64,000 nt of DNA from Xanthomonas euvesicatoria pv. euvesicatoria. Its GTDB lineage: Bacteria > Pseudomonadota > Gammaproteobacteria > Xanthomonadales > Xanthomonadaceae. A program made the translations under genes and the position numbers. A model generated the notes under the pieces. That model was not told the origin of the DNA and did not search any database. It saw nothing but the letters and a program-made list of their open reading frames with translations. Shown here piece by piece: positions 1 through 64,000 of this stretch. Positions within the stretch are counted from its first letter, which is position 1. Each line of letters opens with the position of its first letter. The stretch is taken from NCBI RefSeq assembly GCF_020880415.1, contig NZ_JAJIUJ010000105.1, positions 62,001 through 126,000 on the forward strand, written 5' to 3'.

Positions 1-1
1 A

Positions 2-178
2 GCGCATTTCAGCGTCGGGCTGCACGGCCCGCGCGGTAAGGGCCGTGTGCAGGTGGATGCCATGCGCAGGCAGGGCCGCTGGACCTACCGGACATTGACC
101 TTCGCCGGCGTCGATGGCGCCCGGATCGATGTGTTACCTGTTGCCGCCTCGCCGCCGCCGCCGCCCCGCCGGCCATGA
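2..178 (+). CDS. C-terminal end of a Coa1-like cytochrome oxidase assembly protein (partial)
   Basis: The reading frame is open from the window edge and stops with TGA at 176-178, so only the last 58 residues are present. The segment LHGPRGKGRVQVDA followed by a tryptophan/tyrosine-containing strand resembles the C-terminus of Coa1/Tim21-fold proteins (cytochrome c oxidase assembly factor 1 family), where a small membrane-anchored domain is thought to help maturation of terminal oxidase. The tail is proline- and arginine-rich and low complexity. The family call rests on this short segment only; an unrelated exported protein with a similar beta-strand end cannot be excluded. Confidence 0.5.
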   Translation, partial: AHFSVGLHGPRGKGRVQVDAMRRQGRWTYRTLTFAGVDGARIDVLPVAASPPPPPRRP

Positions 179-246
179 CCTAAGGCAGATTGCCGCGGCC
201 GCTGCAGATGGGTAGGGTCGCGCTACTCAATTCGCGGATCTGCCTC

Positions 247-2037
247 ATGAAGCCACTCGTTCTCGCCGTTGCGCTGGCGCTCGGTTCCTCGTTGCCGTTG
301 CAGGCACAGACCGGCAAGACTGCGCCGACACAACCCGCCAGCCCGGCCTGGGTGCAGACCAGCAACGGCTATGCGCAGATCCTGCTCAATGCGCAGGCGC
401 CGTTCCAGCCCGAATACGCCAGCTTCTTCGGTGTGCCCGGCTACGACGATCAGGTCGTCGACCTCGGCCCGGACAACGCCGCGCGCTATCGCGATGCCAT
501 GCGCAAGGCGCGCGCCACGCTGCAAACGAAGTTGACCACCGAGCGCGATGCCAACGTGCGCCAGGACCTGCAGATCATGATCGGCGCGGCCGAGCAGAAC
601 ATCGAAGGCAGCGAGCTCAACGAACGGTATCTGTTGCCCTGGAGCGATGCTCCCGAGGCGGTTTTCAGTGGTCTCAACGGTCTGCTCTCCGACCAGACCG
701 TGCCCGAGCGCCGCGCCAAGGCGCTGGATCGCCTCAAGCGTTACGTCGGCCTGGTACCGGGAAGCACGCCCACCACCACGCTGGCGCGCCAGCGCTACGA
801 GGAAAAACTGAGCAACAAGGCCCTGCTGCAGCCCACCCAGCGCGAAGTAGAGCAGGCGCTGGCCAATGTGGACACCTACGTCGCCGGTATTGGCGAGCTG
901 TTCGCCAAGTACAAGATCGCCGGCGCCGACGAGGCGCTCAAGGCCATGTCCACGCAACTGAAGGACTACGCCGCGTGGACCCGCGCCACCGTGCTACCCA
1001 AGGCGCGCAAGGACACTCGCCTGCCCGAGCCGCTTTACGCTTTCCAGCTCAAGCAGGTCGGGATCGATATCGCGCCGCAGCAGCTGATCCAGCGCGCGCA
1101 ACTGGAGTTCATGGAGACCCGTTCGGCCATGCGCCAACTGGCGCCGCTGGTGGCCAAGGCCAAGGGCGTGCAGGGCGGCGATTATGTGCAGGTGATCCGC
1201 GCCCTCAAGGGCAACAAGATCGCCGACGACCAGTTGGAAACCCACTACCGCGGCGTGATCGATCAGATCGACCCGATCATCCGCCAGCAGCGCATCGTCG
1301 ATGTGCCTAACCGCCCGATGCAGATGCGCCTGGGCAGCGCCGCCGAAAGCGCCGCGCAACCGGCCCCGCACTTCCTGCCGGCCCCGTTGATCGGCAATAC
1401 CGGCCAGCAGGGCCAGTTCGTGTTGCCGCTGGGCAACCCGACCGCCGATGGCGCCAAGAAAGAGCAATACGACGACTTCAACTTCGGCTCGGCCGCCTGG
1501 ACGCTCAGCGCCCACGAAGGCCGCCCCGGCCACGAACTGCAGTTCACCGCCATGGTCGAACGCGGCGTCTCGCTGGCGCGCAGTATGTTCGCCTTCAACT
1601 CGGTCAACGTCGAAGGCTGGGCGCTGTATGCCGAAGCAGAAATGGTGCCGTACGAACCGCTCGACGGCCAGCTGATCGCCCTGCAGTTCCGCCTGCTGCG
1701 CGCCGCCCGCGCCATGCTCGACCCGATGCTCAACCTGGGCCTGATCGACCGCGAACGCGCGCGCCAGGTACTGGAAGACGACGTCGGCCTTTCGCCGGCC
1801 ATGACCCGCCAGGAACTGGACCGCTACACCGTCCGCGCCCCCGGACAGGCCGGCAGCTACTTCTACGGCTATACCCGCATCCTCGAACTGCGCATGCGCA
1901 CCGAACTGGCCCTGGGCAAAAAGTTCGACCGCCTGGCCTTCAACAACTTCCTGCTCGACCAGGGCCTGCTGCCACCGGATCAGCTGGCCAAGGCGGTGGA
2001 GACGCAGTTCATTCCGGCGCAACAGGCCAAGCGCTGA
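247..2037 (+). CDS. Exported DUF885-family protein, probable metallopeptidase
   Basis: A 596-residue protein. The start at 247 is chosen over an in-frame ATG at 190 because it begins directly with a classical signal peptide (MKPLVLAVALALG, cleavage likely after LQAQ, about residue 20), placing the protein in the periplasm or outside. The body matches DUF885 proteins. Around residues 423-430 it has HEGRPGHE, the variant of the HExxH-like zinc signature typical of this family, followed by an acidic stretch with the motif GWALYAE about 25 residues on. DUF885 proteins are related to zinc peptidases, but few have known substrates, so the peptidase role is inferred. The gene stands alone, with the convergent lipoprotein gene 100 bases downstream. 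Confidence 0.85.
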   Translation: MKPLVLAVALALGSSLPLQAQTGKTAPTQPASPAWVQTSNGYAQILLNAQAPFQPEYASFFGVPGYDDQVVDLGPDNAARYRDAMRKARATLQTKLTTERDANVRQDLQIMIGAAEQNIEGSELNERYLLPWSDAPEAVFSGLNGLLSDQTVPERRAKALDRLKRYVGLVPGSTPTTTLARQRYEEKLSNKALLQPTQREVEQALANVDTYVAGIGELFAKYKIAGADEALKAMSTQLKDYAAWTRATVLPKARKDTRLPEPLYAFQLKQVGIDIAPQQLIQRAQLEFMETRSAMRQLAPLVAKAKGVQGGDYVQVIRALKGNKIADDQLETHYRGVIDQIDPIIRQQRIVDVPNRPMQMRLGSAAESAAQPAPHFLPAPLIGNTGQQGQFVLPLGNPTADGAKKEQYDDFNFGSAAWTLSAHEGRPGHELQFTAMVERGVSLARSMFAFNSVNVEGWALYAEAEMVPYEPLDGQLIALQFRLLRAARAMLDPMLNLGLIDRERARQVLEDDVGLSPAMTRQELDRYTVRAPGQAGSYFYGYTRILELRMRTELALGKKFDRLAFNNFLLDQGLLPPDQLAKAVETQFIPAQQAKR

Positions 2038-2136
2038 CCAGCTCCGTGGAGTTCAAAAAAACAGGGCGCGATAAAAGGCCGCAAACAGCCTTCCGTCGCG
2101 CCCTGGCGCAGTGATGCGGGTGATTCTTTGCGGGCT

Positions 2137-2607
2137 TTACCGCGTCGATGGGGAGACGTCCGGTGCAGGACGCTGCTGTGCCCCCGCCGGCACCCAGATC
2201 GCCACACCCGCCGCGCGCTTTTGGGTGGTGGGGATGCCGATCCCCAAGCCGCCGCCGACGCGGCCGCCGTAGCTGCCACCGCCCACCGACAGGCCGCCGC
2301 CGGAGCGTTCGGAGCCTACGCCGACGATGACCACGCCGTTGGCGCCGAGCTTGGCGGCTTCGCGCTTGAGGCGTTGCACGGCAGCGTCGGTCTGGCCCTG
2401 GGTGCCGAAGCCGGCGGCACTGGTCGATTCGAGCTGGGCGATTTCCACCGAGCCGACCGGGGCGTTGGAATACACCTCCACCTGCGCCGGGTCGATCGGC
2501 GCGCGCGCCTGGCCCAGCATCACCTTGGAGCTGCTGGCGCAACCGGCCAGCAAGGCGGCGGTCGCCGCGGCGATGGCGACGTTCCTGATCAGCGATTGCT
2601 TGTGCAT
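2137..2607 (-). CDS. Small outer-envelope lipoprotein of unknown role
   Basis: A 156-residue protein whose start at 2607 follows a G-rich Shine-Dalgarno (AAGGGGGG). The N-terminus MHKQSLIRN, a hydrophobic stretch and then LLAGCASSS form a clear lipoprotein signal with the lipidated cysteine near residue 23. The mature part has a conserved-looking core (residues about 40-100) ending in KLGANGVVIVGVG, the type seen in small heavy-metal-binding/DUF4156-like folds where a strand pair packs against a helix. It is followed by a glycine/serine-rich tail. The fold suggestion is weak. The gene is monocistronic and convergent with the DUF885 gene. Confidence 0.75.
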   Translation of the reverse strand: MHKQSLIRNVAIAAATAALLAGCASSSKVMLGQARAPIDPAQVEVYSNAPVGSVEIAQLESTSAAGFGTQGQTDAAVQRLKREAAKLGANGVVIVGVGSERSGGGLSVGGGSYGGRVGGGLGIGIPTTQKRAAGVAIWVPAGAQQRPAPDVSPSTR

Positions 2608-2824
2608 GGTGGACCCCCCTTGGGTGATGAAAGCTGGGTAATGAAATCCGCGTAGTGGCAGCGATGATCCGGCGCCTGGACTGAATCGCGCCGCACTTTG
2701 GCGCACCCTAGCCATGCCGGTGTGAGGCTGCCGCCAAACCGCCATTGGTCATGATGACCACCCGCCCACGGCGTGAGGACGGCCGCGCCGGTAAGCTCGT
2801 GCTTTCTTCAAGACGAGGTGGCAC

Positions 2825-3073
2825 GTGGGACTGATCAGCCTGTTGTGGGGCATCGTGGCGCTGCTCTGGATGGTGTTGGCCTTCATTCCGCTGCTGGGTT
2901 GGGGCAACTGGTTCCTGATTCCGTTCGCGGCGGTGGGCGCGTTGATCGCCGCCATCGCGCTGTTGTTCACCTCGGCAGGCAACCGTGGCCGTGCCAAGAC
3001 CGGCTTGGTGCTCAACGGCCTGGTGATCGTGGTCGGGGTGATGCGCCTGACCCTGGGCGGCGGGATTATCTAA
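2825..3073 (+). CDS. Small inner-membrane protein, 82 aa, GTG start
   Basis: The gene starts with GTG at 2825, preceded by GAGGTG at good spacing. The product is almost entirely hydrophobic, with three predicted membrane segments at about residues 4-24, 28-50 and 60-80 separated by short loops; the middle loop contains NRGRAKTG, a positively charged turn expected on the cytoplasmic side. No domain is recognised. It lies between a divergent lipoprotein gene and hemB, about 220 bases from the latter, and shows no operon link. The regular topology and ribosome-binding site argue that it is a real gene. Confidence 0.65.
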   Translation: MGLISLLWGIVALLWMVLAFIPLLGWGNWFLIPFAAVGALIAAIALLFTSAGNRGRAKTGLVLNGLVIVVGVMRLTLGGGII

Positions 3074-3273
3074 CGGGCTCTCGACAAGGCGGCGATGCGT
3101 ACCTGCGTGTGCATGTGTCGGGTGCGCGCGTGTCCGGCAGGGTCTGCATCGCCAGACGTCGGCGCCTTGCTCGACCTGTGGCTGAGAGAAAGCGAGCAAG
3201 AACCCGCGTGCCGTTGCAGCGCTGCGACACTGCGTCGCAGCGCGTTCTGCGCATCATGGCGGGCGTAAACTGA

Positions 3274-4290
<1,017 letters not shown>

Positions 4291-4674
4291 GCGCGAGCAC
4301 GGTGCGACGACGCTGCCACTCAGTTGCGCAAGAATGAGGGCCGCTCGCGTCGGCCAAGCAGTCGCCTGCGCGCAGTAGGATCCGGAGCGGGCGGCCTGGT
4401 TCGATGGGCAGGTCGTTAGCCTGACAGATGCACCAGCGCCCGCTGGATCGCGGGGATGTCGACGTGCCGCCTGCATCAGATGCAAGACGGCACGTCGCTC
4501 CCATGCATTAGCGTTCAAACCTTCTGATGGTATGGCTTGCGTACGCCGCAACAGGACCGGCGCGCTACGCTTGAAATTTCCGGGTCAGCCGCGCAACGCG
4601 CCTGGTGACGGCGTAGCGCCGAGCCAGCAACTGATAGTGGTGCAAATCCCGAATCCCAAATCCCGTCTCTCATC
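4291..4674. other. Intergenic region with a cruciform, between hemB and the nuclease gene
   Basis: There is no convincing gene in these 384 bases. The notable item is the double inverted repeat at 4460-4497, listed separately. Near the right edge (about 4650-4667) there is a short run of tandem ATCCC-type units, AATCCCGAATCCCAAATCCCG in pattern, similar to the arms of the inverted repeat at 56873-56950. The region is a convergent gene junction, so termination structures are expected here. Confidence 0.4.
4460..4497. repeat. Two-tier perfect inverted repeat (stem-loop) after hemB
   Basis: The outer arms CGACGTGCCG (4460-4469) and CGGCACGTCG (4488-4497) are perfectly complementary over 10 bp. 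Inside them TGCAT (4472-4476) and ATGCA (4480-4484) form a second 5-bp stem with a three-base loop. There is no T-run on either side, so it is not a standard intrinsic terminator. It could act as a bidirectional transcript end for the convergent genes or as a protein-binding palindrome. Confidence 0.55.
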
Positions 4675-5427
4675 TCAGGGCAGCACCAACGCGATCGCCT
4701 GCGACTTCACGCTGGCGCTGAGCGAGGGGAACGGGTCGACGTTGGTCATCACGACCAGGTCGTCGATCGACACCACGTCGCAGTTGATGCTGCTGTCGTT
4801 GACGCACAGATACGCGCCCGCGCCCACGCCCGGTTCGTAGATGGCCTTCCACACATACGTCGGGACGGCGACGTTGTCGGTGCCGATCGTCGTTGCAGTG
4901 CCGCTGTCGAACGCCGGGCCGGTCACCACGTACAACTCGCCGTGCTGCTTGGCCAGCTGACGCACCTGCTCTTCGATGTGCGCCCACTCGCCGGTGTTGA
5001 GCTTGTGGTCCTGCGGGACGACATTGGCCATGGAAAATGTTTCTTTTTCCGAACTTTCGGTCGATGCATCGCCGGCCGGCGTCATGTGCCCGCGGTCGTA
5101 GCCGGTATTGGTGTAGTCGGAACTTTTCGAGCGATCAGCGGCGGGGATGCCGGTTTCGTCGTGGAAGGAGCCGACCCGGCCGATCGCCTCGGCGCCGGCA
5201 ACCTGTTGGTCGGTGAGGTGCTCGGCCGAATACACCGGGTCCTTGGTCACGCCCGAGGCCAGCAACACGTATTCGGTGTGGCAGACCTCGGTGGCGCGGG
5301 TCGTGCTGCTGCCCACGCTCGGCGGGGTGCCATTCGCGTAGAGGCTGGGACAACGGGTGGCGGCCATCGCCACGGAGGTCGTGCACAACACTGCCAGGGC
5401 CACACAACCGCGCAGGAGGAAGGACAT
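4675..5427 (-). CDS. Secreted DNA/RNA non-specific endonuclease (NUC1 family)
   Basis: A 250-residue protein starting at 5427, where the signal peptide MSFLLRGCVALAVLC begins; an upstream ATG at 5481 would add 18 residues before the signal and is less likely. The beta-beta-alpha-metal nuclease core is intact: DRGHMTPAGD (about residues 111-120) carries the catalytic histidine, and the downstream asparagine-containing helix is in MANVVPQDHKLN (about 133-144), where Mg2+ would be held. Serratia nuclease relatives degrade DNA and RNA outside the cell. Roles in nutrient scavenging or biofilm DNA turnover are inferred. Monocistronic, divergent from the reductase gene. Confidence 0.9.
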   Translation of the reverse strand: MSFLLRGCVALAVLCTTSVAMAATRCPSLYANGTPPSVGSSTTRATEVCHTEYVLLASGVTKDPVYSAEHLTDQQVAGAEAIGRVGSFHDETGIPAADRSKSSDYTNTGYDRGHMTPAGDASTESSEKETFSMANVVPQDHKLNTGEWAHIEEQVRQLAKQHGELYVVTGPAFDSGTATTIGTDNVAVPTYVWKAIYEPGVGAGAYLCVNDSSINCDVVSIDDLVVMTNVDPFPSLSASVKSQAIALVLP

Positions 5428-5599
5428 TGCAGAGCTCGCTTGCCAAGGGAAGTGAGGAAGGTGGCAAGGCGCGATGTCCAAACGATGACCGCGCCATGTG
5501 CGGCAGATGACGGCGCGGCAGCACGCGTCAGACCAGACAGACCGCTGCCGGGCGCGGCGTGCAGCGAGCCATAGAACGCCGTCGGCATCGATGCAGATC

Positions 5600-5627
5600 G
5601 GATGCGAGACTCATTCTCATCTACAAT
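5600..5627 (+). promoter_or_regulatory. Fur-box-like site overlapping a promoter for the diflavin reductase
   Basis: The segment CGAGACTCATTCTCA (5605-5619) matches the 7-1-7 Fur consensus at 10 of 14 informative positions by eye, including the intact ATTCTCA half. It is followed within two bases by TACAAT (5622-5627), a good -10 hexamer. Fur bound here would block RNA polymerase when iron is plentiful. The site lies downstream of the ATG at 5591 and so argues that translation starts further right. Confidence 0.5.
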
Positions 5628-5656
5628 GGGCGGCCGTCCTGTTTCGTGTCCAGGTC

Positions 5657-8191
5657 TTGATCAAGACGCTCCTGTTCCAGCTGCATTGGCTGCTCGGCAT
5701 CACTGCCGGGCTGGTGCTGTCGGTAATGGGGTTGACCGGCGCGGCGATGTCGTTCGAAAACGAGATCGTGCGCATGGCCAATCCGGTCATTGCGCAACTG
5801 GCGCAACGGCATGCGGCGGGCGAGCAGCCCTTGCCGGTGGATGTGTTGCTGCAACGGCTCGATCTGGCGCCAGCCGGTGCCGGGCAGAAACAGACGGTGA
5901 CGCGCCTGTTGATCGATCCCACTGGTGCGCGCCCGTCTGCCGCGCGCCTCTCCGGCAAGGGCGCGGGCCGGGTGTATTTCGACCCCTATACGGGTGAGCG
6001 GGTCGCGCCGCCGCGGCTGAGCACTGCGTTTGCCTTCATCGAAGACCTGCACCGCAATCTGACGGCCGGCAAACGCGGGCAGGCGGTCACCGGTGCGAGC
6101 GCCTTCATCTTGCTGTTCTTCTGCGCATCGGGGCTGTATCTGCGCTGGCCGCGACGGTGGTGGAGCCCGCGCACCTGGTGGGTGGTGGAATGGCGACGGC
6201 AGGGGCGCAGTTTTTTGTGGAGCCTGCACGCGGTGTTCGGCACCTGGTGCTTGCTGGTGTATTTGCTGGTCGCGCTGACCGGGCTGACCTGGTCCTACCC
6301 CTGGTATCGCGATGGCATGATGGCCTTGCTTGACGGCCTGCCTGCGATACGCGGCGACAAAGGCGATAACCGCCCGGCCACCGTCGATCTTGCACGCGTG
6401 CAGCGCACGCTCGATGGCATTCCCGCCACGCGCAGCGCCGCCCTGGATCTGCGCATTCCCGCGCGCGCCGGGCAGCCGTTGAATGTGCGGTTCTTGCCCG
6501 ACCATCCCGCTCACGATCGCGCCTACAACAGTCTTGATATCGCGCCGGACAGCGGAGCACTGCTGCAGCGCCTGGACTACGCGCTGCTGCCGCGCGGGCA
6601 GCAATTGGCGGCGAGCATGTTCCCGCTGCATTCGGGCAGTTTCTTCGGGTTGCCCGGGCGCATCGTGGTGATGCTCGCCAGCCTGGGCATGTCGGTGTTC
6701 TTCGTCACCGGCTGGATGCTGTATCTGGATCGGCGCCGCAAAAAACGCGAACTGCGCGCTGCGCGCAAGGTGTTGCAAGACGCAGCACCGGCCTCGCAAG
6801 CGGCGCCGTGGTTGATTGCGTTTGCCAGCCAGAGCGGTTTTGCCGAGCGCCTGGCGTGGCAGGCCGCCGGGCATCTGCAGGCCGCCGGCTTGCCGGTGCA
6901 GGTGTGCTCGCTGGCGCAGCTGGATGCGCAGGCGCTACAACGCACCGGGCATGCGCTGTTTGTGATCAGCACGTTTGGCGATGGCGAGCCACCGGATGCG
7001 GCACGCGGTTTCGAGCGTGGGCTGCTGCGGCAACGCCTGCAATTGCCGCACCTGACCTACGCGGTGCTGGCGCTGGGAGACCGCCAATATGCGCAGTTCT
7101 GCGGGTTCTCGCGGCGTGTCGAACAGTGGCTGGATGCGCAAGGTGCACGCGCGCTGTTTCCTGCGGTGGAACTGGATAACGTCGACCCGCAGGCGCTGGC
7201 GCAATGGCATGCGCAGCTGGGCCAGATCGCCGGTGCACCTTTGCGCGTGGCGCCGCTGGCACGGCCCAAATTGAGCGAATGGACCCTGTCTTCGCGCATG
7301 CATCTGAATCCGGGCAGCGAGGGGGCGCCGATCTGGCGCGTCGATCTGCAGCCGCCTGCCGATGCGCAGTGGCAGGCCGGCGACATCCTCGAAGTGCAGC
7401 CTGCGCATGCCCAAGCACAGGTGCGCGCCTGTCTGGCGGCATGGGGCCTGGCGCCGGACGCACTGGTGCACGTGGATGCGCAGCTGCTGCCATTGCAGCA
7501 GGCTGCCGCCGAGCGCGTCCTGCCCGAGCCGCCCGCAACGCCGCTTGCCCATCGCCCTGATCCGCAGACCTGGCTGGATGCTTGCGCCTGGCTGCCCACA
7601 CGCGATTATTCGCTCGCCAGCGTACCGGCTGACGGCACCGCGATGGTGGTGGTGCGGCTGACGGCGCGTGCCGATGGCAGTCCCGGTCTGGGTTCGGGGT
7701 GGTTGATCTGCCATGCGGCGATCGGCACGCCGGTGCGCGCACGGTTGCGCACCAATCCCGGGTTTCATCGGCTCGAAACAATGCCGATGGTCTTGATCGG
7801 TAACGGCACCGGCATTGCGGGCCTGCGCGCGCTGCTACGCGAGGCCGAGTTGGCCGGCGTGCATGGGCACTGGTTGTTGTTCGGCGAACGGCATGCGGCG
7901 CACGACCGCCTGTTCGCCGACGAGCTGCAGGCCTGGCAGGCGAGCGGGCATCTGCAGCAGCTGGAGTGGGTGTTCTCGCGCGATCAACCACAAAAACGCT
8001 ATGTGCAACATCACTTGCGCGACGCCGGCGACACGCTGCGACACTGGATCGACCGCGGCGCGGTCATTTACGTCTGCGGCAGTCTGGACAGCATGGCGCG
8101 CGAGGTCGATGCAACCTTGCGAGAACTGCTCGGCGACACGCGATTGGAATCGCTGACCGCGGCCGGCCGTTATCGACGCGATGTGTATTGA
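5657..8191 (+). CDS. PepSY-type membrane diflavin reductase, probable ferric/siderophore reductase
   Basis: The protein has about 844 residues if it starts at TTG 5657. That start is chosen because a Fur-box-like promoter sits at 5600-5627, inside the coding region that in-frame ATGs at 5498 or 5591 would imply, and because it begins directly with the first membrane helix. Residues 1-365 are a PepSY-associated transmembrane region with helices near 7-30, 147-168, 188-215 and 339-357. Residues about 386-530 are a flavodoxin-like FMN domain (FASQSGFAE, STFGDGEPPD, LGDRQYAQFCGF). The C-terminal 300 residues are a FAD/NAD(P)H reductase of CysJ type (RDYSLASV, GNGTGIAGLR, YVCGSLDSMA). Cytosolic NADPH electrons would cross the membrane to reduce ferric complexes; this role is inferred from architecture and the Fur-like site. 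Confidence 0.85.
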   Translation: MIKTLLFQLHWLLGITAGLVLSVMGLTGAAMSFENEIVRMANPVIAQLAQRHAAGEQPLPVDVLLQRLDLAPAGAGQKQTVTRLLIDPTGARPSAARLSGKGAGRVYFDPYTGERVAPPRLSTAFAFIEDLHRNLTAGKRGQAVTGASAFILLFFCASGLYLRWPRRWWSPRTWWVVEWRRQGRSFLWSLHAVFGTWCLLVYLLVALTGLTWSYPWYRDGMMALLDGLPAIRGDKGDNRPATVDLARVQRTLDGIPATRSAALDLRIPARAGQPLNVRFLPDHPAHDRAYNSLDIAPDSGALLQRLDYALLPRGQQLAASMFPLHSGSFFGLPGRIVVMLASLGMSVFFVTGWMLYLDRRRKKRELRAARKVLQDAAPASQAAPWLIAFASQSGFAERLAWQAAGHLQAAGLPVQVCSLAQLDAQALQRTGHALFVISTFGDGEPPDAARGFERGLLRQRLQLPHLTYAVLALGDRQYAQFCGFSRRVEQWLDAQGARALFPAVELDNVDPQALAQWHAQLGQIAGAPLRVAPLARPKLSEWTLSSRMHLNPGSEGAPIWRVDLQPPADAQWQAGDILEVQPAHAQAQVRACLAAWGLAPDALVHVDAQLLPLQQAAAERVLPEPPATPLAHRPDPQTWLDACAWLPTRDYSLASVPADGTAMVVVRLTARADGSPGLGSGWLICHAAIGTPVRARLRTNPGFHRLETMPMVLIGNGTGIAGLRALLREAELAGVHGHWLLFGERHAAHDRLFADELQAWQASGHLQQLEWVFSRDQPQKRYVQHHLRDAGDTLRHWIDRGAVIYVCGSLDSMAREVDATLRELLGDTRLESLTAAGRYRRDVY

Positions 8192-8655
8192 GCGCGGCGC
8201 TGATGGCGCCAGCCCCGCCTTACATCGGCTAGCAGAACCTGGCGAGTGAGCATTGTGCGGGTGCGCAGAGTAGAGAGCCGCAGACCACCGTGGACGACGG
8301 ATACGCGCCCACTCCGAGTGGCTGGCGTTCTACGTTTGTATGGCATTGGTGCAGCGTTGTGTCGGCTGATGACCTGTTGGACCTATCAACAACTCCTCGA
8401 CGGTCGAGCGTGCGCTGTCCTCGTCGCGCGCGGGACACGCCATGAACCCATTCCTGTGGTTCAACGGCGGCAGCTATGCCGCCAACGGTCCCGCAAGCGG
8501 CGCAGGCACAACGCCAGTCAGTTCGCGGGCTGTTTATCGAAGAATGAGCACGTCGCGTCGCACGGTTTGCTTGTCCCCGCATTGGAAGTGATCAGCAGCT
8601 CTGCGGCGAATGCCCAGGCAACATCGTCTCGATCGGACCGATGCACCCATCCACC
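8192..8655. other. Intergenic region carrying a REP-like palindrome
   Basis: These 464 bases between the convergent reductase and beta-propeller genes hold no credible gene. They contain copy 1 of a palindromic element (8430-8494) that recurs at 37229-37294. The rest shows no recognisable motif. Confidence 0.45.
8430..8494. repeat. REP-like palindromic element, copy 1
   Basis: The outer arms GCGGGAC (8430-8436) and GTCCCGC (8488-8494) and the inner arms GGCGGC (8466-8471) and GCCGCC (8478-8483) form a nested hairpin. The block GCGGGACACGCC at its left edge and GCCGCCAACGGTCCCGCAA at its right edge are shared almost base for base with copy 2 at 37229-37294, and the two hairpins differ in length by one base. 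Both copies lie in intergenic DNA. Confidence 0.75.
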
Positions 8656-9537
8656 TCAACGGCAATTCGCATCGCCGTCGGCTGCCGGTGCCTTCATCCG
8701 GTAGATGTCCAACTGCCCTGCGCGCGGCGCACGGGCGCTGCCGGTCACCAGCAATTCGCCCGGCTTGGCGGTATCCACGACCGCGCCAAAAGTGCGCTCC
8801 TGCGGCCCGTTGAACGACAGTGGCAGCGGCAAGCCCTGGGCAAAACGACCGTCCTTGCAGATGGCCAGCAGCAACTGGCTGGGGCCATTGGTCTTCCCCC
8901 GGGCCCAGACCAACGCGCGCCCGTCGCCGAGCCAGGCTGCGTCCAGCTCGTCGGCTGCGCTATTGATGTCGACCGGGGCCACCGGCGTGGTGAACGCCTG
9001 CCCATCCCAGCGCGCGACGAACAGATCCATGCCGCCAGCACCGCCATGACCGTCGCTGGCGAACAACAGGCGTGTGCCGTCCAGCGACAGCGTCGGTGCG
9101 CGCTCGTTGCCGGCGCTGTTGATCGCCGCGCCCAGCGATTGCACCGGGCCCACGGCGCCTTGCGCACCCACCGGTGCACGGTACAGGTCGCTGCCGCCCG
9201 CGCCGCCGGGCCGGGTGGAGGCGAACAGCAGCCAGCGGCCGTCGGCACTGAACAATGGGGTGGTCTCGTCCTGCGCGGTATTGATCGGCAGCGGCTGCGC
9301 GTCCTGCCAACGCCCGCCGCGCAGTTGCGCCTGCCACAGATCCCAGCCGCCGGTGCCACCGGCCCGGTCGCTGGCCCACACGATGCGCTGCCCGTCCGGG
9401 CTGAGCGTGGCGCGCGCCTCGTTGGCCGGCGTGGAGACCACACCCATGCCCTCGATGCCGAATTCAGCAAGCCCCGAAGCAGACGGGACGCAGAGTAAAC
9501 TTGCCGCCAGCGTAAGCAGCGTCCATCGATAGTGCAT
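8656..9537 (-). CDS. Exported TolB-like (PD40) beta-propeller protein
   Basis: A 293-residue protein. The start at 9537 gives the signal peptide MHYRWTLLTLAASLLCVPSASG; the in-frame start 13 codons upstream is unlikely. The mature protein contains at least four WD40-like/PD40 repeat units of the type ATLSPDGQRIVWASDR (about residue 43), TPLFSADGRWLLFAST (about 91) and APTLSLDGTRLLFASD (about 146), each a four-stranded blade as in TolB. This suggests a small propeller acting in the periplasm in protein-protein contacts. There is no TolB N-terminal domain and no tol-pal genes nearby, so it is not TolB itself. Function unknown. Confidence 0.8.
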   Translation of the reverse strand: MHYRWTLLTLAASLLCVPSASGLAEFGIEGMGVVSTPANEARATLSPDGQRIVWASDRAGGTGGWDLWQAQLRGGRWQDAQPLPINTAQDETTPLFSADGRWLLFASTRPGGAGGSDLYRAPVGAQGAVGPVQSLGAAINSAGNERAPTLSLDGTRLLFASDGHGGAGGMDLFVARWDGQAFTTPVAPVDINSAADELDAAWLGDGRALVWARGKTNGPSQLLLAICKDGRFAQGLPLPLSFNGPQERTFGAVVDTAKPGELLVTGSARAPRAGQLDIYRMKAPAADGDANCR

Positions 9538-9601
9538 GCGGTGTTCCTGCCTCAAGAGCGGCTCCAAGTCGCGCACAGTCTAGTCAACCAGAGAGTGTTT
9601 C

Positions 9602-10453
9602 ATGCCCGTATCCCGTTATGCCGTGTTCGGTCACCCTGTCGCCCATTCGCTGTCGCCGGCCATCCACACCGAGTTCGGGAAGCAGACCGGCATTGCGCTG
9701 GACTACACCGCCATCGACGCGCCGCTGGAGGATTTCAGCGCCGCGTTGCAACGCTTCGCCGATGAGGGCGGCAAGGGCGCCAACGTCACCCTGCCGTTGA
9801 AGGAAGCCGCCTATGCGCTGGCCAGCAGTCTGAGCGATCGCGCGCGGTTGGCCGGGGCGGTGAACACGTTGGTGCGCAATGACGGCCAGTGGCAGGGCGA
9901 CAACACCGACGGCGCCGGCCTGGTGCGCGATCTCACCGAACGCCAGGGCCTGGATCTGCGTGGCCGCCGCGTGCTGCTGCTGGGCGCCGGTGGTGCTGCA
10001 CGCGGTGTGGCGCCGGCGCTGCTGGAGGCGGGCATCACCGCAATGGTGGTGGTGAACCGCTCGCCCGAGCGCGCCGATGCCTTGTGCGATGCGCTGGGCG
10101 AGCCGGCGCGGGTGACGTCGCGTTACATCGAAGACCTGCGCGAGCTGGGCGACTTCGAACTGATCGTCAATGCCACTGCCGCCGGTCGCGACCGCGATGC
10201 CGGTGCGTTCGCATTGCCACTGGGTCTGGTCAACAGCCTGACGGCCGCGGTCGATCTGAATTACGGCGACACCGCCATTGCGTTTCTGGCCTGGGCGCGC
10301 GCGGCGCAATGCCGGTACGCCATCGATGGACTGGGCATGCTGGTGGAACAGGCTGCCGAGAGCTTCGCGCTGTGGCATGGCGTGCGCCCGGACACCGACC
10401 CGGTCTATGCCGCGCTGCGCGCGCGCGAGGCCGTGCTGGTCAGTGCCGACTGA
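9602..10453 (+). CDS. aroE: Shikimate dehydrogenase
   Basis: A 283-residue enzyme that reduces 3-dehydroshikimate to shikimate with NADPH in aromatic amino-acid synthesis. N-terminal substrate domain: [13 protein letters not shown] near residues 10-22 and the catalytic lysine in [11 protein letters not shown] (about residue 67). The conserved [11 protein letters not shown] follows at about 101-111, then the dinucleotide loop [11 protein letters not shown] at about 125-135. C-terminal [13 protein letters not shown] (about 244-256) is the family signature. Two small membrane-protein genes follow with overlap or one-base spacing and are probably cotranscribed, though nothing ties them to the shikimate pathway. 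Confidence 0.97.
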
Positions 10454-10454
10454 C

Positions 10455-10817
10455 GTGGGCAGCGCCGATGCCACCGCGATCCTGCTAACCCTGGTCACCA
10501 GCCTGCTGTCGCGCGTGCCGATGCTGATTGCGGTGCTGCTCGGGCTGGCTCTGTTGTGGCGCGTACCGCATAGCCCGCTGCGGCGCGCGGGGCTGGCCGC
10601 GCTCTGGCTGCTGCTGGGCTGCCTGTTCGCCGAGGTCGCCGTCCAGGCGATTCCGATGGTGCTGCTGCAGCAAGGCAACGTGCGCCAGATCAGCATGGTG
10701 GTCGGCATCGCCCACTTCGTGCTAATGGCCATGCAGGCCGTCGGCATCGGCGTACTGGTGTGGACGCTGGCGGCCAGCCTGCAGCGTTTGCCGGCTGGCA
10801 CTGGTCCGCGCCCGTGA
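10455..10817 (+). CDS. Small membrane protein cotranscribed with aroE
   Basis: About 120 residues if it starts at GTG 10455, one base after the aroE stop; a GTG at 10443 overlapping aroE is an alternative. Three hydrophobic segments are visible at roughly residues 15-32, 42-60 and 80-105, with a short arginine-rich loop (RVPHSPLRRAG) between the first two. No family is recognised. It ends in a GTGA overlap with the next gene, which is good evidence for translational coupling and for both being real. Confidence 0.6.
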   Translation: MGSADATAILLTLVTSLLSRVPMLIAVLLGLALLWRVPHSPLRRAGLAALWLLLGCLFAEVAVQAIPMVLLQQGNVRQISMVVGIAHFVLMAMQAVGIGVLVWTLAASLQRLPAGTGPRP

Positions 10818-11050
10818 TCCCGCTCAAAGCCATCTTGCTGGTGATCGTTGGACTGGTCTGTGCCGGGCAGGGCGTGTGGACGCTGCTGCATCCGCAGGCG
10901 CTGGCGGCGGTCAATCGCGGCGGCCTGCTGTACGAACGTTTCGGGCCCAATGGCGTCGGCGCCGGCATGCTGTTGATGGGCGTGGCCATGGCGGCCATCG
11001 GCCTGGTGTGGGCGCGCCATGCGTGGCCGGCACGCCGGCAGCGGAACTGA
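10814..11050 (+). CDS. Small two-helix membrane protein, 78 aa
   Basis: Starts with GTG at 10814 overlapping the stop of the preceding gene (GTGA). Two hydrophobic helices, residues about 4-22 and 48-66, flank a hydrophilic loop with the motif RGGLLYERFGPNG. No domain recognised. As the last gene of an apparent aroE operon it probably depends on the upstream gene for translation. The pair might be a small membrane complex, but that is inference from coupling only. Confidence 0.6.
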   Translation: MIPLKAILLVIVGLVCAGQGVWTLLHPQALAAVNRGGLLYERFGPNGVGAGMLLMGVAMAAIGLVWARHAWPARRQRN

Positions 11051-11317
11051 GCGCGCATCGATCCTGCATACGCGTTAAAGACAACGGCGTTTCGTGCATC
11101 GGCATTCACTGCGCCGCCTTCCGGGTCGCGCCGGCGGCGAGTGCCTGCAGGCGGCCGGTGCTGGCAGGCCACGATCGGAGAATCGAACCATGCCCTCGGC
11201 CGCGTAGCAGTCGCACCAGCGTGGGAGTGGCCGGGTGGCCGCCGCAGGCAGGCAACCTGTTCAGCCCTGCGGCGCGCCGGTCGCAGTCACTGCGCCGGTC
11301 CGTGCGAAAATAGCGCG

Positions 11318-13453
11318 ATGAGTGAAGTTGCCCCACCGGCCGCGCCGTCGGCGCCCGTTTCCACCCAGCGCAGCCTGACCGACCCGATCAAGGCCAGCAT
11401 CCGCGACGCTTACGCCAAGCTGCAGGCCAATACGCCGGGCTTTGCCACGCGGCGCGCACAGAGCCAGATGATCGGCCTGGTCTCCCGTGCCCTGGCCACC
11501 TCCGGCGGCATCGGCATCGCCGAGGCGCCCACCGGCGTGGGCAAGAGCCTGGGCTATCTCACCGCCGGCGTGCCGATCGCACTGGCGACCAAGAAGAAGC
11601 TGGTGATCAGCACCGGCACCGTGGCGCTGCAATCGCAGCTGGTGGAACGCGACATCCCGGCCTTCCTCAAGGCCACCGGACTGGAAGCGACCGTGGCGCT
11701 GGCCAAGGGCCGTACCCGCTATCTGTGTACCCGCAATGCCGCCGAGCTGGAAGGCGACACTAGCCAGAACGCCATGTTCGAAGACGAGCAGGCGCTGTAC
11801 GACCGCCCGCTCAGCCCCGTCGATGCGGATCTGGCCAAACGGTTGGCCAAGGCCTACGCCGCCCGCACGTGGAATGGCGATCTGGACGATGCGCCGGAAC
11901 CGATCTCCGTGCCGCTGCGCATGCGCATCACCACGCCGGCGTCCGGCTGTGCGGGGCGCCGCTGCAGCTACGCGGCGCAATGTCCGGTACTCAAGGCGCG
12001 CACCGATGTACGCGAGGCGCAGATCGTGGTCACCAACCACGCCTTGCTGCTGTCGTCGCTGTCGCTGGGCGATGCCGAAAACGGCCAGCCGCTGATCGCC
12101 CCGCCAGCGGACATGCTGCTGGTACTCGACGAAGGCCACCACATCGCCGGCGTGGCGATCGACCAGGGCGCGGCGAACCTGCCGCTGGACGAGATGGCCA
12201 GGCGCACCGGGCGCCTGCAGATCCTCATCGCGGCCGCTTATCGTGCAGTGGACAAGGACAAGCTGGGCAACTTGCTGCCCAACGAAGCCATCGAGGTGGC
12301 TGCGCGCGTGTCCAAACTGCTCAAGGCCTTCCACGCCGAGGTCGAACGCGTGTGGAAGCCCGAGCCCGGCGAGCGCGATCCGCTGTGGCGCGCGGCCAAT
12401 GGCAAGTTGCCGCCGCAGTGGGGCCCGGCCATCGAAGAGCTTGGCGAAGAAACCCGCGCACTGTTCAACTGGGTGCATGCCGCACACAGCGCCATTGCCA
12501 AGGGAAAACAGGACGATTCCGCGCGCGAACGTCTGCAGCGCAGTCTCGGCCTGGCGCTGGAGATGGCCGAGCAGCAACACAATCTGTGGAGTGGCTGGCG
12601 CCGCGAAGACAAGGAAGGTCAGCCGCCGATGGCGCGCTGGATCACCCTCTCGCGCGACGGCGACCTGATCTGCCATTGCTCGCCGGTGTCGGCCGCGCAG
12701 GTGCTGCGCACGATGATCTGGAACGAGGTGGATTCGGTGGTGATGACCTCGGCCACGCTGACCGGTGGCGGCGATTTCCAATCCTTCGCCATCGACAATG
12801 GCTTGCCCGATCACGCCGAAATGGCATCGCTGGCCTCGCCGTTCGACCTGCCCAACCAGGCCGAATTGATCGTCCCCAATTTTCCGGTCACTCCCGACGA
12901 CCGCGAAGGCCATCCCAAGGAAGTGGCCAAGTATCTGGTGCGCGAACTGGATTGGAACGCCAAGGGCAGCATCGTGTTGTTCACTTCGCGCTGGAAGATG
13001 GAAAAGGTGGCCGACCTGATGCCGTTGGCGCAGCGCAATCGCGTGCTGGTGCAGGGCGAAGGCAACAAGTCGCAACTGATCACCGAACATTTGCGCCGCA
13101 TCGGTGCCGGCGAAGGCTCGGTATTGTTCGGCCTCAATTCCTTCGGCGAAGGCCTGGACCTGCCCGGTGAAGCCTGCACCACCGTGGTCATCACCCAGGT
13201 GCCGTTCGCCGTGCCCACCGATCCGCAAACCTCCACCTTGAGCGAATGGTTGGAAAGCCGCGGGCACAACGCCTTCAACCTGATCGCCATCCCGCATGCG
13301 TTGCGCACGCTCACCCAATTCGCCGGCCGCCTGATCCGCAGCTCCAGCGACCACGGCCGCGTGATCATCCTCGACTCGCGCCTGCTCACCCGTCGCTACG
13401 GTAAACGCATCATCGATGCCTTGCCGCCGTTCAAGCGGGTGATCGGGCGTTGA
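11318..13453 (+). CDS. dinG: DinG-like ATP-dependent DNA helicase (XPD family)
   Basis: A 711-residue superfamily 2 helicase. The start at 11318 is chosen over 11141 because the upstream extension is basic and low complexity. Walker A is APTGVGKS (about residue 70) and the Walker B variant VLDEGHH (about 269). Between them lie the cysteines of a 4Fe-4S cluster, YLC (about 133) and CAGRRCSYAAQC (about 211-222), as in DinG and XPD. Motif VI is QFAGRLIRSS (about 667). DinG unwinds DNA-RNA hybrids and D-loops and helps forks pass transcription. No LexA-type site was seen upstream, so damage induction is not supported by this sequence. Confidence 0.93.
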   Translation: MSEVAPPAAPSAPVSTQRSLTDPIKASIRDAYAKLQANTPGFATRRAQSQMIGLVSRALATSGGIGIAEAPTGVGKSLGYLTAGVPIALATKKKLVISTGTVALQSQLVERDIPAFLKATGLEATVALAKGRTRYLCTRNAAELEGDTSQNAMFEDEQALYDRPLSPVDADLAKRLAKAYAARTWNGDLDDAPEPISVPLRMRITTPASGCAGRRCSYAAQCPVLKARTDVREAQIVVTNHALLLSSLSLGDAENGQPLIAPPADMLLVLDEGHHIAGVAIDQGAANLPLDEMARRTGRLQILIAAAYRAVDKDKLGNLLPNEAIEVAARVSKLLKAFHAEVERVWKPEPGERDPLWRAANGKLPPQWGPAIEELGEETRALFNWVHAAHSAIAKGKQDDSARERLQRSLGLALEMAEQQHNLWSGWRREDKEGQPPMARWITLSRDGDLICHCSPVSAAQVLRTMIWNEVDSVVMTSATLTGGGDFQSFAIDNGLPDHAEMASLASPFDLPNQAELIVPNFPVTPDDREGHPKEVAKYLVRELDWNAKGSIVLFTSRWKMEKVADLMPLAQRNRVLVQGEGNKSQLITEHLRRIGAGEGSVLFGLNSFGEGLDLPGEACTTVVITQVPFAVPTDPQTSTLSEWLESRGHNAFNLIAIPHALRTLTQFAGRLIRSSSDHGRVIILDSRLLTRRYGKRIIDALPPFKRVIGR

Positions 13454-13992
13454 AGATCGCCTGGCGATGCCAGTGCCATCATCATCGCAATGTGCAATCT
13501 CGCGTGCGACGGTGATGGCGCAGCCGATACGGATGTAGCGCGCCGGTTCGGGTGTTGCGCGATGCAAGCCAGCGCCGCGCTGTGCAGCCACACAGGGGGC
13601 ATGGCCAGTCGTACCGCATCGGCATACGCGCGATGGTGTAGCTGCAGCGTTGGAGGATCTCGTGCCGCGGCTCTGCATAATCGGCGCTGCATACGTGGCC
13701 CAGTCCTGCATCGCGCGATGCGCAATGGGCCACTCGCGTCATCCACACTGCGCACGATCCTGCAACGCAACATTGGCTGCGCGCGATTGAAACTCAGGTC
13801 GCGCAAAAAAACGCAATGACGCACGTAGCGTTCGATAATGCGGTTATTTGCTATGTACCGCTCGCGAGTTTGGCGATGCATATCACGCAACGCAGTCATC
13901 ATCATCTTCCCCTATCGAAGCGATCATAACTAACGACTTCTCACACTCCGGCCTGCTAGCGATGATTCAGCCTCCTCAAACGAGCTGACGCC
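13454..13992. other. Upstream region of katB, no gene recognised
   Basis: There are 539 bases between dinG and katB. Several open frames exist on both strands but none has a plausible start, domain or composition. The last 150 bases are notably A/T-richer than the neighbourhood, as expected for the katB promoter. I looked for the paired ATAG/CTAT pattern of an OxyR site and found only a partial CTAT near 13915, too weak to call. Confidence 0.35.
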
Positions 13993-15516
13993 ATGCGCCC
14001 TGGACACCTCATGGTGCTAGCCCTGCTAGCCCCGACGTTGATCGCTCCGCCGGTCTTCGCCCAATCCGTTCTGACCCGCGACAATGGGGCCAAGGTCGGC
14101 GATAACCAGAATTCGCAGACAGCCGGTGCCACCGGCCCGACGCTGCTGCAGGACGTGCAGCTGATCCAGAAGCTGCAGCGTTTCGATCGCGAACGCATTC
14201 CCGAGCGCGTGGTGCATGCGCGCGGCACTGGCGTCAAAGGCGAGTTCACCGCCACTGCCGATCTCTCCAGCCTGACCAAGGCCAAGGTCTTCAGCGCCGG
14301 CGAAAAAACTCCGGTGTTCGTGCGCTTTTCTTCGGTAGTCCATGGCAACCATTCGCCGGAGACGCTGCGCGACCCGCATGGTTTCGCTACCAAGTTCTAT
14401 ACCAGCGAAGGCAATTGGGATCTGGTCGGCAACAACTTCCCCACCTTCTTCATTCGCGATGCGATCAAGTTCCCCGACATGGTGCACGCGTTCAAGCCGG
14501 ACCCGCGCACTAATCTGGATGACGATTCGCGTCGCTTCGATTTCTTCTCGCACGTGCCAGAAGCCACGCGCACGCTGACCCTGCTGTACTCCAACGAGGG
14601 CACTCCGGCCGGCTATCGCTTCATGGACGGCAATGGCGTACACGCCTACAAGCTGGTCAACGCGCAGGGTGAAGTGCACTACGTCAAGTTCCATTGGAAG
14701 ACGCTGCAGGGCATCAAGAACCTCGATCCCAAGCAGGTCGCCGCGGTGCAGGCCAAGGACTACAGCCACCTGACCAACGATCTGGTCGCTGCGATCAAGA
14801 AGGGCGATTACCCGAAATGGGATTTGTACGTGCAGGTGCTCAAGCCGGAAGACCTGGCCAAGTTCGATTTCGACCCGCTTGACGCCACCAAGATCTGGCC
14901 GGACGTGCCGGAGCAGAAGGTCGGCCAGATGGTGTTGAACAAGAACGTCGATAATTTCTTCCAGGAAACCGAGCAGGTGGCCATGGCGCCGGCCAATCTG
15001 GTGCCGGGCATCGAACCTTCGGAAGACCGCCTGTTGCAGGGCCGCATCTTCTCCTACGCCGACACCCAGCTGTATCGCATCGGTGCCAATGGGCTGAGCC
15101 TGCCGGTCAATCGCCCGCGTGTAGCTGTCAACAACGGCAACCAGGACGGCCAGGGCAACATCGGCCAGACCACCAGTGGGGTGAACTACGAGCCGAGCCG
15201 CCTGGAGCCGCGTCCGCAGGACACCGCTGCGCGCTACAGCGAGCTGCCGCTGTCGGGCACCACCCAGCAGGCCAAGATCACCCGCGAGCAGAACTTCAAG
15301 CAGGCCGGCGAGTTGTATCGCTCCTACAGCAAGAAGGACCGTGCCGATCTGGTGCAGAGCTTCGGTGAGTCGCTGGCCACCACCGACCCCGAAAGCAAGC
15401 ACCTGATGCTGTCGTTCCTGTACAAGGCCGACCCCGAGTACGGTACCGGCGTCACCCGCGTGGCCAAGGGCGATTTGGCGCGGGTCAAGCAGTTGGCCTC
15501 CAGCCTGCAGGACTGA
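13993..15516 (+). CDS. katB: Exported monofunctional haem catalase KatB
   Basis: A 507-residue clade catalase with an N-terminal signal peptide (about residues 1-23, ending VFA-Q), so it acts in the periplasm, dismutating H2O2. The distal histidine is in RVVHARGTG (about residue 75) and the catalytic asparagine in DLVGNNFPTFFIRDA (about 141-155). The proximal tyrosine haem ligand lies in RIFSYADTQLYRIG (about 351-364). The length and the exported form match Pseudomonas aeruginosa KatB, which is inducible by peroxide. The ankyrin gene ankB follows 58 bases downstream, as in the P. aeruginosa katB-ankB operon. A strong hairpin separates the two genes. Confidence 0.96.
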   Translation: MRPGHLMVLALLAPTLIAPPVFAQSVLTRDNGAKVGDNQNSQTAGATGPTLLQDVQLIQKLQRFDRERIPERVVHARGTGVKGEFTATADLSSLTKAKVFSAGEKTPVFVRFSSVVHGNHSPETLRDPHGFATKFYTSEGNWDLVGNNFPTFFIRDAIKFPDMVHAFKPDPRTNLDDDSRRFDFFSHVPEATRTLTLLYSNEGTPAGYRFMDGNGVHAYKLVNAQGEVHYVKFHWKTLQGIKNLDPKQVAAVQAKDYSHLTNDLVAAIKKGDYPKWDLYVQVLKPEDLAKFDFDPLDATKIWPDVPEQKVGQMVLNKNVDNFFQETEQVAMAPANLVPGIEPSEDRLLQGRIFSYADTQLYRIGANGLSLPVNRPRVAVNNGNQDGQGNIGQTTSGVNYEPSRLEPRPQDTAARYSELPLSGTTQQAKITREQNFKQAGELYRSYSKKDRADLVQSFGESLATTDPESKHLMLSFLYKADPEYGTGVTRVAKGDLARVKQLASSLQD

Positions 15517-15523
15517 TCCGCCC

Positions 15524-15555
15524 GACGACATCGCGGCCTGCGCCGCGGTGTCGTC
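15524..15555 (+). terminator. Strong intercistronic hairpin between katB and ankB
   Basis: GACGACATCGCGG (15524-15536) pairs with CCGCGGTGTCGTC (15543-15555) over 13 bp, with one T-G wobble, around a six-base loop. Only TTT follows, so it is a partial terminator or mRNA 3'-end protector rather than a full stop. It could make katB mRNA more abundant than ankB mRNA. Confidence 0.65.
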
Positions 15556-15574
15556 TTTACTTCGGGAGATCCCT

Positions 15575-16162
15575 ATGCGCACCCTGTTGTTTCTGATGCT
15601 TGGCAGCGTGTCTGCGATTGCCAACGCTGCGTCGCCTGCATCTGCATCTGCATCTGCTGCCAGCGCAACGGCCACTGCCACTGCCACGCCTGAGCAGATC
15701 AAGCTGCAACTGCGCGAGTATTTCTTCGACGCCGCGCGTGAGGGCCGCCAGGAGATGCTGGCCGAATTCATCCGTTCGCATTACGACCTCAATACCCGTG
15801 ACGAGAAGGGCTATACGGCCCTGATCCTGGCCGCATACCACGGCCAGCGGCCGGCGGTGGAGCAATTGCTGAGCGCCGGCGCCGATCCCTGTGCGCAGGA
15901 CAAGCGCGGCAACACCGCACTGATGGGCGCCATCTTCAAGGGCGAGCTGGGCATCGCCAAGCGCCTGATGCAGGCCGATTGCGCGCCGGACCAGCGCAAC
16001 AACGCCGGCCAGACCGCTGCGATGTATGCGGCGTTGTTCCAGCGCACCGACGTGCTCAAGGACCTCGCCGCCAAGGGCGCGGATCTCAGCCTCAAGGACG
16101 GGCAGGGCAACGATGTGACCAAGCTACAACGCGGCGAATTTGCCACCGTGCCGGCGCGCTGA
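15575..16162 (+). CDS. ankB: Exported ankyrin-repeat protein AnkB
   Basis: A 195-residue protein starting at ATG 15575 after a GGGAG box; the upstream in-frame ATG at 15548 lies within the intercistronic hairpin. A signal peptide (MRTLLFLMLGSVSAIANA) is followed by an alanine/threonine/serine-rich linker. Three to four ankyrin repeats come next: YTALILAAYHGQ (about residue 79), NTALMGAIFKGE (about 111) and QTAAMYAALFQR (about 143). In P. aeruginosa, AnkB is a periplasmic ankyrin protein needed for full KatB activity; the same exported partner arrangement here supports that role. Cotranscription with katB is inferred. Confidence 0.9.
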   Translation: MRTLLFLMLGSVSAIANAASPASASASAASATATATATPEQIKLQLREYFFDAAREGRQEMLAEFIRSHYDLNTRDEKGYTALILAAYHGQRPAVEQLLSAGADPCAQDKRGNTALMGAIFKGELGIAKRLMQADCAPDQRNNAGQTAAMYAALFQRTDVLKDLAAKGADLSLKDGQGNDVTKLQRGEFATVPAR

Positions 16163-16728
16163 GCGCGCCAGTCTTGCCTGCCAGGCGTGCCCCTGACAGC
16201 GTGCCGCATCGGCCGCTATGCGCGTCCGTGGTTGCGCTTCACTCACTAGAAGCAACGGGACGCTGTTCGTGGCAACGGCTGTGGGTGCGGCAGGTGGGTA
16301 GTCACGCGCGCTCTTGTCGCAACGCCCCGGCTCTCGCGAGACGCCACGCTTGTGGGTGCACGCCGCGCCCCCGGTCGGTGCACTTCCTCCAGCTCTTGCT
16401 GCACCTGTCATGTCGACGGCGTCGATCGGGATCGCCGCATCCATCGCCGCACTCCTAACCGCTGTCTGGTACCCCCAAACCGCGCCTTGCAGCGCCGTCG
16501 GTTTTCCGCCACGGCCGCGCTGGATCTCTGACAGTGACGGTGAAATCTTCGCCATTGCGTCAGGATTTTTCTGACGCGCAAACGTTTGTGCGCCAAGGCT
16601 TTGACAGAAAACTGAGTACTTGCTGACTTGCTTTAAATCGCCTGGAAAAAATCGCAGAAAACAGTTCAAGAAAGCGCCGGGAACGCCGATGCTGCAGCTA
16701 TCGCATCGCACCTTGGAACCCCCGGACC
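16163..16728. other. Intergenic region with small palindromes and a -35-like element
   Basis: These 566 bases contain no credible gene; frames on both strands lack recognisable domains. Near the right end are two adjacent inverted repeats: CGTCAG/CTGACG (16558-16575) and GCGCA/TGCGC (16576-16593). A consensus -35 hexamer TTGACA follows at 16601-16606, but the expected -10 position is poor (TGACTT). These probably belong to the promoter of the small membrane-protein gene at 16729. Confidence 0.35.
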
Positions 16729-16953
16729 ATGAAGCTCGATCCCTCCATCCCTTTCCTGATGTCGCTGCTGGCCATGGTGCTGTGCACTGCCGCTGCCGTG
16801 GTTGCACTGGTGTTCGGCCAGGTGCATGTGCTGGCCAAGTCGTGGAGCTTCTACACGGTCATGGGCACTGCCCTGATCACGCTGGTTGCCTCTTACCATG
16901 CACTGGGCAAGCCGCTGAGTGCCGAAGAGCGTGTCGGTGTTCGTAACCCGTAA
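16729..16953 (+). CDS. Small membrane protein, 74 aa
   Basis: Starts with ATG 16729. It has two hydrophobic segments, residues about 8-30 and 40-58, and a short charged C-terminus (PLSAEERVG). No domain recognised. The two-helix pattern, the A/T-rich promoter-like DNA just upstream and the isolated position suggest a genuine small gene of unknown role. Confidence 0.6.
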   Translation: MKLDPSIPFLMSLLAMVLCTAAAVVALVFGQVHVLAKSWSFYTVMGTALITLVASYHALGKPLSAEERVGVRNP

Positions 16954-17413
16954 GTTCCGGGTTCGTCCGGGCGCAGCGGTCACCGCGGCACCGGACCTGG
17001 AAAGCTCCGCTCGTCACTGACGATGCAAGGCGTTCGCCGCAGAGGCGAACGCAGACAGGCACCGCGCATCCTGCAGCGCTGCCTCCGTTACCGCCCGCAC
17101 TTGGCGAGCGAGGGAAACAAAAACAGCGTCAACGCGATCTTCGGCGCTGTTGCCGTTTCCGACAGTAAAACGCACCCGTGGTGCTGGCCGCCCAAGCGCG
17201 TCACCAGCGCCACTCGCAATCGCGCGTCATGCTCATCGCCTGCCAGCTGATAGGGGGCGATCCCGTGGCGCAACGAGTAGGCGATCCTGCAGCTAAGTCC
17301 CAAAGCAGCCGCTCCAGCCGCCCACTCCGCACCGCCGCAGATTCATCGACGCCCGTGTAAGCTGTTGATCCTGCTTCGCATTCTAATGGCTGCTCGCTGC
17401 GGCCACTTCGTCG
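16954..17413. other. Intergenic region with a terminator-like hairpin
   Basis: There are 460 bases between the small membrane-protein gene and dusA. A perfect 9-bp stem lies at 17030-17052. No gene, RNA or promoter motif was recognised in the remainder. Confidence 0.35.
17030..17052. repeat. Perfect 9-bp inverted repeat with 5-base loop
   Basis: GCGTTCGCC (17030-17038) and GGCGAACGC (17044-17052) flank GCAGA. There is no following T-run, so it may stabilise a 3' end rather than terminate by itself. It lies about 75 bases after the stop of the 74-aa membrane-protein gene. Confidence 0.5.
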
Positions 17414-18418
17414 ATGACCGCTTCCGCCGATCGCTACGCCGCCTCCCTGCGCCTGTCCGTCGCTCCGATGATGGATTGGACCGACCGCCATTGCCGGGTC
17501 TTCCACCGCCTGTTGGCGCCGTCCGCGCGCCTGTACACCGAGATGGTGCACGCCAACGCGGTGATCCACGGCGATCGCGCCCGCTTGATCGGCTTCGATG
17601 CGGTGGAACATCCGCTGGCGCTGCAGCTGGGCGGCAGCGATCCCGCCTTGCTCGCGCAGGCGGCGGCGATTGCGCAGGAGTGGGGCTTTGATGAGATCAA
17701 TCTCAACTGCGGTTGCCCCTCCGACCGTGTGCAGGCCGGGCGTTTCGGCGCCTGCCTGATGCGCGAGCCGGCGCTGGTGGCCGAGTGCGTCGCGGCCATG
17801 TGCGCGGCCACCCACGTGCCGATCACCGTCAAGTGCCGCCTGGGCGTGGACGACGATGACGACTACGCGCTGTTTGCCCGCTTTGTCGACCAGGTGGTCG
17901 CGGCCGGCGCGGCCATGGTGGTGGTGCATGCCCGGAACGCCTGGCTCAAGGGCTTGTCGCCGAAGGAAAACCGCGAAGTGCCGCCGCTGCGGTACGACTG
18001 GGCTTACCGGCTCAAGCAGGAGCGGCCCGGTCTGCCGGTCGTGCTCAACGGCGGCATCGTGGCCGTGGACACGGCGATGGCGCATCTGCAGCACGCCGAC
18101 GGTGTCATGCTCGGCCGCGCCGCCTACCATGACCCGTACGTCCTGCATTGTCTGGATGCAGCCTTGAACCAGCGGCCCGAGCAATCGCGCGAGTCCTTGC
18201 TGCGCGCCTATCAGCCGTACGTGGAATCCCAACTGGCACAGGGTCTGGCCTTGAAACACATGACCCGGCACGTCCTCGGTCTGTTTCATGGTCAGCCTGG
18301 AGGCAGGGCGTTCCGGCAGGTCCTGAGCGAGGGCGCCCATCGCCCGGGCGCCGGTTGGGAACTGGTCGAGCAGGCCCTGGAGCGCACCGATACGCGGTCC
18401 TGGCGCGTGGTTGCCTGA
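17414..18418 (+). CDS. dusA: tRNA-dihydrouridine(20/20a) synthase
   Basis: A 334-residue flavoenzyme that reduces uridine to dihydrouridine in the D-loop of tRNAs using NADPH. The opening RLSVAPMMDWTDRHCR (about residues 13-28) is the DusA signature. The catalytic cysteine is in INLNCGCPSDRVQ (about residue 99-101). The FMN-binding TIM-barrel motifs HARNAWLKGLSPKENR (about 174-189) and LNGGI (about 213) follow. The SPKENR segment is specific to the DusA subgroup. The gene stands alone. Confidence 0.96.
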   Translation: MTASADRYAASLRLSVAPMMDWTDRHCRVFHRLLAPSARLYTEMVHANAVIHGDRARLIGFDAVEHPLALQLGGSDPALLAQAAAIAQEWGFDEINLNCGCPSDRVQAGRFGACLMREPALVAECVAAMCAATHVPITVKCRLGVDDDDDYALFARFVDQVVAAGAAMVVVHARNAWLKGLSPKENREVPPLRYDWAYRLKQERPGLPVVLNGGIVAVDTAMAHLQHADGVMLGRAAYHDPYVLHCLDAALNQRPEQSRESLLRAYQPYVESQLAQGLALKHMTRHVLGLFHGQPGGRAFRQVLSEGAHRPGAGWELVEQALERTDTRSWRVVA

Positions 18419-18534
18419 CTTTGGCCCACCGCTTGCATTCCTGAACGGGCTGCCTGGATCTCCGAGCGTTTCGGGTGGCTGTTGCAGCAGGCGCGTCCGC
18501 AACACCACGTGCTCGCCGTGTCGGCCACTCTGTT

Positions 18535-18558
18535 CGGCATTCATTTCACTGAATGCCG
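18535..18558. repeat. 9-bp inverted repeat between dusA and the PepSY-like gene
   Basis: CGGCATTCA (18535-18543) and TGAATGCCG (18550-18558) are exact complements around TTTCAC. It is about 115 bases after dusA and is followed by TTAACG, not a T-run. It may be a weak terminator for dusA or an operator for the next gene. Confidence 0.45.
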
Positions 18559-18699
18559 TTAACGTGGAGCTAAAAAGTTCAGATCGGATTCACCCCGAAA
18601 AATCAAGAATTTGGCTCGATTCCGATGCTCGACCCTCTGGTATGCGTGGTCGATTTCACGAATTTTGAATGTTTCTGAACAACCCGCTAGGATTTGTTT

Positions 18700-19059
18700 G
18701 TGACCCAATTGCACTGCCGCGCTCGCCAAGTCGCTCTGGTTGCCCTCTGGGTTGCCATGGCCGCGCCGTCGGCCTGGGGCCAGGGCTATCCGATGGTGCA
18801 GAGCGGACGCGAGGCGATGCCGCCCTCGGCACGCGGCAATAGCCGGACGCTGTCGGACACCATTCTACATGTGCAGCGGTCTACCGGTGGACAGATCCTG
18901 GGTGCCGAGCGTGTGCCGTTCGATGGCGGCAATCTCAATCGGGTCAAGTACATGAAAGATGGGCGCGTGCACACCGTGTATGAGCCGGAGCAGACGCAGG
19001 CTGCGCCTGCGCGTAACTTGCCGCCGCCCGACGCGCCACCACGCGACGATAACCACTGA
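18700..19059 (+). CDS. Exported PepSY-like protein upstream of phoP
   Basis: A 119-residue protein if it starts at GTG 18700; a TTG at 18694 is possible but poorer. A signal peptide (residues about 1-27, ending AWGQ) is followed by a single small domain: TLSDTILHVQRSTGGQILGAERVPFDG then NRVKYMKDGRV. This resembles one PepSY unit, where a helix and a beta sheet bind peptides or inhibit partner proteins in the periplasm. It sits 71 bases before phoP on the same strand and may feed information to the PhoQ-like sensor; that link is inferred from position. The tail is proline-rich. Confidence 0.7.
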   Translation: MTQLHCRARQVALVALWVAMAAPSAWGQGYPMVQSGREAMPPSARGNSRTLSDTILHVQRSTGGQILGAERVPFDGGNLNRVKYMKDGRVHTVYEPEQTQAAPARNLPPPDAPPRDDNH

Positions 19060-19090
19060 ACGTAGATAGTTCTGCGTTCAGTCTTATAAA
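19055..19090 (+). promoter_or_regulatory. Inverted repeat plus -10 element in front of phoP
   Basis: ACTGAACG (19055-19062) and CGTTCAGT (19075-19082) form a perfect 8-bp inverted repeat with a 12-base spacer. TATAAA (19085-19090) sits just downstream at -10-like spacing from the start region of phoP. The left arm overlaps the stop codon of the preceding gene. The arrangement suits an operator covering the -35 region, possibly autoregulatory; alternatively it is a terminator hairpin. Confidence 0.45.
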
Positions 19091-19130
19091 TTCCCCGGCC
19101 GCTGGCCGACAACGTAACTAGGGAGAGTGC

Positions 19131-19814
19131 ATGCGTATCCTTTTGGTCGAAGACGAAGCTCCGCTGCGCGAAACCCTCGCGGCGCGTCTGAAGCGCGAAG
19201 GCTTTGCGGTCGACGCTGCACAGGACGGCGAAGAAGGTCTCTACATGGGCCGCGAAGTGCCATTCGACGTCGGCATCATCGATCTTGGCTTGCCCAAGAT
19301 GTCAGGGATGGAGCTGATCAAGGCCCTGCGCGATGAAGGCAAGAAGTTTCCGGTGCTGATCCTGACCGCGCGCTCGAGCTGGCAGGACAAGGTCGAAGGC
19401 CTCAAGCAGGGTGCCGACGATTATCTGGTCAAGCCGTTCCATGTCGAAGAGTTGCTGGCGCGCGTCAACGCGCTGCTGCGGCGTGCTGCTGGCTGGAGCA
19501 AGCCCACGCTGGAATGTGGCCCGGTCGCGCTAGACCTGGCGGCACAGACGGTGAGCGTCAACGGCGCCAACGTCGATCTGACCAGCTACGAGTACAAGGT
19601 GCTCGAGTACCTGATGATGCATGCCGGCGAACTGGTCTCCAAGGCCGATCTCACCGAGCACATCTACCAGCAGGACTTCGACCGTGATTCGAACGTGCTG
19701 GAAGTATTCATCGGTCGCCTGCGCAAGAAGCTCGACCCCGATGGCGAACTCAAGCCGATCGAAACCGTGCGTGGCCGTGGTTACCGCTTCGCCATTCCGC
19801 GTACCGAAGGCTGA
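19131..19814 (+). CDS. phoP: PhoP-like OmpR-family response regulator
   Basis: A 227-residue response regulator. Receiver domain residues 1-115: acidic pocket VEDE (about 6-9), phosphorylated aspartate in IIDLGLPKMSG (about residue 51), T in ILTARS (about 79) and lysine in LVKPF (about 101). A winged-helix OmpR/PhoB output domain follows (about 125-223), ending in RGRGYRFAIP. It is paired with the sensor kinase starting 29 bases downstream. Within Xanthomonas this pair corresponds to PhoP-PhoQ, which responds to cations and envelope conditions; the assignment rests on similarity and gene order. The inverted repeat at 19055-19082 may mediate autoregulation. Confidence 0.85.
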   Translation: MRILLVEDEAPLRETLAARLKREGFAVDAAQDGEEGLYMGREVPFDVGIIDLGLPKMSGMELIKALRDEGKKFPVLILTARSSWQDKVEGLKQGADDYLVKPFHVEELLARVNALLRRAAGWSKPTLECGPVALDLAAQTVSVNGANVDLTSYEYKVLEYLMMHAGELVSKADLTEHIYQQDFDRDSNVLEVFIGRLRKKLDPDGELKPIETVRGRGYRFAIPRTEG

Positions 19815-19843
19815 GTCAGCGCGTCAGCGAGCAGGAAGACCAA

Positions 19844-21259
19844 GTGCCGGGCCGCTCCAAGTGGTATAGACGCTGGCGGCCGCGCTCATTGCAGGCCCGC
19901 CAGCTGCTGGCCGCCAGCCTCAGCCTGGTGGCCTTCCTGGCGCTGGCGGGTTACGCGCTGGACGTGGCATTTGCCGACACCGCCGAGAAGAACCTGCGTG
20001 AGCGGCTGAAGAACTACGCCTCCGCGTATGCGGCCAATATCGATTTCGTACGCGACGGGTCGCTGTACATCGGCGGGCAACCGCCCGATCCGCGCTTCGA
20101 TGTGCCTGGCGGCGGGCTCTACGTTGAAGTTGTACGCCCGGACGAAAGCTGGACCTCGATGTCGGCCGAAGGCCCGAACATTCCGCATGGCCGCATGCTG
20201 GAGCCGCGCCAGGAAGAATTCATCGGCCCGCTGGAAATGACCCAGATCGACGGCAGCCTGGGCCAGCTGTATCGCTACGGGCTGGGCGTGAGCTATGTCG
20301 AACGCGAGCACGGCGGCGAGATTCCGTACACCATCTACGTGGTGGAGGACGCGCGCTCGATGGGTGCGCAGCTGCGCGTGTTCCGTGGTGCAGTGTGGTT
20401 CTACCTTGGCAGCGCCGGTGTGGTGTTGCTGGTATTGCAAGCCTCCATTCTGCAATGGAGCCTGCGTCCGCTGCGGCGGGTCATCAACGAGTTGACCAAG
20501 GTGCAGCGCGGCGAGATCCAGCGCATGAGCGAGCAGCATCCACGCGAACTGGAGCCGCTGACCGACAGCATCAATGCCTTCATCGAAAGCGAACGCGACA
20601 ACCTGGAGCGTCAGCGCAACACGCTGGCCGATCTTGCGCATAGCCTCAAGACGCCCATTGCCGTCTTGCGCACACAACTCGATAGCGGTGCGTCCGAGCG
20701 CGATCTGCACGAAGAGATGGATGTGCAGCTGCGCCGCATGAACGACCTGGTGTCGTACCAGCTGGCGCGCGCGGCGTCCAGCGGGCACAAATTGTTCGCG
20801 GCACCATTGCCCATCGAACCGACCGCCGAAGAAATCGTGCGTGGCCTTGAGAAGGTGTATTCGGTTAAAGGCGTGTTGTGCGAATTCGATATTTCGCCCG
20901 AAGCACGCTTTCACGGCGAGCCGGGCGATTTGCAGGAACTGCTTGGAAATTTGCTGGAAAACGGCTTCAAGTGGGCGCGCAGCCGGGTGCTGCTGACCGC
21001 AAAACCGGGACCCACTACCGGTAGCCGTCGTGCCGGCCTGATTCTGTCGGTGGAAGACGACGGCCCCGGCATCGCGCCGGAAGACGTGGCCAAGATTCTG
21101 CAGCGCGGTGTGCGTGGTGACGAGCGTGTGCAAGGGCATGGCATCGGCATGTCGATCGTGCAGGACCTGATCAAGGGCTATCGCGGCGAGCTGCAGGTGG
21201 TGCGCTCGCAGGAACTGGGCGGTGCCCGCTTCGATGTGACCCTGCCGCCGGGATTGTGA
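19844..21259 (+). CDS. phoQ: PhoQ-like sensor histidine kinase
   Basis: A 471-residue sensor starting at GTG 19844 after AGGAAG. Membrane helices lie at about residues 20-42 and 186-206, enclosing a periplasmic domain of about 140 residues. A HAMP-like linker follows, with the phosphorylated histidine in DLAHSLKTPIAVLR (about residue 267). The ATPase domain has the N box NLLENGFKWA (about 368), G1 DDGPGIA (about 404) and G2 GHGIGMSIV (about 430). The DLAHSLKTP form of the H box is that of PhoQ rather than the usual SHELRTP. It phosphorylates the adjacent PhoP-like regulator. Confidence 0.85.
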   Translation: MPGRSKWYRRWRPRSLQARQLLAASLSLVAFLALAGYALDVAFADTAEKNLRERLKNYASAYAANIDFVRDGSLYIGGQPPDPRFDVPGGGLYVEVVRPDESWTSMSAEGPNIPHGRMLEPRQEEFIGPLEMTQIDGSLGQLYRYGLGVSYVEREHGGEIPYTIYVVEDARSMGAQLRVFRGAVWFYLGSAGVVLLVLQASILQWSLRPLRRVINELTKVQRGEIQRMSEQHPRELEPLTDSINAFIESERDNLERQRNTLADLAHSLKTPIAVLRTQLDSGASERDLHEEMDVQLRRMNDLVSYQLARAASSGHKLFAAPLPIEPTAEEIVRGLEKVYSVKGVLCEFDISPEARFHGEPGDLQELLGNLLENGFKWARSRVLLTAKPGPTTGSRRAGLILSVEDDGPGIAPEDVAKILQRGVRGDERVQGHGIGMSIVQDLIKGYRGELQVVRSQELGGARFDVTLPPGL

Positions 21260-21377
21260 CCGCCGCAGGGCCGATGAACCCGTGGCCAATGTGCGCTGGC
21301 CTTCCGACAACCGTTTAACGCCTCACGCGTTGGCTTACCCATACTGGGCGGGCAAGCCGTTGCGATGGAGGGGCTGC

Positions 21378-22967
21378 ATGTTCGAGCAAGTTGGCCAGGC
21401 TGTGGGCGTGGATGCGCGCGTCGCGCACGTGCGGCGCACGCGAGGATGGCGTGTGCTGCCGCTGTTGATCGGCAGCCTGTACGCGCTCACTTGCACGGCT
21501 GCCGAAACGCCGCTGACCCCATCGCAGATGCGCTGGCTGCAGCGGGCCACCTATGGGGTTGATGCCAGCAGCGCGACGCAGCTGACACGGCTGGGCCCCA
21601 AGCGCTTTGGTGCGTTGTTGTTGCAGCCCAGCGACGACGCTGCGTTGCCCGCGCCGGTAGGCGCGCAGCTGCAGCGCTTCGACGCATTGCATACCCCGCT
21701 GGTGGCGTTGCTGACTCAGTACGAAGCCGACAAGGTCCGCCTGCAATCCATGCCCGATGGCGATGAGAAGGTTGCCTTGCGCAAGGAGTGGCAGGCGCGC
21801 GGTGGCCAGATGCTGGTGCAGGCGCGGCAGGCGCAACTGTTGCGCGCGGTGTATGCGCCGGATCAACTGCGCGAGCAACTGGTGTGGTTCTGGCTCAATC
21901 ATTTCAGCGTGTACGCCGACAAGGCCCGGGTGAAGTGGATGGCGGCCGACTACATGGAAAACGCGATCCGCCCCAATGCCACCGGCAAGTTCGCCGACCT
22001 GGTGATGGCCACGCTGGAAAGCCCGGCGATGCTGGAATACCTGGACAACGCCAAGAACGCCAAGGGGAAGGTCAACGAAAACTACGCACGCGAGTTGATG
22101 GAACTGCATACGCTGGGCGTGCACGGCGGCTACGGCCAGCAGGATGTGCAGCAACTGGCGCTGATCCTCACCGGCGCGGGCCTGGTGCCGATCAAGGCCA
22201 ATGGCGCGCCGCCGTTGCCGCCTGCAGCGCCAGGGCAGGCGCAGGTCGTGCGCAAGGGTCTGTTCGAATTCAATCCGGCGCGTCACCAACCCGGCGACAA
22301 GATGCTGCTTGGCCAGCGTATTGCCGGCGGTGGACTGGATGAGATCGAACACGCCGTGCAGGTGTTGGTGCGCCAGCCGGCCTGTGCGCGTTTCATTTCG
22401 CAGCGTCTGGCCGAGTACTTCGTCAGCGACGCCCCGCCTGCGGCGTTGGTGACGCGCATGGCCGATACCTTCCAGCACAGCGATGGCGATATCGCCAAGG
22501 TCATGCAGACCATGCTGGCGTCGCCGGAGTTTGCGCAGGCGCAACCGCGCAAGTTCAAGGACCCGAACCGGTTCGTGGTGTCGGCGATGCGGGTGGCGTA
22601 CGAGGGTCAACCAGTGATCAATGCCGCGCCAATGGCCAGTTGGGTGCAGCAGCTGGGTGAACCGTTGTTTGGTCGCATCACGCCCGATGGTTGGTCGCTG
22701 CAGTCGCAGGCCTGGACCAGTTCCGGGCAGCTGGCACGCAGGTTCGATGTGGCGCGTTCGATCGGCGGCGCACCGAAGCAGTTGTTTCGTCTGGAGGGCG
22801 ACAACCAGACGCCGATTCCTGCGCCGGTGCAGATCGATACGCGCCCGTCGTACCGCTGGTTGGCGCCATCGCTGTCGGCCGCCACACGGCAGGCGCTGGA
22901 GCAGGCGCGCTCGCCTGCCGAATGGAATGGGTTCTTGCTGTCGTCGCCAGACTTCACTTATCGCTAG
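21378..22967 (+). CDS. Exported DUF1800-family protein
   Basis: A 529-residue protein. The start at ATG 21378 is chosen because GGAGGGG lies just ahead of it; an ATG at 21282 has none. A basic N-terminus and a hydrophobic stretch ending in LTCTAAE (about residue 42) suggest export. DUF1800 hallmarks include QLVWFWLNHFSVY (about 169), NENYARELMELHTLGVHGGYGQ (in part, about 233-254) and LASPEFAQ near residue 380. DUF1800 genes almost always neighbour DUF1501 genes, as here. Biochemical function is unknown. It follows phoQ by about 118 bases and could be in its transcription unit. Confidence 0.85.
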   Translation: MFEQVGQAVGVDARVAHVRRTRGWRVLPLLIGSLYALTCTAAETPLTPSQMRWLQRATYGVDASSATQLTRLGPKRFGALLLQPSDDAALPAPVGAQLQRFDALHTPLVALLTQYEADKVRLQSMPDGDEKVALRKEWQARGGQMLVQARQAQLLRAVYAPDQLREQLVWFWLNHFSVYADKARVKWMAADYMENAIRPNATGKFADLVMATLESPAMLEYLDNAKNAKGKVNENYARELMELHTLGVHGGYGQQDVQQLALILTGAGLVPIKANGAPPLPPAAPGQAQVVRKGLFEFNPARHQPGDKMLLGQRIAGGGLDEIEHAVQVLVRQPACARFISQRLAEYFVSDAPPAALVTRMADTFQHSDGDIAKVMQTMLASPEFAQAQPRKFKDPNRFVVSAMRVAYEGQPVINAAPMASWVQQLGEPLFGRITPDGWSLQSQAWTSSGQLARRFDVARSIGGAPKQLFRLEGDNQTPIPAPVQIDTRPSYRWLAPSLSAATRQALEQARSPAEWNGFLLSSPDFTYR

Positions 22968-23086
22968 GACCATGGCGCCGAGTCGGATCTGCCGATTCAA
23001 GGCCCACGCGTCACGTTCGCAGATGCAACAACAACCGATCCAGCGATCCAACGAATGCCAGGCGCTCAATGCCGCGGGAGTACACC

Positions 23087-24271
23087 ATGCAACGACGTCA
23101 ATTTCTGCTTGCCTCTGCCGCCGCTGCAAGCATGCCGTGGGCCGGCCGTCTGTTCGCTGCGCCACGCGATAGCGCGCGCATGCTGGTGGTGTTTTTGCGT
23201 GGCGGCTACGACAGCAATAATCTGCTGGTGCCGCATGGCAGCGATTTTTATTACCAGTCGCGGCCGAGCCTGGCGATTGCGCGGCCAGATGCCGCCAATT
23301 CAAACAGTGCCCTGGCGCTGGATGCGCAGTGGGGTCTCAACCCGGTGGTAGGCCAGACGCTGCTGCCACTGTGGGAACGCAAGCAAGTGGCCTTCGTGCC
23401 GTTTGCCGGCACCGACGATCTGTCGCGCAGCCACTTCGAAACCCAGGACGATATCGAATCCGGCCAGGCCGGCAAGCACCGCGATTACCGCTCCGGGTTC
23501 ATGGCGCGCCTGTCTGGCGTACTCAGTGGCGTGCCGGCCATCGCGTTCACCGATTCGTTGCCGCTGACGTTCCAGGGCGGTGGCGATTTACCCAACGTGT
23601 CGTTGCGGAGTATCGGCAAAGGCGGGCTGGATGCGCGGCAGGCGCAGATCCTGTCGCAGATGTACGACAGCACGCCGCTGGCCGCCGCTGCGCGCGATGG
23701 TCTTGCATTGCGTCAGCAGGTCACCGCGCAGTTGCGCGAAGAGATGGAGCAAGCCGGTCGTGGCGCCGCCAGTGCACGCACGTTTGCCGATGAAACCCGG
23801 CGCATGGCGACCTTGATGCGCGAGCGCTATCGCCTGGGGTTCGTCGATGTCGGTGGCTGGGACACGCATGCCAACCAGGGCAGTGTGGAAGGTGGCCTGG
23901 CCAACAACCTGCGCAATCTCGGCGAAGGGCTGGCTGCCTATGCCGATGCGTTGGGCCCGGCCTGGAACGATACCGTGGTGGTGGTCATCTCCGAATTCGG
24001 CCGCACCTTCCGCGAGAATGGCAGCAAGGGCACCGATCATGGCCATGGCACAACGTACTGGGTGCTGGGCGGTGGCGTGCGCGGCGGCCGCATCGCTGGC
24101 GAGCAGGTGGCGGTCGAACAGGCGCAGCTGCTGCAAAACCGCGATTACCCGGTGCTCAACAACTACCGCAGCCTGTTCGGCGGAATGCTCGGCCGTCTGT
24201 GGGGGCTGTCGCCAGCGCAGTTGGAACGGGTATTCCCAGGTGCCAAGCCACGCGATCTTGGATTGGTGTGA
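23087..24271 (+). CDS. Exported DUF1501-family protein, probable Tat substrate
   Basis: A 394-residue protein starting at ATG 23087, six bases after GCGGGAG. The N-terminus MQRRQFLLASAAAASM carries paired arginines before a hydrophobic stretch, consistent with the Tat pathway and hence export in a folded state. The DUF1501 fold is related to alkaline phosphatase/sulfatase-like enzymes: VFLRGGYDSNNLLVP (about 34-48), the mid-protein DVGGWDTHANQG (about 262-273) and EFGRTFRENGSKGTDHGHG (about 304-322) supply possible metal ligands. It is the standard partner of the DUF1800 gene upstream. Substrate unknown. Confidence 0.85.
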   Translation: MQRRQFLLASAAAASMPWAGRLFAAPRDSARMLVVFLRGGYDSNNLLVPHGSDFYYQSRPSLAIARPDAANSNSALALDAQWGLNPVVGQTLLPLWERKQVAFVPFAGTDDLSRSHFETQDDIESGQAGKHRDYRSGFMARLSGVLSGVPAIAFTDSLPLTFQGGGDLPNVSLRSIGKGGLDARQAQILSQMYDSTPLAAAARDGLALRQQVTAQLREEMEQAGRGAASARTFADETRRMATLMRERYRLGFVDVGGWDTHANQGSVEGGLANNLRNLGEGLAAYADALGPAWNDTVVVVISEFGRTFRENGSKGTDHGHGTTYWVLGGGVRGGRIAGEQVAVEQAQLLQNRDYPVLNNYRSLFGGMLGRLWGLSPAQLERVFPGAKPRDLGLV

Positions 24272-24408
24272 GTGTGCATGGCGAGCGATCGCACCGTGCG
24301 TGGTATCGACAGCCGGCTTGTGTCGATCCCGCGGCGTCTGCTTCGGGCGACGGCTGCAGGTTGCTCCTGCCAAGTGCGATACCGCACGCCGCTCCGCGAC
24401 GCGGCGCA

Positions 24409-25164
24409 TCAACGTTGCATTGAATCTGCAAACGGTGAGCGCCCGTAAAACCGTTCCAGGTGCAAGGCGACCTGCGGCATCGTGCGCAAAAGCACGCGCG
24501 GTGCGGAGAAATGATATTCGCTGACCACTGCGAAGAATTCCTCCGGGGCTTCGGCGGCATACGGATCGATCTCGGTGTCCTGACCCGCATCGACGCGTTG
24601 GCAAAACAGATCGTAGGCATGCTGGAAATCGCGCGCCCAGGCGCGTTGCGCATCGCGCGGCAGGGGCGGTGTGCCGTCGAGCGCGCCATCCAGTGCATCG
24701 AGCTTGTGCGCCATCTCATGCACGATCACGTTGAAGCCTGCCTGCGGGTCGTCCAGGTCGGCTTGCACATCGGCCCAGCTGACGATCAACGGACCTTGCT
24801 CCCAGGCTTCGCCGATCAGGGTGTCGTCCCAGGCATGCATCACCCCGGCCGCATCCATGTGGGTGCGCTGCACGCGAAACGCATCCGGGTACACGATCAG
24901 CTGCGACCAGCCGCGCCAACCGGCGGCGCCGATTTCCAGCAGCGGCAGGCAGCAGGTCGCGGCCAGCACGAGTTGATCGTTCGGTTGCAGCTGCAGCCCG
25001 TCGACAGGCGAAATGGTCTTTTGCTGCAGGAACTGCGCGGTCAATGCGCGCAGGCGTTGCTGGCGGAGTGGATCGAGCGCGGCGACCCAGGCGCAACTGC
25101 CGCACAGCCGCTGCCACAGCGCATCAGCAATGTCTGGAGGCGGCCGGCGCAGCCAGCGCATCAA
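24409..25164 (-). CDS. mtfA: MtfA-type M90 zinc peptidase
   Basis: A 251-residue cytosolic protein (the second of two adjacent ATGs, 25161, is equally possible). The gluzincin signature HEMAHKLD lies at about residues 149-156, and the third zinc ligand is a downstream glutamate in the EEFFAVVSEYHF region (about 210-221). In E. coli, MtfA binds the glucose regulator Mlc and has aminopeptidase activity. No Mlc gene is in this window. The small exported-protein gene lies just upstream on the same strand; its coding end is about 9 bases before this start, suggesting cotranscription. Confidence 0.9.
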   Translation of the reverse strand: MMRWLRRPPPDIADALWQRLCGSCAWVAALDPLRQQRLRALTAQFLQQKTISPVDGLQLQPNDQLVLAATCCLPLLEIGAAGWRGWSQLIVYPDAFRVQRTHMDAAGVMHAWDDTLIGEAWEQGPLIVSWADVQADLDDPQAGFNVIVHEMAHKLDALDGALDGTPPLPRDAQRAWARDFQHAYDLFCQRVDAGQDTEIDPYAAEAPEEFFAVVSEYHFSAPRVLLRTMPQVALHLERFYGRSPFADSMQR

Positions 25165-25172
25165 CCACTGGA

Positions 25173-25448
25173 TCAGCGGAACATGCCCGGCAGGAAACTG
25201 TGCCAGCGCGGCATCGTGCGCATGCGCGGGAACAACGAATCGCCATCGCTGCCACCGCCGCCGCCGGTGGACGGCGTGGCCTTGTGCGGGCTGTTGCGTG
25301 CCGGTGCGGCTTCGGGCGCCGGTGTCCTGCCGCGCGCGGCCGAGTTGGTGCTGATGCAGCTGTCATGATCGCCGTCGATCAGCTGGTCCGATGCCAGGGC
25401 GGCAAGCGGAGCCAACAACAGGAGCAGGCAAACCGTGATTCGGCGCAT
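25173..25448 (-). CDS. Small exported protein upstream of mtfA
   Basis: A 91-residue protein starting at 25448 with a clean signal peptide (MRRITVCLLLLLAPLAALAS); the longer in-frame start at 25487 adds residues before it. The mature 70 residues are low complexity, with a GGGGGSDGDS segment and a C-terminal PRMRTMPRWHSFLPGMFR. One cysteine is present. No family recognised. It is probably cotranscribed with mtfA, but the pairing of a periplasmic and a cytosolic protein gives no clue to function. Confidence 0.6.
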   Translation of the reverse strand: MRRITVCLLLLLAPLAALASDQLIDGDHDSCISTNSAARGRTPAPEAAPARNSPHKATPSTGGGGGSDGDSLFPRMRTMPRWHSFLPGMFR

Positions 25449-25842
25449 CGTCCACATCCAGGGCAAGCGGCGTGAGTCGCCGATCATAACGCGCTTTTCA
25501 CTCCCTCACGCAAGCCGCGCTGGGCGCCCGGGAGGGCTTGGCGCATACTTTGGCGGATGGATTCGGGGACTTTGCGCGCAATGCACTGTGAGATGAAAGG
25601 CGCCGGCGGCCGGCAGTGCGGCGCAGGCGCTGCAGGAGATTGGTCGGGCGCGCGCGCCGGTCAGCCGCAGGGCGCACGCCCGGTGCGGCCGGTCACCGAG
25701 CCCACCGCACGCCTGGTCTGGGCTGTCGATGTTGCATCACGCGCGTTGCCTCGGCGTCGCGCCGGCCGCGTCGCGCAGGCATTCCTCCCGGGTGCTGCAG
25801 CCCGCGCCGTTGCCACGTCACGCCGCATCGCCCGCCGCAGCC

Positions 25843-26808
25843 GTGGATGACCGTGCGTTGCTGGCCAAACTCGCCGGTGGCCGGTTGTCCGGCGATGCGT
25901 TGGCGCGCGATGCCGGGCTGACCCGCGCGGCGGTGTGGAAGCGCATCCAGAATCTGCGTGCGGCCGGCGTCGACATCGAAGGACGGGCCGGTGACGGCTA
26001 TCGCCTGGCCACGCCCTTGGATCTGCTGGACGCGGCGCGTATTCGCGCCGGCATGGCCCCCGGTGCGGCAGCTGGGCTGGCGGCGCTGGATGTGGCCTGG
26101 ACGCTGGAATCCACCAACACCGCCTTGCTGGCGCAGCCGGCGCCCCAACAGGGCGTGGCGGTGCTGCTGGCCGAGCGTCAGACCGGCGGACGCGGCCGGC
26201 GCGGGCGTCAATGGACCTCGCCGCTGGGCGCGCACATTTATCTGTCGGCGTCGCGCCGTTTCAATGGCGGGCTGGGCCAACTCGCAGGCCTGAGCTTGGC
26301 CGTGGGGGTCGCAGTGGCCGAAGCCTTGCGTGGTTGCGGGTTTGCCGATGTCGGGCTGAAGTGGCCCAACGATCTGCTGGCGCGGCAGCGCAAGCTGGGC
26401 GGCCTGTTGATCGAAGGCGGCGGCGAGATGGCCGGCAACGCGCGTGCAGTGATCGGGCTGGGCTTGAACGTGCACATGCCGGCGACCGCAGCGGCCAGCA
26501 TCGACCAGCCGTGGATCGACCTGGATACCTTGGCCGGCGGCGCGGTGTCGCGCGACCAGGTGACGGCAGCGGTGCTGTCCGGGTTGCTGCCGGCACTGGA
26601 CCTGTTCGAGGCGCAGGGGCTGGCGCCGTTTCTGGGGCGTTATGCAGACCTGGATGTCTTGCACGGGCGTGCGGTGCAAGTCGAGGAAGCCGGCACCCAC
26701 CATCGTGGCGTCGCGCTCGGCCTGGCGGCCGATGGTGCGTTGCGGGTGCAACTGGGCGAGACGGTGCGACTGTTCCACTCCGGGGAAGTGAGCGTGAGAC
26801 CTGCATGA
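25843..26808 (+). CDS. birA: Bifunctional biotin-[acetyl-CoA-carboxylase] ligase / biotin operon repressor
   Basis: The frame is open from 25729, but GTG 25843 gives 321 residues, the length of E. coli BirA, and begins at the DNA-binding domain. The N-terminal winged helix-turn-helix is GDALARDAGLTRAAVWKRIQ (about residues 15-34). The ligase domain carries the biotinyl-AMP loop GGRGRRGRQW (about 113-122) and KWPNDLL (about 173-179). It attaches biotin to the carboxyl carrier protein and may repress biotin genes; none are in this window. It overlaps coaX by ATGA. Confidence 0.93.
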   Translation: MDDRALLAKLAGGRLSGDALARDAGLTRAAVWKRIQNLRAAGVDIEGRAGDGYRLATPLDLLDAARIRAGMAPGAAAGLAALDVAWTLESTNTALLAQPAPQQGVAVLLAERQTGGRGRRGRQWTSPLGAHIYLSASRRFNGGLGQLAGLSLAVGVAVAEALRGCGFADVGLKWPNDLLARQRKLGGLLIEGGGEMAGNARAVIGLGLNVHMPATAAASIDQPWIDLDTLAGGAVSRDQVTAAVLSGLLPALDLFEAQGLAPFLGRYADLDVLHGRAVQVEEAGTHHRGVALGLAADGALRVQLGETVRLFHSGEVSVRPA

Positions 26809-27533
26809 GCGAGTGGTTGTTCGACCTGGGAAATTCGCGCTTCAAGTACGCGCCGCTGCACGGCAACCGTGCCGGCCAGGTGCAGGCGTGGGCGCATGGC
26901 GCCGAGGCGATGGACGCGGCGGCGCTGGCGGCGCTGCCGTCCGGGCGTATTGCGTATGTCGCCAGCGTGGCAGCGCCGGCATTGACGCAACCCATGATCG
27001 CCTGCCTGCAGGAGCGCTTTACGCAGGTGCGCATCGTGCGGACCACCGCCGAATGCGCCGGCGTCCGGATTGCTTATGCCGACCCGAGCCGCTTCGGCGT
27101 GGACCGCTTTCTGGCGTTGCTGGGTGCGCGGGGCGATGCGCCGGTGCTGGTGGCCGGCGTGGGCACCGCACTGACCATCGACGTGCTCGGCGCCGATGGC
27201 CTGCACCACGGCGGCCGCATCGCCGCCTCGCCGACCACCATGCGCGAAGCGCTGCATGCGCGCGCGGTGCAACTGCCGGCCAGCGGCGGCGATTACGTCG
27301 AGCTGGCCATCGACACCGACGATGCCTTGACCTCCGGCTGCGATGGCGCGGCGGTGGCGCTGATCGAGCGCAGCCTGCAGCACGCCCAACGCAGCCTGGG
27401 CGTTCCGGTGCGGCTGCTGGTGCATGGCGGTGGCGCGCCGCCGTTGCTGCCTCTGCTGCCCGATGCCTCGTTCCGCGCGGCCCTGGTGCTGGACGGTCTG
27501 GCGACGTGGGCGACCGCTGCGGCGTCCCCGTAG
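26805..27533 (+). CDS. coaX: Type III pantothenate kinase
   Basis: A 242-residue ASKHA-fold kinase that phosphorylates pantothenate, the first step of CoA synthesis; the type III enzyme is insensitive to CoA feedback and needs a monovalent cation. Phosphate-1 motif LFDLGNSRFKY (about 5-15), FGVDRFLALLGA (about 97-108), phosphate-2 GVGTALTIDVL (about 119-129) and GGRIAASPTTM (about 135-145) are all present. The ATG overlaps the birA stop (ATGA), implying translational coupling, a gene order seen in other proteobacteria. Confidence 0.95.
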   Translation: MSEWLFDLGNSRFKYAPLHGNRAGQVQAWAHGAEAMDAAALAALPSGRIAYVASVAAPALTQPMIACLQERFTQVRIVRTTAECAGVRIAYADPSRFGVDRFLALLGARGDAPVLVAGVGTALTIDVLGADGLHHGGRIAASPTTMREALHARAVQLPASGGDYVELAIDTDDALTSGCDGAAVALIERSLQHAQRSLGVPVRLLVHGGGAPPLLPLLPDASFRAALVLDGLATWATAAASP

Positions 27534-27542
27534 AATCGGCGC

Positions 27543-28454
27543 ATGTATGTTCGCGCGCTCATCGTCGTCTTGATCGTCCTCAATGCCGGGGTGGCGTTGT
27601 GGTGGGCCTTGCAGCCGCCACCGGCACCACCGCCGGCGCCGCTGCAGCCGACCGGTGTGGCGCGGCTGGAATTGCTGCCGACAGTGACCGGTGCTGGCGG
27701 GCCTGGGCTGCCGGCTGCAGCGCGTACGGGATCGGGGTCTGCGGCAGAGAGTGCGTCGACAGCACCGGCGACATCGCCATCGACAGCATCCGGGCCTGCA
27801 TCGGTACCCACGCCGACCACGCCGGCAGTTGCCGGTCCCGCCGCGCCAACGTCTGCAGCGCCGCCACCGGCCACCACTGCCGCAGCGCAAGCGCCGCGCG
27901 GCACAGCGGAAGCGTCGGCAGCGGCGAACGCTGCTGCGAAACCGGCCAAAGGCGTCGCCGCGACGGCTGCACAACCATCGCCCGCCCCATCCCCGCCTGC
28001 CGCGGAGCGCTGCGCCAGCCTGGGACCTTTTGCGGCACGCGCCGATGCCGAGGCCGCGGTGGCGCGCGTGCGTGGGCAGGCCAGCCGCGCCAGCGTGCGC
28101 GAGGACAAGGACGCCGGCATCAGCACGTTCCGGGTGATGGTGCCCAACGTGGGCGATCGCGCGGCCGCGCAGGCCCTGGTCAAGCGCATTGCCGCGGCCG
28201 GGATAGGCGACTACTACGTGATCGCGCAGGGCGAGGACAACACCGTGGCGCTGGGCCAGTACCAGAGCCGCGAGCGCGCCGAGCGGCGCCAGGCCAGCCT
28301 GGTCGGCGCAGGATTCCCGGCGCAATTGGTGCCCAGCGGCAACGGGCAATCGCGGTGGTGGATCGATGTCCGCACCAGTGCGGCCACCAACGCCCTGCAA
28401 GGGGCTGCCGGTGCCGCCCGTCAGCGTTCGCTAGATTGCGCCGCGCTGCGCTAG
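27543..28454 (+). CDS. Membrane-anchored SPOR-domain protein
   Basis: A 303-residue protein with a single N-terminal membrane helix (about residues 3-23), a long alanine/proline/threonine-rich linker (about 25-155) and a C-terminal SPOR region (about 158-280) whose YYVIAQGEDNTVALGQYQSRERAERRQ portion is the conserved core. SPOR domains bind denuded glycan strands at the division septum, so it probably acts in the periplasm on peptidoglycan or cell division. It starts nine bases after coaX and probably shares its transcript. The sequence TAGAAT at 27531 may give it its own -10 element. Confidence 0.85.
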   Translation: MYVRALIVVLIVLNAGVALWWALQPPPAPPPAPLQPTGVARLELLPTVTGAGGPGLPAAARTGSGSAAESASTAPATSPSTASGPASVPTPTTPAVAGPAAPTSAAPPPATTAAAQAPRGTAEASAAANAAAKPAKGVAATAAQPSPAPSPPAAERCASLGPFAARADAEAAVARVRGQASRASVREDKDAGISTFRVMVPNVGDRAAAQALVKRIAAAGIGDYYVIAQGEDNTVALGQYQSRERAERRQASLVGAGFPAQLVPSGNGQSRWWIDVRTSAATNALQGAAGAARQRSLDCAALR

Positions 28455-28486
28455 AATGCGCACCGGCGCGCAACGCGCCTGCCTTC

Positions 28487-28562
28487 GCCGGCATAGCTCA
28501 GTTGGTAGAGCAACCGCCTTGTAAGCGGTAGGTCCCCAGTTCGAATCCGGGTGTCGGCACCA
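28487..28562 (+). tRNA. tRNA-Thr, anticodon TGT
   Basis: A complete cloverleaf of 76 nt with encoded CCA. The acceptor arms are GCCGGCA (28487-28493) and TGTCGGC (28552-28558) with one G-T pair. The anticodon arm is ACCGC-CTTGTAA-GCGGT with anticodon TGT, and the T-loop is GTTCGAATC. A -10-like TAGAAT lies at 28452-28457. It lies directly after the SPOR gene, a common kind of integration site, but no attachment repeat or integrase is seen here. Confidence 0.97.
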
Positions 28563-28864
28563 TCTTCGATCCACGCATGCGTGGCAATCACGCTCGACGT
28601 TGCTGCTGTTGGAGCACGCGATGCGGTGTGGATCTTTGCATCAACCGGTTGCCAAGCACGATGGCGCGTTGCCTGCCGCCATCTGTCCCAACGAACGGTA
28701 GCGTGCTCAGCGTTGTGTGAGCGGGCGTATGCGGCGCGCTCCGGTTCCGAGCGCGCGATCCACACAGCTGGCTGCTGCCGGCTCCGTTTGGTCGCCACTT
28801 CAGGTGGCTGGCACCATGGCACGCGCATCGCGCGATGTTGATCGCGCCATGCGAGGTGCAGCAC
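28563..28864. other. Spacer between tRNA-Thr and tmk
   Basis: 302 bases with no gene or element recognised. Because tRNA 3' ends serve as phage and island attachment sites I looked for a partial repeat of the tRNA end and saw none. Confidence 0.35.
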
Positions 28865-29545
28865 TCAGGCCGGGCGGCCGCCCGAGAGCAGTTCCAGCGC
28901 GGCCTTGCCGGTGTCTGTGTGTGCATCGCCGCTCAGTCGGTCGGCCAATGCGGCCACGATGATGGCGTGGGCCTGACGCAGCACGCTGTCGGCATCGGCG
29001 CTGGCGTCCACCACGTGTTTGCCGGGCAAGTCCAGCGCGGCAAAAATCGTGCGGCAGCGTTCCAGGTTGTCCTGGGTTTCGAAGTGGTTGGGCGCATCGC
29101 CACGGGCGCGGATCCGGGCCAGGCCGGTGGGTGGGGGCAGGTCGAGCAGCAGCAGTACGTCCGGGCGCGGCGCGAAGGCGTTGCGCTCCAGGAGTTCGTC
29201 CAGCGGCAGACCGGCCGCGCCCTGGTAGGCCACCATCGAGGGAAAGTAGCGGTCCAGGATGACGATGTCGCCGCGTGCCAGCGCGGGCGCGATCAAGGTG
29301 TCCACGTGTTCGTGGCGGTCGCGGATGAGCAGCTCGGCTTCTTCCTCCGCACTCAGGCGGCCAGTGGCGGCGGACTGGCGCAACTGGGTGCCCCATGGGC
29401 CGTTGGTGGGCTCCTTGCTCAGCACGACGCGCGCGCCGGCCGCGTCCAGGGTGGTGGCCAGGCGGCGGGCGAGCGTGGTCTTGCCGGCGCCGTCGATGCC
29501 TTCGATGGCGATCAGCAAGCCGCCGGGCTTCAGTTCGATTGTCAT
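28865..29545 (-). CDS. tmk: Thymidylate kinase
   Basis: A 226-residue dTMP kinase making dTDP for DNA synthesis. P-loop [11 protein letters not shown] (about residues 14-24), the DR motif in [14 protein letters not shown] (about 94-107) and the lid region [14 protein letters not shown] (about 142-155) are present. The arginine in the lid and a simple P-loop follow the E. coli type. It is not followed by holB here; it stands alone on the minus strand. Confidence 0.95.
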
Positions 29546-30015
29546 CGCGCTACTTTAGCTGATCGTGGCGATGAACCTAACCGGCAGCAGGGCGATGAAG
29601 AGCGTGCAGTCTGCGCGACACGCGCCTGGCAAAACTCAGCCGCAGGAGCACATGGCATACGCGACGATGCAGCGACAGCGTTGCGGTGACGCGCCCGGCG
29701 GCGCGCGACGGGAGGAAACAGAATGAGTTGACGTGCGCTGTGGCGGATATTGCCAAAGAATTATCGCCGGTATGTCCTGCGCGATGTCGGAAATGTCCCG
29801 ATATCCTGGCTTCTGGCTGCGGGCCATACTGAACAAGTCAGACACACTGCACGCGCATCTCGCGACTGAGTCGTGTTTTTGGCTTCAAGGAAGACGGACG
29901 CGTCGCCGCCACCCTAGAGGCGGCATCCCCCGCGTGACGCCCGCTCAGGCACCGTCGTGACCAGATTCCTTGTCTTGCTGGCCGTACCCAGCGCCGGCGC
30001 CAGGCGCGCTTTCGA
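29546..30015. other. Intergenic region, no gene recognised
   Basis: 470 bases between tmk and the Roadblock/GTPase operon. A good ribosome-binding sequence GGGAGGAAACAG precedes ATG AGT TGA at 29723-29731, which would be only two codons. A longer plus-strand frame at 29733-29960 has no recognisable domain and no ribosome-binding site. Nothing else found. Confidence 0.35.
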
Positions 30016-30558
30016 TCAACTGGTCGCCGAGGTGTAGCGATAGGACAGCAGCGACTTCACCAGGAAGGTGATCTGGGTGGCCGAGCGCGCATCCACGCGC
30101 ATGACCGGTACGCGGAAGCCTTCGGCCACCAAGGTCTCGCGAAACGGCGGCACCAGGAAATCCTCGACTTCATCGGTCATGGTGATGCCCACCGCCAGGC
30201 TGGCCTCGGGTGCGATCTGCGAAAACTCGCGCAACAACTCCAGCGTGGCTGTGAGCATCTGCGGGTCGCGTGCGTTGGTCAGCACGATCACACCCAGCGC
30301 ACCGTCGCACACCAGCGGCCACATGAAATCCAGGTATTTCTGACCTGGCACACCGTAGACATGCAGCAGCTCGCCGTCTTCCAGCTCGATCGAGCTGTAG
30401 TCCAGCGCGACGGTGGTGTAGGTCTTGTCGCCGTAGGCGTCCTGGCTGAGCGGCATTTCGGTGCTGACCGGCTCCACATCGGAGATGGAACGCACTGCGG
30501 TGGTCTTGCCGGCGCCCATGCCGCCGACGAACACCAGCTTGTTGGCTGGAAGACTCAT
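30016..30558 (-). CDS. MglA-like small P-loop GTPase of a Roadblock operon
   Basis: A 180-residue cytosolic protein with a Ras-like layout: P-loop VFVGGMGAGKTT (about residues 9-20), a switch region with TYTTVALDYSSIEL (about 46-59) and GVPGQKYLDFMW (about 69-80) corresponding to the G3 box (DxxG position altered to YGVPGQ). The base-specificity box expected as NKxD reads LTNARD (about 97-102), so nucleotide choice is uncertain. This is the type found beside Roadblock proteins in MglA/MglB systems and in the actinobacterial conservons. Its ATG overlaps the stop of the upstream gene (ATGA), so it is translationally coupled. A role in polarity or motility is inference. Confidence 0.85.
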   Translation of the reverse strand: MSLPANKLVFVGGMGAGKTTAVRSISDVEPVSTEMPLSQDAYGDKTYTTVALDYSSIELEDGELLHVYGVPGQKYLDFMWPLVCDGALGVIVLTNARDPQMLTATLELLREFSQIAPEASLAVGITMTDEVEDFLVPPFRETLVAEGFRVPVMRVDARSATQITFLVKSLLSYRYTSATS

Positions 30559-31472
30559 GACTGCGCCTGGAAGAGGGAAAGGCCGAACCGACGTGCGACC
30601 CAGGAAAAGAACCGCGTGTTGCCGCCATCTGGGCGGCGCTGCGTTGCAGGCACGGGAATCTCCGCAGTCTGGGCAAGGCCGCTGGCAAGTGCAGCGGCGA
30701 ACAGGCATTCCACCGTTTGCAGCGGCAGCTTGCAAGCATTGGCCAGCGCCTGCGGGCGCCAGGGCCGTGCATGCAGGTGGGCGATGGCCAGCAACTGGGC
30801 TGGCGAGCTGGTCTCTGCAGTCAATTCCGGCCACTGGCGCAATTGCAGCGCATGGCCGGGTTCCACTGCCGGCAGCGCCTGGCGCAGATGCTCGGGCAGG
30901 GCGAAAAACAGCGCTTCGAAGGAAATGCGTTGGGGCAACGCGGTCGCGGCAAGGTCGGGCACGACGTGCCAGCCCGAGCGGTCCAGCGCGGCGATGACCT
31001 GCGCCAGCGCCACGCCAGCGGGCAACTGCACGCAGCCATTGCCCGGGTCCACACGCACCTGCAACTGCGCATGCTGCAGCGTCGCTGCGCCGGCACCGAA
31101 TTCGCCACGGCAGTGCCGCAGCAGCAATGCCGGCTCCGCGACCGGGGTGGCGTGCGGCGAGGACAACAGCAGGCGCATGTGTTCGTTGAGTTCGCGCACG
31201 GTGGCGCCGTGCTTGATCCAAGCGCCAGCCACGGGCGTGCGCGATACCACCAGCACCCGCACCGGTTGACCCTGCAATGCCTGCCAGGCGGCCAAGCCAT
31301 CGGCGCTGTCCAGGCCCAGTACCACCACATCGGCCGCGTGCTGCGGCCATTGGCCCAACTGCACGTCGATGCGGTCGGCGAGCAGCAGCGAGCACGCCAG
31401 TTTCAGGCGTGTGGTGTGCAGCAGGTCCAGGCCGGCCGTGGCGACCCGCATGGCGTTGATGGGTGTGGTCAT
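30555..31472 (-). CDS. Unrecognised 305-aa protein in the Roadblock/GTPase operon
   Basis: I do not recognise this protein. The N-terminal 105 residues alternate strands and helices with VVVLGLDSADG and VRVLVVSRTP, reminiscent of a degenerate receiver fold without the usual acidic pocket. The middle (about 110-200) is mixed and ends with a helix-rich segment. Residues about 215-290 (PAQLLAIAHLHARPWRP, ALANACKLPLQTVECLFAAALASGLAQ) resemble a helical winged-helix-like module. No signal peptide or membrane segment. It lies between a Roadblock-type gene (96 bases upstream) and the GTPase gene (4-base overlap) and is probably an effector or scaffold of that pathway. Confidence 0.75.
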   Translation of the reverse strand: MTTPINAMRVATAGLDLLHTTRLKLACSLLLADRIDVQLGQWPQHAADVVVLGLDSADGLAAWQALQGQPVRVLVVSRTPVAGAWIKHGATVRELNEHMRLLLSSPHATPVAEPALLLRHCRGEFGAGAATLQHAQLQVRVDPGNGCVQLPAGVALAQVIAALDRSGWHVVPDLAATALPQRISFEALFFALPEHLRQALPAVEPGHALQLRQWPELTAETSSPAQLLAIAHLHARPWRPQALANACKLPLQTVECLFAAALASGLAQTAEIPVPATQRRPDGGNTRFFSWVARRFGLSLFQAQS

Positions 31473-31568
31473 GAGCTGGCGCCGTAGCGGCGCATTGGAT
31501 TACGAGATGCCTGCCGGTCTGCACCGGCAGGCTGGATCAGGCGATGCGCTGGCACCGCGCTGTCGGCA

Positions 31569-31928
31569 TCAACCGAAATCGAGGGTCTTTTCGAACGCCT
31601 TGAGCTCGTGACGGGCCATGGCCAGGTTGGCCTTGGCACGGTCCAGCACCACGTACAGGAACAGCGTGCTGTTGCTTTCCAGTGGGCGCAGCAGGTGGTA
31701 CTGGCGTGCAAGCGTGATCAGGATGTCTTCGATGGTGTCGTTCAGGCCGAGCTGTTCGGCGATGCGGCGCTTGGCGCGCACCACTTCGGTATTGCCGGCC
31801 GCCGCCAATTCCAGGTTGAGCTCGGCACCGCCGGTCATGCCCAGCGCCATGCCGCTGTCGCTATCGACCAGCGCCGCGCCGACGAAGCCGGCCAGCGAAT
31901 GCAGGTGTTCCAGATTGAGTTTTGACAC
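31569..31928 (-). CDS. Roadblock/LC7-like protein (second copy)
   Basis: A 119-residue cytosolic protein. The pattern GFVGAALVDSDSGMALG (about 14-30), an alternating helix, then ILITLARQYHLLRPL (about 69-83) and LFLYVVLDRAKANLAMAR (about 88-105) fits the alpha/beta Roadblock/LC7 fold, though it diverges from the operon's other copy. Roadblock proteins dimerise and often regulate Ras-like GTPases such as the one encoded downstream. The call is by fold pattern, so less certain than for the first gene. Confidence 0.7.
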   Translation of the reverse strand: MSKLNLEHLHSLAGFVGAALVDSDSGMALGMTGGAELNLELAAAGNTEVVRAKRRIAEQLGLNDTIEDILITLARQYHLLRPLESNSTLFLYVVLDRAKANLAMARHELKAFEKTLDFG

Positions 31929-31991
31929 GTGTGGTCCTTGGAAACGATGAGGAATGGGTGCCTTGCGGCATGCACGAACAGTGCCAGGTGC

Positions 31992-32444
31992 TCAGCCTTG
32001 CGGCGGGGTCAACACGGTGGCGAGGCGGCCGGCGCAATCGCGCGCATTGAACAACAGCGCAGCGGCATTGATGTCGCCACTGCCCACTGCGGTGAGCGTC
32101 AGCGGCTTGTCGGCGCGGATGCGGATCAGCACCAGCTGCCCGGCACGCGTGCTGACGGTGGCGTAATCGGCCTCTTTCAGGCTGGATTCGCGCGCCAGGG
32201 TCTCGCCCAGGGTCAGGAACGAATTGGCCATCGCGGCAAGCCGGCGACTGTCCACGTCCAGGCTGGAACGCTCGGTGATGGCGCGCCCGTCGGCCGTGGA
32301 AAGCATCAACAGGCGGATGCCCGGCTCACGTTCGATGGTCTGCGCAAACTCGTGACCGATGCGCTGCAGATCGTAGAAATGCAACGCCCGCGGGACTTCG
32401 CCTACGGCAGCCTTGACGACCTGGTTGACGGCGTTGTGCGGCAT
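31992..32444 (-). CDS. Roadblock/LC7-domain protein (first gene of operon)
   Basis: A 150-residue protein starting at 32444 after AAGGGG; an in-frame start at 32519 has no ribosome site. The Roadblock/LC7 fold is clear: GIRLLMLSTADGRAITE (about 42-58), SRRLAAMANSFLTLGETLA (about 66-84), LVLIRIRADKPLTLTAVG (about 105-122) and a final helix. In MglB and conservon B proteins this fold acts as GTPase-activating or scaffolding partner. It begins a four-gene leftward operon with spacings of 63, 96 and -4 bases. Confidence 0.88.
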   Translation of the reverse strand: MPHNAVNQVVKAAVGEVPRALHFYDLQRIGHEFAQTIEREPGIRLLMLSTADGRAITERSSLDVDSRRLAAMANSFLTLGETLARESSLKEADYATVSTRAGQLVLIRIRADKPLTLTAVGSGDINAAALLFNARDCAGRLATVLTPPQG

Positions 32445-32764
32445 GAAAATCCCCTTGTTGCGTGATAGCCCGGGCGCGTACGTGCGTGGTGTGCCGCGCC
32501 GGGCGGCGCACCATACCACCCGGATCCGAGCAGGCTGTCACGCTCGCCCGTGGTGCTTAACTGGGCGGTCAGACAGGCAGAATCGGCAAAGTCCGGTGCG
32601 CCACAAAGTGCCTTGGTACGTCACGATAGCGGCGCGAAGAGGCAGATCTAAACCTCGCGTTTGCTCGCACTGTTCAGTACGGGCGACATGCGTGCTGCGC
32701 TGCCGCGCGTCACTGTGCGGGCGGGCAACTAGACTGCACGGCTTTATCGATACTGGAGCAATGC
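32445..32764. other. Divergent promoter region of the Roadblock operon and arginase
   Basis: 320 bases between divergently transcribed genes; both promoters must lie here but no convincing -35/-10 pair or repeat was recognised. Confidence 0.3.
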
Positions 32765-33688
32765 ATGGCAACGCAGTACGTGCCGGTTTCCTTGATTGGC
32801 GTTCCCACCGACATCGGCGCGGGCCACCGCGGCGCGCGCATGGGGCCGGAGGCGCTACGCATCGCCGGCTTGCAGGAGGCGCTGGTCGGCCGCGGCGTGG
32901 AGGTGCGCGATCTGGGCAATCTGGATGGTCCGCGCAATCCCTGGCAGGCGCCGCAGGCCGGCTACCGGCATCTGGACGAAGTGGTGGCGTGGAACCAGGC
33001 GCTGATGGACGCCAGCTACGCCGAACTGCGTGCCGGGCGCATGCCGATCATGCTCGGTGGCGACCATTGCCTGGGTATCGGCTCGATCACGGCGGTGGCC
33101 AAGTACTGCCGCGAGCAGGGCAGGCCGTTGCGGGTGCTGTGGCTGGATGCGCATTCGGATTTCAACACCAGCGAGGTGACTCCTTCGGGCAACGTGCACG
33201 GCATGCCGGTGGCCTGCCTGTGCGGGCTGGGGCCCGAGTCGCTGACCCACCTGGGCGGCAGTGCGCCGGCGTTGTTGCCCGAGCAGGTGCGGCAGATCGG
33301 CATCCGCTCGGTGGACCCGGAGGAAAAGCGGCTGATCAAGCAGCACCGCATCGATGTGTACGACATGCGCTACATCGACGAAGCCGGTATGAAGCGCACC
33401 ATGGAAGCGGCGTTGCAGGGCATGAGCGCCGATACCCACCTGCACGTGAGTTTCGATGTGGACTTCCTCGACCCCAGCATCGCGCCGGGCGTGGGCACCA
33501 CGGTGCCCGGTGGCCCCAACTACCGCGAGGCGCAACTGGTGATGGAAATGATTGCCGACACCGGGCGCATGGGCTCGTTGGATATCGTCGAACTCAACCC
33601 GGTGCTGGACAACCGCAATGCGACCGCCGAACTGGCGGTGGATCTGGTCGAGAGCCTGTTCGGCAAGTCGACGCTGATGCGGGATTGA
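32765..33688 (+). CDS. rocF: Arginase
   Basis: A 307-residue member of the ureohydrolase family, splitting L-arginine into ornithine and urea with a di-manganese centre. Metal-binding motifs in order: GGDHCLGIGS (about residues 96-105), WLDAHSDFNT (about 123-132) and SFDVDFLDPSIAPGVGT (about 230-246). The loop around 126-145 with NTSEVTPSGNVHG favours arginase over agmatinase. Length fits arginase. It stands alone; no urease genes are seen here. Confidence 0.92.
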   Translation: MATQYVPVSLIGVPTDIGAGHRGARMGPEALRIAGLQEALVGRGVEVRDLGNLDGPRNPWQAPQAGYRHLDEVVAWNQALMDASYAELRAGRMPIMLGGDHCLGIGSITAVAKYCREQGRPLRVLWLDAHSDFNTSEVTPSGNVHGMPVACLCGLGPESLTHLGGSAPALLPEQVRQIGIRSVDPEEKRLIKQHRIDVYDMRYIDEAGMKRTMEAALQGMSADTHLHVSFDVDFLDPSIAPGVGTTVPGGPNYREAQLVMEMIADTGRMGSLDIVELNPVLDNRNATAELAVDLVESLFGKSTLMRD

Positions 33689-33794
33689 TCCGGACCGAGC
33701 GCACCGGGACGCGTTCACATCAAATCCACGGCCGCGCAGTCAGATTTGGCGCCAAGCCAGGTGCGCTGGCACCGTGATAGAACGAGGACAAGCG

Positions 33795-33947
33795 ATGAAG
33801 CGACTGCTGACACTGATGGTGCTGGGCCTGTTTTCGGCCGGCGTGATGACGGGCTGCAACACCGTGGCCGGCGCCGGCAAGGACATGCAGGGTGCAGGCG
33901 ACAAGGTCGAGAAAACGGCCGAAAAATGCAGCGACGGTAAGTGCTGA
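33795..33947 (+). CDS. Entericidin A/B family lipoprotein, copy 1 (50 aa)
   Basis: A tiny lipoprotein found by reading the sequence directly. MKRLLTLMVLGLFSAG followed by VMTGC (cysteine at residue 21) forms a lipoprotein signal, and the mature peptide [19 protein letters not shown] matches entericidins. It ends KCSDGKC, giving two extra cysteines absent from its neighbour. A GAGGA box lies at 33783. Entericidin B of E. coli is a stress-related bacteriolytic lipoprotein; function here is by family only. It is followed 74 bases later by a second copy. Confidence 0.88.
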   Translation: MKRLLTLMVLGLFSAGVMTGCNTVAGAGKDMQGAGDKVEKTAEKCSDGKC

Positions 33948-34021
33948 TCCGTCACATCGCGTGGCCTTGTTGAATTGATCGATCTGCGGCAACGCGCCGC
34001 TTTACCCCTGAGGAGTGTGTT

Positions 34022-34156
34022 ATGAAGCGTGCAATTGTGCTGCTGGTGCTGTCGATGTTGTCGGTGGGAATGCTGGCGGGTTGCAACACCGTCGCGGGCG
34101 CCGGCAAGGACGTGCAGGGCGCTGGCGAGAAGGTGGAAGACGCAGCGCGTAAGTAA
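34022..34156 (+). CDS. Entericidin A/B family lipoprotein, copy 2 (44 aa)
   Basis: A 44-residue paralogue of the preceding gene: a signal with the lipobox LAGC (cysteine at residue 21) and mature [19 protein letters not shown], ending AARK without extra cysteines. A GAGGAG box lies at 34010-34015. A canonical intrinsic terminator follows at 34177-34200. The tandem pair recalls the ecnA/ecnB antidote-toxin arrangement of enteric bacteria, but nothing in the sequence says which, if either, is toxic. Confidence 0.9.
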
Positions 34157-34176
34157 TCCGACGCCGCATGCAAACA

Positions 34177-34200
34177 AACGGGCCGCAAGGCCCGTTTTTT
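34177..34200 (+). terminator. Intrinsic terminator after the entericidin pair
   Basis: AACGGGCC (34177-34184), tetraloop GCAA, GGCCCGTT (34189-34196), then a run of T to 34200. A textbook rho-independent terminator. Confidence 0.93.
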
Positions 34201-34383
34201 GTGCGCGCTTTACGTACAAGGCGGCTTCCGTCGACGCATGCAACATGCAGTGCGACCAGCGGCGGGAGTAGGCAACGGTTCAGTGCGGTGATCGGCGGTT
34301 TGACACCTTTTGATCCCGGACCAACACCCGCGTGGGCACGCTGGCCCCACGGTCAATCGCGACCGCATCAGCGGAGTCATCGC

Positions 34384-34593
34384 ATGAACAGTGACATCAT
34401 TTCCGGCAAGTGGACCCAGTTGAAGGGCAAGGCCCAGGCGAAATGGGGCGATCTTACCGACGACGATTTCAAGGTTGCCGAAGGCAATGCCGAATATCTG
34501 CAGGGCAAGCTCCAGGAGCGCTATGGCTGGGATCGCGATCGCGCCCAGACCGAAGTGCGCGCGTTCGAAAAGTCGTTGCGCGACGACACCTGA
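34384..34593 (+). CDS. CsbD-family stress protein
   Basis: A 69-residue protein starting at ATG 34384. It matches the CsbD family through the conserved pattern [22 protein letters not shown] (residues about 7-28, in part) and a second half [19 protein letters not shown]. CsbD proteins are small, highly charged and induced by general stress in many bacteria, with unknown biochemistry. It is expressed alone: a terminator precedes it at 34200 and a hairpin follows at 34638. Confidence 0.93.
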
Positions 34594-34637
34594 GGTGCGC
34601 CGATCTGCCGCCAGTTGAGGCGAGCAGCTTGCAGACG

Positions 34638-34660
34638 ACGGGCCGCCCGGTGCGGCCCGT
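34638..34660 (+). terminator. Hairpin after the CsbD gene
   Basis: ACGGGCCGC (34638-34646) pairs with GCGGCCCGT (34652-34660) over 9 bp with a 5-base loop; it is followed by TTCTGCGTTC, a poor T-run, so it is probably a weak terminator. Confidence 0.6.
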
Positions 34661-34759
34661 TCTGCGTTCGAGCGTGGAGCCAACTCCCCGGCGCCTGCGG
34701 CGGTGGCAAAAGTGCGGAACCGCTAAACTTGGGGGCTACCCCACTCTGGCATGACGTAG

Positions 34760-36049
34760 ATGACCACCCGTGTCCTTACCGGCATCACCACCTCCGGCAC
34801 CCCGCACCTGGGCAATTATGTCGGTGCAATCCGCCCGGCCATCCAGGCCAGTGCAGGTGCCGATACGGAGAGCTTCTATTTCCTGGCCGATCTGCACAGC
34901 CTGATCAAGGCGCAGGACCCGGCGCGCACGCAGCGTTCGACACTGGAAATCGCCGCCACCTGGCTGGCCTGCGGCCTGGACCCGGACAAGGTGTGGTTCT
35001 ACCGGCAGTCCGATGTGCCCGAGACCACCGAGTTGATGTGGTTGCTGACCTGCGTGGCCGGCAAGGGCATCCTCAATCGCGCGCATGCCTACAAGGCGGC
35101 GGTGGACAAGAACCGCGCCGATGGCGAGGACGAGGATGCCGGCGTCACCGCAGGCTTGTTCATGTATCCGGTGCTGATGGCGGCCGATATCCTGATCTTC
35201 AATGCGCACAAGGTGCCGGTAGGGCGTGACCAGATCCAGCACATCGAAATGGCGCGCGATTTCGCGCAGCGTTTCAATCATGTCTACGGGCGCGACTTTT
35301 TCACCTTGCCCGAAGCGGTGATCGACGAGCAGGTGTCCACCTTGCCAGGCCTGGATGGCCGCAAGATGAGCAAGAGCTATAGCAACACCATTCCACTGTT
35401 TGCACCGCGCGAGGAATTGCGCAAGCTGGTGTTTTCCATCCTGACCGATTCGCGCGCGCCGGGCGAAGCCAAGGACACGCAGGGGTCGGCGTTGTTTCAG
35501 CTGTACCAGGCGTTTGCCACACCGCAGGAATCTGCCGCCTTTGCGCAGGCGTTTGCCGACGGCATCGGCTGGGGCGATGCCAAGCAGCAGTTGTTCGAGC
35601 GGATCGATCAAGAGATTGCACCGCTGCGTATGCGCTACGAGGCGTTGATGGCAGAGCCGGCCAAGATCGAAGCGATCCTGCGCGCCGGTGGTGCACGTCT
35701 GCGCGCGCGCTATGCCACCCCCCTGCTGGCCGAGTTGCGCGACGCGGTGGGTTTGCGCGATCTGTCCAGCCAGGCCGCCACCGCGGCGGTGCAGGCCAGC
35801 GAAAAGGTCGCACTGCCGGTGTTCAAGCAATATCGTGAAAGCGATGGGCAGTTCTATTTCAAGTTGAACGATGGCGCGGGTGCATTGCTGCTGCAGAGCG
35901 ATGGCTTCGCTTCGCCACGCGATGCCGGACAGGTGATCGCACGGTTGAAGCAGGCTACCCAAGCCAGCGATCTGCAGCTGCCGGGCGTGCATGCGCAGGT
36001 GGATGCCGACGTGATTGTTGCCGCGATGGATGCCTTGCGCGAGGCGTGA
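34760..36049 (+). CDS. trpS: Tryptophanyl-tRNA synthetase with C-terminal extension
   Basis: A 429-residue class I synthetase charging tRNA-Trp. The HIGH motif is the variant TPHLGN (about residues 14-19) and the KMSKS loop is RKMSKSYSNT (about 200-209). Standard bacterial TrpRS ends near 335 residues; here about 90 further residues follow, with FKQYRESDGQFYFKLNDG and LLLQSDGFASPRDAGQVI (about 353-385). This looks like a DUF1508-type small beta domain that may contact tRNA. It is preceded by a TAAACT -10-like hexamer near 34724. The core function is certain; that of the extension is not. Confidence 0.95.
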   Translation: MTTRVLTGITTSGTPHLGNYVGAIRPAIQASAGADTESFYFLADLHSLIKAQDPARTQRSTLEIAATWLACGLDPDKVWFYRQSDVPETTELMWLLTCVAGKGILNRAHAYKAAVDKNRADGEDEDAGVTAGLFMYPVLMAADILIFNAHKVPVGRDQIQHIEMARDFAQRFNHVYGRDFFTLPEAVIDEQVSTLPGLDGRKMSKSYSNTIPLFAPREELRKLVFSILTDSRAPGEAKDTQGSALFQLYQAFATPQESAAFAQAFADGIGWGDAKQQLFERIDQEIAPLRMRYEALMAEPAKIEAILRAGGARLRARYATPLLAELRDAVGLRDLSSQAATAAVQASEKVALPVFKQYRESDGQFYFKLNDGAGALLLQSDGFASPRDAGQVIARLKQATQASDLQLPGVHAQVDADVIVAAMDALREA

Positions 36050-36177
36050 GCTGCGCGGCGCAACAGGCGTCGAGGTGGGTTGTTGCGGTTGCGTAGGTCG
36101 TGCCTGTGGCGACATGCGCGACCGCGACGCCAGGCTTGGGCCTACACTGCAGTTCCGACAGCCGCCGCGGGGTGCGA

Positions 36178-37122
36178 ATGACAGCGACAGCCGAGTTCAA
36201 CATCCACACCATCGATACCGGCTTTGGCGGCGTGCAATTCGATGCGGCATATCTGGTGGTCCAAGCGCAGCAGGCCGCCTTGATCGATTGCGGTACCTCG
36301 CTGTCGGTCCCGCAGATGCTGGCCGCGGTGCAGGCGGCCGGCTTGGCGCCAGCGCAGGTGGAGTGGTTGATCCTGACCCATGTGCATCTGGATCATGCTG
36401 GCGGTGCAGGAGCCTTGTTGTGGCATTTGCCCAATGCGCAGGTGCTGGTGCATCCGCGCGGTGCACCGCACCTGATCGACCCTGCGCGGCTGATTGCCGG
36501 CGCCACCGCGGTGTATGGCGAGGCGGACATGGCGCGCCATTACGGCGTTATCGAGCCGGTGCCGGCCGAGCGTGTGGTCGCGGCCGGCGAGGGTCATACC
36601 GTGATGCTGGGCAAGCGCGCGCTGCGCACCGTCGAGACGCCTGGACATGCGCGCCATCATCTATGCGTATGGGATGCGCGCAGCCGCAGCTGGTTCACCG
36701 GCGACACCTTCGGCCTGTCGTATCGCCAGTTGGACAGTGCGCGTGGCGCTTTCATCGTGCCGACGTCCTCGCCGGTGCAATTCGAACCCGAGGCCATGCT
36801 GCAGTCGATCGCGCGCCTGATGGACGCCGCACCAGAGGCGATGTATCTGACCCATTACGGCCGTGTCACCTCGCCAGAACCGTTGGCGCGGGCGCTGGGC
36901 GAGCAGATTCATGCGATGACCGACATTGCGCTGGGCTGCGCGCAGCGTCCGGACCGGCATCGCTGCATGGTGGCGGCATTGACCGAATTGTATCTGGAAC
37001 GCGCACGCCAACATGGATGTCGGTTGGACGATGCCGCCGTGGAGCAACTGCTGGCAACGGACATCGAACTCAACGCGCAAGGGCTGGGCTGTTGGCTGGA
37101 TCGTGCAGCGCGCATGCGTTAG
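36178..37122 (+). CDS. Metallo-beta-lactamase-fold hydrolase
   Basis: A 314-residue protein starting at ATG 36178 (a GGGG box lies 8 bases before; the ATG at 36100 is less likely). The metal motif THVHLDHAGG (about residues 81-90) is followed by further ligands in ETPGHARHH (about 152-160) and TGDTFG (about 173-178), the pattern of glyoxalase II-like hydrolases. The remaining C-terminus is helical. No signal peptide. The substrate cannot be predicted; a hydroxyacylglutathione hydrolase-type or other thioester hydrolase is possible. Confidence 0.85.
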   Translation: MTATAEFNIHTIDTGFGGVQFDAAYLVVQAQQAALIDCGTSLSVPQMLAAVQAAGLAPAQVEWLILTHVHLDHAGGAGALLWHLPNAQVLVHPRGAPHLIDPARLIAGATAVYGEADMARHYGVIEPVPAERVVAAGEGHTVMLGKRALRTVETPGHARHHLCVWDARSRSWFTGDTFGLSYRQLDSARGAFIVPTSSPVQFEPEAMLQSIARLMDAAPEAMYLTHYGRVTSPEPLARALGEQIHAMTDIALGCAQRPDRHRCMVAALTELYLERARQHGCRLDDAAVEQLLATDIELNAQGLGCWLDRAARMR

Positions 37123-37513
37123 CGCTGGTTGAGGGGTGACACACCCTCTCGAACGCTGTAGTGCGTGGTCGCGTCGTTCTGGTGCCGCTAAGGCCGGATC
37201 AGTCGGGTGCGCGGTGCCCTCACCGCTGGCGGGACACGCCGTAAACCCGTCCATGGGGGCGCGATGGCGGCCTCCATGCCGCCAACGGTCCCGCAATCGG
37301 TGAGGACACCGCACCAGAACGTTGGCTGGTGGTTTTGTTGAAAGCAGTGCACACCGACCATCTTGATGGCGCACGGGCAAGCGCCTTGCAGCCACACCGG
37401 AGATCATCCGCGCTTGGCCATGCATGCGATCGACTGCATTCTCGTGTCATTGCGCTCCGGTGTTGGTCGCACGCTTGTAAACTATGTGTCATCTACCGTT
37501 GCAAGGCCTCACC
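37123..37513. other. Intergenic region carrying a REP-like palindrome (copy 2)
   Basis: About 390 bases between the MBL-fold gene and the M28 peptidase gene. It contains a bulged hairpin just after the stop (GAGGGGTG at 37131-37138 with CACCCTC at 37142-37148) and the REP-like element at 37229-37294. No gene recognised. Confidence 0.45.
37229..37294. repeat. REP-like palindromic element, copy 2
   Basis: The outer arms GCGGGAC (37229-37235) and GTCCCGC (37288-37294) enclose inner arms TGGCGGC and GCCGCCA. The left (GCGGGACACGCCGT) and right (ATGCCGCCAACGGTCCCGCAA) edges match copy 1 at 8430-8494. Both copies are in spacers, as expected for interspersed palindromes. Confidence 0.75.
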
Positions 37514-39175
37514 GTGAATCCGATGCGCATCCTGCTGTTGTCTGCCTGCCTGTTTGTAGGAGGTGTGGCGCAGGCCGCCAACGATCTGCCGGGCGGCGGC
37601 ATCGATGCCGAGGCATTGTCGCGTCACGTGCGCTTGCTGGCGTCGGACGAATTCGAAGGGCGCGCGCCGGCCAGCGCCGGTGAGCAGCGCACGGTCGATT
37701 ACCTGGTCGAGCAGTTCAAGGCGGCCGGCCTGGAGCCAGGCGGCGAGCAGGGCAGCTGGACCCAGGCCGTGCCGCTGGTGCGCGCGCAGGTGGATGGCCC
37801 GGTGCGCGCAAGCCTGCGCGTCGGGGGCAAGACCCAGGCGCTGGTCAATGGCAACGATGTGACCCTGCAAAGCCTGCGTCCGCAGCAGGCGGTCGCGTTG
37901 AAGAACGCGCCACTGGTCTTCGTCGGCTACGGCATCAGTGCGCCAGAGCGCCAATGGGACGACTACAAGGGCGTGGACCTGCGCGGCAAGATTGCGGTGG
38001 TGCTGATCAACGATGCCGATTTCGAATCGCCGCAGCCGGACGCATTCGACGGCAAGGCCGTGACCTATTACGGCCGATGGACCTACAAGTACGAAGAGGC
38101 GGCGCGGCGCGGTGCGGCCGGGGTATTGATCGTGCACGAGACGGCGCCGGCGGCGTATGGCTGGGCCACGGTGCAGAGTTCGGGCATGTCGCCGTTGTTC
38201 GACATCGAGCGCAGCGATGCCGATGCCCGCGCGCAGCACGTGCCGGTACGCGGCTGGATGCAGCGTGCATTGGCGGTGTCGTTGTTCAAGCAGGCCGGCC
38301 TGGATTTCGAACAGGCCAAGGCACGCGCGCAGCAGCGCGACTTCGCGCCCGTGGCACTGGGCGATGCGGCGTTGTCGGTGAATTTCAAGCTCAAGCGCGA
38401 GCGTGTGGTCACGCATAACGTGGTGGCCAAACTCACCGGCAGCCGGCATCCGGATGAGACGGTGATCTTCTCCGCGCACTGGGATGCATTCGGGATCGGC
38501 AAGGCCGATGCCGGTGGCGATACGATTCGACGCGGCGCCGTGGACAACGCCACCGGCGTGGCCAGCGTGCTGGAACTGGCGCGCGTGTTCGCAGCCGGCC
38601 CCAAGCCGCAGCGCACGTTGTACTTCATTGCGTTGACTGCCGAAGAAAAGGGCCTGCTCGGCGCCAATTACTACGCCGCGCATCCGCTGGCGCCGTTGGA
38701 CAAGACCGTGGCCGTGCTCAACATGGAAATGTTCAGCCCCGATGGCCCGACCCGCGACATCGCCTCGTGGGGACGTGGGCGGGTGTCGCTGGAAGGCGAT
38801 CTGGAAACCGCCGCCAAGGCGCGTGGTCGCAGCTATTCGCCGGATCCGAATCTGGAAGCAGGCTTCTTCTACCGCGCCGATCATTTCGCGTTCGCGCGCA
38901 TGGGTGTGCCGGCGATCACCGCCGGCCCCGGCCTGGACATGCTCGACGGCGGCGTCGCGGCAGGCAAGGCACTGCGCGACAAGTATTTCGCCGATTGCTA
39001 CCACCAGCCGTGCGATCGCTGGACCCCGCAATGGGATGCCAGCGGCCATGCCGCCGATACCACGCTGGTGTACGACGTGGGCGTGGCGCTGGCCAATGGC
39101 CGGCAGTGGCCGAGCTGGCAGGATGGCTCGGAATTCAAGGCGATCCGTGCCAAGAGCGATGCGGTGCGCAAGTAA
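37514..39175 (+). CDS. Exported M28-family aminopeptidase
   Basis: A 553-residue protein starting at GTG 37514, which has AAGG seven bases before it; ATG 37523 gives a nearly identical signal peptide (MRILLLSACLFVGGVAQA). Residues about 140-240 form a protease-associated-type inserted domain (VFVGYGISAPERQW). The di-zinc catalytic domain has HWDAFGIG (about 323), GAVDNATGVAS (about 342-352) and TAEEKGLLGANYY (about 376-388), the standard M28 metal and base residues. It probably trims peptides in the periplasm or outside. Confidence 0.92.
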   Translation: MNPMRILLLSACLFVGGVAQAANDLPGGGIDAEALSRHVRLLASDEFEGRAPASAGEQRTVDYLVEQFKAAGLEPGGEQGSWTQAVPLVRAQVDGPVRASLRVGGKTQALVNGNDVTLQSLRPQQAVALKNAPLVFVGYGISAPERQWDDYKGVDLRGKIAVVLINDADFESPQPDAFDGKAVTYYGRWTYKYEEAARRGAAGVLIVHETAPAAYGWATVQSSGMSPLFDIERSDADARAQHVPVRGWMQRALAVSLFKQAGLDFEQAKARAQQRDFAPVALGDAALSVNFKLKRERVVTHNVVAKLTGSRHPDETVIFSAHWDAFGIGKADAGGDTIRRGAVDNATGVASVLELARVFAAGPKPQRTLYFIALTAEEKGLLGANYYAAHPLAPLDKTVAVLNMEMFSPDGPTRDIASWGRGRVSLEGDLETAAKARGRSYSPDPNLEAGFFYRADHFAFARMGVPAITAGPGLDMLDGGVAAGKALRDKYFADCYHQPCDRWTPQWDASGHAADTTLVYDVGVALANGRQWPSWQDGSEFKAIRAKSDAVRK

Positions 39176-39511
39176 GCGCGCAGGAGCGAGAGGGCGCCGT
39201 GCCCTCGAGAGAGGCCAAGCGCAGCGACCAAGACGACTGCGTTGATCGCCAGACGGGCGCAGCTGGATTCGATGCGGCCTGTGCGCTCGTACATTCGGGG
39301 TCCTGCACGCTGTCCATGCGCATCGGATGACTGAGCGCGACGCCAAGCGAACGCAGCCGCTGCCCGGTGGCCTGCATTTGCTTGTGCGTGTGCGGATCCC
39401 GCGCGCCGTCCAATCTCATCAGACGGCCGCTCGGGACGTTTGTCGTTGCTCGGTGCACAGGCTGGCGTTGTGATCAATGCCATCGCATTGAACGACTGCG
39501 TATAGGCGTGC
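39176..39511. other. Intergenic region, no gene recognised
   Basis: 336 bases at a convergent junction. A short hairpin GAGGGC-GCCGT-GCCCTC (39190-39206) lies just after the M28 gene. A minus-strand frame across this DNA has no domain and was not accepted. Confidence 0.35.
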
Positions 39512-39952
39512 CTACGGCTTGGCGGCGTTGGGTGAGTTGCCGCCGCCGGCACGCGTGCTCTTGTCGCCGCCGCTGCACGGATAGCGCTTTGCCAGCACCT
39601 GAACGATCAAGTCAGGTGCGGCTTGGTCCTGGCGTTTATCGGGCAGCGCGCCGATATCGGCGATGACCGCCTGCAGATCGGGCGAGCCGGTGCTGCCCGC
39701 CGGCATGCACCAGCCGGTGCGATAGCTGGCGCTGGCGACGCCGAGCAGATACGCACCGGCGCGGCTGGCCGAAACAAGCACCTTGAACTCGCGTTGCTCC
39801 GGCGCGGTGATTTCTGGCGCAAGCGATCCGTCCAGTCCGGCGTCGATCAGCTTGCGGCCGCTGAGTTCCCACGGCTCGGGGGCACGCGCCGATGCCGTGG
39901 CGGACGTTGCGAACAAGGCGGCCAGGGCCAGCCAGCGAAGAGGGTGCTGCAT
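39512..39952 (-). CDS. Exported Rap1a/Tai-like small protein
   Basis: A 147-residue protein starting at 39952 with a signal peptide (MQHPLRWLALAALFATSATASA); ATGs further upstream add unlikely residues. The mature part has two cysteines in the pattern seen in Rap1a/Tai proteins, ASYRTGWCMPAG (cysteine about residue 82) and VLAKRYPC (about 127), which in those families form a disulfide. Rap1a/Tai proteins protect against amidase effectors, but no effector gene is adjacent and the match is by pattern only. C-terminal tail low complexity. Confidence 0.6.
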   Translation of the reverse strand: MQHPLRWLALAALFATSATASARAPEPWELSGRKLIDAGLDGSLAPEITAPEQREFKVLVSASRAGAYLLGVASASYRTGWCMPAGSTGSPDLQAVIADIGALPDKRQDQAAPDLIVQVLAKRYPCSGGDKSTRAGGGNSPNAAKP

Positions 39953-40064
39953 CTGCACGCTCGGATGCGGTGTGAAGTGCACCATAGCGCGACCGAGGTG
40001 CGGCGTGGGCTTTGGCATGTGCTCTAGAATCGAAGGTTCCGCTGCACTGCCTGGCACTGTTCCG

Positions 40065-40961
40065 ATGTCTTCCTCTCACGATGCTGCCGCGCCTGCGCGC
40101 AGCGGGTTAGTCGTTCTCGCCTTGTTGCTGGTCTACGTGGTGTGGGGCTCGACCTATCTGGCGATCCGTTTTGCGCTGGAAGGTGGCGCGCAGCCGCTGA
40201 CGATGGTGTCCGGCGCACGTTTCATCGTCGCCGGTAGCGTGCTCTACAGCGTGCTGCGCTGGCGCGGTGTGGCGGCGCCAACGCGCGCGCAGTGGAAGAA
40301 CGTGGCGCTGATGGGTGCGGCGTTGCTGCTGCTCGGCAACGGCATGGTGGTGCTGGCCGAGCGCAGCGTGTCGTCCGGGCTGGCCGCCACGGCGGTGGCG
40401 TCGGTGCCGTTGTGGATGGCCTTGTTCGGCGCATTGCGCGGGCAGCATGCCAGCGGCGGCGAATGGCTGGGCATCGTGATCGGCTTTGTGGGCGTGGTGT
40501 GGCTCAACGCCGGCAGCAGCCTGACCGCGACGCCGGTTGGCCTGGTGTTGCTGCTGATCGCACCGATCGGCTGGGCATTCGGGTCGGTGTGGTCGCGCGG
40601 GCGCGATCTGCCTTCGCCGTTCATGACCGCTGCCGGGCAGATGGTGTGCGGCGGCGTGCTGCTGGTCAGTACCGGCCTGCTGATCGGCGAGCGCCCGCAG
40701 GTGTGGCCGAGCCCGCAAGGACTGCTGGCGGTGGCGTACCTGTGCGTGTTCGGCTCGATCGTGGCGTTTACCGCCTACGTGTGGCTGCTGCATCACGTGC
40801 GGCCTGCGCTCGCCGGTAGCTACGCCTACGTCAACCCGGTGATTGCGGTCAGCCTGGGTGCCTGGTTGGGCCATGAGCGCTTCAGCGCGCAGGACATCGG
40901 TGCGATGGCGGTGATTCTGGCCGGCGTGCTGGTGGTCACCTTCGCCAAGGCGCGGCGATGA
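40065..40961 (+). CDS. EamA-family (drug/metabolite) transporter
   Basis: A 298-residue protein with about ten membrane helices made of two EamA repeats; the first begins VYVVWGSTYLAIRFALEGG (about 23-41) and the second repeat starts about residue 155 (LIAPIGWAFGSVW). The start is at ATG 40065, downstream of a TCTAGAAT promoter-like sequence at 40023. It resembles YedA-type exporters. The gene ends ATGA-overlapping the next transporter gene, so the two form an operon. Substrate unknown. Confidence 0.9.
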   Translation: MSSSHDAAAPARSGLVVLALLLVYVVWGSTYLAIRFALEGGAQPLTMVSGARFIVAGSVLYSVLRWRGVAAPTRAQWKNVALMGAALLLLGNGMVVLAERSVSSGLAATAVASVPLWMALFGALRGQHASGGEWLGIVIGFVGVVWLNAGSSLTATPVGLVLLLIAPIGWAFGSVWSRGRDLPSPFMTAAGQMVCGGVLLVSTGLLIGERPQVWPSPQGLLAVAYLCVFGSIVAFTAYVWLLHHVRPALAGSYAYVNPVIAVSLGAWLGHERFSAQDIGAMAVILAGVLVVTFAKARR

Positions 40962-41866
40962 GCGCGGTGTCGTCGCAGGAAGCACGCCGCGGGTTGTTGA
41001 TCACCGCCTCCACCTTCGTGCTGTGGGGGCTGGTGCCGGTGTACTGGCATCTGCTCAAGGCGGTGCCGTCGCTGCAGATCATCGCCCACCGCATCGTGTG
41101 GAGCACGGTGCTGGTGGTGGCCTGGCTGCTGGCGAGCTCGGGCCTGCGTTGGTGGCGCAGCATCGCGGCGCAGCCCCGCGCGCTGGGCATGCTGGCCGGC
41201 AGCAGCGTGGCGATCGCGTTCAATTGGGGCCTGTACATCTGGGCGATCAACGCCGGGCATGTGATCGAGGCCAGCCTGGGATACTTCATCAACCCGCTGC
41301 TGAGCGTCTTGCTGGGCGTGCTGGTGTTGAAAGAGCGCCTGCGTCGCATCCAGTGGGTGGCGGTGGCCTGCGCGGCAGCGGGCGTGCTGTGGCTGACCAT
41401 CGATGCCGGCGCGCCGCCGTGGATTGCGTTGGGGCTGGCGGTGTCCTTCGGTATTTACGGGCTGCTGCGCAAATTGGTGGCGGTGGATCCGGTGGCCGGG
41501 CTGGGCGTGGAAAGCGTGTACCTGTTCGTGCCGGCGTTGCTGCTGGCGGCGTGGGGCGAGCAGGGCCACGGTGGCGCGTTCCTGAGCGGCTGGAGCCTGC
41601 GGACCGACGCGATGCTGATCTTCGGTGGCGTGGTGACGGCGCTGCCGTTGATCGGTTTCGCCTACGGTGTGCGGCGCATTCCGCTGTCGTTGGTGGGCAT
41701 CCTGCAATACATCGCGCCGAGCCTGCAGTTGCTGCTGGGCGTGTGGTTCTTCCACGAGCCGTTCGATCAGGGGCGCGCGATGGGCTTTGCCGCGATCTGG
41801 GTGGGTTTGCTGTTATTTGTCGGCGACAGCGTGGTGCGGTCGCGGCAGCCGGTGCTGACGCGCTAA
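40958..41866 (+). CDS. rarD: RarD-family EamA transporter
   Basis: A 302-residue protein with ten predicted helices, starting at ATG 40958 overlapping the previous stop. The N-terminal GLLITASTFVLWGLVPVYW (about 12-30) and FNWGLYIWAINAGHVIEASLGYFINPL (in part, about 88-114) are typical of RarD, the chloramphenicol-sensitive protein family. RarD proteins are inner-membrane transporters of unknown substrate. Coupled translation with the preceding EamA gene suggests they act together or share regulation. Confidence 0.9.
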   Translation: MSAVSSQEARRGLLITASTFVLWGLVPVYWHLLKAVPSLQIIAHRIVWSTVLVVAWLLASSGLRWWRSIAAQPRALGMLAGSSVAIAFNWGLYIWAINAGHVIEASLGYFINPLLSVLLGVLVLKERLRRIQWVAVACAAAGVLWLTIDAGAPPWIALGLAVSFGIYGLLRKLVAVDPVAGLGVESVYLFVPALLLAAWGEQGHGGAFLSGWSLRTDAMLIFGGVVTALPLIGFAYGVRRIPLSLVGILQYIAPSLQLLLGVWFFHEPFDQGRAMGFAAIWVGLLLFVGDSVVRSRQPVLTR

Positions 41867-41942
41867 GTCAGCCACCCTGCACGCAGTGCGTGTGGCATTC
41901 ATCAGTGCGATTGCTTCGCGTCAGCGTGCGCGATTGCCGCGC

Positions 41943-43058
41943 TCAACTCTGCGGCATCGCCAGGGGGTTGGCTACGGCCAGCGTGGACGCGGGCAGCGCC
42001 TGCGGTGCAGGGCAATGGCTGGGGTCTTGGTGCACCTGTGCCAGCCATTGGTCGATCGGCCCGCCGAGCACGTCCAGCCGTAGCGGCAGGCTCAAATGGT
42101 TTTCGCCCGGCAGTTCGAGGTAATGCGCACGCGCGCTGGCCAGGGCCAGTGCGCGGCCGTGCGCCACCGGAATGTGTTGATCGGCATCGCCGTGCAACAG
42201 CAGCACGCAGCTGCGCGTGTCGGCCAGGGCGTGCGCGACATCGACACGGTCCAGGTCCAGCTTGAGCTGGGTGTCGGCCGCTGCAATCACCGCGTCGATA
42301 TTCTGGTCGGCATAGCGCCAGCGTGCATACGCCGCCACCGCCCGCCCACGCCACCCGTGCGGCTGGCTGGCGAGCAGGTGCGGCACCATGTCGCGGATGC
42401 CGCGCCCGGCATTGGCGAAGGATTCCATCGCCACCACGCCGGTCACGCGCGGGCCGAGTTTGTCGGCCGTAAACAGCGCGGTGGCCGCGCCGTAGGAAAT
42501 GCCGAACAGATACAGCGGCCCGCGGATTTCGCCGCGTGGTTGCAGGGCGTCGAGCACATCGATGACGTCGTCGGACTCGCGCGTGCCGTAGCCGGACGGC
42601 CCGCCGCCGGAATGACCATGGTTGCGCAGATCGATGGTGACCACGCGGTAGCCGGCCTGCGCAAGCTGCAGCGACCAGGGCAGCAGCGAGTCGCCATCCA
42701 TCATCCAGCCGTGCAGCAGCACCACGGTGCCGCGCGGCGCCGGCGGTTTGGCAGTCGGTGCCTTGAAACTGAAATCCACATCCAGCGCATGCGCCGGGTC
42801 GCTGCGCTGCCCCGTGTAGCGATAGTGCATGGCGTACTGGCCGGGGTCGATCGCGCGCCAGAAGATCGGCACGCCATCGCGCGTCACCACATGCCCGCTG
42901 CGATTGGGCACCGTGGCGATGGTGGCGGCAATGCGTTCTTCGTCCAGCAGCGGCGAGGTGCCACCGGGCGCAACCAGGCGCTCGCTGAGCGAGGTCGAAG
43001 AAGAGGAGCAGCCGGCCAGCCACAGGCAGGCGCAGACCAGCAGAAGCAGGCGCGTCAT
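41943..43058 (-). CDS. Lipoprotein alpha/beta hydrolase
   Basis: A 371-residue protein starting at 43058 with a lipoprotein signal MTRLLLLVCACLWLAGCSSSS, lipid cysteine at about residue 17. It is an alpha/beta-hydrolase with the oxyanion segment VVLLHGWMMDG (about 114-124), nucleophile GISYG (serine about residue 190), acid HGDADQHIP (about 295-303) and histidine in GENHLSLP (about 325). It is envelope-anchored and may be an esterase or peptide hydrolase. Monocistronic. Confidence 0.85.
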   Translation of the reverse strand: MTRLLLLVCACLWLAGCSSSSTSLSERLVAPGGTSPLLDEERIAATIATVPNRSGHVVTRDGVPIFWRAIDPGQYAMHYRYTGQRSDPAHALDVDFSFKAPTAKPPAPRGTVVLLHGWMMDGDSLLPWSLQLAQAGYRVVTIDLRNHGHSGGGPSGYGTRESDDVIDVLDALQPRGEIRGPLYLFGISYGAATALFTADKLGPRVTGVVAMESFANAGRGIRDMVPHLLASQPHGWRGRAVAAYARWRYADQNIDAVIAAADTQLKLDLDRVDVAHALADTRSCVLLLHGDADQHIPVAHGRALALASARAHYLELPGENHLSLPLRLDVLGGPIDQWLAQVHQDPSHCPAPQALPASTLAVANPLAMPQS

Positions 43059-43225
43059 GGCGATCGATCGATGCAGCAAACGGCCGAGCAGGCTACGGCC
43101 TGCCCGGCCGGCGCATCTACCGCATTGCGGTGACAGAACCATGACAGCCTGCAATACGTTCAGCCGCCGCCGCGTGCTTCGCCGCGGCTGTCACCATTGC
43201 CGATTCCCGGCGGACCAAGGCCCGC

Positions 43226-44545
43226 CTACACCTCACGCAGCGCCGTGGTAATCGGCAGACGCGCCGCACGCAGCGCGGGAAACAGTCCGCCCACCAGGCC
43301 GATGCCCAGCGCCCACTTCAGCCCGCTCCAGAGCAGCTCTGGCGAGACCTTGAACTGGAAGACCACCTGGCTGAAGTTACTGCCCAGCGTGGAGACGGTG
43401 TAGCCGTTGAACATCGCCCAGGCGATCGCGCCGCCCAGCAGCCCGCCCAGCAATGCCAGCAGCATGGTTTCCAGCATCAGCGCCATGATCACCGGCGTGC
43501 CGCGAAAGCCGATCGCACGCATGGTGGCGATCTCGCGCGCGCGCGTGGCCACCGCCGCATACATGGTGTTGAGCGCGCCGAATACCGCGCCCACTGCCAT
43601 GATCGCCCCGATCACCGTGCCCAGGATGTTGATCAGCTTGTTCAGGCCGCCGCCCTGTTTGCCGTAGTAGGCGCGGGTGGTTTCCACATCCAGCTTGAGC
43701 CGCGGATCGGCAGCCATGGCGGTCTTGAACGCGCTGAAGCCTGCCTTGCCGTTGGTGCGCACGCTGATCGACTGATAGGCACTGCGGTTGTAGGTGGTGG
43801 CCAGCGTCTGCGCGTCGGTCCACAACTCCGAATCGTGCGCATCGCCGGAGGCGAACACGCCCACCACCGTCCACTGCTGGCTGCCAAGCGTGAGGGTCTT
43901 GCCCAGCTCCAGTCCGCGGAACTGGTTCAACGCGCCCTTGCCCACCACCATTTCGCGCAGGCCGGTGTTGAAGCGGCGGCCCTGCACGATCTTGACCTTG
44001 TCATGCACGGCCCAGGCCTGTTCGCCCACGCCACGCAGTTGTGCGTTGACGTCGGTGCCGTCGGCGCGGGAGGCGATGTTCACCACTTGCGACAATTCCG
44101 GCGACAGCATCGGGCGGCCATTGGCATCGGCCGCAATGCCGGGCAGGCTGCCGATCAGCGGCACCAGGTCGCGGGTGATCACCGAGTTGGTCTCCGCCTG
44201 CGAACCGCCGCGCAGGACGATCGCGGTGGTGTCGTCGCCGGTGCTGTTGAGCGTGGCCTGAAAGCCCTGGCCCATTGCCAGCATCGCCACCAGCACGCCG
44301 ACCACGCCGGCAATGCCGACCACGATCACCGAGCTGGACCCCCAGCGCTGCGGCAGCGTGGCGATGCCGATGCGTGCGGCCGCCAGCGAGAGCCTGCCGC
44401 TGCGTGTGGCCACCAGCCACACCGCCAGCAATCCACCGATCGGCAGCAGCACCATCCACGGCAGTGCGATCCAGGCCGCCAGCCCAATTGCCAGCAGCAC
44501 GACCGACAGCGCGTTGACCCCACGATCTTTCCATTTGCGTTGCAT
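43226..44545 (-). CDS. ABC transporter permease of a MacB-like exporter (second permease)
   Basis: A 439-residue protein; start 44545 is chosen because AGGAG lies 7 bases ahead, whereas ATG 44551 is only one base away. It has an additional N-terminal pair of helices (about 15-50) before the standard FtsX/MacB layout: one helix (about 75-95), a periplasmic MacB_PCD domain (about 95-280) and three C-terminal helices. Conserved GAIMAVGAVFGALNTMYAAVATRAREIATMRAIG (in part) is the FtsX motif region. It is the last gene of the adaptor-ATPase-permease-permease operon. Confidence 0.9.
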   Translation of the reverse strand: MQRKWKDRGVNALSVVLLAIGLAAWIALPWMVLLPIGGLLAVWLVATRSGRLSLAAARIGIATLPQRWGSSSVIVVGIAGVVGVLVAMLAMGQGFQATLNSTGDDTTAIVLRGGSQAETNSVITRDLVPLIGSLPGIAADANGRPMLSPELSQVVNIASRADGTDVNAQLRGVGEQAWAVHDKVKIVQGRRFNTGLREMVVGKGALNQFRGLELGKTLTLGSQQWTVVGVFASGDAHDSELWTDAQTLATTYNRSAYQSISVRTNGKAGFSAFKTAMAADPRLKLDVETTRAYYGKQGGGLNKLINILGTVIGAIMAVGAVFGALNTMYAAVATRAREIATMRAIGFRGTPVIMALMLETMLLALLGGLLGGAIAWAMFNGYTVSTLGSNFSQVVFQFKVSPELLWSGLKWALGIGLVGGLFPALRAARLPITTALREV

Positions 44546-44558
44546 GTGCATGCTCCTG

Positions 44559-45719
44559 TCAGCGGCCGGCGAGTGCATCGACGATCTTCAAGCGCTGCGC
44601 GCGTAATGCCGGCAGCACACCCACCACGATGCCGATGCCGGCCATCAGCCCGACCGCGACAAGCCAGGTCTGCAGCGGCACGGTCTGGGTCGGCATCAGG
44701 CCGCCGCTGCGCGCTGCAACCGCCGGGATCACCAGCGCCGCCAGCCCCATGCCGATCAGCCCGCCCAGGCCGATCAGCAACATCGACTCCACCATCACCA
44801 GGCTCAGCACGGTGCGGTCCTGAAAGCCCAGCGTCTTGAGCGTGGCCAGCTCCGGAATCCGCTCGCGCACGGCCTGTGCCATGGTGTTGTCGGTCAGCAG
44901 CAGCAAGGTGAAAAACACCGCGGCCATGATCGAGGTGACGATCAAGCCGATATCGGCAAACTGCTTGACGAAGGCTTGCTGAAATGCCGATTCGGTCTGC
45001 GACTTGGTTTCATGGTCGGAGTTGGCCGACAACGCATCGATGGCCTGCGCCACGCGCGATGCCTGGTCGGCGTTGCGCAGCGTCACCGTGTACCAACTCA
45101 CCCTGCTTTTGATGTAGTCGTTGGACTCGTCGAAGTACTTCCAGTTCATCATCAACTGGCGTTCCTGGTTGGCGGCCACGGTGCGGTCTTTCATGCGGAA
45201 GATGCCGACCAGTTGCAGCGGCCAGTCGTTGCTGCCGCCGCGCGGAAAGATGGTGGCCTGCAGCGGAATGGTGTCGCCGATCTTCCAGCCATTTTCCTTG
45301 GCCAGGCTTTCGCCGACCACCGCGCCGGTGCGCGTGGTCTGGAAGGCCTTGAGCTGGTCCTTGGGCAACTGATATTCGCTGTAGACGTCGAAGAAATTGG
45401 GCGCCACCGAAAAATTCGGAAAGAAGTTCTTCGGGTCGCGATAGATGCCGCCGAACCACATCGCCGAGGTCACGTCGCGCACGCCCGGCACGCTGCGGAT
45501 CTGGTTTTCCAGATTGATCGGCAACGATTGGGTGATCGACAGACGCGAGGCCACCACCAGCCGGTCCACGCCGCTGACGCTGCCGCCGGAGGTGAAGGCC
45601 ACGCGCACCGAATCGAGCATGCCGAACAACAAGAACGCCGCCACCACCGAGAGCAAGGTCAGCAAGGTTCGGGTCTTGCTGCGGAACAATTGGGCCCACA
45701 CCAACGCGAGATACTTCAT
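44559..45719 (-). CDS. ABC transporter permease of a MacB-like exporter (first permease)
   Basis: A 386-residue permease starting at 45719, with one N-terminal helix (about 18-38), a periplasmic domain of about 220 residues and three C-terminal helices (near 258-280, 307-330, 350-372). The LATLKTLGF segment (about 293-301) is the FtsX-type coupling region facing the ATPase. Two separate permeases that would form a heterodimer distinguish this system from MacB, in which ATPase and permease are fused. It is 12 bases from the ATPase gene. Confidence 0.92.
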   Translation of the reverse strand: MKYLALVWAQLFRSKTRTLLTLLSVVAAFLLFGMLDSVRVAFTSGGSVSGVDRLVVASRLSITQSLPINLENQIRSVPGVRDVTSAMWFGGIYRDPKNFFPNFSVAPNFFDVYSEYQLPKDQLKAFQTTRTGAVVGESLAKENGWKIGDTIPLQATIFPRGGSNDWPLQLVGIFRMKDRTVAANQERQLMMNWKYFDESNDYIKSRVSWYTVTLRNADQASRVAQAIDALSANSDHETKSQTESAFQQAFVKQFADIGLIVTSIMAAVFFTLLLLTDNTMAQAVRERIPELATLKTLGFQDRTVLSLVMVESMLLIGLGGLIGMGLAALVIPAVAARSGGLMPTQTVPLQTWLVAVGLMAGIGIVVGVLPALRAQRLKIVDALAGR

Positions 45720-45731
45720 GGCAGCGCTCCC

Positions 45732-46421
<690 letters not shown>

Positions 46422-46795
46422 GGCAACTCCTGGCGGTGCGATGGAAGAGGTGACAGCAGTGCGCAGAGCGACTGCGGATGTGGTGCGGCACTGCAGTAAC
46501 ACGAGGAACTGAAATGCGATGAAGCGATGGGGCGAGTGCAGGCAAGGCATCGACTGCTGTGGCGACACCTGTGCGGCGCACGCTGCCGATGCCTGAAACG
46601 TGCCTGCGACGACAACGGTTGAGATATTGACGAACATCGCAACTGCAGATACGCAAGCACAGCCGATACCGCGTTACTGGATTTCACCGGCGTTCCCTCG
46701 CAGCGCGATGCAGGCGCCTGCGTCGTTGCCGTTTCCATCAACGCGCTTTCCGTATTCCCCTGAGTGGTGACCGCCTGCGCTGTGTTGGTTGTGCG
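46422..46795. other. 374-base gap within the exporter gene cluster
   Basis: Between the adaptor gene and the ATPase gene there is no recognised gene, although their order would normally be contiguous. It may hold a promoter for the ATPase-permease genes. No motif was identified. Confidence 0.35.
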
Positions 46796-48040
46796 TTACT
46801 CGGCAGCGTCCGGCGCTGCTTCGGTCACCTTGTCGCCATCGTTCAAGGTTTGCGGCGGATTGAGTACCACGCTGTCGCCTGCGGCCAGGCCGGAGAGCAC
46901 CTGCCTGTCTTCGCCCATCACCATGCCAGTGGTGACGGCATGCGCGCTGACGGTGTTGTGCTCGCCGACCACGAACGCGACCGTGCGCGTGTCGCGCTCC
47001 ACCAGTGCGGCGGCCGGGACGCGCACGCCCTGCGGCTTGGCTGCTTGCTGCGGTTTGGCCTGCTCCAGAAAGCTGACCCGGACACCCATCTCCGGCACGA
47101 TGCGCGGGTCCTTGACCTTGAGCGCCACGCGCACTTTCACCGTGGCCTTGCCGCGGTCGGCGGTGGGGATGATGGCGATGACCTCGCCTGGAATCTTCCA
47201 TTCCGGGTAGGCGTTGAGCACCGCTTCCACCGGCATCTTGGGTTGCACGCGGCCGATGTAGGACTCGCCCACTTCCACCTCGATTTCCAGCGATTCCATG
47301 TCCACGATGGTGCCGATACCGGTACGGGTGAATCCGCCGCCGGCCGACAACGGCGAGACGATTTCGCCCGGCTGCGCTGCCTTGGCGGTCACCACGCCGG
47401 CAAACGGCGCGCGCACCACGTTGAAGTCAGAGCGGATACCGGCAATGGCCAGTTGGTCGGAAGCGACCTGCACATTGCGCTGCGCGTTCTGCAGCTGGGC
47501 GCGCAAGGCATCGCGCTGCGCAATGGCCTGGTCGTATTGCGAGCGCGACACCAGCTGCGCACCCACCAACGACTGCAGGCGCGTGGCATCGGCGTTGGCT
47601 ACCGCCAGTTGCGCCTGCATGTTGTCGACCTGGCTGCGTGCGGCCGACAACTGCGAGGCCGACAAGCTGCGCTGCGCATCGGCATCGAGCGGGTCGAGTG
47701 TGGCCATCACCTGGCCCTGTTCGACGCGCATGCCTTCTTCGATCATCACCTCGCGCACCTTGCCGGTGACTTGCGCCGACACCGTGGCCATGCGTCGTGC
47801 CACCACATAGCCGGAGGCGTCCAGCACCGATGCGCTGCTGCTGCCGGCGCTGATCGCCACCACCGGCGCGGTCTGCACCTGCACCACCGGGCGGCGCGTG
47901 AACCACCACGCGGCGGCGGCCAGCACGATGACGAGGATCACTGCGGCGAGGATCCAGCCGGTACGGCGGGCGGGCGGCGGCGTGGCAGGGCGCTGGCGGT
48001 CGATGCGGAGTTGCTTGAGCAGATCGGCGGAAGTGTTCAT
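46796..48040 (-). CDS. MacA-like periplasmic adaptor (membrane fusion) protein
   Basis: A 414-residue protein starting at 48040 with an N-terminal membrane helix (about 25-50). The lipoyl/hairpin region is visible: SASVLDASGYVVARRMATVSAQVTGKV (in part, about residues 72-98) is the first lipoyl half, a coiled-coil hairpin spans about 117-200 (Q-rich), and VRAPFAGVVTAKAAQPGE (about 211-228) completes the lipoyl domain. The beta-barrel follows. It forms the periplasmic tube in a tripartite export system with the ABC genes to its left. No TolC gene is in the window. Substrate unknown. Confidence 0.93.
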   Translation of the reverse strand: MNTSADLLKQLRIDRQRPATPPPARRTGWILAAVILVIVLAAAAWWFTRRPVVQVQTAPVVAISAGSSSASVLDASGYVVARRMATVSAQVTGKVREVMIEEGMRVEQGQVMATLDPLDADAQRSLSASQLSAARSQVDNMQAQLAVANADATRLQSLVGAQLVSRSQYDQAIAQRDALRAQLQNAQRNVQVASDQLAIAGIRSDFNVVRAPFAGVVTAKAAQPGEIVSPLSAGGGFTRTGIGTIVDMESLEIEVEVGESYIGRVQPKMPVEAVLNAYPEWKIPGEVIAIIPTADRGKATVKVRVALKVKDPRIVPEMGVRVSFLEQAKPQQAAKPQGVRVPAAALVERDTRTVAFVVGEHNTVSAHAVTTGMVMGEDRQVLSGLAAGDSVVLNPPQTLNDGDKVTEAAPDAAE

Positions 48041-48490
48041 CGATGACCAGGACGGAAGGCTGCGCGAAATGTGACGGTCTACAGGCGATGCCGCAAGCTG
48101 CCGGAAGTCACCAACTGCGGTGCGGCGACGAACGGTCGATGCGCCGATGCCACCGCCAGATGGTGCGCAGCATGCAGTCAGCGCGGCGCGCTCACCAGTG
48201 ACAGCTGTCATCTGCACACCATGACACCGGCAACTGGTGCACCAGCGCTGCGGCAGGCCATGCTGGCGGCTCCTCCGGCAATCCGCTAACGGCATGCTTT
48301 CCTTTGCATTTGCAGACTGCACGTATCTGGCTTGCGCTTGCGCAGGCCAATCGCAACCCCGGTGGGCGATCGCATCGCAGCAAGCACCGGGAGCATGCAT
48401 GAGGCCGCTCACCCGTATCGTCCTGCACGCAGCCGCACGCAGGCGGGCCCGGCAGTGGCAGAATCCGCTCATCCACACGGACCTTCGCTG
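48041..48490. other. Divergent promoter region between the exporter and its two-component system
   Basis: 450 bases between the adaptor gene (leftward) and the sensor kinase gene (rightward), with no recognised gene. It contains the perfect 12-bp palindrome at 48199-48210 and a further TGACA at 48232-48236, candidate sites for the response regulator. Confidence 0.4.
48199..48210. promoter_or_regulatory. Perfect palindrome TGACAGCTGTCA, candidate operator
   Basis: A 12-bp perfect palindrome midway in the divergent region between an exporter adaptor gene and a DesK/DesR-like two-component pair. NarL-class regulators bind as dimers to such inverted repeats. A half-site TGACA recurs at 48232. 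The functional claim is inference from location and symmetry. Confidence 0.4.
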
Positions 48491-49666
48491 ATGCGCCCCC
48501 GGTTTCCCGCATGGCTTCGCCCCGCCGCCAGTTCGCAGGTTGCCGCGCGGCTGGCGCAGGGCCAATCGCCGTGGATGGACAGCGTGCACCTGCTGTGGTC
48601 GGCCTGGGTATTCGTGGTGCCGGTGTTTTCTGCGCGGGGCTACGACAGGACCTGGCTGTTGTGCACGCTGCTCTCGTATCCGGTTTTCCTGCTGCTGTAC
48701 GCACGCATGTTGCTGGCGCCACGCGGCACCTTGTATCGCTACGCCTGGGCGATGGCGGTGATGAGTGCCGCCTTGTTGCCGGTGTATTCGTCGGGCATCA
48801 GCTACTTCATCTTTGCCTGCCTGAGCTTGCGTCCCTCCACGCGGCCTGGGTTGTGGCGGCACTTTGCGATGTTGCTGCTGATGAATGCGTTGTACCTGAG
48901 CTGGGCGCACTGGCTCGGGTTGAGCATGCAGGCGCTGGTGTGGATGCCGGTGACGGTGCTGGGCATGGCCGCCGTGGGCGCGGTGTACAGCATCAACGAA
49001 CGCAAGGACGCGTTGCTGCGCTTGTCGCAGGACGAAGTTCGTCGTCTGGCGGCCACTGCCGAACGCGAGCGCATCGGCCGCGACCTGCACGATCTGCTTG
49101 GCCATACCTTGTCGCTGGTGGCGCTCAAATCCGATCTGGCTGCGCGCCTGATCGAGCGCGACCCGCAGGCCGCACGCAACGAGATCGACGCGGTGGCGCA
49201 GGTCTCGCGCGAGGCGTTGGCGCAGGTACGACGCGCGGTCACCGGCATCCGTGCTGCCGGCCTGGTTGCCGAACTGGCATCGGCGCGGGTGCTGCTGGAC
49301 CTGGACGGCATTGCGCTGGAGCAACAGCTGGAGCCGCTGGCCTTGCCGCCCGAGCACGAAACCGCGCTTGCGCTGGTGGTGCGCGAGGCGGCCACCAATG
49401 TGCAGCGCCACGCGCAGGCAAGACGCGTGCGTGTGCAACTGCGCGCGCACGGCGATCAGGCCGTGCTGGAGATCACCGACGACGGCCGCGGCGGCGTGAT
49501 CGTGCCGGGCAACGGCCTGGACGGCATGCGCGCACGCCTGCACGGCCTGGGTGGCGCGCTGGATGTGCAGGCCTTGCCGCGCGGCATGCGATTGCGCGCC
49601 AGTGTGCCGTTGCCGCGGCCTGCGGTTGTCCCCGCAACGCCGCCGGTGATGCCGCAGCCGCTCTAA
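48491..49666 (+). CDS. DesK-like sensor histidine kinase (HisKA_3)
   Basis: A 391-residue kinase starting at ATG 48491 (an ATG at 48332 precedes a low-complexity basic extension). Four to six hydrophobic segments occupy about residues 30-175. The phosphorylated histidine lies in ERIGRDLHDLLGHTLSLVALK (in part, about 192-212; histidine about 199). The ATPase region has VREAATNVQRHAQA (about 297-310), ITDDGRGG and GNGLDGMRARLHGLGG. This is the DesK/NarX HisKA_3 class with short membrane sensor, without a long periplasmic domain. It likely senses membrane state or envelope drugs exported by the adjacent system; inference. Confidence 0.9.
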   Translation: MRPRFPAWLRPAASSQVAARLAQGQSPWMDSVHLLWSAWVFVVPVFSARGYDRTWLLCTLLSYPVFLLLYARMLLAPRGTLYRYAWAMAVMSAALLPVYSSGISYFIFACLSLRPSTRPGLWRHFAMLLLMNALYLSWAHWLGLSMQALVWMPVTVLGMAAVGAVYSINERKDALLRLSQDEVRRLAATAERERIGRDLHDLLGHTLSLVALKSDLAARLIERDPQAARNEIDAVAQVSREALAQVRRAVTGIRAAGLVAELASARVLLDLDGIALEQQLEPLALPPEHETALALVVREAATNVQRHAQARRVRVQLRAHGDQAVLEITDDGRGGVIVPGNGLDGMRARLHGLGGALDVQALPRGMRLRASVPLPRPAVVPATPPVMPQPL

Positions 49667-49750
49667 CGCGCCGTGGTTGCGCTGCCAAGTGCACGGCATG
49701 CGTCGGCGCTGTTATCGTGCGCAACCGTTGCATGCATGCGAGCGCGACCG

Positions 49751-50353
49751 ATGATCCGGGTGTTGTTGGCGGAAGACCAAGCCTTGCTGCGTGGCGCGCT
49801 GGTGGCCTTGCTCGGACTGGAGGACGATATTGCGGTGGTCGGCAGCGCCGGCGATGGCGAAAGCGCGTGGCGCGAACTGCAGCGCCTGCAGCCGGACGTG
49901 CTGGTCACCGATATCGAGATGCCTGGCCTGACCGGGCTGGAACTGGCGCAGCGGATCCAGCGCCAGGCGTTGCCGGTACGGGTCATGATCGTCACCACGT
50001 TCGCGCGTCCGGGATTTTTGCGCCGTGCCCTGGATGCCGGCGTGGCCGGGTATCTGCTCAAGGATGCGCCGGCCGAACAGCTGGTCGATGCGTTGCGGCA
50101 GGTGCACCGCGGCGGGCGGGTGATCGACCCGCAGCTGGCCCTCGATGCGTGGGTGGAAGCAGACCCCTTGAGCGAACGCGAACGGACTGTGCTGCGGCTG
50201 GCCGGCGAAGGCCGCTCCGCCAGCGAGATCGCCCAGCAGTTGCAGCTCTCGCACGGCACGGTGCGCAATTACCTGTCCGAATGCATCGGCAAACTGGGCG
50301 TGGCCAATCGCATCGAAGCCTACCGCCTGGCGCGGCAGAAGGGCTGGTTGTAG
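49751..50353 (+). CDS. DesR-like NarL-family response regulator
   Basis: A 200-residue response regulator starting at ATG 49751, 84 bases after the kinase. Receiver: LAEDQALLRG (about 6-15), phosphorylated aspartate in VLVTDIEMPGL (about residue 54) and LLKDA lysine (about 104). LuxR-type helix-turn-helix at about 137-195 (PLSERERTVLRLAGEGRS then SEIAQQLQLSHGTVRNYLSE in part). It is the partner of the kinase just upstream, and the pair probably controls the divergent exporter genes. Confidence 0.92.
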   Translation: MIRVLLAEDQALLRGALVALLGLEDDIAVVGSAGDGESAWRELQRLQPDVLVTDIEMPGLTGLELAQRIQRQALPVRVMIVTTFARPGFLRRALDAGVAGYLLKDAPAEQLVDALRQVHRGGRVIDPQLALDAWVEADPLSERERTVLRLAGEGRSASEIAQQLQLSHGTVRNYLSECIGKLGVANRIEAYRLARQKGWL

Positions 50354-50580
50354 TGCAGCCAGTCGATGGTTTGCGTGCGCGGGAAGCTGACGTTTTCGGG
50401 GTGCGGGATTGCATGCAGGTGCGCCGCGCCTAATCGACGCGAGCGCACCACAAAGCCGCCATCGACGACGGTGCATCGGTTGCTTCATCCGCCAATCTGC
50501 AGCTATTCCAAACGCGTGCGAAGGCATGCGATTTGCACCCAGGTACACTGCACAGCATCGAAAAACACGGCGAGCGATGC

Positions 50581-51369
50581 ATGAAATCTCTGTGGCTTTC
50601 GGGCCTGCTGTGGATATGCGCCTTCAACGCGTCCGCCGAGCAATTCAAGATATTGGTGGCTGCCATTCCCAACCAGTATCACCACGACTATATCCCCGTG
50701 GCCAAGCCGCAATTCGAAGCGATGGCGCGCAAGCATTATGTCCAGATGGTGTGGGCGTGGAATGCCAAGGCGTTCGATGGCGACCTGTCGCAATACGCGG
50801 CCATCGTGTTGCTCAATACGCCGGCCACCGATCTCGACCCAGCGCAGCGGGCCAACTTCCAAAAATACGTGCGTAACGGCGGCGGCGTGGTCGCGGTGCA
50901 CAAGGCCTTTGCGATCAAGCGCGGTGAATGGGAGTGGTACGACCACATGATCGGCCGCTCGTTCCGCACCCATCCGTACATGCAAACGGCGATGGTGGAT
51001 GTGGCCGACGCCAATTTCCCGGCCACTGCCGGCCTGCCCAAGCGCTGGGTATGGAGCGACGAATGGTACGAATACGATCCGCCCTACAGCGACGACTTGG
51101 TCACGCTACTCACCGTCGACGAACGCAGTTATGACCCCACCTTGATCTGGCCAGGGCAGGTCGCCAAGGGCATGGGCCAGCAGCACCCGGTGGCGTGGTA
51201 CCACCACTTCGAAGGTGGCCGCATCTTCGCCACTGCGCTGGGCCATCTGGCCGAAGCCTACAACGACCCACGCTATCTGGAACACTTGTACGGTGGGATC
51301 TATTGGGCGGCCACCGGCAAGGGCATCGAATCATCTGCGCCAGCGGCCAGAACAAAACGCCAGCGTTAG
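50581..51369 (+). CDS. Exported ThuA-like protein
   Basis: A 262-residue protein starting at ATG 50581. A signal peptide (MKSLWLSGLLWICAFNASA) and a class I glutamine amidotransferase-like (ThuA) fold are visible: FKILVAAIPNQYHHDY, the region VLLNTPATDLDPAQRANFQKYVRNGGGVVAVHKAF (in part, about 81-115) and the C-terminal AWYHHFEGGRIFATALGHLAEAYNDP. ThuA proteins are linked to trehalose/sugar use but the exported ones often accompany glycoside hydrolases. No sugar gene is adjacent. A strong hairpin at 51377-51400 follows. Confidence 0.88.
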   Translation: MKSLWLSGLLWICAFNASAEQFKILVAAIPNQYHHDYIPVAKPQFEAMARKHYVQMVWAWNAKAFDGDLSQYAAIVLLNTPATDLDPAQRANFQKYVRNGGGVVAVHKAFAIKRGEWEWYDHMIGRSFRTHPYMQTAMVDVADANFPATAGLPKRWVWSDEWYEYDPPYSDDLVTLLTVDERSYDPTLIWPGQVAKGMGQQHPVAWYHHFEGGRIFATALGHLAEAYNDPRYLEHLYGGIYWAATGKGIESSAPAARTKRQR

Positions 51370-51376
51370 GCACCAG

Positions 51377-51400
51377 CCCTTCTCCCAGGCGGGAGAGGGG
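51377..51400. repeat. Repeat-type hairpin after the ThuA-like gene
   Basis: CCCTTCTCCC (51377-51386) pairs with GGGAGAGGGG (51391-51400) over 10 bp with one wobble and a four-base loop. A related CTCCTTCCCC and GGGAGAAGG pair recurs near 51485-51533, giving the spacer the look of a Xanthomonas interspersed repeat. It starts 8 bases after the stop codon, so it can also serve as a transcript end. Confidence 0.6.
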
Positions 51401-51593
51401 TGGGTAAGGCGACGGGCGAGGCCAGCCGCGTGGGCCTACTTCAATCGGCTGCGCCCGCATCCTCGTCCGCCCCTGCGGGGCACCTCCTTCCCCATGAAGG
51501 GCAGACGATGTCCCAGGGAGAAGGAACTGCGTGCTGCCACTGTGTGCCGATCATCTGCCAAGCCGCGTCAGCCCACCATCAACTGCGACCCCA

Positions 51594-52136
51594 TCACCGC
51601 GCAGACTGCTCTCCACGCGCCATGCTGGAAAACACCCCGTCGCGGCGTACCCAGGCGTGAAACAACGCCGCGCTCAGATGCCCCAGCACGGTGGCAAATA
51701 ACAGATACGCCAGCCAGCCATGCGCGCTGCGCAGCCAGGCATACAGTGCAGGATCGTGCGGTGCGATCGCCGGCAGGTTCGCGCCTGGCCACAGCACGAT
51801 CGGGTAGGCGCCGGCCGACAGCATCGCCCAGCCGATCAACGGCATGCCCAGCATCAATGCATACAGCAGCCAATGCGAGGCAATCGCGGCAGCCCTTTGC
51901 CATGCCGGCAGATCGGCCGGCAGCGGCGGCGGGCGATGGCGCAAGCGGTTGATCAGGCGCAGCACCGCCAGGATCAGAATCGCGATGCCCAGCGGGCGAT
52001 GTAGATCGATCAACCACGGCCGCTGCGTCACCGAGGCCACCATGCCCACGCCGACGAACAGCATGGTCAGGATCATCGCGGCCATCAGCCAGTGCAGCAC
52101 GCGCGCTGGCAGATTGAAGTGGGTACGGCGGCTCAT
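51594..52136 (-). CDS. Cytochrome b561-type membrane haem protein
   Basis: A 180-residue protein with four membrane helices and paired histidines for two haems: LHWLMAAMIL (about residue 14), DLHRPLGIAIL (about 45), ASHWLLYALMLGMPL (about 87) and the last helix with two histidines, LLFATVLGHLSAALFHAW (about 144-161). It is translationally coupled to the upstream peroxidase gene by a 4-base ATGA overlap, so it probably passes quinol electrons to that exported haem enzyme. The gene pair is found in other bacteria, often with an ECF sigma factor. Confidence 0.92.
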   Translation of the reverse strand: MSRRTHFNLPARVLHWLMAAMILTMLFVGVGMVASVTQRPWLIDLHRPLGIAILILAVLRLINRLRHRPPPLPADLPAWQRAAAIASHWLLYALMLGMPLIGWAMLSAGAYPIVLWPGANLPAIAPHDPALYAWLRSAHGWLAYLLFATVLGHLSAALFHAWVRRDGVFSSMARGEQSAR

Positions 52137-53224
52137 TGGCGTGCTCCCTGGCCGGTGGCGGCGCTGCCCGTGCCGTTGGCGATCTCGCGCTCGCGGCGGT
52201 TGAACGATTGCGAATACACCGACGAGCGCGCTGCCAGAATCGGGTCATTCGATGCGGCAAGGCCCTTGGGCAAAATCAACGGGTCGTAATTGAGATCGCG
52301 ACACGGGCCGGTGGCCTGCGGCTGCGCACGCTCGATCGAGAGCGTGCCGGCCACGATCTGCTTGCGGCGTTCCGGCCACGGTTGCGACGGGTCGTCCACC
52401 GCATCGCCGGGCTCGGCGATGGTCAGCACCATGTCCCAACGCAGCGGCCCGTGCGCCAGCCGCGCGTCCAGGTCGGTGGCGAGAAAATCGCCATCGGCCT
52501 GCTTGCGTTGCGCGGCGCTCAGTTCCTTGAATGGCGTATGCGGGCGCATCGACCAGCGGATGTAGCGTTCGCGTCCGTCGGCGGCAATCGCGCGGAACGC
52601 ATTGACGCCGTTGTATTGCGTATTGGCCCAGCTGTCCGACCACGGCGCAGTCTTGGCCCACTGCTGGAACTTGGCCGCTTCCGGATACTGCTTGCCGAAC
52701 GCCGCCAGTTTTTCGGGGTCCGGCTTGCCGGTGGCCGGGTCTGGCTTGGAGGCCACGTTGAGCGCCTGAAAGCCGGCCGGCGTGGCGACCACGAAGAACG
52801 GGAAGCTGTTCATCGCCGTGCGCCATTCCTGCCCATCGTCGCTGCGCAACAGCAGCGCCATGCTGCGTACGCGCGCCTGCCCGTCCGGCCCGTGCGGGTC
52901 GCCGCCGCCGATCGACATGCGCCCCAGCACCGGCGTGCTGGGCTGGCTGAAGATGCGTGCCGACGACAGCCAGGTGGCCTTGCCGCTGGACTGGAATTGC
53001 CCGCTCACGCACACCCCTTTGGTATGCGCGCGGCGAAAGCCCGGATGCGGCGGCCCGCTGGATTCGATGGTGTCGGTCATGCGCGCGGCAGTGAGCCGGT
53101 CGCCACCGATCCAGCCGGCCGTCCAGGCAAACGCAAGCGCAACGCCGCCGGCAATGGCGGCAATCCCCAACAATGGCAGCACGGGGCGGCGCGCGCGCGG
53201 GGGCGAGGGAGGTGGCAACGTCAT
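52133..53224 (-). CDS. Exported catalase-family peroxidase (SrpA-like)
   Basis: A 363-residue protein starting at 53224 with GGAG ahead of it; the longer frame to 53341 would start upstream of the promoter. An N-terminal membrane anchor (about residues 14-34) leads to a catalase-fold domain with the distal histidine in RRAHTKGVCVSGQF (about 62-75) and a core that is shorter than true catalases. SrpA/KatE-related mini-catalases act as peroxidases rather than dismutating H2O2. The partner cytochrome b561 downstream could supply electrons. A minus-strand ECF-type promoter lies at 53267-53294. Confidence 0.9.
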   Translation of the reverse strand: MTLPPPSPPRARRPVLPLLGIAAIAGGVALAFAWTAGWIGGDRLTAARMTDTIESSGPPHPGFRRAHTKGVCVSGQFQSSGKATWLSSARIFSQPSTPVLGRMSIGGGDPHGPDGQARVRSMALLLRSDDGQEWRTAMNSFPFFVVATPAGFQALNVASKPDPATGKPDPEKLAAFGKQYPEAAKFQQWAKTAPWSDSWANTQYNGVNAFRAIAADGRERYIRWSMRPHTPFKELSAAQRKQADGDFLATDLDARLAHGPLRWDMVLTIAEPGDAVDDPSQPWPERRKQIVAGTLSIERAQPQATGPCRDLNYDPLILPKGLAASNDPILAARSSVYSQSFNRREREIANGTGSAATGQGARQ

Positions 53225-53266
53225 GGCTGGCTCCGGTGGTCGATACTGTGAGTGGTTGATACGAGT

Positions 53267-53294
53267 GAGACGACATGCGAGCCGCGTTATTCCC
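53267..53294 (-). promoter_or_regulatory. ECF-type promoter of the peroxidase/cytochrome b561 operon
   Basis: Read on the minus strand, GGGAATAA (53294-53287), 14 bases, then CGTCTC (53272-53267). The predicted start near 53260 gives a leader of about 36 bases before the peroxidase ATG. The same two blocks with identical spacing lie in front of the divergent sigma gene. Confidence 0.7.
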
Positions 53295-53328
53295 TCGTCC
53301 ACCAACGACGGTGGCACGCACCGATCGC

Positions 53329-53356
53329 GGGAATAATCCACGCTCCAGTGCGTCTA
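53329..53356 (+). promoter_or_regulatory. ECF-type promoter of the sigma/anti-sigma operon
   Basis: GGGAATAA (53329-53336), 14 bases, CGTCTA (53351-53356). This is the twin of the minus-strand element, so it is a probable autoregulatory promoter. It ends eight bases before the ATG at 53364, so translation there would be almost leaderless. Confidence 0.7.
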
Positions 53357-53363
53357 CCGTGTG

Positions 53364-53900
53364 ATGCCACCACCACGCCCGCCAATGGATGCTCTGGACG
53401 ATGACCAACTGCGCGCCGTGCTGCCGGCGCTGCGCCGCTTTGCGCGCTCGCTGAGCGGCGAGCCCGCCAGCGCCGACGATCTGGTGCAAGCCACACTGGA
53501 GCGCGCGCTGCGGCGGTGGCACACCCGGCATACCGCCGAAGCCCTGCAGCCCTGGCTGTTCGCCATCCTGTACCGGCAGTTTCTGGATGGGCAGCGGCGT
53601 GCCGCGCGCTGGCAGCGGGTCGTGGGCCTGTTCGCGCCGCAGCAGCCCAGCCAATCCGCGTCCGCTGAGCAGGTGCACGACGGCCGTGCCATGCTGGCCA
53701 GCCTTGCATCATTGCCGGCCGAACAACGCGCGTTGTTGCTCTTGGTCAGCGTGGACGGTTTCAGTTATCGCGAAGTGGCCGATACCCTCGGCATCCCGAT
53801 CGGCACCGTGATGTCGCGCCTGTCGCGTGCGCGCGAACGCCTGCGTGCCGTGAACGAAGGCCAGGTGAATCACGCACCTGCATTGAGGATCCTGAAATGA
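53364..53900 (+). CDS. ECF-family RNA polymerase sigma factor
   Basis: About 178 residues if it starts at ATG 53364 (GTG 53361 and ATG 53385 are alternatives; the promoter at 53329-53356 leaves little or no leader for 53364). The sigma-2 region is LRRFARSLSGEPASADDLVQATLE (in part, about residues 21-44) with the -10-recognising helix RRWHTRHTAEALQPWLFAI. Sigma-4 spans about 114-165 with SVDGFSYREVADTLGIPIGTVMSRLSRARERLR (in part) as the -35-recognising helix-turn-helix. It ends ATGA-overlapping its anti-sigma factor. Confidence 0.93.
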   Translation: MPPPRPPMDALDDDQLRAVLPALRRFARSLSGEPASADDLVQATLERALRRWHTRHTAEALQPWLFAILYRQFLDGQRRAARWQRVVGLFAPQQPSQSASAEQVHDGRAMLASLASLPAEQRALLLLVSVDGFSYREVADTLGIPIGTVMSRLSRARERLRAVNEGQVNHAPALRILK

Positions 53901-54649
53901 CCACCATACCGCCCGACGAACACGCGCTGCACGCCTACGTCGATGGCCGCCTGACGCCGGAGCAACATGCAGCAGTGGCAGCCTGGCTGCAGGCACATCC
54001 CGCTCAGGCCGCGCGCGTGGCGGCCTGGAAGCGCGATGCCGAAGCGCTGCGTGCCGCACACGCCGGCCTGATGGCGGAGACTGGCGCCGTAGCCTTCACG
54101 CCTGCGGCGATTCGCCGTGGCTTGCAACAGCGCCGTCGTGCCGCGTTTGCCGTGGCCGCCAGTTGCGTGCTGGCACTTGGCCTGGGTACCGGGCTGGGCT
54201 GGCAGCTGCATGCGAGCCGGATCGCCAGCCAACGCGTGCCGATGGCCGATGCAGTGGCCGCCTACCGCCTGTTCGCCGATGCCGACGCGCATCGGGGCGT
54301 TGGGTTGGACGTGCAGCGCCGCGCCGAGTTGGAACCGTGGTTGCGCACGCATTTCGGCAACGCAGGCGCGGTGCCGGATCTGCGTGCGCAGGGGTATACG
54401 TTGCGCGGTGGGCAATTGCTGTCCACACCGGAAGGCGCGGCCGCGATGCTGGTCTACAGCGATGCCGACGGCGCACGCATTGGCCTGTATCTGCGTCCAC
54501 GCAGCGGCCCGATGCCGACCGGCGAGCGCCGCGATGGCCGGCTGTTGGCGCAGTACTGGGCCGAAGGCGACACCGCATTCGCGCTGGTCGGCCCCGCGAC
54601 GCAGACACGCATGCGCACGATCGCGCCGTTGTTGCGTCGCCAGGGCTGA
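53897..54649 (+). CDS. Membrane anti-sigma factor for the adjacent ECF sigma
   Basis: A 250-residue protein coupled to the sigma gene by a 4-base overlap. The cytosolic N-terminus (about 1-75) shows the anti-sigma helix pattern DEHALHAYVDGRLTPEQHAA, but the Zn-binding HxxxCxxC motif is absent. One membrane helix lies at about 82-102 (FAVAASCVLALGLGTGLGW). The periplasmic domain of about 145 residues has no known match. It presumably holds the sigma factor until a stress signal is sensed outside. No protease genes for its release are in this window apart from the Do-like protease at 60007. Confidence 0.85.
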   Translation: MTTIPPDEHALHAYVDGRLTPEQHAAVAAWLQAHPAQAARVAAWKRDAEALRAAHAGLMAETGAVAFTPAAIRRGLQQRRRAAFAVAASCVLALGLGTGLGWQLHASRIASQRVPMADAVAAYRLFADADAHRGVGLDVQRRAELEPWLRTHFGNAGAVPDLRAQGYTLRGGQLLSTPEGAAAMLVYSDADGARIGLYLRPRSGPMPTGERRDGRLLAQYWAEGDTAFALVGPATQTRMRTIAPLLRRQG

Positions 54650-54704
54650 CCAGCGCAGCGCAAGCGTTGTGCTGGCCTCAGCCTGATTGCAGCGCTGCCC
54701 GCGC

Positions 54705-56075
54705 TCAGCCGCCGTAGCGTTGTTGCAGCATGGCGAACGCCGAGCGCAGTGCCAGCGCTTCGCCGCCGGCGGGGCGGCCGGGGCGGTCGCTGTCATTCCA
54801 GGCGTAGACGTCCAGATGCGCCCACGGCCGGCCGGGTGCCACGAAGCGTTCCAGATACAGCGCGGCGGTGACGGCGCCGGCCATGCGCGAGCCGGCGTTG
54901 GCCATGTCGGCTACATGGCTGTTGAGATAACGCAGGTATGGGCGCCATAGCGGCATGCGCCACACCGGGTCGCGGGTCTGTTCGCCGGCACTGATCCAGG
55001 CCTGCGCCAGCGCATCGTCGTTGGCAAAGAGCGCCGGCAGGTCCGGGCCCAGCGCGATGCGTGCCGCGCCGGTAAGCGTGGCGAAATCCAGGATCAGATC
55101 CGGGTGCTGCTCGGTGGCATAGCTCAGCGCATCGCACAGCACCAGGCGGCCTTCGGCATCGGTGTTGTCCACTTCCACCGTCACGCCGGCGCGGGTGGTG
55201 ATCACTTCACCAGGGCGGAATGCATCCGGGCCCACCGCGTTCTCCACTGCCGCAATCAGCAGCGTCAGCCGCACCGGCAACTGCTGCGCCATTACCAGAC
55301 CGGCCAGCGCCAACGCATGCGCCGCGCCGCCCATGTCCTTTTTCATGTTGCGCATGCCATCGGCCGGCTTCAGATCCAGCCCGCCGGTGTCAAAGCACAC
55401 ACCTTTGCCGACCAGCACCAGATGCGGATGCGCCGTGTCACCCCACTGCAACTGGATCAGTCGCGGCGCGCGATGCGAGGCGCGCCCCACGGCATGGATG
55501 GTGGGGAAGTTCTGCGCCAGCAACGCGTCGCCGACGATCGCATCGACTTGTGCGCCATGCGCCTGTCCCAGCGTGCGTGTGGCCTCTTCCAGATGCTGCG
55601 GGCCCATGTCTTCGGTGGGCGTGTTGACCCAGTCGCGCACGCGCAGGCACGCCTCGATCAGTGCATGCGTATGTGCCGAGGGCGTTGCAGCCAGTTCGGC
55701 CGGCGCGCGCGGCACCTTGCGATAACGTGAAAAGCGATAAGTGCCCAATCCCCAGCCCAGATGCAGCAATGCCTGCTCGGCATCGCTCAGCGGGTTGGCC
55801 AGCGTCCAGCGGCTGGCCGGCGGTAGGGCCATCGGCGCATGCGCGTAGGCGTAGGCATCGGCCCGGTCACCGATCCCCAGGACCGCGCCGGCCAGCCCGT
55901 TGTCGCCCGGCAACAACAGCACGCTGCCCGGCGCGGCATCGAAACGCTGTGCCTGCGCCCACGACAGCACACCGGTGGGCTGCTCCGCGCACCAGCGCGT
56001 AAAGTTCTCGCGGTCGAGCACATACAGCGGCAAGGCTGCGGCATGGGGATCGGTGAAACCGGTGAGGTGCGACAT
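54705..56075 (-). CDS. M17 leucyl aminopeptidase family protein
   Basis: A 456-residue protein starting at 56075 (a longer frame exists). The metal-binding core is intact: VGKGVCFDTGGLDLKP (about residues 225-240), MKKDMGGAAHAL (about 248-259) and NTDAEGRLVLCDAL (about 302-315). It is a member of the leucyl aminopeptidase M17 group but shorter and more divergent than PepA, and the KGxxFDTGG core is conserved, so zinc-dependent aminopeptidase activity is expected. No DNA-binding role is implied. Leftward gene between the anti-sigma gene and the HAD phosphatase gene. Confidence 0.92.
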   Translation of the reverse strand: MSHLTGFTDPHAAALPLYVLDRENFTRWCAEQPTGVLSWAQAQRFDAAPGSVLLLPGDNGLAGAVLGIGDRADAYAYAHAPMALPPASRWTLANPLSDAEQALLHLGWGLGTYRFSRYRKVPRAPAELAATPSAHTHALIEACLRVRDWVNTPTEDMGPQHLEEATRTLGQAHGAQVDAIVGDALLAQNFPTIHAVGRASHRAPRLIQLQWGDTAHPHLVLVGKGVCFDTGGLDLKPADGMRNMKKDMGGAAHALALAGLVMAQQLPVRLTLLIAAVENAVGPDAFRPGEVITTRAGVTVEVDNTDAEGRLVLCDALSYATEQHPDLILDFATLTGAARIALGPDLPALFANDDALAQAWISAGEQTRDPVWRMPLWRPYLRYLNSHVADMANAGSRMAGAVTAALYLERFVAPGRPWAHLDVYAWNDSDRPGRPAGGEALALRSAFAMLQQRYGG

Positions 56076-56116
56076 GGAAATCCTCGAGTGCAGCGCCGTG
56101 CGCCGCGCAGAGTGGC

Positions 56117-56854
56117 TCAGGCGGGAAGGGTGATGCCGGCGTTCATCGGGCCTGGATGCGGCTGCTGCGCGTCCAGCCAATCGGCCAGCCCGGTCATGCT
56201 GTCGAATTCCAGATCCGGCTGCTGGGTGGGATGCGACCACACCGCGCCCTCGCGATTGATCCAGCAGGCGCGCAGGCCGGCATCCAGCGCGCCCAGCACG
56301 TCCATGCGCACGTGGTCACCCACATGCAGCACTTCCGAAGGCGGCACCTCGAGCCGGGCACAGGCGGCCAGGAAGATGCTCGGGTCGGGCTTTGCGCTGC
56401 CGTGTTCGCGCGAGCCCAGTTGAAACGCAAAGTGGTGCATCAGCCCGATGCGCTGCAAATCGGCATTGCCGTTGCTGAGCGCGGCCACCGGCACATGGGC
56501 GGCAATGCGCGCCAGCGCGTCGAGCGCATCCGGGTAGCATTCCACCTGGTTACGCGCCGCATAGAACACCTCGTAGGCCGGCTCCAGCAACGCCAGATCG
56601 CCGCCGCTCTCGCGCAACGCCATTTCCAACGTCAATCGGCGCAGCGCGCTGAGGTCGTGATGCAGGTGCGGGTTGTCGGCAAAGCTGCGCTCACGCAACT
56701 GGCGCATCGCCTCCACCGGAAAGCGCTCGGCAGTCACCGGGCTGTGCTCGCGCATCCAGTCGTACAGCACCTGATCGATCCGCGCCCCGATCGGCGCAAA
56801 GGGCCACAACGTATCGTCGAGGTCGAGGGTGATGGCGCGGATGTGGAAGCTCAT
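56117..56854 (-). CDS. HAD-superfamily phosphatase, YigB-like
   Basis: A 245-residue HAD hydrolase starting at 56854. Motif I LDLDDTLWPF (about 10-19), motif II LSNGN (about 123), motif III KPDPSIF (about 154) and motif IV VGDHVRMDVLGA (about 177-188) are complete. The all-helical cap and the LWPF form resemble YigB, which dephosphorylates riboflavin-pathway intermediates in E. coli. It lies 41 bases upstream of the M17 gene on the same strand, so the two may be cotranscribed. Confidence 0.88.
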   Translation of the reverse strand: MSFHIRAITLDLDDTLWPFAPIGARIDQVLYDWMREHSPVTAERFPVEAMRQLRERSFADNPHLHHDLSALRRLTLEMALRESGGDLALLEPAYEVFYAARNQVECYPDALDALARIAAHVPVAALSNGNADLQRIGLMHHFAFQLGSREHGSAKPDPSIFLAACARLEVPPSEVLHVGDHVRMDVLGALDAGLRACWINREGAVWSHPTQQPDLEFDSMTGLADWLDAQQPHPGPMNAGITLPA

Positions 56855-56872
56855 CGCACGATTGTAATGCCG

Positions 56873-56950
56873 GGAATGGAGAGTCGGGAATCGAGAATGG
56901 GCAGAGCACCGCCTCTGCGCTTGCGATTCCCAACTCCCGATTCCCCATTC
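56873..56950. repeat. Long imperfect inverted repeat between HAD and AI-2E-family genes
   Basis: The left arm GAATGGAGAGTCGGGAATC (from about 56875) and the right arm ending CAACTCCCGATTCCCCATTC (to 56950) are imperfect complements. They are closed by GCAGAG (56901-56906) and CTCTGC (56913-56918). It contains repeated GGGAATC units, as seen also as short tandem units near 4650. It nearly fills the 100-base spacer between two leftward genes and could terminate the first or be a mobile palindrome. Confidence 0.6.
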
Positions 56951-56954
56951 GCGG

Positions 56955-58061
56955 CTACTCAAGCAACCGCGCCCAGCGCTGCATCCCGTCCACCCGGCTC
57001 AGCACCATCTTGATGCAGACCAGCAACGGCACCGCCAGCAGCAGGCCGACCATGCCCCACAGCCAGCCGAACAGCATCAGCGCCAGGATCAGCATCAGCG
57101 GCGAGATCGCCATGCGTCGGCCCAGCACGATCGGCGTCACCACCTGGCCTTCGATCGTGTGCAGGGCCAGGTACAGGATCGCCGGCAGCAGCGAGGACAA
57201 GGTGGTGCGAAATTCCACAAAACCCATCAGCAGCATCAGCATCACGCCGATCAACGGGCCGACATACGGTGCGAAATTCAGCAATGCGACCACCGTTCCC
57301 CACAGGATCGCTTCGGGCAGCGGAATCTGCAGCACAGACAAAATGCCGGCAAATACCAGCCCGACCAGGGTGTTGATCACGCTGATGGTGAGCACGTAGC
57401 GCGAGACCTCGCGCTCGATGTCCAGCATGATCTCGGTGGTGAACCGTTGCTGCTGCCGGTTCGGTAGCAAGGCGATCGCATGCCGTTGCAGGCTTTCGCC
57501 ATACACCATGAAGAAGAACGTCAGCAGCACCACCGCCAGCACCGAAGCCGCCAGCTTGGGCGTGCGGACCAGCGCCTTGTAAGGGTCGTCCATCTGCGTG
57601 CGAACGATCTGCACGCCGCGCTGGCCTTCGCCACCGGCCGCGCGTGCAAAGTTTTCCGCTGCCTGGTTGGCTTGCATCACCGGCTTGGTGAGATCGCGCA
57701 CATCGCGCGCAATCTGGCGCATCTGCCGTGGTGCCTGTTGCACCCATTCGTCGGCAGGGCCGGCCAATTGCGTGGCCAACGTGACGGTGCCGGCCAGGCC
57801 TAGGCACAGGATGAGCAAGGCGCCGAGAAACCGCGGGATGTACAGCTTGCGCAGACCCCGCAGGATGGGGTTGCCGATCAGCGCGAAAAACGCGGCCAGC
57901 ATGATCGGCAGGATGATCGTCTGCGCTGCCCAGAGGGTGTAACCAACAGCGAGCGTGGCCAGCACCACCAGCGAGGCCGGCGCGCGCGGGCGGGGCGCCG
58001 GTGCGGGCGGAAGCGAATCTGCCGCGGTGACGGCATCCGGTGAGTCGACGGGAAGAGACAT
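56955..58061 (-). CDS. AI-2E-family (PerM-like) membrane protein
   Basis: A 368-residue protein starting at 58061 (frame open to 58124). The cytosolic N-terminus is proline-rich, followed by about seven membrane helices. Typical family motifs are the LNFAPYVGPLIGVML segment (about 263-277) and VTPIVLGRRMAISPLMLILALMLFG (in part, about 312-330). Family members have been linked to autoinducer or solute export, with few proven cases. A single leftward gene. Confidence 0.9.
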   Translation of the reverse strand: MSLPVDSPDAVTAADSLPPAPAPRPRAPASLVVLATLAVGYTLWAAQTIILPIMLAAFFALIGNPILRGLRKLYIPRFLGALLILCLGLAGTVTLATQLAGPADEWVQQAPRQMRQIARDVRDLTKPVMQANQAAENFARAAGGEGQRGVQIVRTQMDDPYKALVRTPKLAASVLAVVLLTFFFMVYGESLQRHAIALLPNRQQQRFTTEIMLDIEREVSRYVLTISVINTLVGLVFAGILSVLQIPLPEAILWGTVVALLNFAPYVGPLIGVMLMLLMGFVEFRTTLSSLLPAILYLALHTIEGQVVTPIVLGRRMAISPLMLILALMLFGWLWGMVGLLLAVPLLVCIKMVLSRVDGMQRWARLLE

Positions 58062-58658
58062 GCGCGCCCTGGCAGCAGACTGGCGTGCTGCCAGCGGTGC
58101 GCCATTATCGGCGCAATGCGTCAACGGCGCGCACAGAGCCTGTGGGCAGGATGTCAGCGAACCAACGCTAGTCTGGCGAACTCGGCAGCAGCGCCCCTGT
58201 GCAGGTCGCGGGGCGTAGAGTCGGTTGTCGAAGTGGGATTGCCAGTGACCGCAGGATCCTGCCGCATGCTACTGACTGCGACAGCACGCATGCCGTGCGG
58301 AATTGGTGGTCAGGCGTCAGCGCTCTGGGCGAGGAAAGGACCATTCGTCGCACGATTCCCGCATTTCAGCGCTGATATCCGTCAGCCTTCGCAGCGAGCA
58401 GTTATCCAGCGGAAATAGACAGCGCGGATGCCAGCATTGCGGGCCCGTCGTGCAGCGGTCTTTCAAGCATTTACCAAGCGCACTACGCGCGGACTGCATG
58501 CAGCGCCGGGATCAGAACGCAGCGCCAGGACCAAACATGACCATGTGGCGGTGGCACCTCTTCAAAGCGGCACTGGTATGTTGATGCCTTGCACAGGCAA
58601 TCCGCTGCTGTCGACGGCGGCCTGGCAAAGCCCTAGCCGCCGTGAATACCGTCCGCGC
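58062..58658. other. 597-base intergenic region, no gene recognised
   Basis: Between the AI-2E-family gene and the yqjD/E operon end. Frames on both strands lack domain or start-site support. No hairpin with a T-run, tRNA or repeat was seen. It is the longest unexplained spacer in the window. Confidence 0.35.
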
Positions 58659-59042
58659 TCAGGCGGCGCGGTCGGCCGGGACCTGCACCACGGTCACCGG
58701 CGGGTCGGCTGCAACTTCCTCGGCATTGTCTGCCGCACGTTCGGCCTGCTCGGAAGCCTCCTGCGCACGGTGTGCAGTGAACAACGCAGAGATGGTACTG
58801 ATCATCTGCAGAAGCTTGGGAATACCGCCAAGCTTGCTGGCGATGCTGCCCAATGCCGCTTGCGGTTCGTTGCGGCCGGTAACGAAGCCGAGCCCGAAGC
58901 CCACCGTTACGATCCGCAGTGGCGACCACCCGGCACGCCAGGTCTGGCGGAGTTCGCTCCAGTGCAGACGCGTTTCTTGCGCGCGTCCTTCGACCAGAAA
59001 CTCGGCGCGTTCGACGCGTTGACGCAAGGTTCCAAACTTCAT
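58659..59042 (-). CDS. Small protein at the end of the yqjD/E-type operon
   Basis: A 127-residue protein overlapping the preceding gene by 4 bases (ATGA). A basic helical N-terminus (residues 1-38), a short hydrophobic segment at about 42-58 (LRIVTVGFGLGFVTG), and a hydrophilic C-terminus rich in alanine and acidic residues. Positioned like YqjK in the E. coli yqjD-yqjE-yqjK cluster, but sequence identity to it is not evident. Function unknown. Confidence 0.75.
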   Translation of the reverse strand: MKFGTLRQRVERAEFLVEGRAQETRLHWSELRQTWRAGWSPLRIVTVGFGLGFVTGRNEPQAALGSIASKLGGIPKLLQMISTISALFTAHRAQEASEQAERAADNAEEVAADPPVTVVQVPADRAA

Positions 59043-59524
59043 GGGCGTGCTCCACTGGCAGAGGTTGCCGCATCATCGTCCTTGCTCGGGTCATCGAAAA
59101 TTCCCAGCTTGATGAGCTGACGGCGCGTTGCATTCATGCCGGTGTGGTCGAAGTAGAAAAACACGCGCCATGCCGCGATGCCGGTCACCAACAGACTCGC
59201 CAACGCAGTGAAAAACATCGCCTGGAACCACGACAGCCCGGCACGTTGCAGCAGGGCGATGATGGCACCGGCCAGCAGCAACCACGACGAGGCACCGAAC
59301 ACCACGGCTACGCAGGCCCAGGCCAGGCCACGCCCGAATGCGCTGCGTGCCAGTTGCAGATCGGCCGACACCAGCCGGCGCAAGGCGCGGCTGGTGTCCT
59401 TGGCCGAGCCCAGCGCTGCACGGCCGGCTGCGCCGACCGCACGTACGCTTTCGTCCAGTCCTGGCGTCTGCGCGCTTGCGTCTGGCGCGTCGGTTCCGGC
59501 AGCGGGAGAGGCCTGATCGCTCAC
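59039..59524 (-). CDS. YqjE-like (phage-holin-family) membrane protein
   Basis: A 161-residue protein with a hydrophilic N-terminus (about 1-60) and two membrane helices at about 66-90 and 97-117, the pattern of the YqjE/holin-superfamily III proteins. It lies 3 bases downstream of the YqjD-like gene and overlaps the next gene. Despite the family name no phage genes are nearby. It may help the YqjD-like protein tether ribosomes at the inner membrane during stationary phase; inference. Confidence 0.85.
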   Translation of the reverse strand: MSDQASPAAGTDAPDASAQTPGLDESVRAVGAAGRAALGSAKDTSRALRRLVSADLQLARSAFGRGLAWACVAVVFGASSWLLLAGAIIALLQRAGLSWFQAMFFTALASLLVTGIAAWRVFFYFDHTGMNATRRQLIKLGIFDDPSKDDDAATSASGARP

Positions 59525-59527
59525 GAC

Positions 59528-59890
59528 TTAGTTGTCGTTGCTGCGTGCCAGCTTGGCGATGACCCAGCCAGCGGCGAAGGCAACGCCGAAGGCAGCCAGC
59601 GGACGCTCGCGAATCAGATCGGTGGCGCTTTCCAGCAGATCGTTGCCCTTGGCAACCAGGACATCCATCTGCTCCTTGGCAGCGGCACCGCCGAACTCGG
59701 CAGCGGCCATGCCGGCCAGCGCGGTGTCGGACAGCTCGGCCTTGACGTTGGCGCGACCGAGCTTGAGCTCATCGCCAGCGGCGCTGGTGGCGCCCCTGAC
59801 CGCTTCGCCAGCGGCGCTCGCTGCCGACTTCAGGTGGGTGCCGGCTTCGCTCAGGTTTTCCTTCAGCTGATCGGTATTGGTGGGGCTCAT
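59528..59890 (-). CDS. YqjD/ElaB-like membrane-anchored protein
   Basis: A 120-residue protein starting at 59890; a GGAGAT box precedes the ATG. Long amphipathic helices fill residues about 5-95 (repeated AGEAVRGATSAAGDEL type), and a single C-terminal membrane helix lies at about 97-115 (AAFGVAFAAGWVIAKL). E. coli YqjD and ElaB of this family are C-tail-anchored, bind ribosomes and are induced in stationary phase. First gene of a three-gene operon with the YqjE-like and the small protein genes. Confidence 0.88.
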   Translation of the reverse strand: MSPTNTDQLKENLSEAGTHLKSAASAAGEAVRGATSAAGDELKLGRANVKAELSDTALAGMAAAEFGGAAAKEQMDVLVAKGNDLLESATDLIRERPLAAFGVAFAAGWVIAKLARSNDN

Positions 59891-60006
59891 GCGATATCTC
59901 CTTCGGTCATTGATGGCAGCCGCCACTCACGTGCGGTCGAGCGGTAGCAATAGCATCGGGGGGGTGTAGGAGGCGTTAGTGGAAGCAACGCCCGGTACAC
60001 ATCGCG

Positions 60007-61443
60007 TCAACGCATCAGCGCGTCGTACTGCGCGTTGCCACGCAGGATGCGCACGACAAGCTGCTGCGGTTTACGCTGGAAATTGGCCCGCCAGCTGGCA
60101 AGGTCGGCGAACTCGCCCACGCTGCTGGCCACGATCACATCGCCAGCGACCAGGCCGTTGGCGGCAGCGCGACCGCCGCGTTTGACCTCGCTCACCATCA
60201 CCCCGGTGATGCCTGACTGACGCAGCGATTCGGGGAGATCGACGAAGGTCGCGCCGGTCAGGCGCGGGTCCAGCATGTCGCCGGTGACGGCGCGGTCCTG
60301 CTCTTTCAGCGTGGCCTTGAGCTTGAGCGGCTTGCCATCGCGACGGATGTCCAGGGTCACCGCACTGCCAACCGCCTGCAGGCCTTCGTAATTGTGGAGC
60401 GCCTCGGCGCTGTCCACGCGCTGGTCGTTGGCCGCTACCACGACATCGCCCGGTTGCACGCCTGCCGCCGCCGCTGCGGAGCCCGGCAACACCCGTGTCA
60501 CCAAGGCGCCGCGCAATGAATCCACGCCAAGGCCCTGCAACATTTGCTGGGTGAGGTTCTGGGTTTCCAGGCCGAGCGTGCCGCGCACCACCACGCCCTT
60601 GGTCACCAATTGCTCGACGACATTGCGCGCCAGGTTGGACGGAATCGCCAGCCCAAGGCCGATATTGCCGGCCATGCTGCCCTGTGGATTGAAGCTGGCG
60701 GTATTGATGCCCACCAACTGGCCTTGCAGGTTGACCAGCGCGCCGCCCGAGTTGCCGGGGTTGATCGAGGCGTCGGTCTGGATGAAGTTCTGATAGCCCA
60801 AGCCGCGAATTCCGCTACGCCCTACCGCCGAGACGATGCCGGAGGTGACGGTCTGGGTGAAGCCGAACGGGTTGCCGATGGCCACCACGAAATCGCCCAC
60901 GCGTAGCGCGTTGCTGTCGGCCAGTTTGATATCGGTGAGGTTGTCGGCCTTGATGCGGATCAGCGCAATATCGGTATCGGCATCGGAGCCGATGAACTCG
61001 GCCTTGACCGTGCGTCCGTCGCCGAGCGTCACCTGCACGTCGTCGGCGTTTTCGATGACGTGGTGATTGGTCAGTACGTACCCTTTTTGCGCATCGATGA
61101 TCACGCCCGAACCCAGCGATTCGTTGATGCGGTCCTGCGGCACCTGCGGAAACAGCCGGCGCAGGATCGGGTCATTGAAGAACGGATTGCGGACGCGCAC
61201 CACCTGTTTGGTGTTCACGCTCACCACCGCGGGCATGGCCTGCTGCAGCATCGGCGCCAGCGATGGCACTGGCTGGCCGGCCACCGCAGCCGGCAATGCG
61301 GCGGCCGTTGGCAGGGTAAAGGCGGCGTTGCTGGGGGGCGTGGCTTCGGCGCGATTGTCCAGCCAGGCGTTGATGCCGGTGGCGGCAAATCCGCCGAAGG
61401 CAGCGGCCAGCGAAAGAGTCAGCAGGGTAGGCAGCGGTCGCAT
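60007..61443 (-). CDS. Do-like periplasmic serine protease (DegP/DegQ family)
   Basis: A 478-residue protease-chaperone with a signal/anchor region (about residues 1-25). Catalytic triad: histidine in LTNHHVIENA (about 126), aspartate in DADTDIALI (about 157) and serine in NPGNSGGAL (about 234). Two PDZ domains follow (about 280-375 and 390-475), the last ending RKPQQLVVRILRG. It degrades or refolds misfolded envelope proteins. The long Q-linker of DegP is short here. Regulation by an envelope sigma factor is likely but no promoter was recognised. Confidence 0.95.
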   Translation of the reverse strand: MRPLPTLLTLSLAAAFGGFAATGINAWLDNRAEATPPSNAAFTLPTAAALPAAVAGQPVPSLAPMLQQAMPAVVSVNTKQVVRVRNPFFNDPILRRLFPQVPQDRINESLGSGVIIDAQKGYVLTNHHVIENADDVQVTLGDGRTVKAEFIGSDADTDIALIRIKADNLTDIKLADSNALRVGDFVVAIGNPFGFTQTVTSGIVSAVGRSGIRGLGYQNFIQTDASINPGNSGGALVNLQGQLVGINTASFNPQGSMAGNIGLGLAIPSNLARNVVEQLVTKGVVVRGTLGLETQNLTQQMLQGLGVDSLRGALVTRVLPGSAAAAAGVQPGDVVVAANDQRVDSAEALHNYEGLQAVGSAVTLDIRRDGKPLKLKATLKEQDRAVTGDMLDPRLTGATFVDLPESLRQSGITGVMVSEVKRGGRAAANGLVAGDVIVASSVGEFADLASWRANFQRKPQQLVVRILRGNAQYDALMR

Positions 61444-61686
61444 GGAACGGATTCCGGGTTACGCGGTGGATGAGGAATAGGGCGTCTGACTGCGTAAATC
61501 AAGCTGAACGAGAGTGCCTGCGCGCAATTTAACTGCCGGTGAAAGTGCCGCACATCCCTTGCCCTGATTGCGTTGACAGCCCGACGGGCCGGGCGTAGCG
61601 TCCGCTTGATCCGATGCCTGTTCAGCATGTTGCGTGCGGTCGCGCATCGCCTGAGTTTCCCGCACTGACGCCCTTAAGGAGGGTCT

Positions 61687-62538
61687 ATGAGCAACGGCAA
61701 TGGCGTAACGGCAACCCTGTCCGACGCCGTCGATAGCGTAAAAAGCACCGCCACCGAATTGACCGAGACCATCGCCAGCACCGCCAGCGAGGCGGTCGCC
61801 AGCGTGCAGGAGGCCGCAGGCACGGCGGTGGAAGAGGTCAAGACGCAGGTGGCCAAAGCGCGCAAGGCGGTGGTCAAGGTCGAAAAGAAGGTGGCCAAGA
61901 ACGCCGGCACTGCGGCCACCGCAGTGAAACGCAGCGTGGCCAAGACCAAACGCTCGCTGGCGGCCACCAAGGACGCTGCCAAGGACAAGCTGGTCGCCAC
62001 CACGGAAGCCGCCAAGCAGAAGCTCACCGCCACCAAGGACGCGGCCAAGCAAACGTTGACCTCGACCACGCAGGCCGCCAAGCAGAAGTTGAGCAGCACC
62101 AGTGCCGCGGCCAGGAAGAAGATTACCGACACCAAGGCCACTACCAGGCGCAAGCTGGAAACCGCCAAGGCCAATGCCAAGGCCGAAGCGGCCGCATTGA
62201 GTGCCAAGACGGCTGCCAAGAGCGCCGCACGCAAGACCGCCGTCGCAACGGTGAACGCACGCACGGCGGCGAAGAAGGCAGCGAAGAAGGCAGTGGCCAA
62301 GCCGGCGGCAGCGACGAAGACGTTGCTCAAGCCTGCAGCGAAGAAGGCGCCGGTCGCCAAGCAAACCGCGACCAGGCAGGCCGCAGTGAAGAAAGCCCCG
62401 CTCAAGAAGGCCGTGACCAAGACCGCGCTGAGGAAAGCCGCCAAGGTGACCAAGACCCCGGCCACGCGTGCCGTGGCAAAGACCACCGCCGCGCGCAAGG
62501 CAGTGGGCAAGAAAGCGGCAAAGCGCGTCACGCGCTGA
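61687..62538 (+). CDS. Histone H1-like / LEA-like lysine-alanine-rich protein
   Basis: A 283-residue very basic protein starting at ATG 61687 with GGAGGG just ahead. It is built of lysine/alanine/threonine repeats. An 11-residue-type helical repeat with the frame AAKQKLTATKD recurs at about residues 94-160, and the C-terminal half is a KAAKKA/TARKA-type tail like eukaryotic H1 and AlgP of Pseudomonas. It may bind DNA, or behave as a desiccation-type LEA protein in its N-terminal part. A perfect intrinsic terminator follows at 62642-62674. Confidence 0.85.
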   Translation: MSNGNGVTATLSDAVDSVKSTATELTETIASTASEAVASVQEAAGTAVEEVKTQVAKARKAVVKVEKKVAKNAGTAATAVKRSVAKTKRSLAATKDAAKDKLVATTEAAKQKLTATKDAAKQTLTSTTQAAKQKLSSTSAAARKKITDTKATTRRKLETAKANAKAEAAALSAKTAAKSAARKTAVATVNARTAAKKAAKKAVAKPAAATKTLLKPAAKKAPVAKQTATRQAAVKKAPLKKAVTKTALRKAAKVTKTPATRAVAKTTAARKAVGKKAAKRVTR

Positions 62539-62641
62539 GGTTGTCACGCTGCGGCGCAGGGTGCGATGTGCGGGTCGCCAGGTAGCCTGGAAGGCGTGCA
62601 ACGCACGCGATAGGTGTCACTGACCCTGTGCAATGGTGAAG

Positions 62642-62674
62642 ACGCCGGCGCTGTTCCATAGCGTCGGCGTTTTT
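62642..62674 (+). terminator. Intrinsic terminator after the histone-like gene
   Basis: ACGCCGGCGCT (62642-62652) and AGCGTCGGCGT (62660-62670) form an 11-bp stem with one G-T pair and a seven-base loop, followed by a run of T to 62674. A good rho-independent terminator about 100 bases after the gene. Confidence 0.88.
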
Positions 62675-62816
62675 GTTGCAGCGGCTTTGGCCAGCGCTCC
62701 CCGCCTGCAGCCAACACCCTGATGACCCTGCACTGCGCGGGAGGATTGCCCGAACGTATCGCGTGCGTGCACTCCGATACGCACAGGCATCGCGCATGCA
62801 ATAAAAGGAGCAGGGC

Positions 62817-63479
62817 CTAGCGCATGCCATCGACCAACTGTTGCGCACCCAGGCCGATCCCTGCCTTGGCCGCGTCATAAGCACCAAGGCTGGCCTTGAT
62901 GTTCATTGCGTTGGGGTACTGCTTTTCGACATAGGCCGCCAGCAGGCGATCGCTTGACGCGTCGAAGATTTCCACCGCATAGCTGACCGAGCCGGAGAAT
63001 GCGCCCTCCTTGCCACGCGCGGCCTGCACGGCATTGTAGGCGCCGCCTCCGATATCGACCTTCATGAAGGTGCCGAGCACCCGCTTGCTGGGTTTGGCGC
63101 CGGTCAAGGTGAGCCGCACACGCAAGGTGTCGGGCCCGATGGCGGTGGTGGGCTGCCAGCGCTGGCCAATCGCGTCGCCGAACTCGCGTTGCATGAGATC
63201 GGCGAGCATGCGTTTGTCCTGCTCGGGTACCCCTTCGAATTGCGCGTCCGCGCCGCGGTAAATGCTCACCGGCTCGACCAATGCGGTGCGATACCGCGAC
63301 CAATCGACCTGGCCGTGATACGCGTACGGCATGCGGCCGCCGCGGCTGCCATCGTGGGGGCGCAGGTAGCTCGAAGATGGCAGTTGGCGATAGGGCGTGG
63401 GGCGGGTGCTGGCGCAGCCGATCAGGCTGACGCTGACGACGGCGAGTGCGCAGTATCGAACGAAGCAAGAAGTCGACAT
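62817..63479 (-). CDS. DUF3313-type lipoprotein
   Basis: A 220-residue protein starting at 63479. The signal MSTSCFVRYCALAVVSVSLIGCA carries a lipobox (SLIGC, cysteine about residue 22). The mature protein has the conserved alternation of the DUF3313 family: YRTALVEPVSIYRG (about 63-76), DTLRVRLTLTGAKPSKR (about 117-133) and a late segment SVSYAVEIFDASSDRLLAAYV. It is probably anchored in the outer membrane. Monocistronic. Function unknown. Confidence 0.85.
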   Translation of the reverse strand: MSTSCFVRYCALAVVSVSLIGCASTRPTPYRQLPSSSYLRPHDGSRGGRMPYAYHGQVDWSRYRTALVEPVSIYRGADAQFEGVPEQDKRMLADLMQREFGDAIGQRWQPTTAIGPDTLRVRLTLTGAKPSKRVLGTFMKVDIGGGAYNAVQAARGKEGAFSGSVSYAVEIFDASSDRLLAAYVEKQYPNAMNIKASLGAYDAAKAGIGLGAQQLVDGMR

Positions 63480-63543
63480 GGAGAACTACCTGGTGGAAGA
63501 AGGCGAGTGGGCGCAGTTCCAGCGCGCTGGCGTGACCTGATGT

Positions 63544-63834
63544 TCAGTGCAGTAGAACGCTGGCAGCGGCCAAGGCCAGAACGGCCGTTGCGGCAGTGAA
63601 CAACACGCCGCGCCTGGCCAGGTGCTGCAGGCGGCGGGCAGCGCGCGCGCTGCGGATATCCGGCAACGCGCACCAGATGTCGCGGTTGCGCGTGCCGGCA
63701 GAGCCGCAGCGAAATTCCGGCGCGAGAGGCCGTGGCAGCGGATGCGCAGCGACGGGGTCGTTGGCAGCGCACTGCCCGACCGGCAGCGACGGCGCGGTGG
63801 GGAAGTGTTGCGTGAAACGGATCGAATGAGGCAT
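63544..63834 (-). CDS. Small protein with C-terminal membrane segment (doubtful)
   Basis: A frame of about 96 residues starting at ATG 63834 with AAGGATG about 10 bases before. The only hydrophobic segment is at the end (LFTAATAVLALAAASVLLH), suggesting a tail-anchored protein. The rest is arginine-rich and low in similarity to known proteins, so it could be a chance frame. Confidence 0.4.
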   Translation of the reverse strand: MPHSIRFTQHFPTAPSLPVGQCAANDPVAAHPLPRPLAPEFRCGSAGTRNRDIWCALPDIRSARAARRLQHLARRGVLFTAATAVLALAAASVLLH

Positions 63835-64000
63835 CACCAGGCATCCTTGATGCGTGCGGTGAGTGCACTGTAGGCAAGCGATTTTGGGAACTTATTGGAT
63901 CAACGCGACGAACGCACCGCTTGGCGAAAGCGCGACATTTCTTTGCAGCACGCAATGGTGTCGGCATTAGAGCGACCACCAAAATGTAGCGAGCAGGTGG

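What the first reader, a model, noticed from the sequence alone, without database searches (positions are those of the whole stretch)
53267..53356. Twin divergent ECF promoters with identical blocks and spacing
The 63 bases between the peroxidase and sigma genes contain GGGAATAA-N14-CGTCTA on the plus strand (53329-53356) and GGGAATAA-N14-CGTCTC on the minus strand (53294-53267). The same two blocks with exactly the same 14-base gap, pointing at two divergent operons, is very unlikely by chance. It predicts that the adjacent ECF sigma factor drives both its own operon and the peroxidase/cytochrome operon. It also supplies a searchable consensus for the regulon.
Basis: partly seen in the sequence, partly recalled or inferred. 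Interest (0 to 1): 0.75.

Follow-up and report, generated by a model that had tools for sequence, protein, structure and literature searches.

The report
Twin sigma-factor promoters for a peroxidase
A small regulator gene in this Xanthomonas genome sits back to back with genes for a peroxide-removing enzyme, and matching start signals, kept in many related bacteria, indicate that the regulator switches on both itself and the enzyme.

Summary
GGGAATAA-N12-16-CGTCT matches only these two places in the 5.31 Mb genome, back to back between a catalase-family peroxidase/cytochrome b561 operon and an ECF sigma/anti-sigma operon; the intergenic gap is 136-160 bases, not 63. Of 70 family loci read, 55 have the peroxidase beside the sigma gene; 54 of 55 carry both sites with at most one mismatch each in GGAATA-N14-17-CGTC, against 0 of 1,100 shuffles. 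In the genus 35 of 35 genomes keep the peroxidase but 14 the sigma gene; the peroxidase-facing site survives (<=1 mismatch) in 14 of 14 with it and 4 of 21 without it. Pantoea has the four genes as one operon behind one such site. The motif matches mapped ECF26 promoters. A divergent catalase/sigma pair of Burkholderia was already reported as co-induced by peroxide. So the sigma factor very probably drives both operons: a well-supported new member of a known kind, with no transcript measured here. Unexpected: the anti-sigma factor's predicted periplasmic domain resembles the RseB/MucB small domain.

The parts
53329..53356 (+). Promoter toward the sigma operon: -35 GGGAATAA (53329-53336), 14 bases, -10 CGTCTA (53351-53356); start predicted near 53363-53364
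   Evidence: Exact match; site kept at <=1 mismatch in 55 of 55 family loci with the peroxidase and 14 of 14 sigma-bearing genus genomes; start by analogy with mapped S. meliloti starts
53267..53294 (-). Promoter toward the peroxidase operon: -35 GGGAATAA (53294-53287), 14 bases, -10 CGTCTC (53272-53267); start predicted near 53259-53260
   Evidence: Exact match; kept at <=1 mismatch in 54 of 55 family loci with the peroxidase, in 14 of 14 sigma-bearing and 4 of 21 sigma-less genus genomes
53385..53900 (+). ECF sigma factor (the longest ORF starts at GTG 53361; ATG 53385 is the likelier start)
   Evidence: Pfam Sigma70_r2 and Sigma70_r4_2; ATG 53385 kept in the sigma-bearing relatives as read by eye, ATG 53364 lost in G312
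53897..54649 (+). Membrane anti-sigma factor with one membrane stretch (residues 82-102) and a periplasmic domain resembling the RseB small domain
   Evidence: Weak NCBIfam anti-sigma match; hydropathy; models and structure comparison; ATGA overlap with the sigma gene
52133..53224 (-). Catalase-family peroxidase (srpA type) with an N-terminal membrane anchor
   Evidence: Pfam Catalase E 9.6e-25; nearest PDB sequence 3e4w_A E 1.3e-40; anchor at residues 13-39
51594..52136 (-). Cytochrome b561
   Evidence: Pfam PF01292 E 8.3e-32; ATGA overlap with the peroxidase gene

Best explanation
The two sites are a pair of divergent promoters read by the ECF sigma factor encoded at 53385-53900. One drives the sigma/anti-sigma operon (positive autoregulation, with shut-off by the anti-sigma factor made alongside); the other drives the catalase-family peroxidase and cytochrome b561. 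Shown by sequence: both sites, their conservation, and their decay where the sigma gene is missing. Inferred: that this sigma factor is the one that reads them; that the anti-sigma factor holds it at the membrane until an envelope signal, perhaps a later product of peroxide stress, releases it; and that the peroxidase works outside the inner membrane with electrons passed from quinol by the cytochrome. The regulon appears to be these two transcripts.
For: Only two exact sites in the genome. Both sites at <=1 mismatch in 54 of 55 family loci with the peroxidase, 0 of 1,100 shuffles, and in none of 15 homologous loci without it. Twelve of 58 class/phylum loci have the divergent peroxidase and cytochrome, and all 12 have facing sites (one of 24 sites reads CGTT; one locus repeats L029). 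In the genus the peroxidase-facing site follows the sigma gene (14 of 14 against 4 of 21; over independent pairs 4.6 of 5 the same way and none the other, median p 0.0625). Pantoea: one operon of the same four genes, one site in front, in the 3 loci read. The motif equals mapped ECF26 promoters of S. meliloti, whose RpoE4 activates two such promoters in reporter assays. No sigma-70-like promoter was found in 53100-53500. B. cenocepacia divergent catalase BCAL3477 and sigma BCAL3478 rise together under peroxide (qPCR at three times 1.7, 6.5, 23.1 and not significant, 5.5, 16.6; passages); I did not check at sequence level that they are orthologues.
Against: No transcript start or binding was measured. 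Another ECF sigma factor of the genome with like specificity could read the sites; cross-activation occurs among S. meliloti ECF26 factors. All sigma-less genus genomes keep the peroxidase, so it can be expressed in another way. Part of the sigma loss may be exchange of one sigma-less allele, and p 0.0625 (range 0.0625-0.25) does not reach 0.05. In B. cenocepacia the catalase rises late, and the authors hold that it is triggered indirectly and does not clear the added peroxide; hypochlorite had no significant effect.
Confidence: 0.89

Rival explanations
1. The facing TTATTCCC...GGGAATAA blocks are an inverted-repeat operator for a dimeric repressor or activator, not two -35 elements.
For: The blocks do form an inverted repeat in the window.
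Against: The distance between the blocks ranges from 3 to 418 bases over 54 loci, while the distance to CGTC stays at 15 (94 of 108 sites) or 16 (14 of 108). Pantoea has one block only.
Confidence: 0.03
2. The sites are ECF promoters but another ECF sigma factor of the cell reads one or both; the neighbouring gene is regulated by it and does not regulate the peroxidase itself.
For: S. meliloti ECF26 factors cross-activate each other's promoters, and two S. meliloti ECF26 genes (rpoE3, rpoE6) have promoters of another type.
Against: The peroxidase-facing site decays when just the neighbouring sigma gene is lost, and the two sites share the same consensus over 54 loci.
Confidence: 0.07
3. The resemblance of the two sites is chance or a recent local duplication of one promoter.
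For: The 8-base and 5-base blocks are identical in the window.
Against: Spacers and surroundings are unrelated, and the pair is kept over a family and beyond.
Confidence: 0.01

Closest known systems
Sinorhizobium meliloti RpoE1/RpoE4 (ECF26) with the sorT sulfite oxidase operon
   Same: Same promoter: GGGAATAA-N14-GTGTCT before the rpoE1 operon, GGGAATTT-N14-CGTCT before sorT; autoregulated sigma gene beside a small redox operon with a site of its own; few targets (PMC6180224, passages and section 7; PMC6527743, passages)
   Different: The target is a sulfite oxidase with a cytochrome c-like protein and pseudoazurin; the signal is sulfite; whether the two operons are divergent was not checked
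Sinorhizobium meliloti RpoE6 (ECF26) and the divergent serine protease gene SMa0142
   Same: Sigma gene divergent from its target, ECF26-type site before the target; 43% identity to the window sigma
   Different: RpoE6 stands in another branch of the sigma tree; its own gene has a promoter of another type, and it had 40 targets on overexpression
Burkholderia cenocepacia BCAL3477 (catalase) / BCAL3478 (sigma)
   Same: Divergent catalase and sigma genes co-induced by peroxide (PMC2830190, passages)
   Different: No promoter or regulator was identified there; orthology with the window pair was not tested here
srpA of Xanthomonas citri (XAC3990)
   Same: Catalase-type gene of the genus, one of four; transcribed at all growth stages (PMC2875408, passages); taken to be this gene by name and description
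   Different: None of the passages on srpA that I saw names a regulator
RseB/MucB, periplasmic regulators of sigma E
   Different: Here the domain is on the anti-sigma chain itself; 12-17% identity in those rows; no MucB/RseB match in Pfam and none to PDB sequences at E<=1

Membership tests
ECF sigma factor | Short sigma-70 protein with regions 2 and 4 | tested here: met
   171-179 aa; Sigma70_r2 and Sigma70_r4_2 above the curated cut-offs
ECF26 | Promoter -35 GGAATA, -10 with GT/CGTC | tested here: met
   Both sites fit the published consensus and spacing
ECF26 | Downstream anti-sigma partner: N-terminal anti-sigma domain, membrane stretch, periplasmic C-terminal domain (as in PMC6180224) | tested here: met
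ECF26 | Sequence grouping with reference ECF26 proteins | tested here: inconclusive
   Nearer to RpoE6 (43%, 99.8 bits) than to RpoE5 of ECF15 (39%, 85.9 bits) or RpoE9 (32%, 46.6 bits), but RpoE6 falls outside the branch of the peroxidase-linked sigmas in a quick tree; the published group models were not available
Autoregulated divergent ECF promoter pair | Both transcripts start after the sites and need the sigma factor | not testable with these tools
   Only sequence conservation was tested
Catalase-related (srpA-type) peroxidase | Short catalase domain with the catalytic His and the haem-ligand Tyr (roles recalled) | tested here: met
   Pfam Catalase; H67 and Y337 kept in >=95% of 22 rows and aligned with His and Tyr of 3e4w; activity not tested
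RseB/MucB-type periplasmic domain | Fold of the small C-terminal domain of RseB | tested here: inconclusive
   Six first rows in both models are RseB/MucB, but both models rest on the same eight species, and 1vr8 follows at 7.7 and 8.1; no sequence match

The most novel reading that the evidence does not exclude
The peroxidase-linked ECF clade is a self-contained envelope alarm whose anti-sigma factor carries its own RseB-like guard domain on the same chain, so that one protein both holds the sigma factor and senses the signal that exposes it to regulated proteolysis. RseA plus RseB would then be the split form of an arrangement that also exists fused, here dedicated to a membrane-linked peroxidase.
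Probability: 0.3. Interest if true: 0.65.

Novelty: new member of a known kind. Interest (0 to 1): 0.5.

Why it matters
It gives an exact, testable promoter and a two-operon regulon to a widespread sigma/anti-sigma pair, and a likely regulator to srpA, long listed among the catalases of X. citri. It would also explain why a divergent catalase and sigma gene of Burkholderia were seen to rise together under peroxide in 2010, a pattern its authors left open. Repeated absence of the sigma gene within one genus, with erosion of the promoter it reads, is a natural experiment on how small sigma regulons come apart. The RseB-like fold would link this kind of anti-sigma factor to the best-known envelope stress pathway.

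Tried and rejected
Rejected: an inverted-repeat operator (the distance between the blocks varies); chance; a larger regulon at this stringency. The relaxed GGAATA-N15/16-CGTCY finds four further places in the genome; one lies inside an ORF that reads like a glutathione-S-transferase-type protein (my reading; L098), the other three were seen only through a crude ORF list and are not resolved. In the genus 6 of 14 sigma-bearing genomes have one off-locus match each to GGAATAR-N14/15-CGTCY; the matches that recur between genomes also occur in sigma-less ones.

Literature. Ten searches, of which most results were seen as listings only. Two searches for ECF sigma with this peroxidase type and cytochrome b561 held no paper, and one on 'catalase-related peroxidase' held two papers, not opened. 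The report nearest to this finding is PMC2830190 (passages). A P. syringae genome paper names a catalase-like protein and cytochrome b561 in one variable region (PMC4235733, passages); PMC6372562 lists an unrelated KatE and a cytochrome b561 (passages). PSPTO_1043 of P. syringae has another promoter type, TGATCC/CGTA (PMC5507510, passages). The ECF review PMC8103513 has no mention of ECF26; PMC3817407 has no mention of ECF26, catalase or GGAAT. PMC10880074 and PMC3511301 were seen as passages. The 2021 ECF reclassification paper is not held, so I cannot say how that scheme files this clade. The anti-sigma profile matches no PDB sequence at E<=1.

Rows left out: of the 81 places (41-44% identical) were not fetched. 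L018 counts as lacking the peroxidase-facing site because its peroxidase lies 0.9 kb off, beyond the 700 bases scanned. L079-L081, L085 and L086 repeat or nearly repeat unnamed loci, and L197 repeats L029. Searches examined draws of 297, 369 and 398 genomes; only 58 further loci, those of the best matches, were looked at.

Full report
What is there. The plus strand carries GGGAATAA at 53329-53336, 14 bases, then CGTCTA at 53351-53356; the minus strand carries GGGAATAA at 53294-53287, 14 bases, then CGTCTC at 53272-53267. The -35 blocks lie 34 bases apart and the promoters point away from each other. To the left, on the minus strand, are a catalase-family peroxidase (52133-53224) and a cytochrome b561 (51594-52136), joined by an ATGA overlap; to the right an ECF sigma factor (53385 or 53361 to 53900) and an anti-sigma factor (53897-54649), also joined by ATGA. 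The window lies in a Xanthomonas genome: the same-genus genome G219 has a contig of the same length (159,466) as the named X. dyei record L079, and the nearest named loci are Xanthomonas. The species was not identified.

Chance. In the whole genome (5,314,922 bases, 121 contigs) GGGAATAA-N12-16-CGTCT and GGAATAA-N13-16-CGTCT match only these two places, with no match for the reversed patterns. The window's base composition gives about 0.06 expected exact matches per genome at one spacing.

Conservation in the family. A search of 297 family genomes with the sigma protein found 76 genomes with a match and 81 places. I read 70 of the 81 loci. In 55 the peroxidase lies divergently beside the sigma gene. 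Scanning up to 700 bases upstream for GGAATA-N14-17-CGTC, 52 of 55 have both sites without a mismatch and 54 of 55 with at most one each; of 1,100 dinucleotide shuffles none had both at <=1 mismatch. The miss (L018) has its peroxidase 0.9 kb away, beyond the scan. Over the 54 loci GGAAT and CGT are invariant and the sixth and tenth core bases nearly so; the spacer is 15 in 94 of 108 sites and 16 in 14; the third base after CGTC is A in 76% and 89% of the two sets. The distance between the two -35 blocks runs from 3 to 418 bases, which speaks against one operator. Of the 15 loci without a peroxidase in the stretch read, none has both sites at <=1 mismatch. Of 23 named loci from another collection, 13 have the peroxidase, and all 13 have both sites at <=1 mismatch; 5 of these repeat or nearly repeat unnamed loci.

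Beyond the family. Draws of 369 genomes of the class and 398 of the phylum gave 58 further loci that I examined; 12 have the divergent peroxidase and cytochrome, and all 12 have facing sites (one of the 24 sites reads CGTT; one locus repeats L029). Two more close relatives have sigma, anti-sigma and facing sites but another neighbour: a protein that reads like the SnoaL/NTF2 type (L196, where one site reads CGTA) and one that reads like DUF305 (L202); both names are my reading, not a search. On Pantoea plasmids the same four genes form one co-directional operon, and each of the three loci read has one GGGAATAA-N14-CGTCTTA a short way upstream of the first gene. A Cupriavidus replicon has the sigma (56% identical) with one such site in front and no peroxidase found in the 3.5 kb on either side.

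A natural knock-out. In the genus 35 of 35 genomes keep the peroxidase (in G308 it is split over two frames), but 14 of 35 keep the sigma gene at E<=1e-40. Where sigma is kept, the peroxidase-facing site has at most one mismatch in 14 of 14 and the sigma-facing site in 14 of 14; where it is not, in 4 of 21 and 10 of 21 (400 bases scanned). Three of the four exceptions still hold pieces of the sigma gene. On a tree of the peroxidase-cytochrome DNA, presence of sigma changes at least 8 times, at least 5 on well-supported branches; over 5 independent pairs the site follows the gene in 4.6 on average and never goes the other way (median p 0.0625, range 0.0625-0.25). Against a simple tale of separate losses, 8 of the 21 share one alternative upstream sequence although they lie in different branches, so alleles may have been exchanged. 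Broken sigma copies were described only.

What reads the sites. Promoters of S. meliloti ECF26 sigma factors, mapped by 5'-RACE and RNA-Seq, include GGGAATAA-N14-GTGTCT (rpoE1 operon) and GGGAATTT-N14-CGTCT (sorT); in the two that I measured (sorT, SMa0142) the start is the 10th or 9th base after CGTN (PMC6180224, passages and section 7). RpoE4 activated the sorT and rpoE4 promoters 260- and 16-fold in reporter assays, and the shared consensus is -35 GGAAT, -10 CGTC (PMC6527743, passages). The window sigma is 43% identical to S. meliloti RpoE6 (ECF26), 39% to RpoE5 (ECF15) and 32% to RpoE9, the three being located through their published promoters. In a quick tree of 68 sigma proteins the peroxidase-linked ones form one group of 36 (33 with the peroxidase, 3 without; SH-aLRT 99), while RpoE6 falls elsewhere. 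So it works like ECF26; formal membership is open. No sigma-70-like promoter was found in 53100-53500.

Transcripts in print. In B. cenocepacia biofilms under peroxide the putative catalase BCAL3477 and its divergent neighbour, the putative sigma factor BCAL3478, rise together (qPCR at three times: 1.7, 6.5, 23.1 and not significant, 5.5, 16.6); hypochlorite gave no significant change for either. The authors call the likeness remarkable, leave the role of the sigma factor open, and hold that the late rise means an indirect trigger and no part in clearing the added peroxide (PMC2830190, passages). I did not test that this pair is orthologous to the window's. If it is, it supports the joint control and argues that peroxide itself is not the direct signal.

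Start of the sigma gene. By analogy the plus transcript should begin near 53363-53364, so the GTG at 53361 would lie upstream of it. The ATG at 53385 is kept in the sigma-bearing genomes as read by eye, while the ATG at 53364 is lost in G312; 53385 is the likelier start (inference).

What the products do. The peroxidase is a short catalase-type protein nearest in PDB to 3e4w, with one N-terminal membrane stretch (13-39); H67, Y337 and a cysteine pair, C72 and C308, are kept in >=95% of 22 rows. A kept cysteine pair and a single anchor fit a periplasmic enzyme, and the cytochrome b561, with four membrane stretches, could feed it electrons from quinol (inference). In X. citri srpA is one of four catalase genes and is transcribed at all growth stages (PMC2875408, passages); I take it to be this gene by name and description.

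Verdict. Observation confirmed apart from the length of the gap; interpretation supported, with a regulon that appears to be two transcripts. Confidence 0.89 that this sigma factor drives both operons. New member of a known kind; interest 0.5.

Noticed in passing
35 same-genus genomes, between the peroxidase and the M17 aminopeptidase gene: The sigma gene is missing or in pieces in 21 of 35; 8 of these 21 share one alternative upstream sequence with a kept block, from different branches of the tree. What drives the peroxidase there is unknown.
   Followed up: partly
window 53897-54649: The anti-sigma factor's predicted periplasmic domain resembles the small domain of RseB/MucB.
   Followed up: partly
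window 52133-53224: Two cysteines of the peroxidase, C72 and C308, are kept in >=95% of 22 rows; no cysteine stands opposite them in the aligned lines of 3e4w. Possibly a disulfide.
   Followed up: no
L196 (1037-621) and L202 (DUF305-like gene beyond about 2100): Close sigma relatives with facing sites but other divergent genes: a SnoaL/NTF2-like and a DUF305-like protein (my reading). The promoter pair may be reused with other cargo.
   Followed up: no
L157, L158, L161 (Pantoea plasmids): The same four genes as one co-directional operon behind a single site.
   Followed up: yes
L081 (G092:C53): In X. axonopodis DSM 3585 only residues 142-250 of the anti-sigma factor are matched, so its N-terminal part appears lost, and the peroxidase-facing site has one mismatch.
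   Followed up: no
G308:C1:1067623-1068680: The peroxidase gene is split over two reading frames. Described only.
   Followed up: no
L085: A metagenome bin titled Rhizobium sp. carries an Arenimonas-like version of this locus, so the contig may be misbinned.
   Followed up: no
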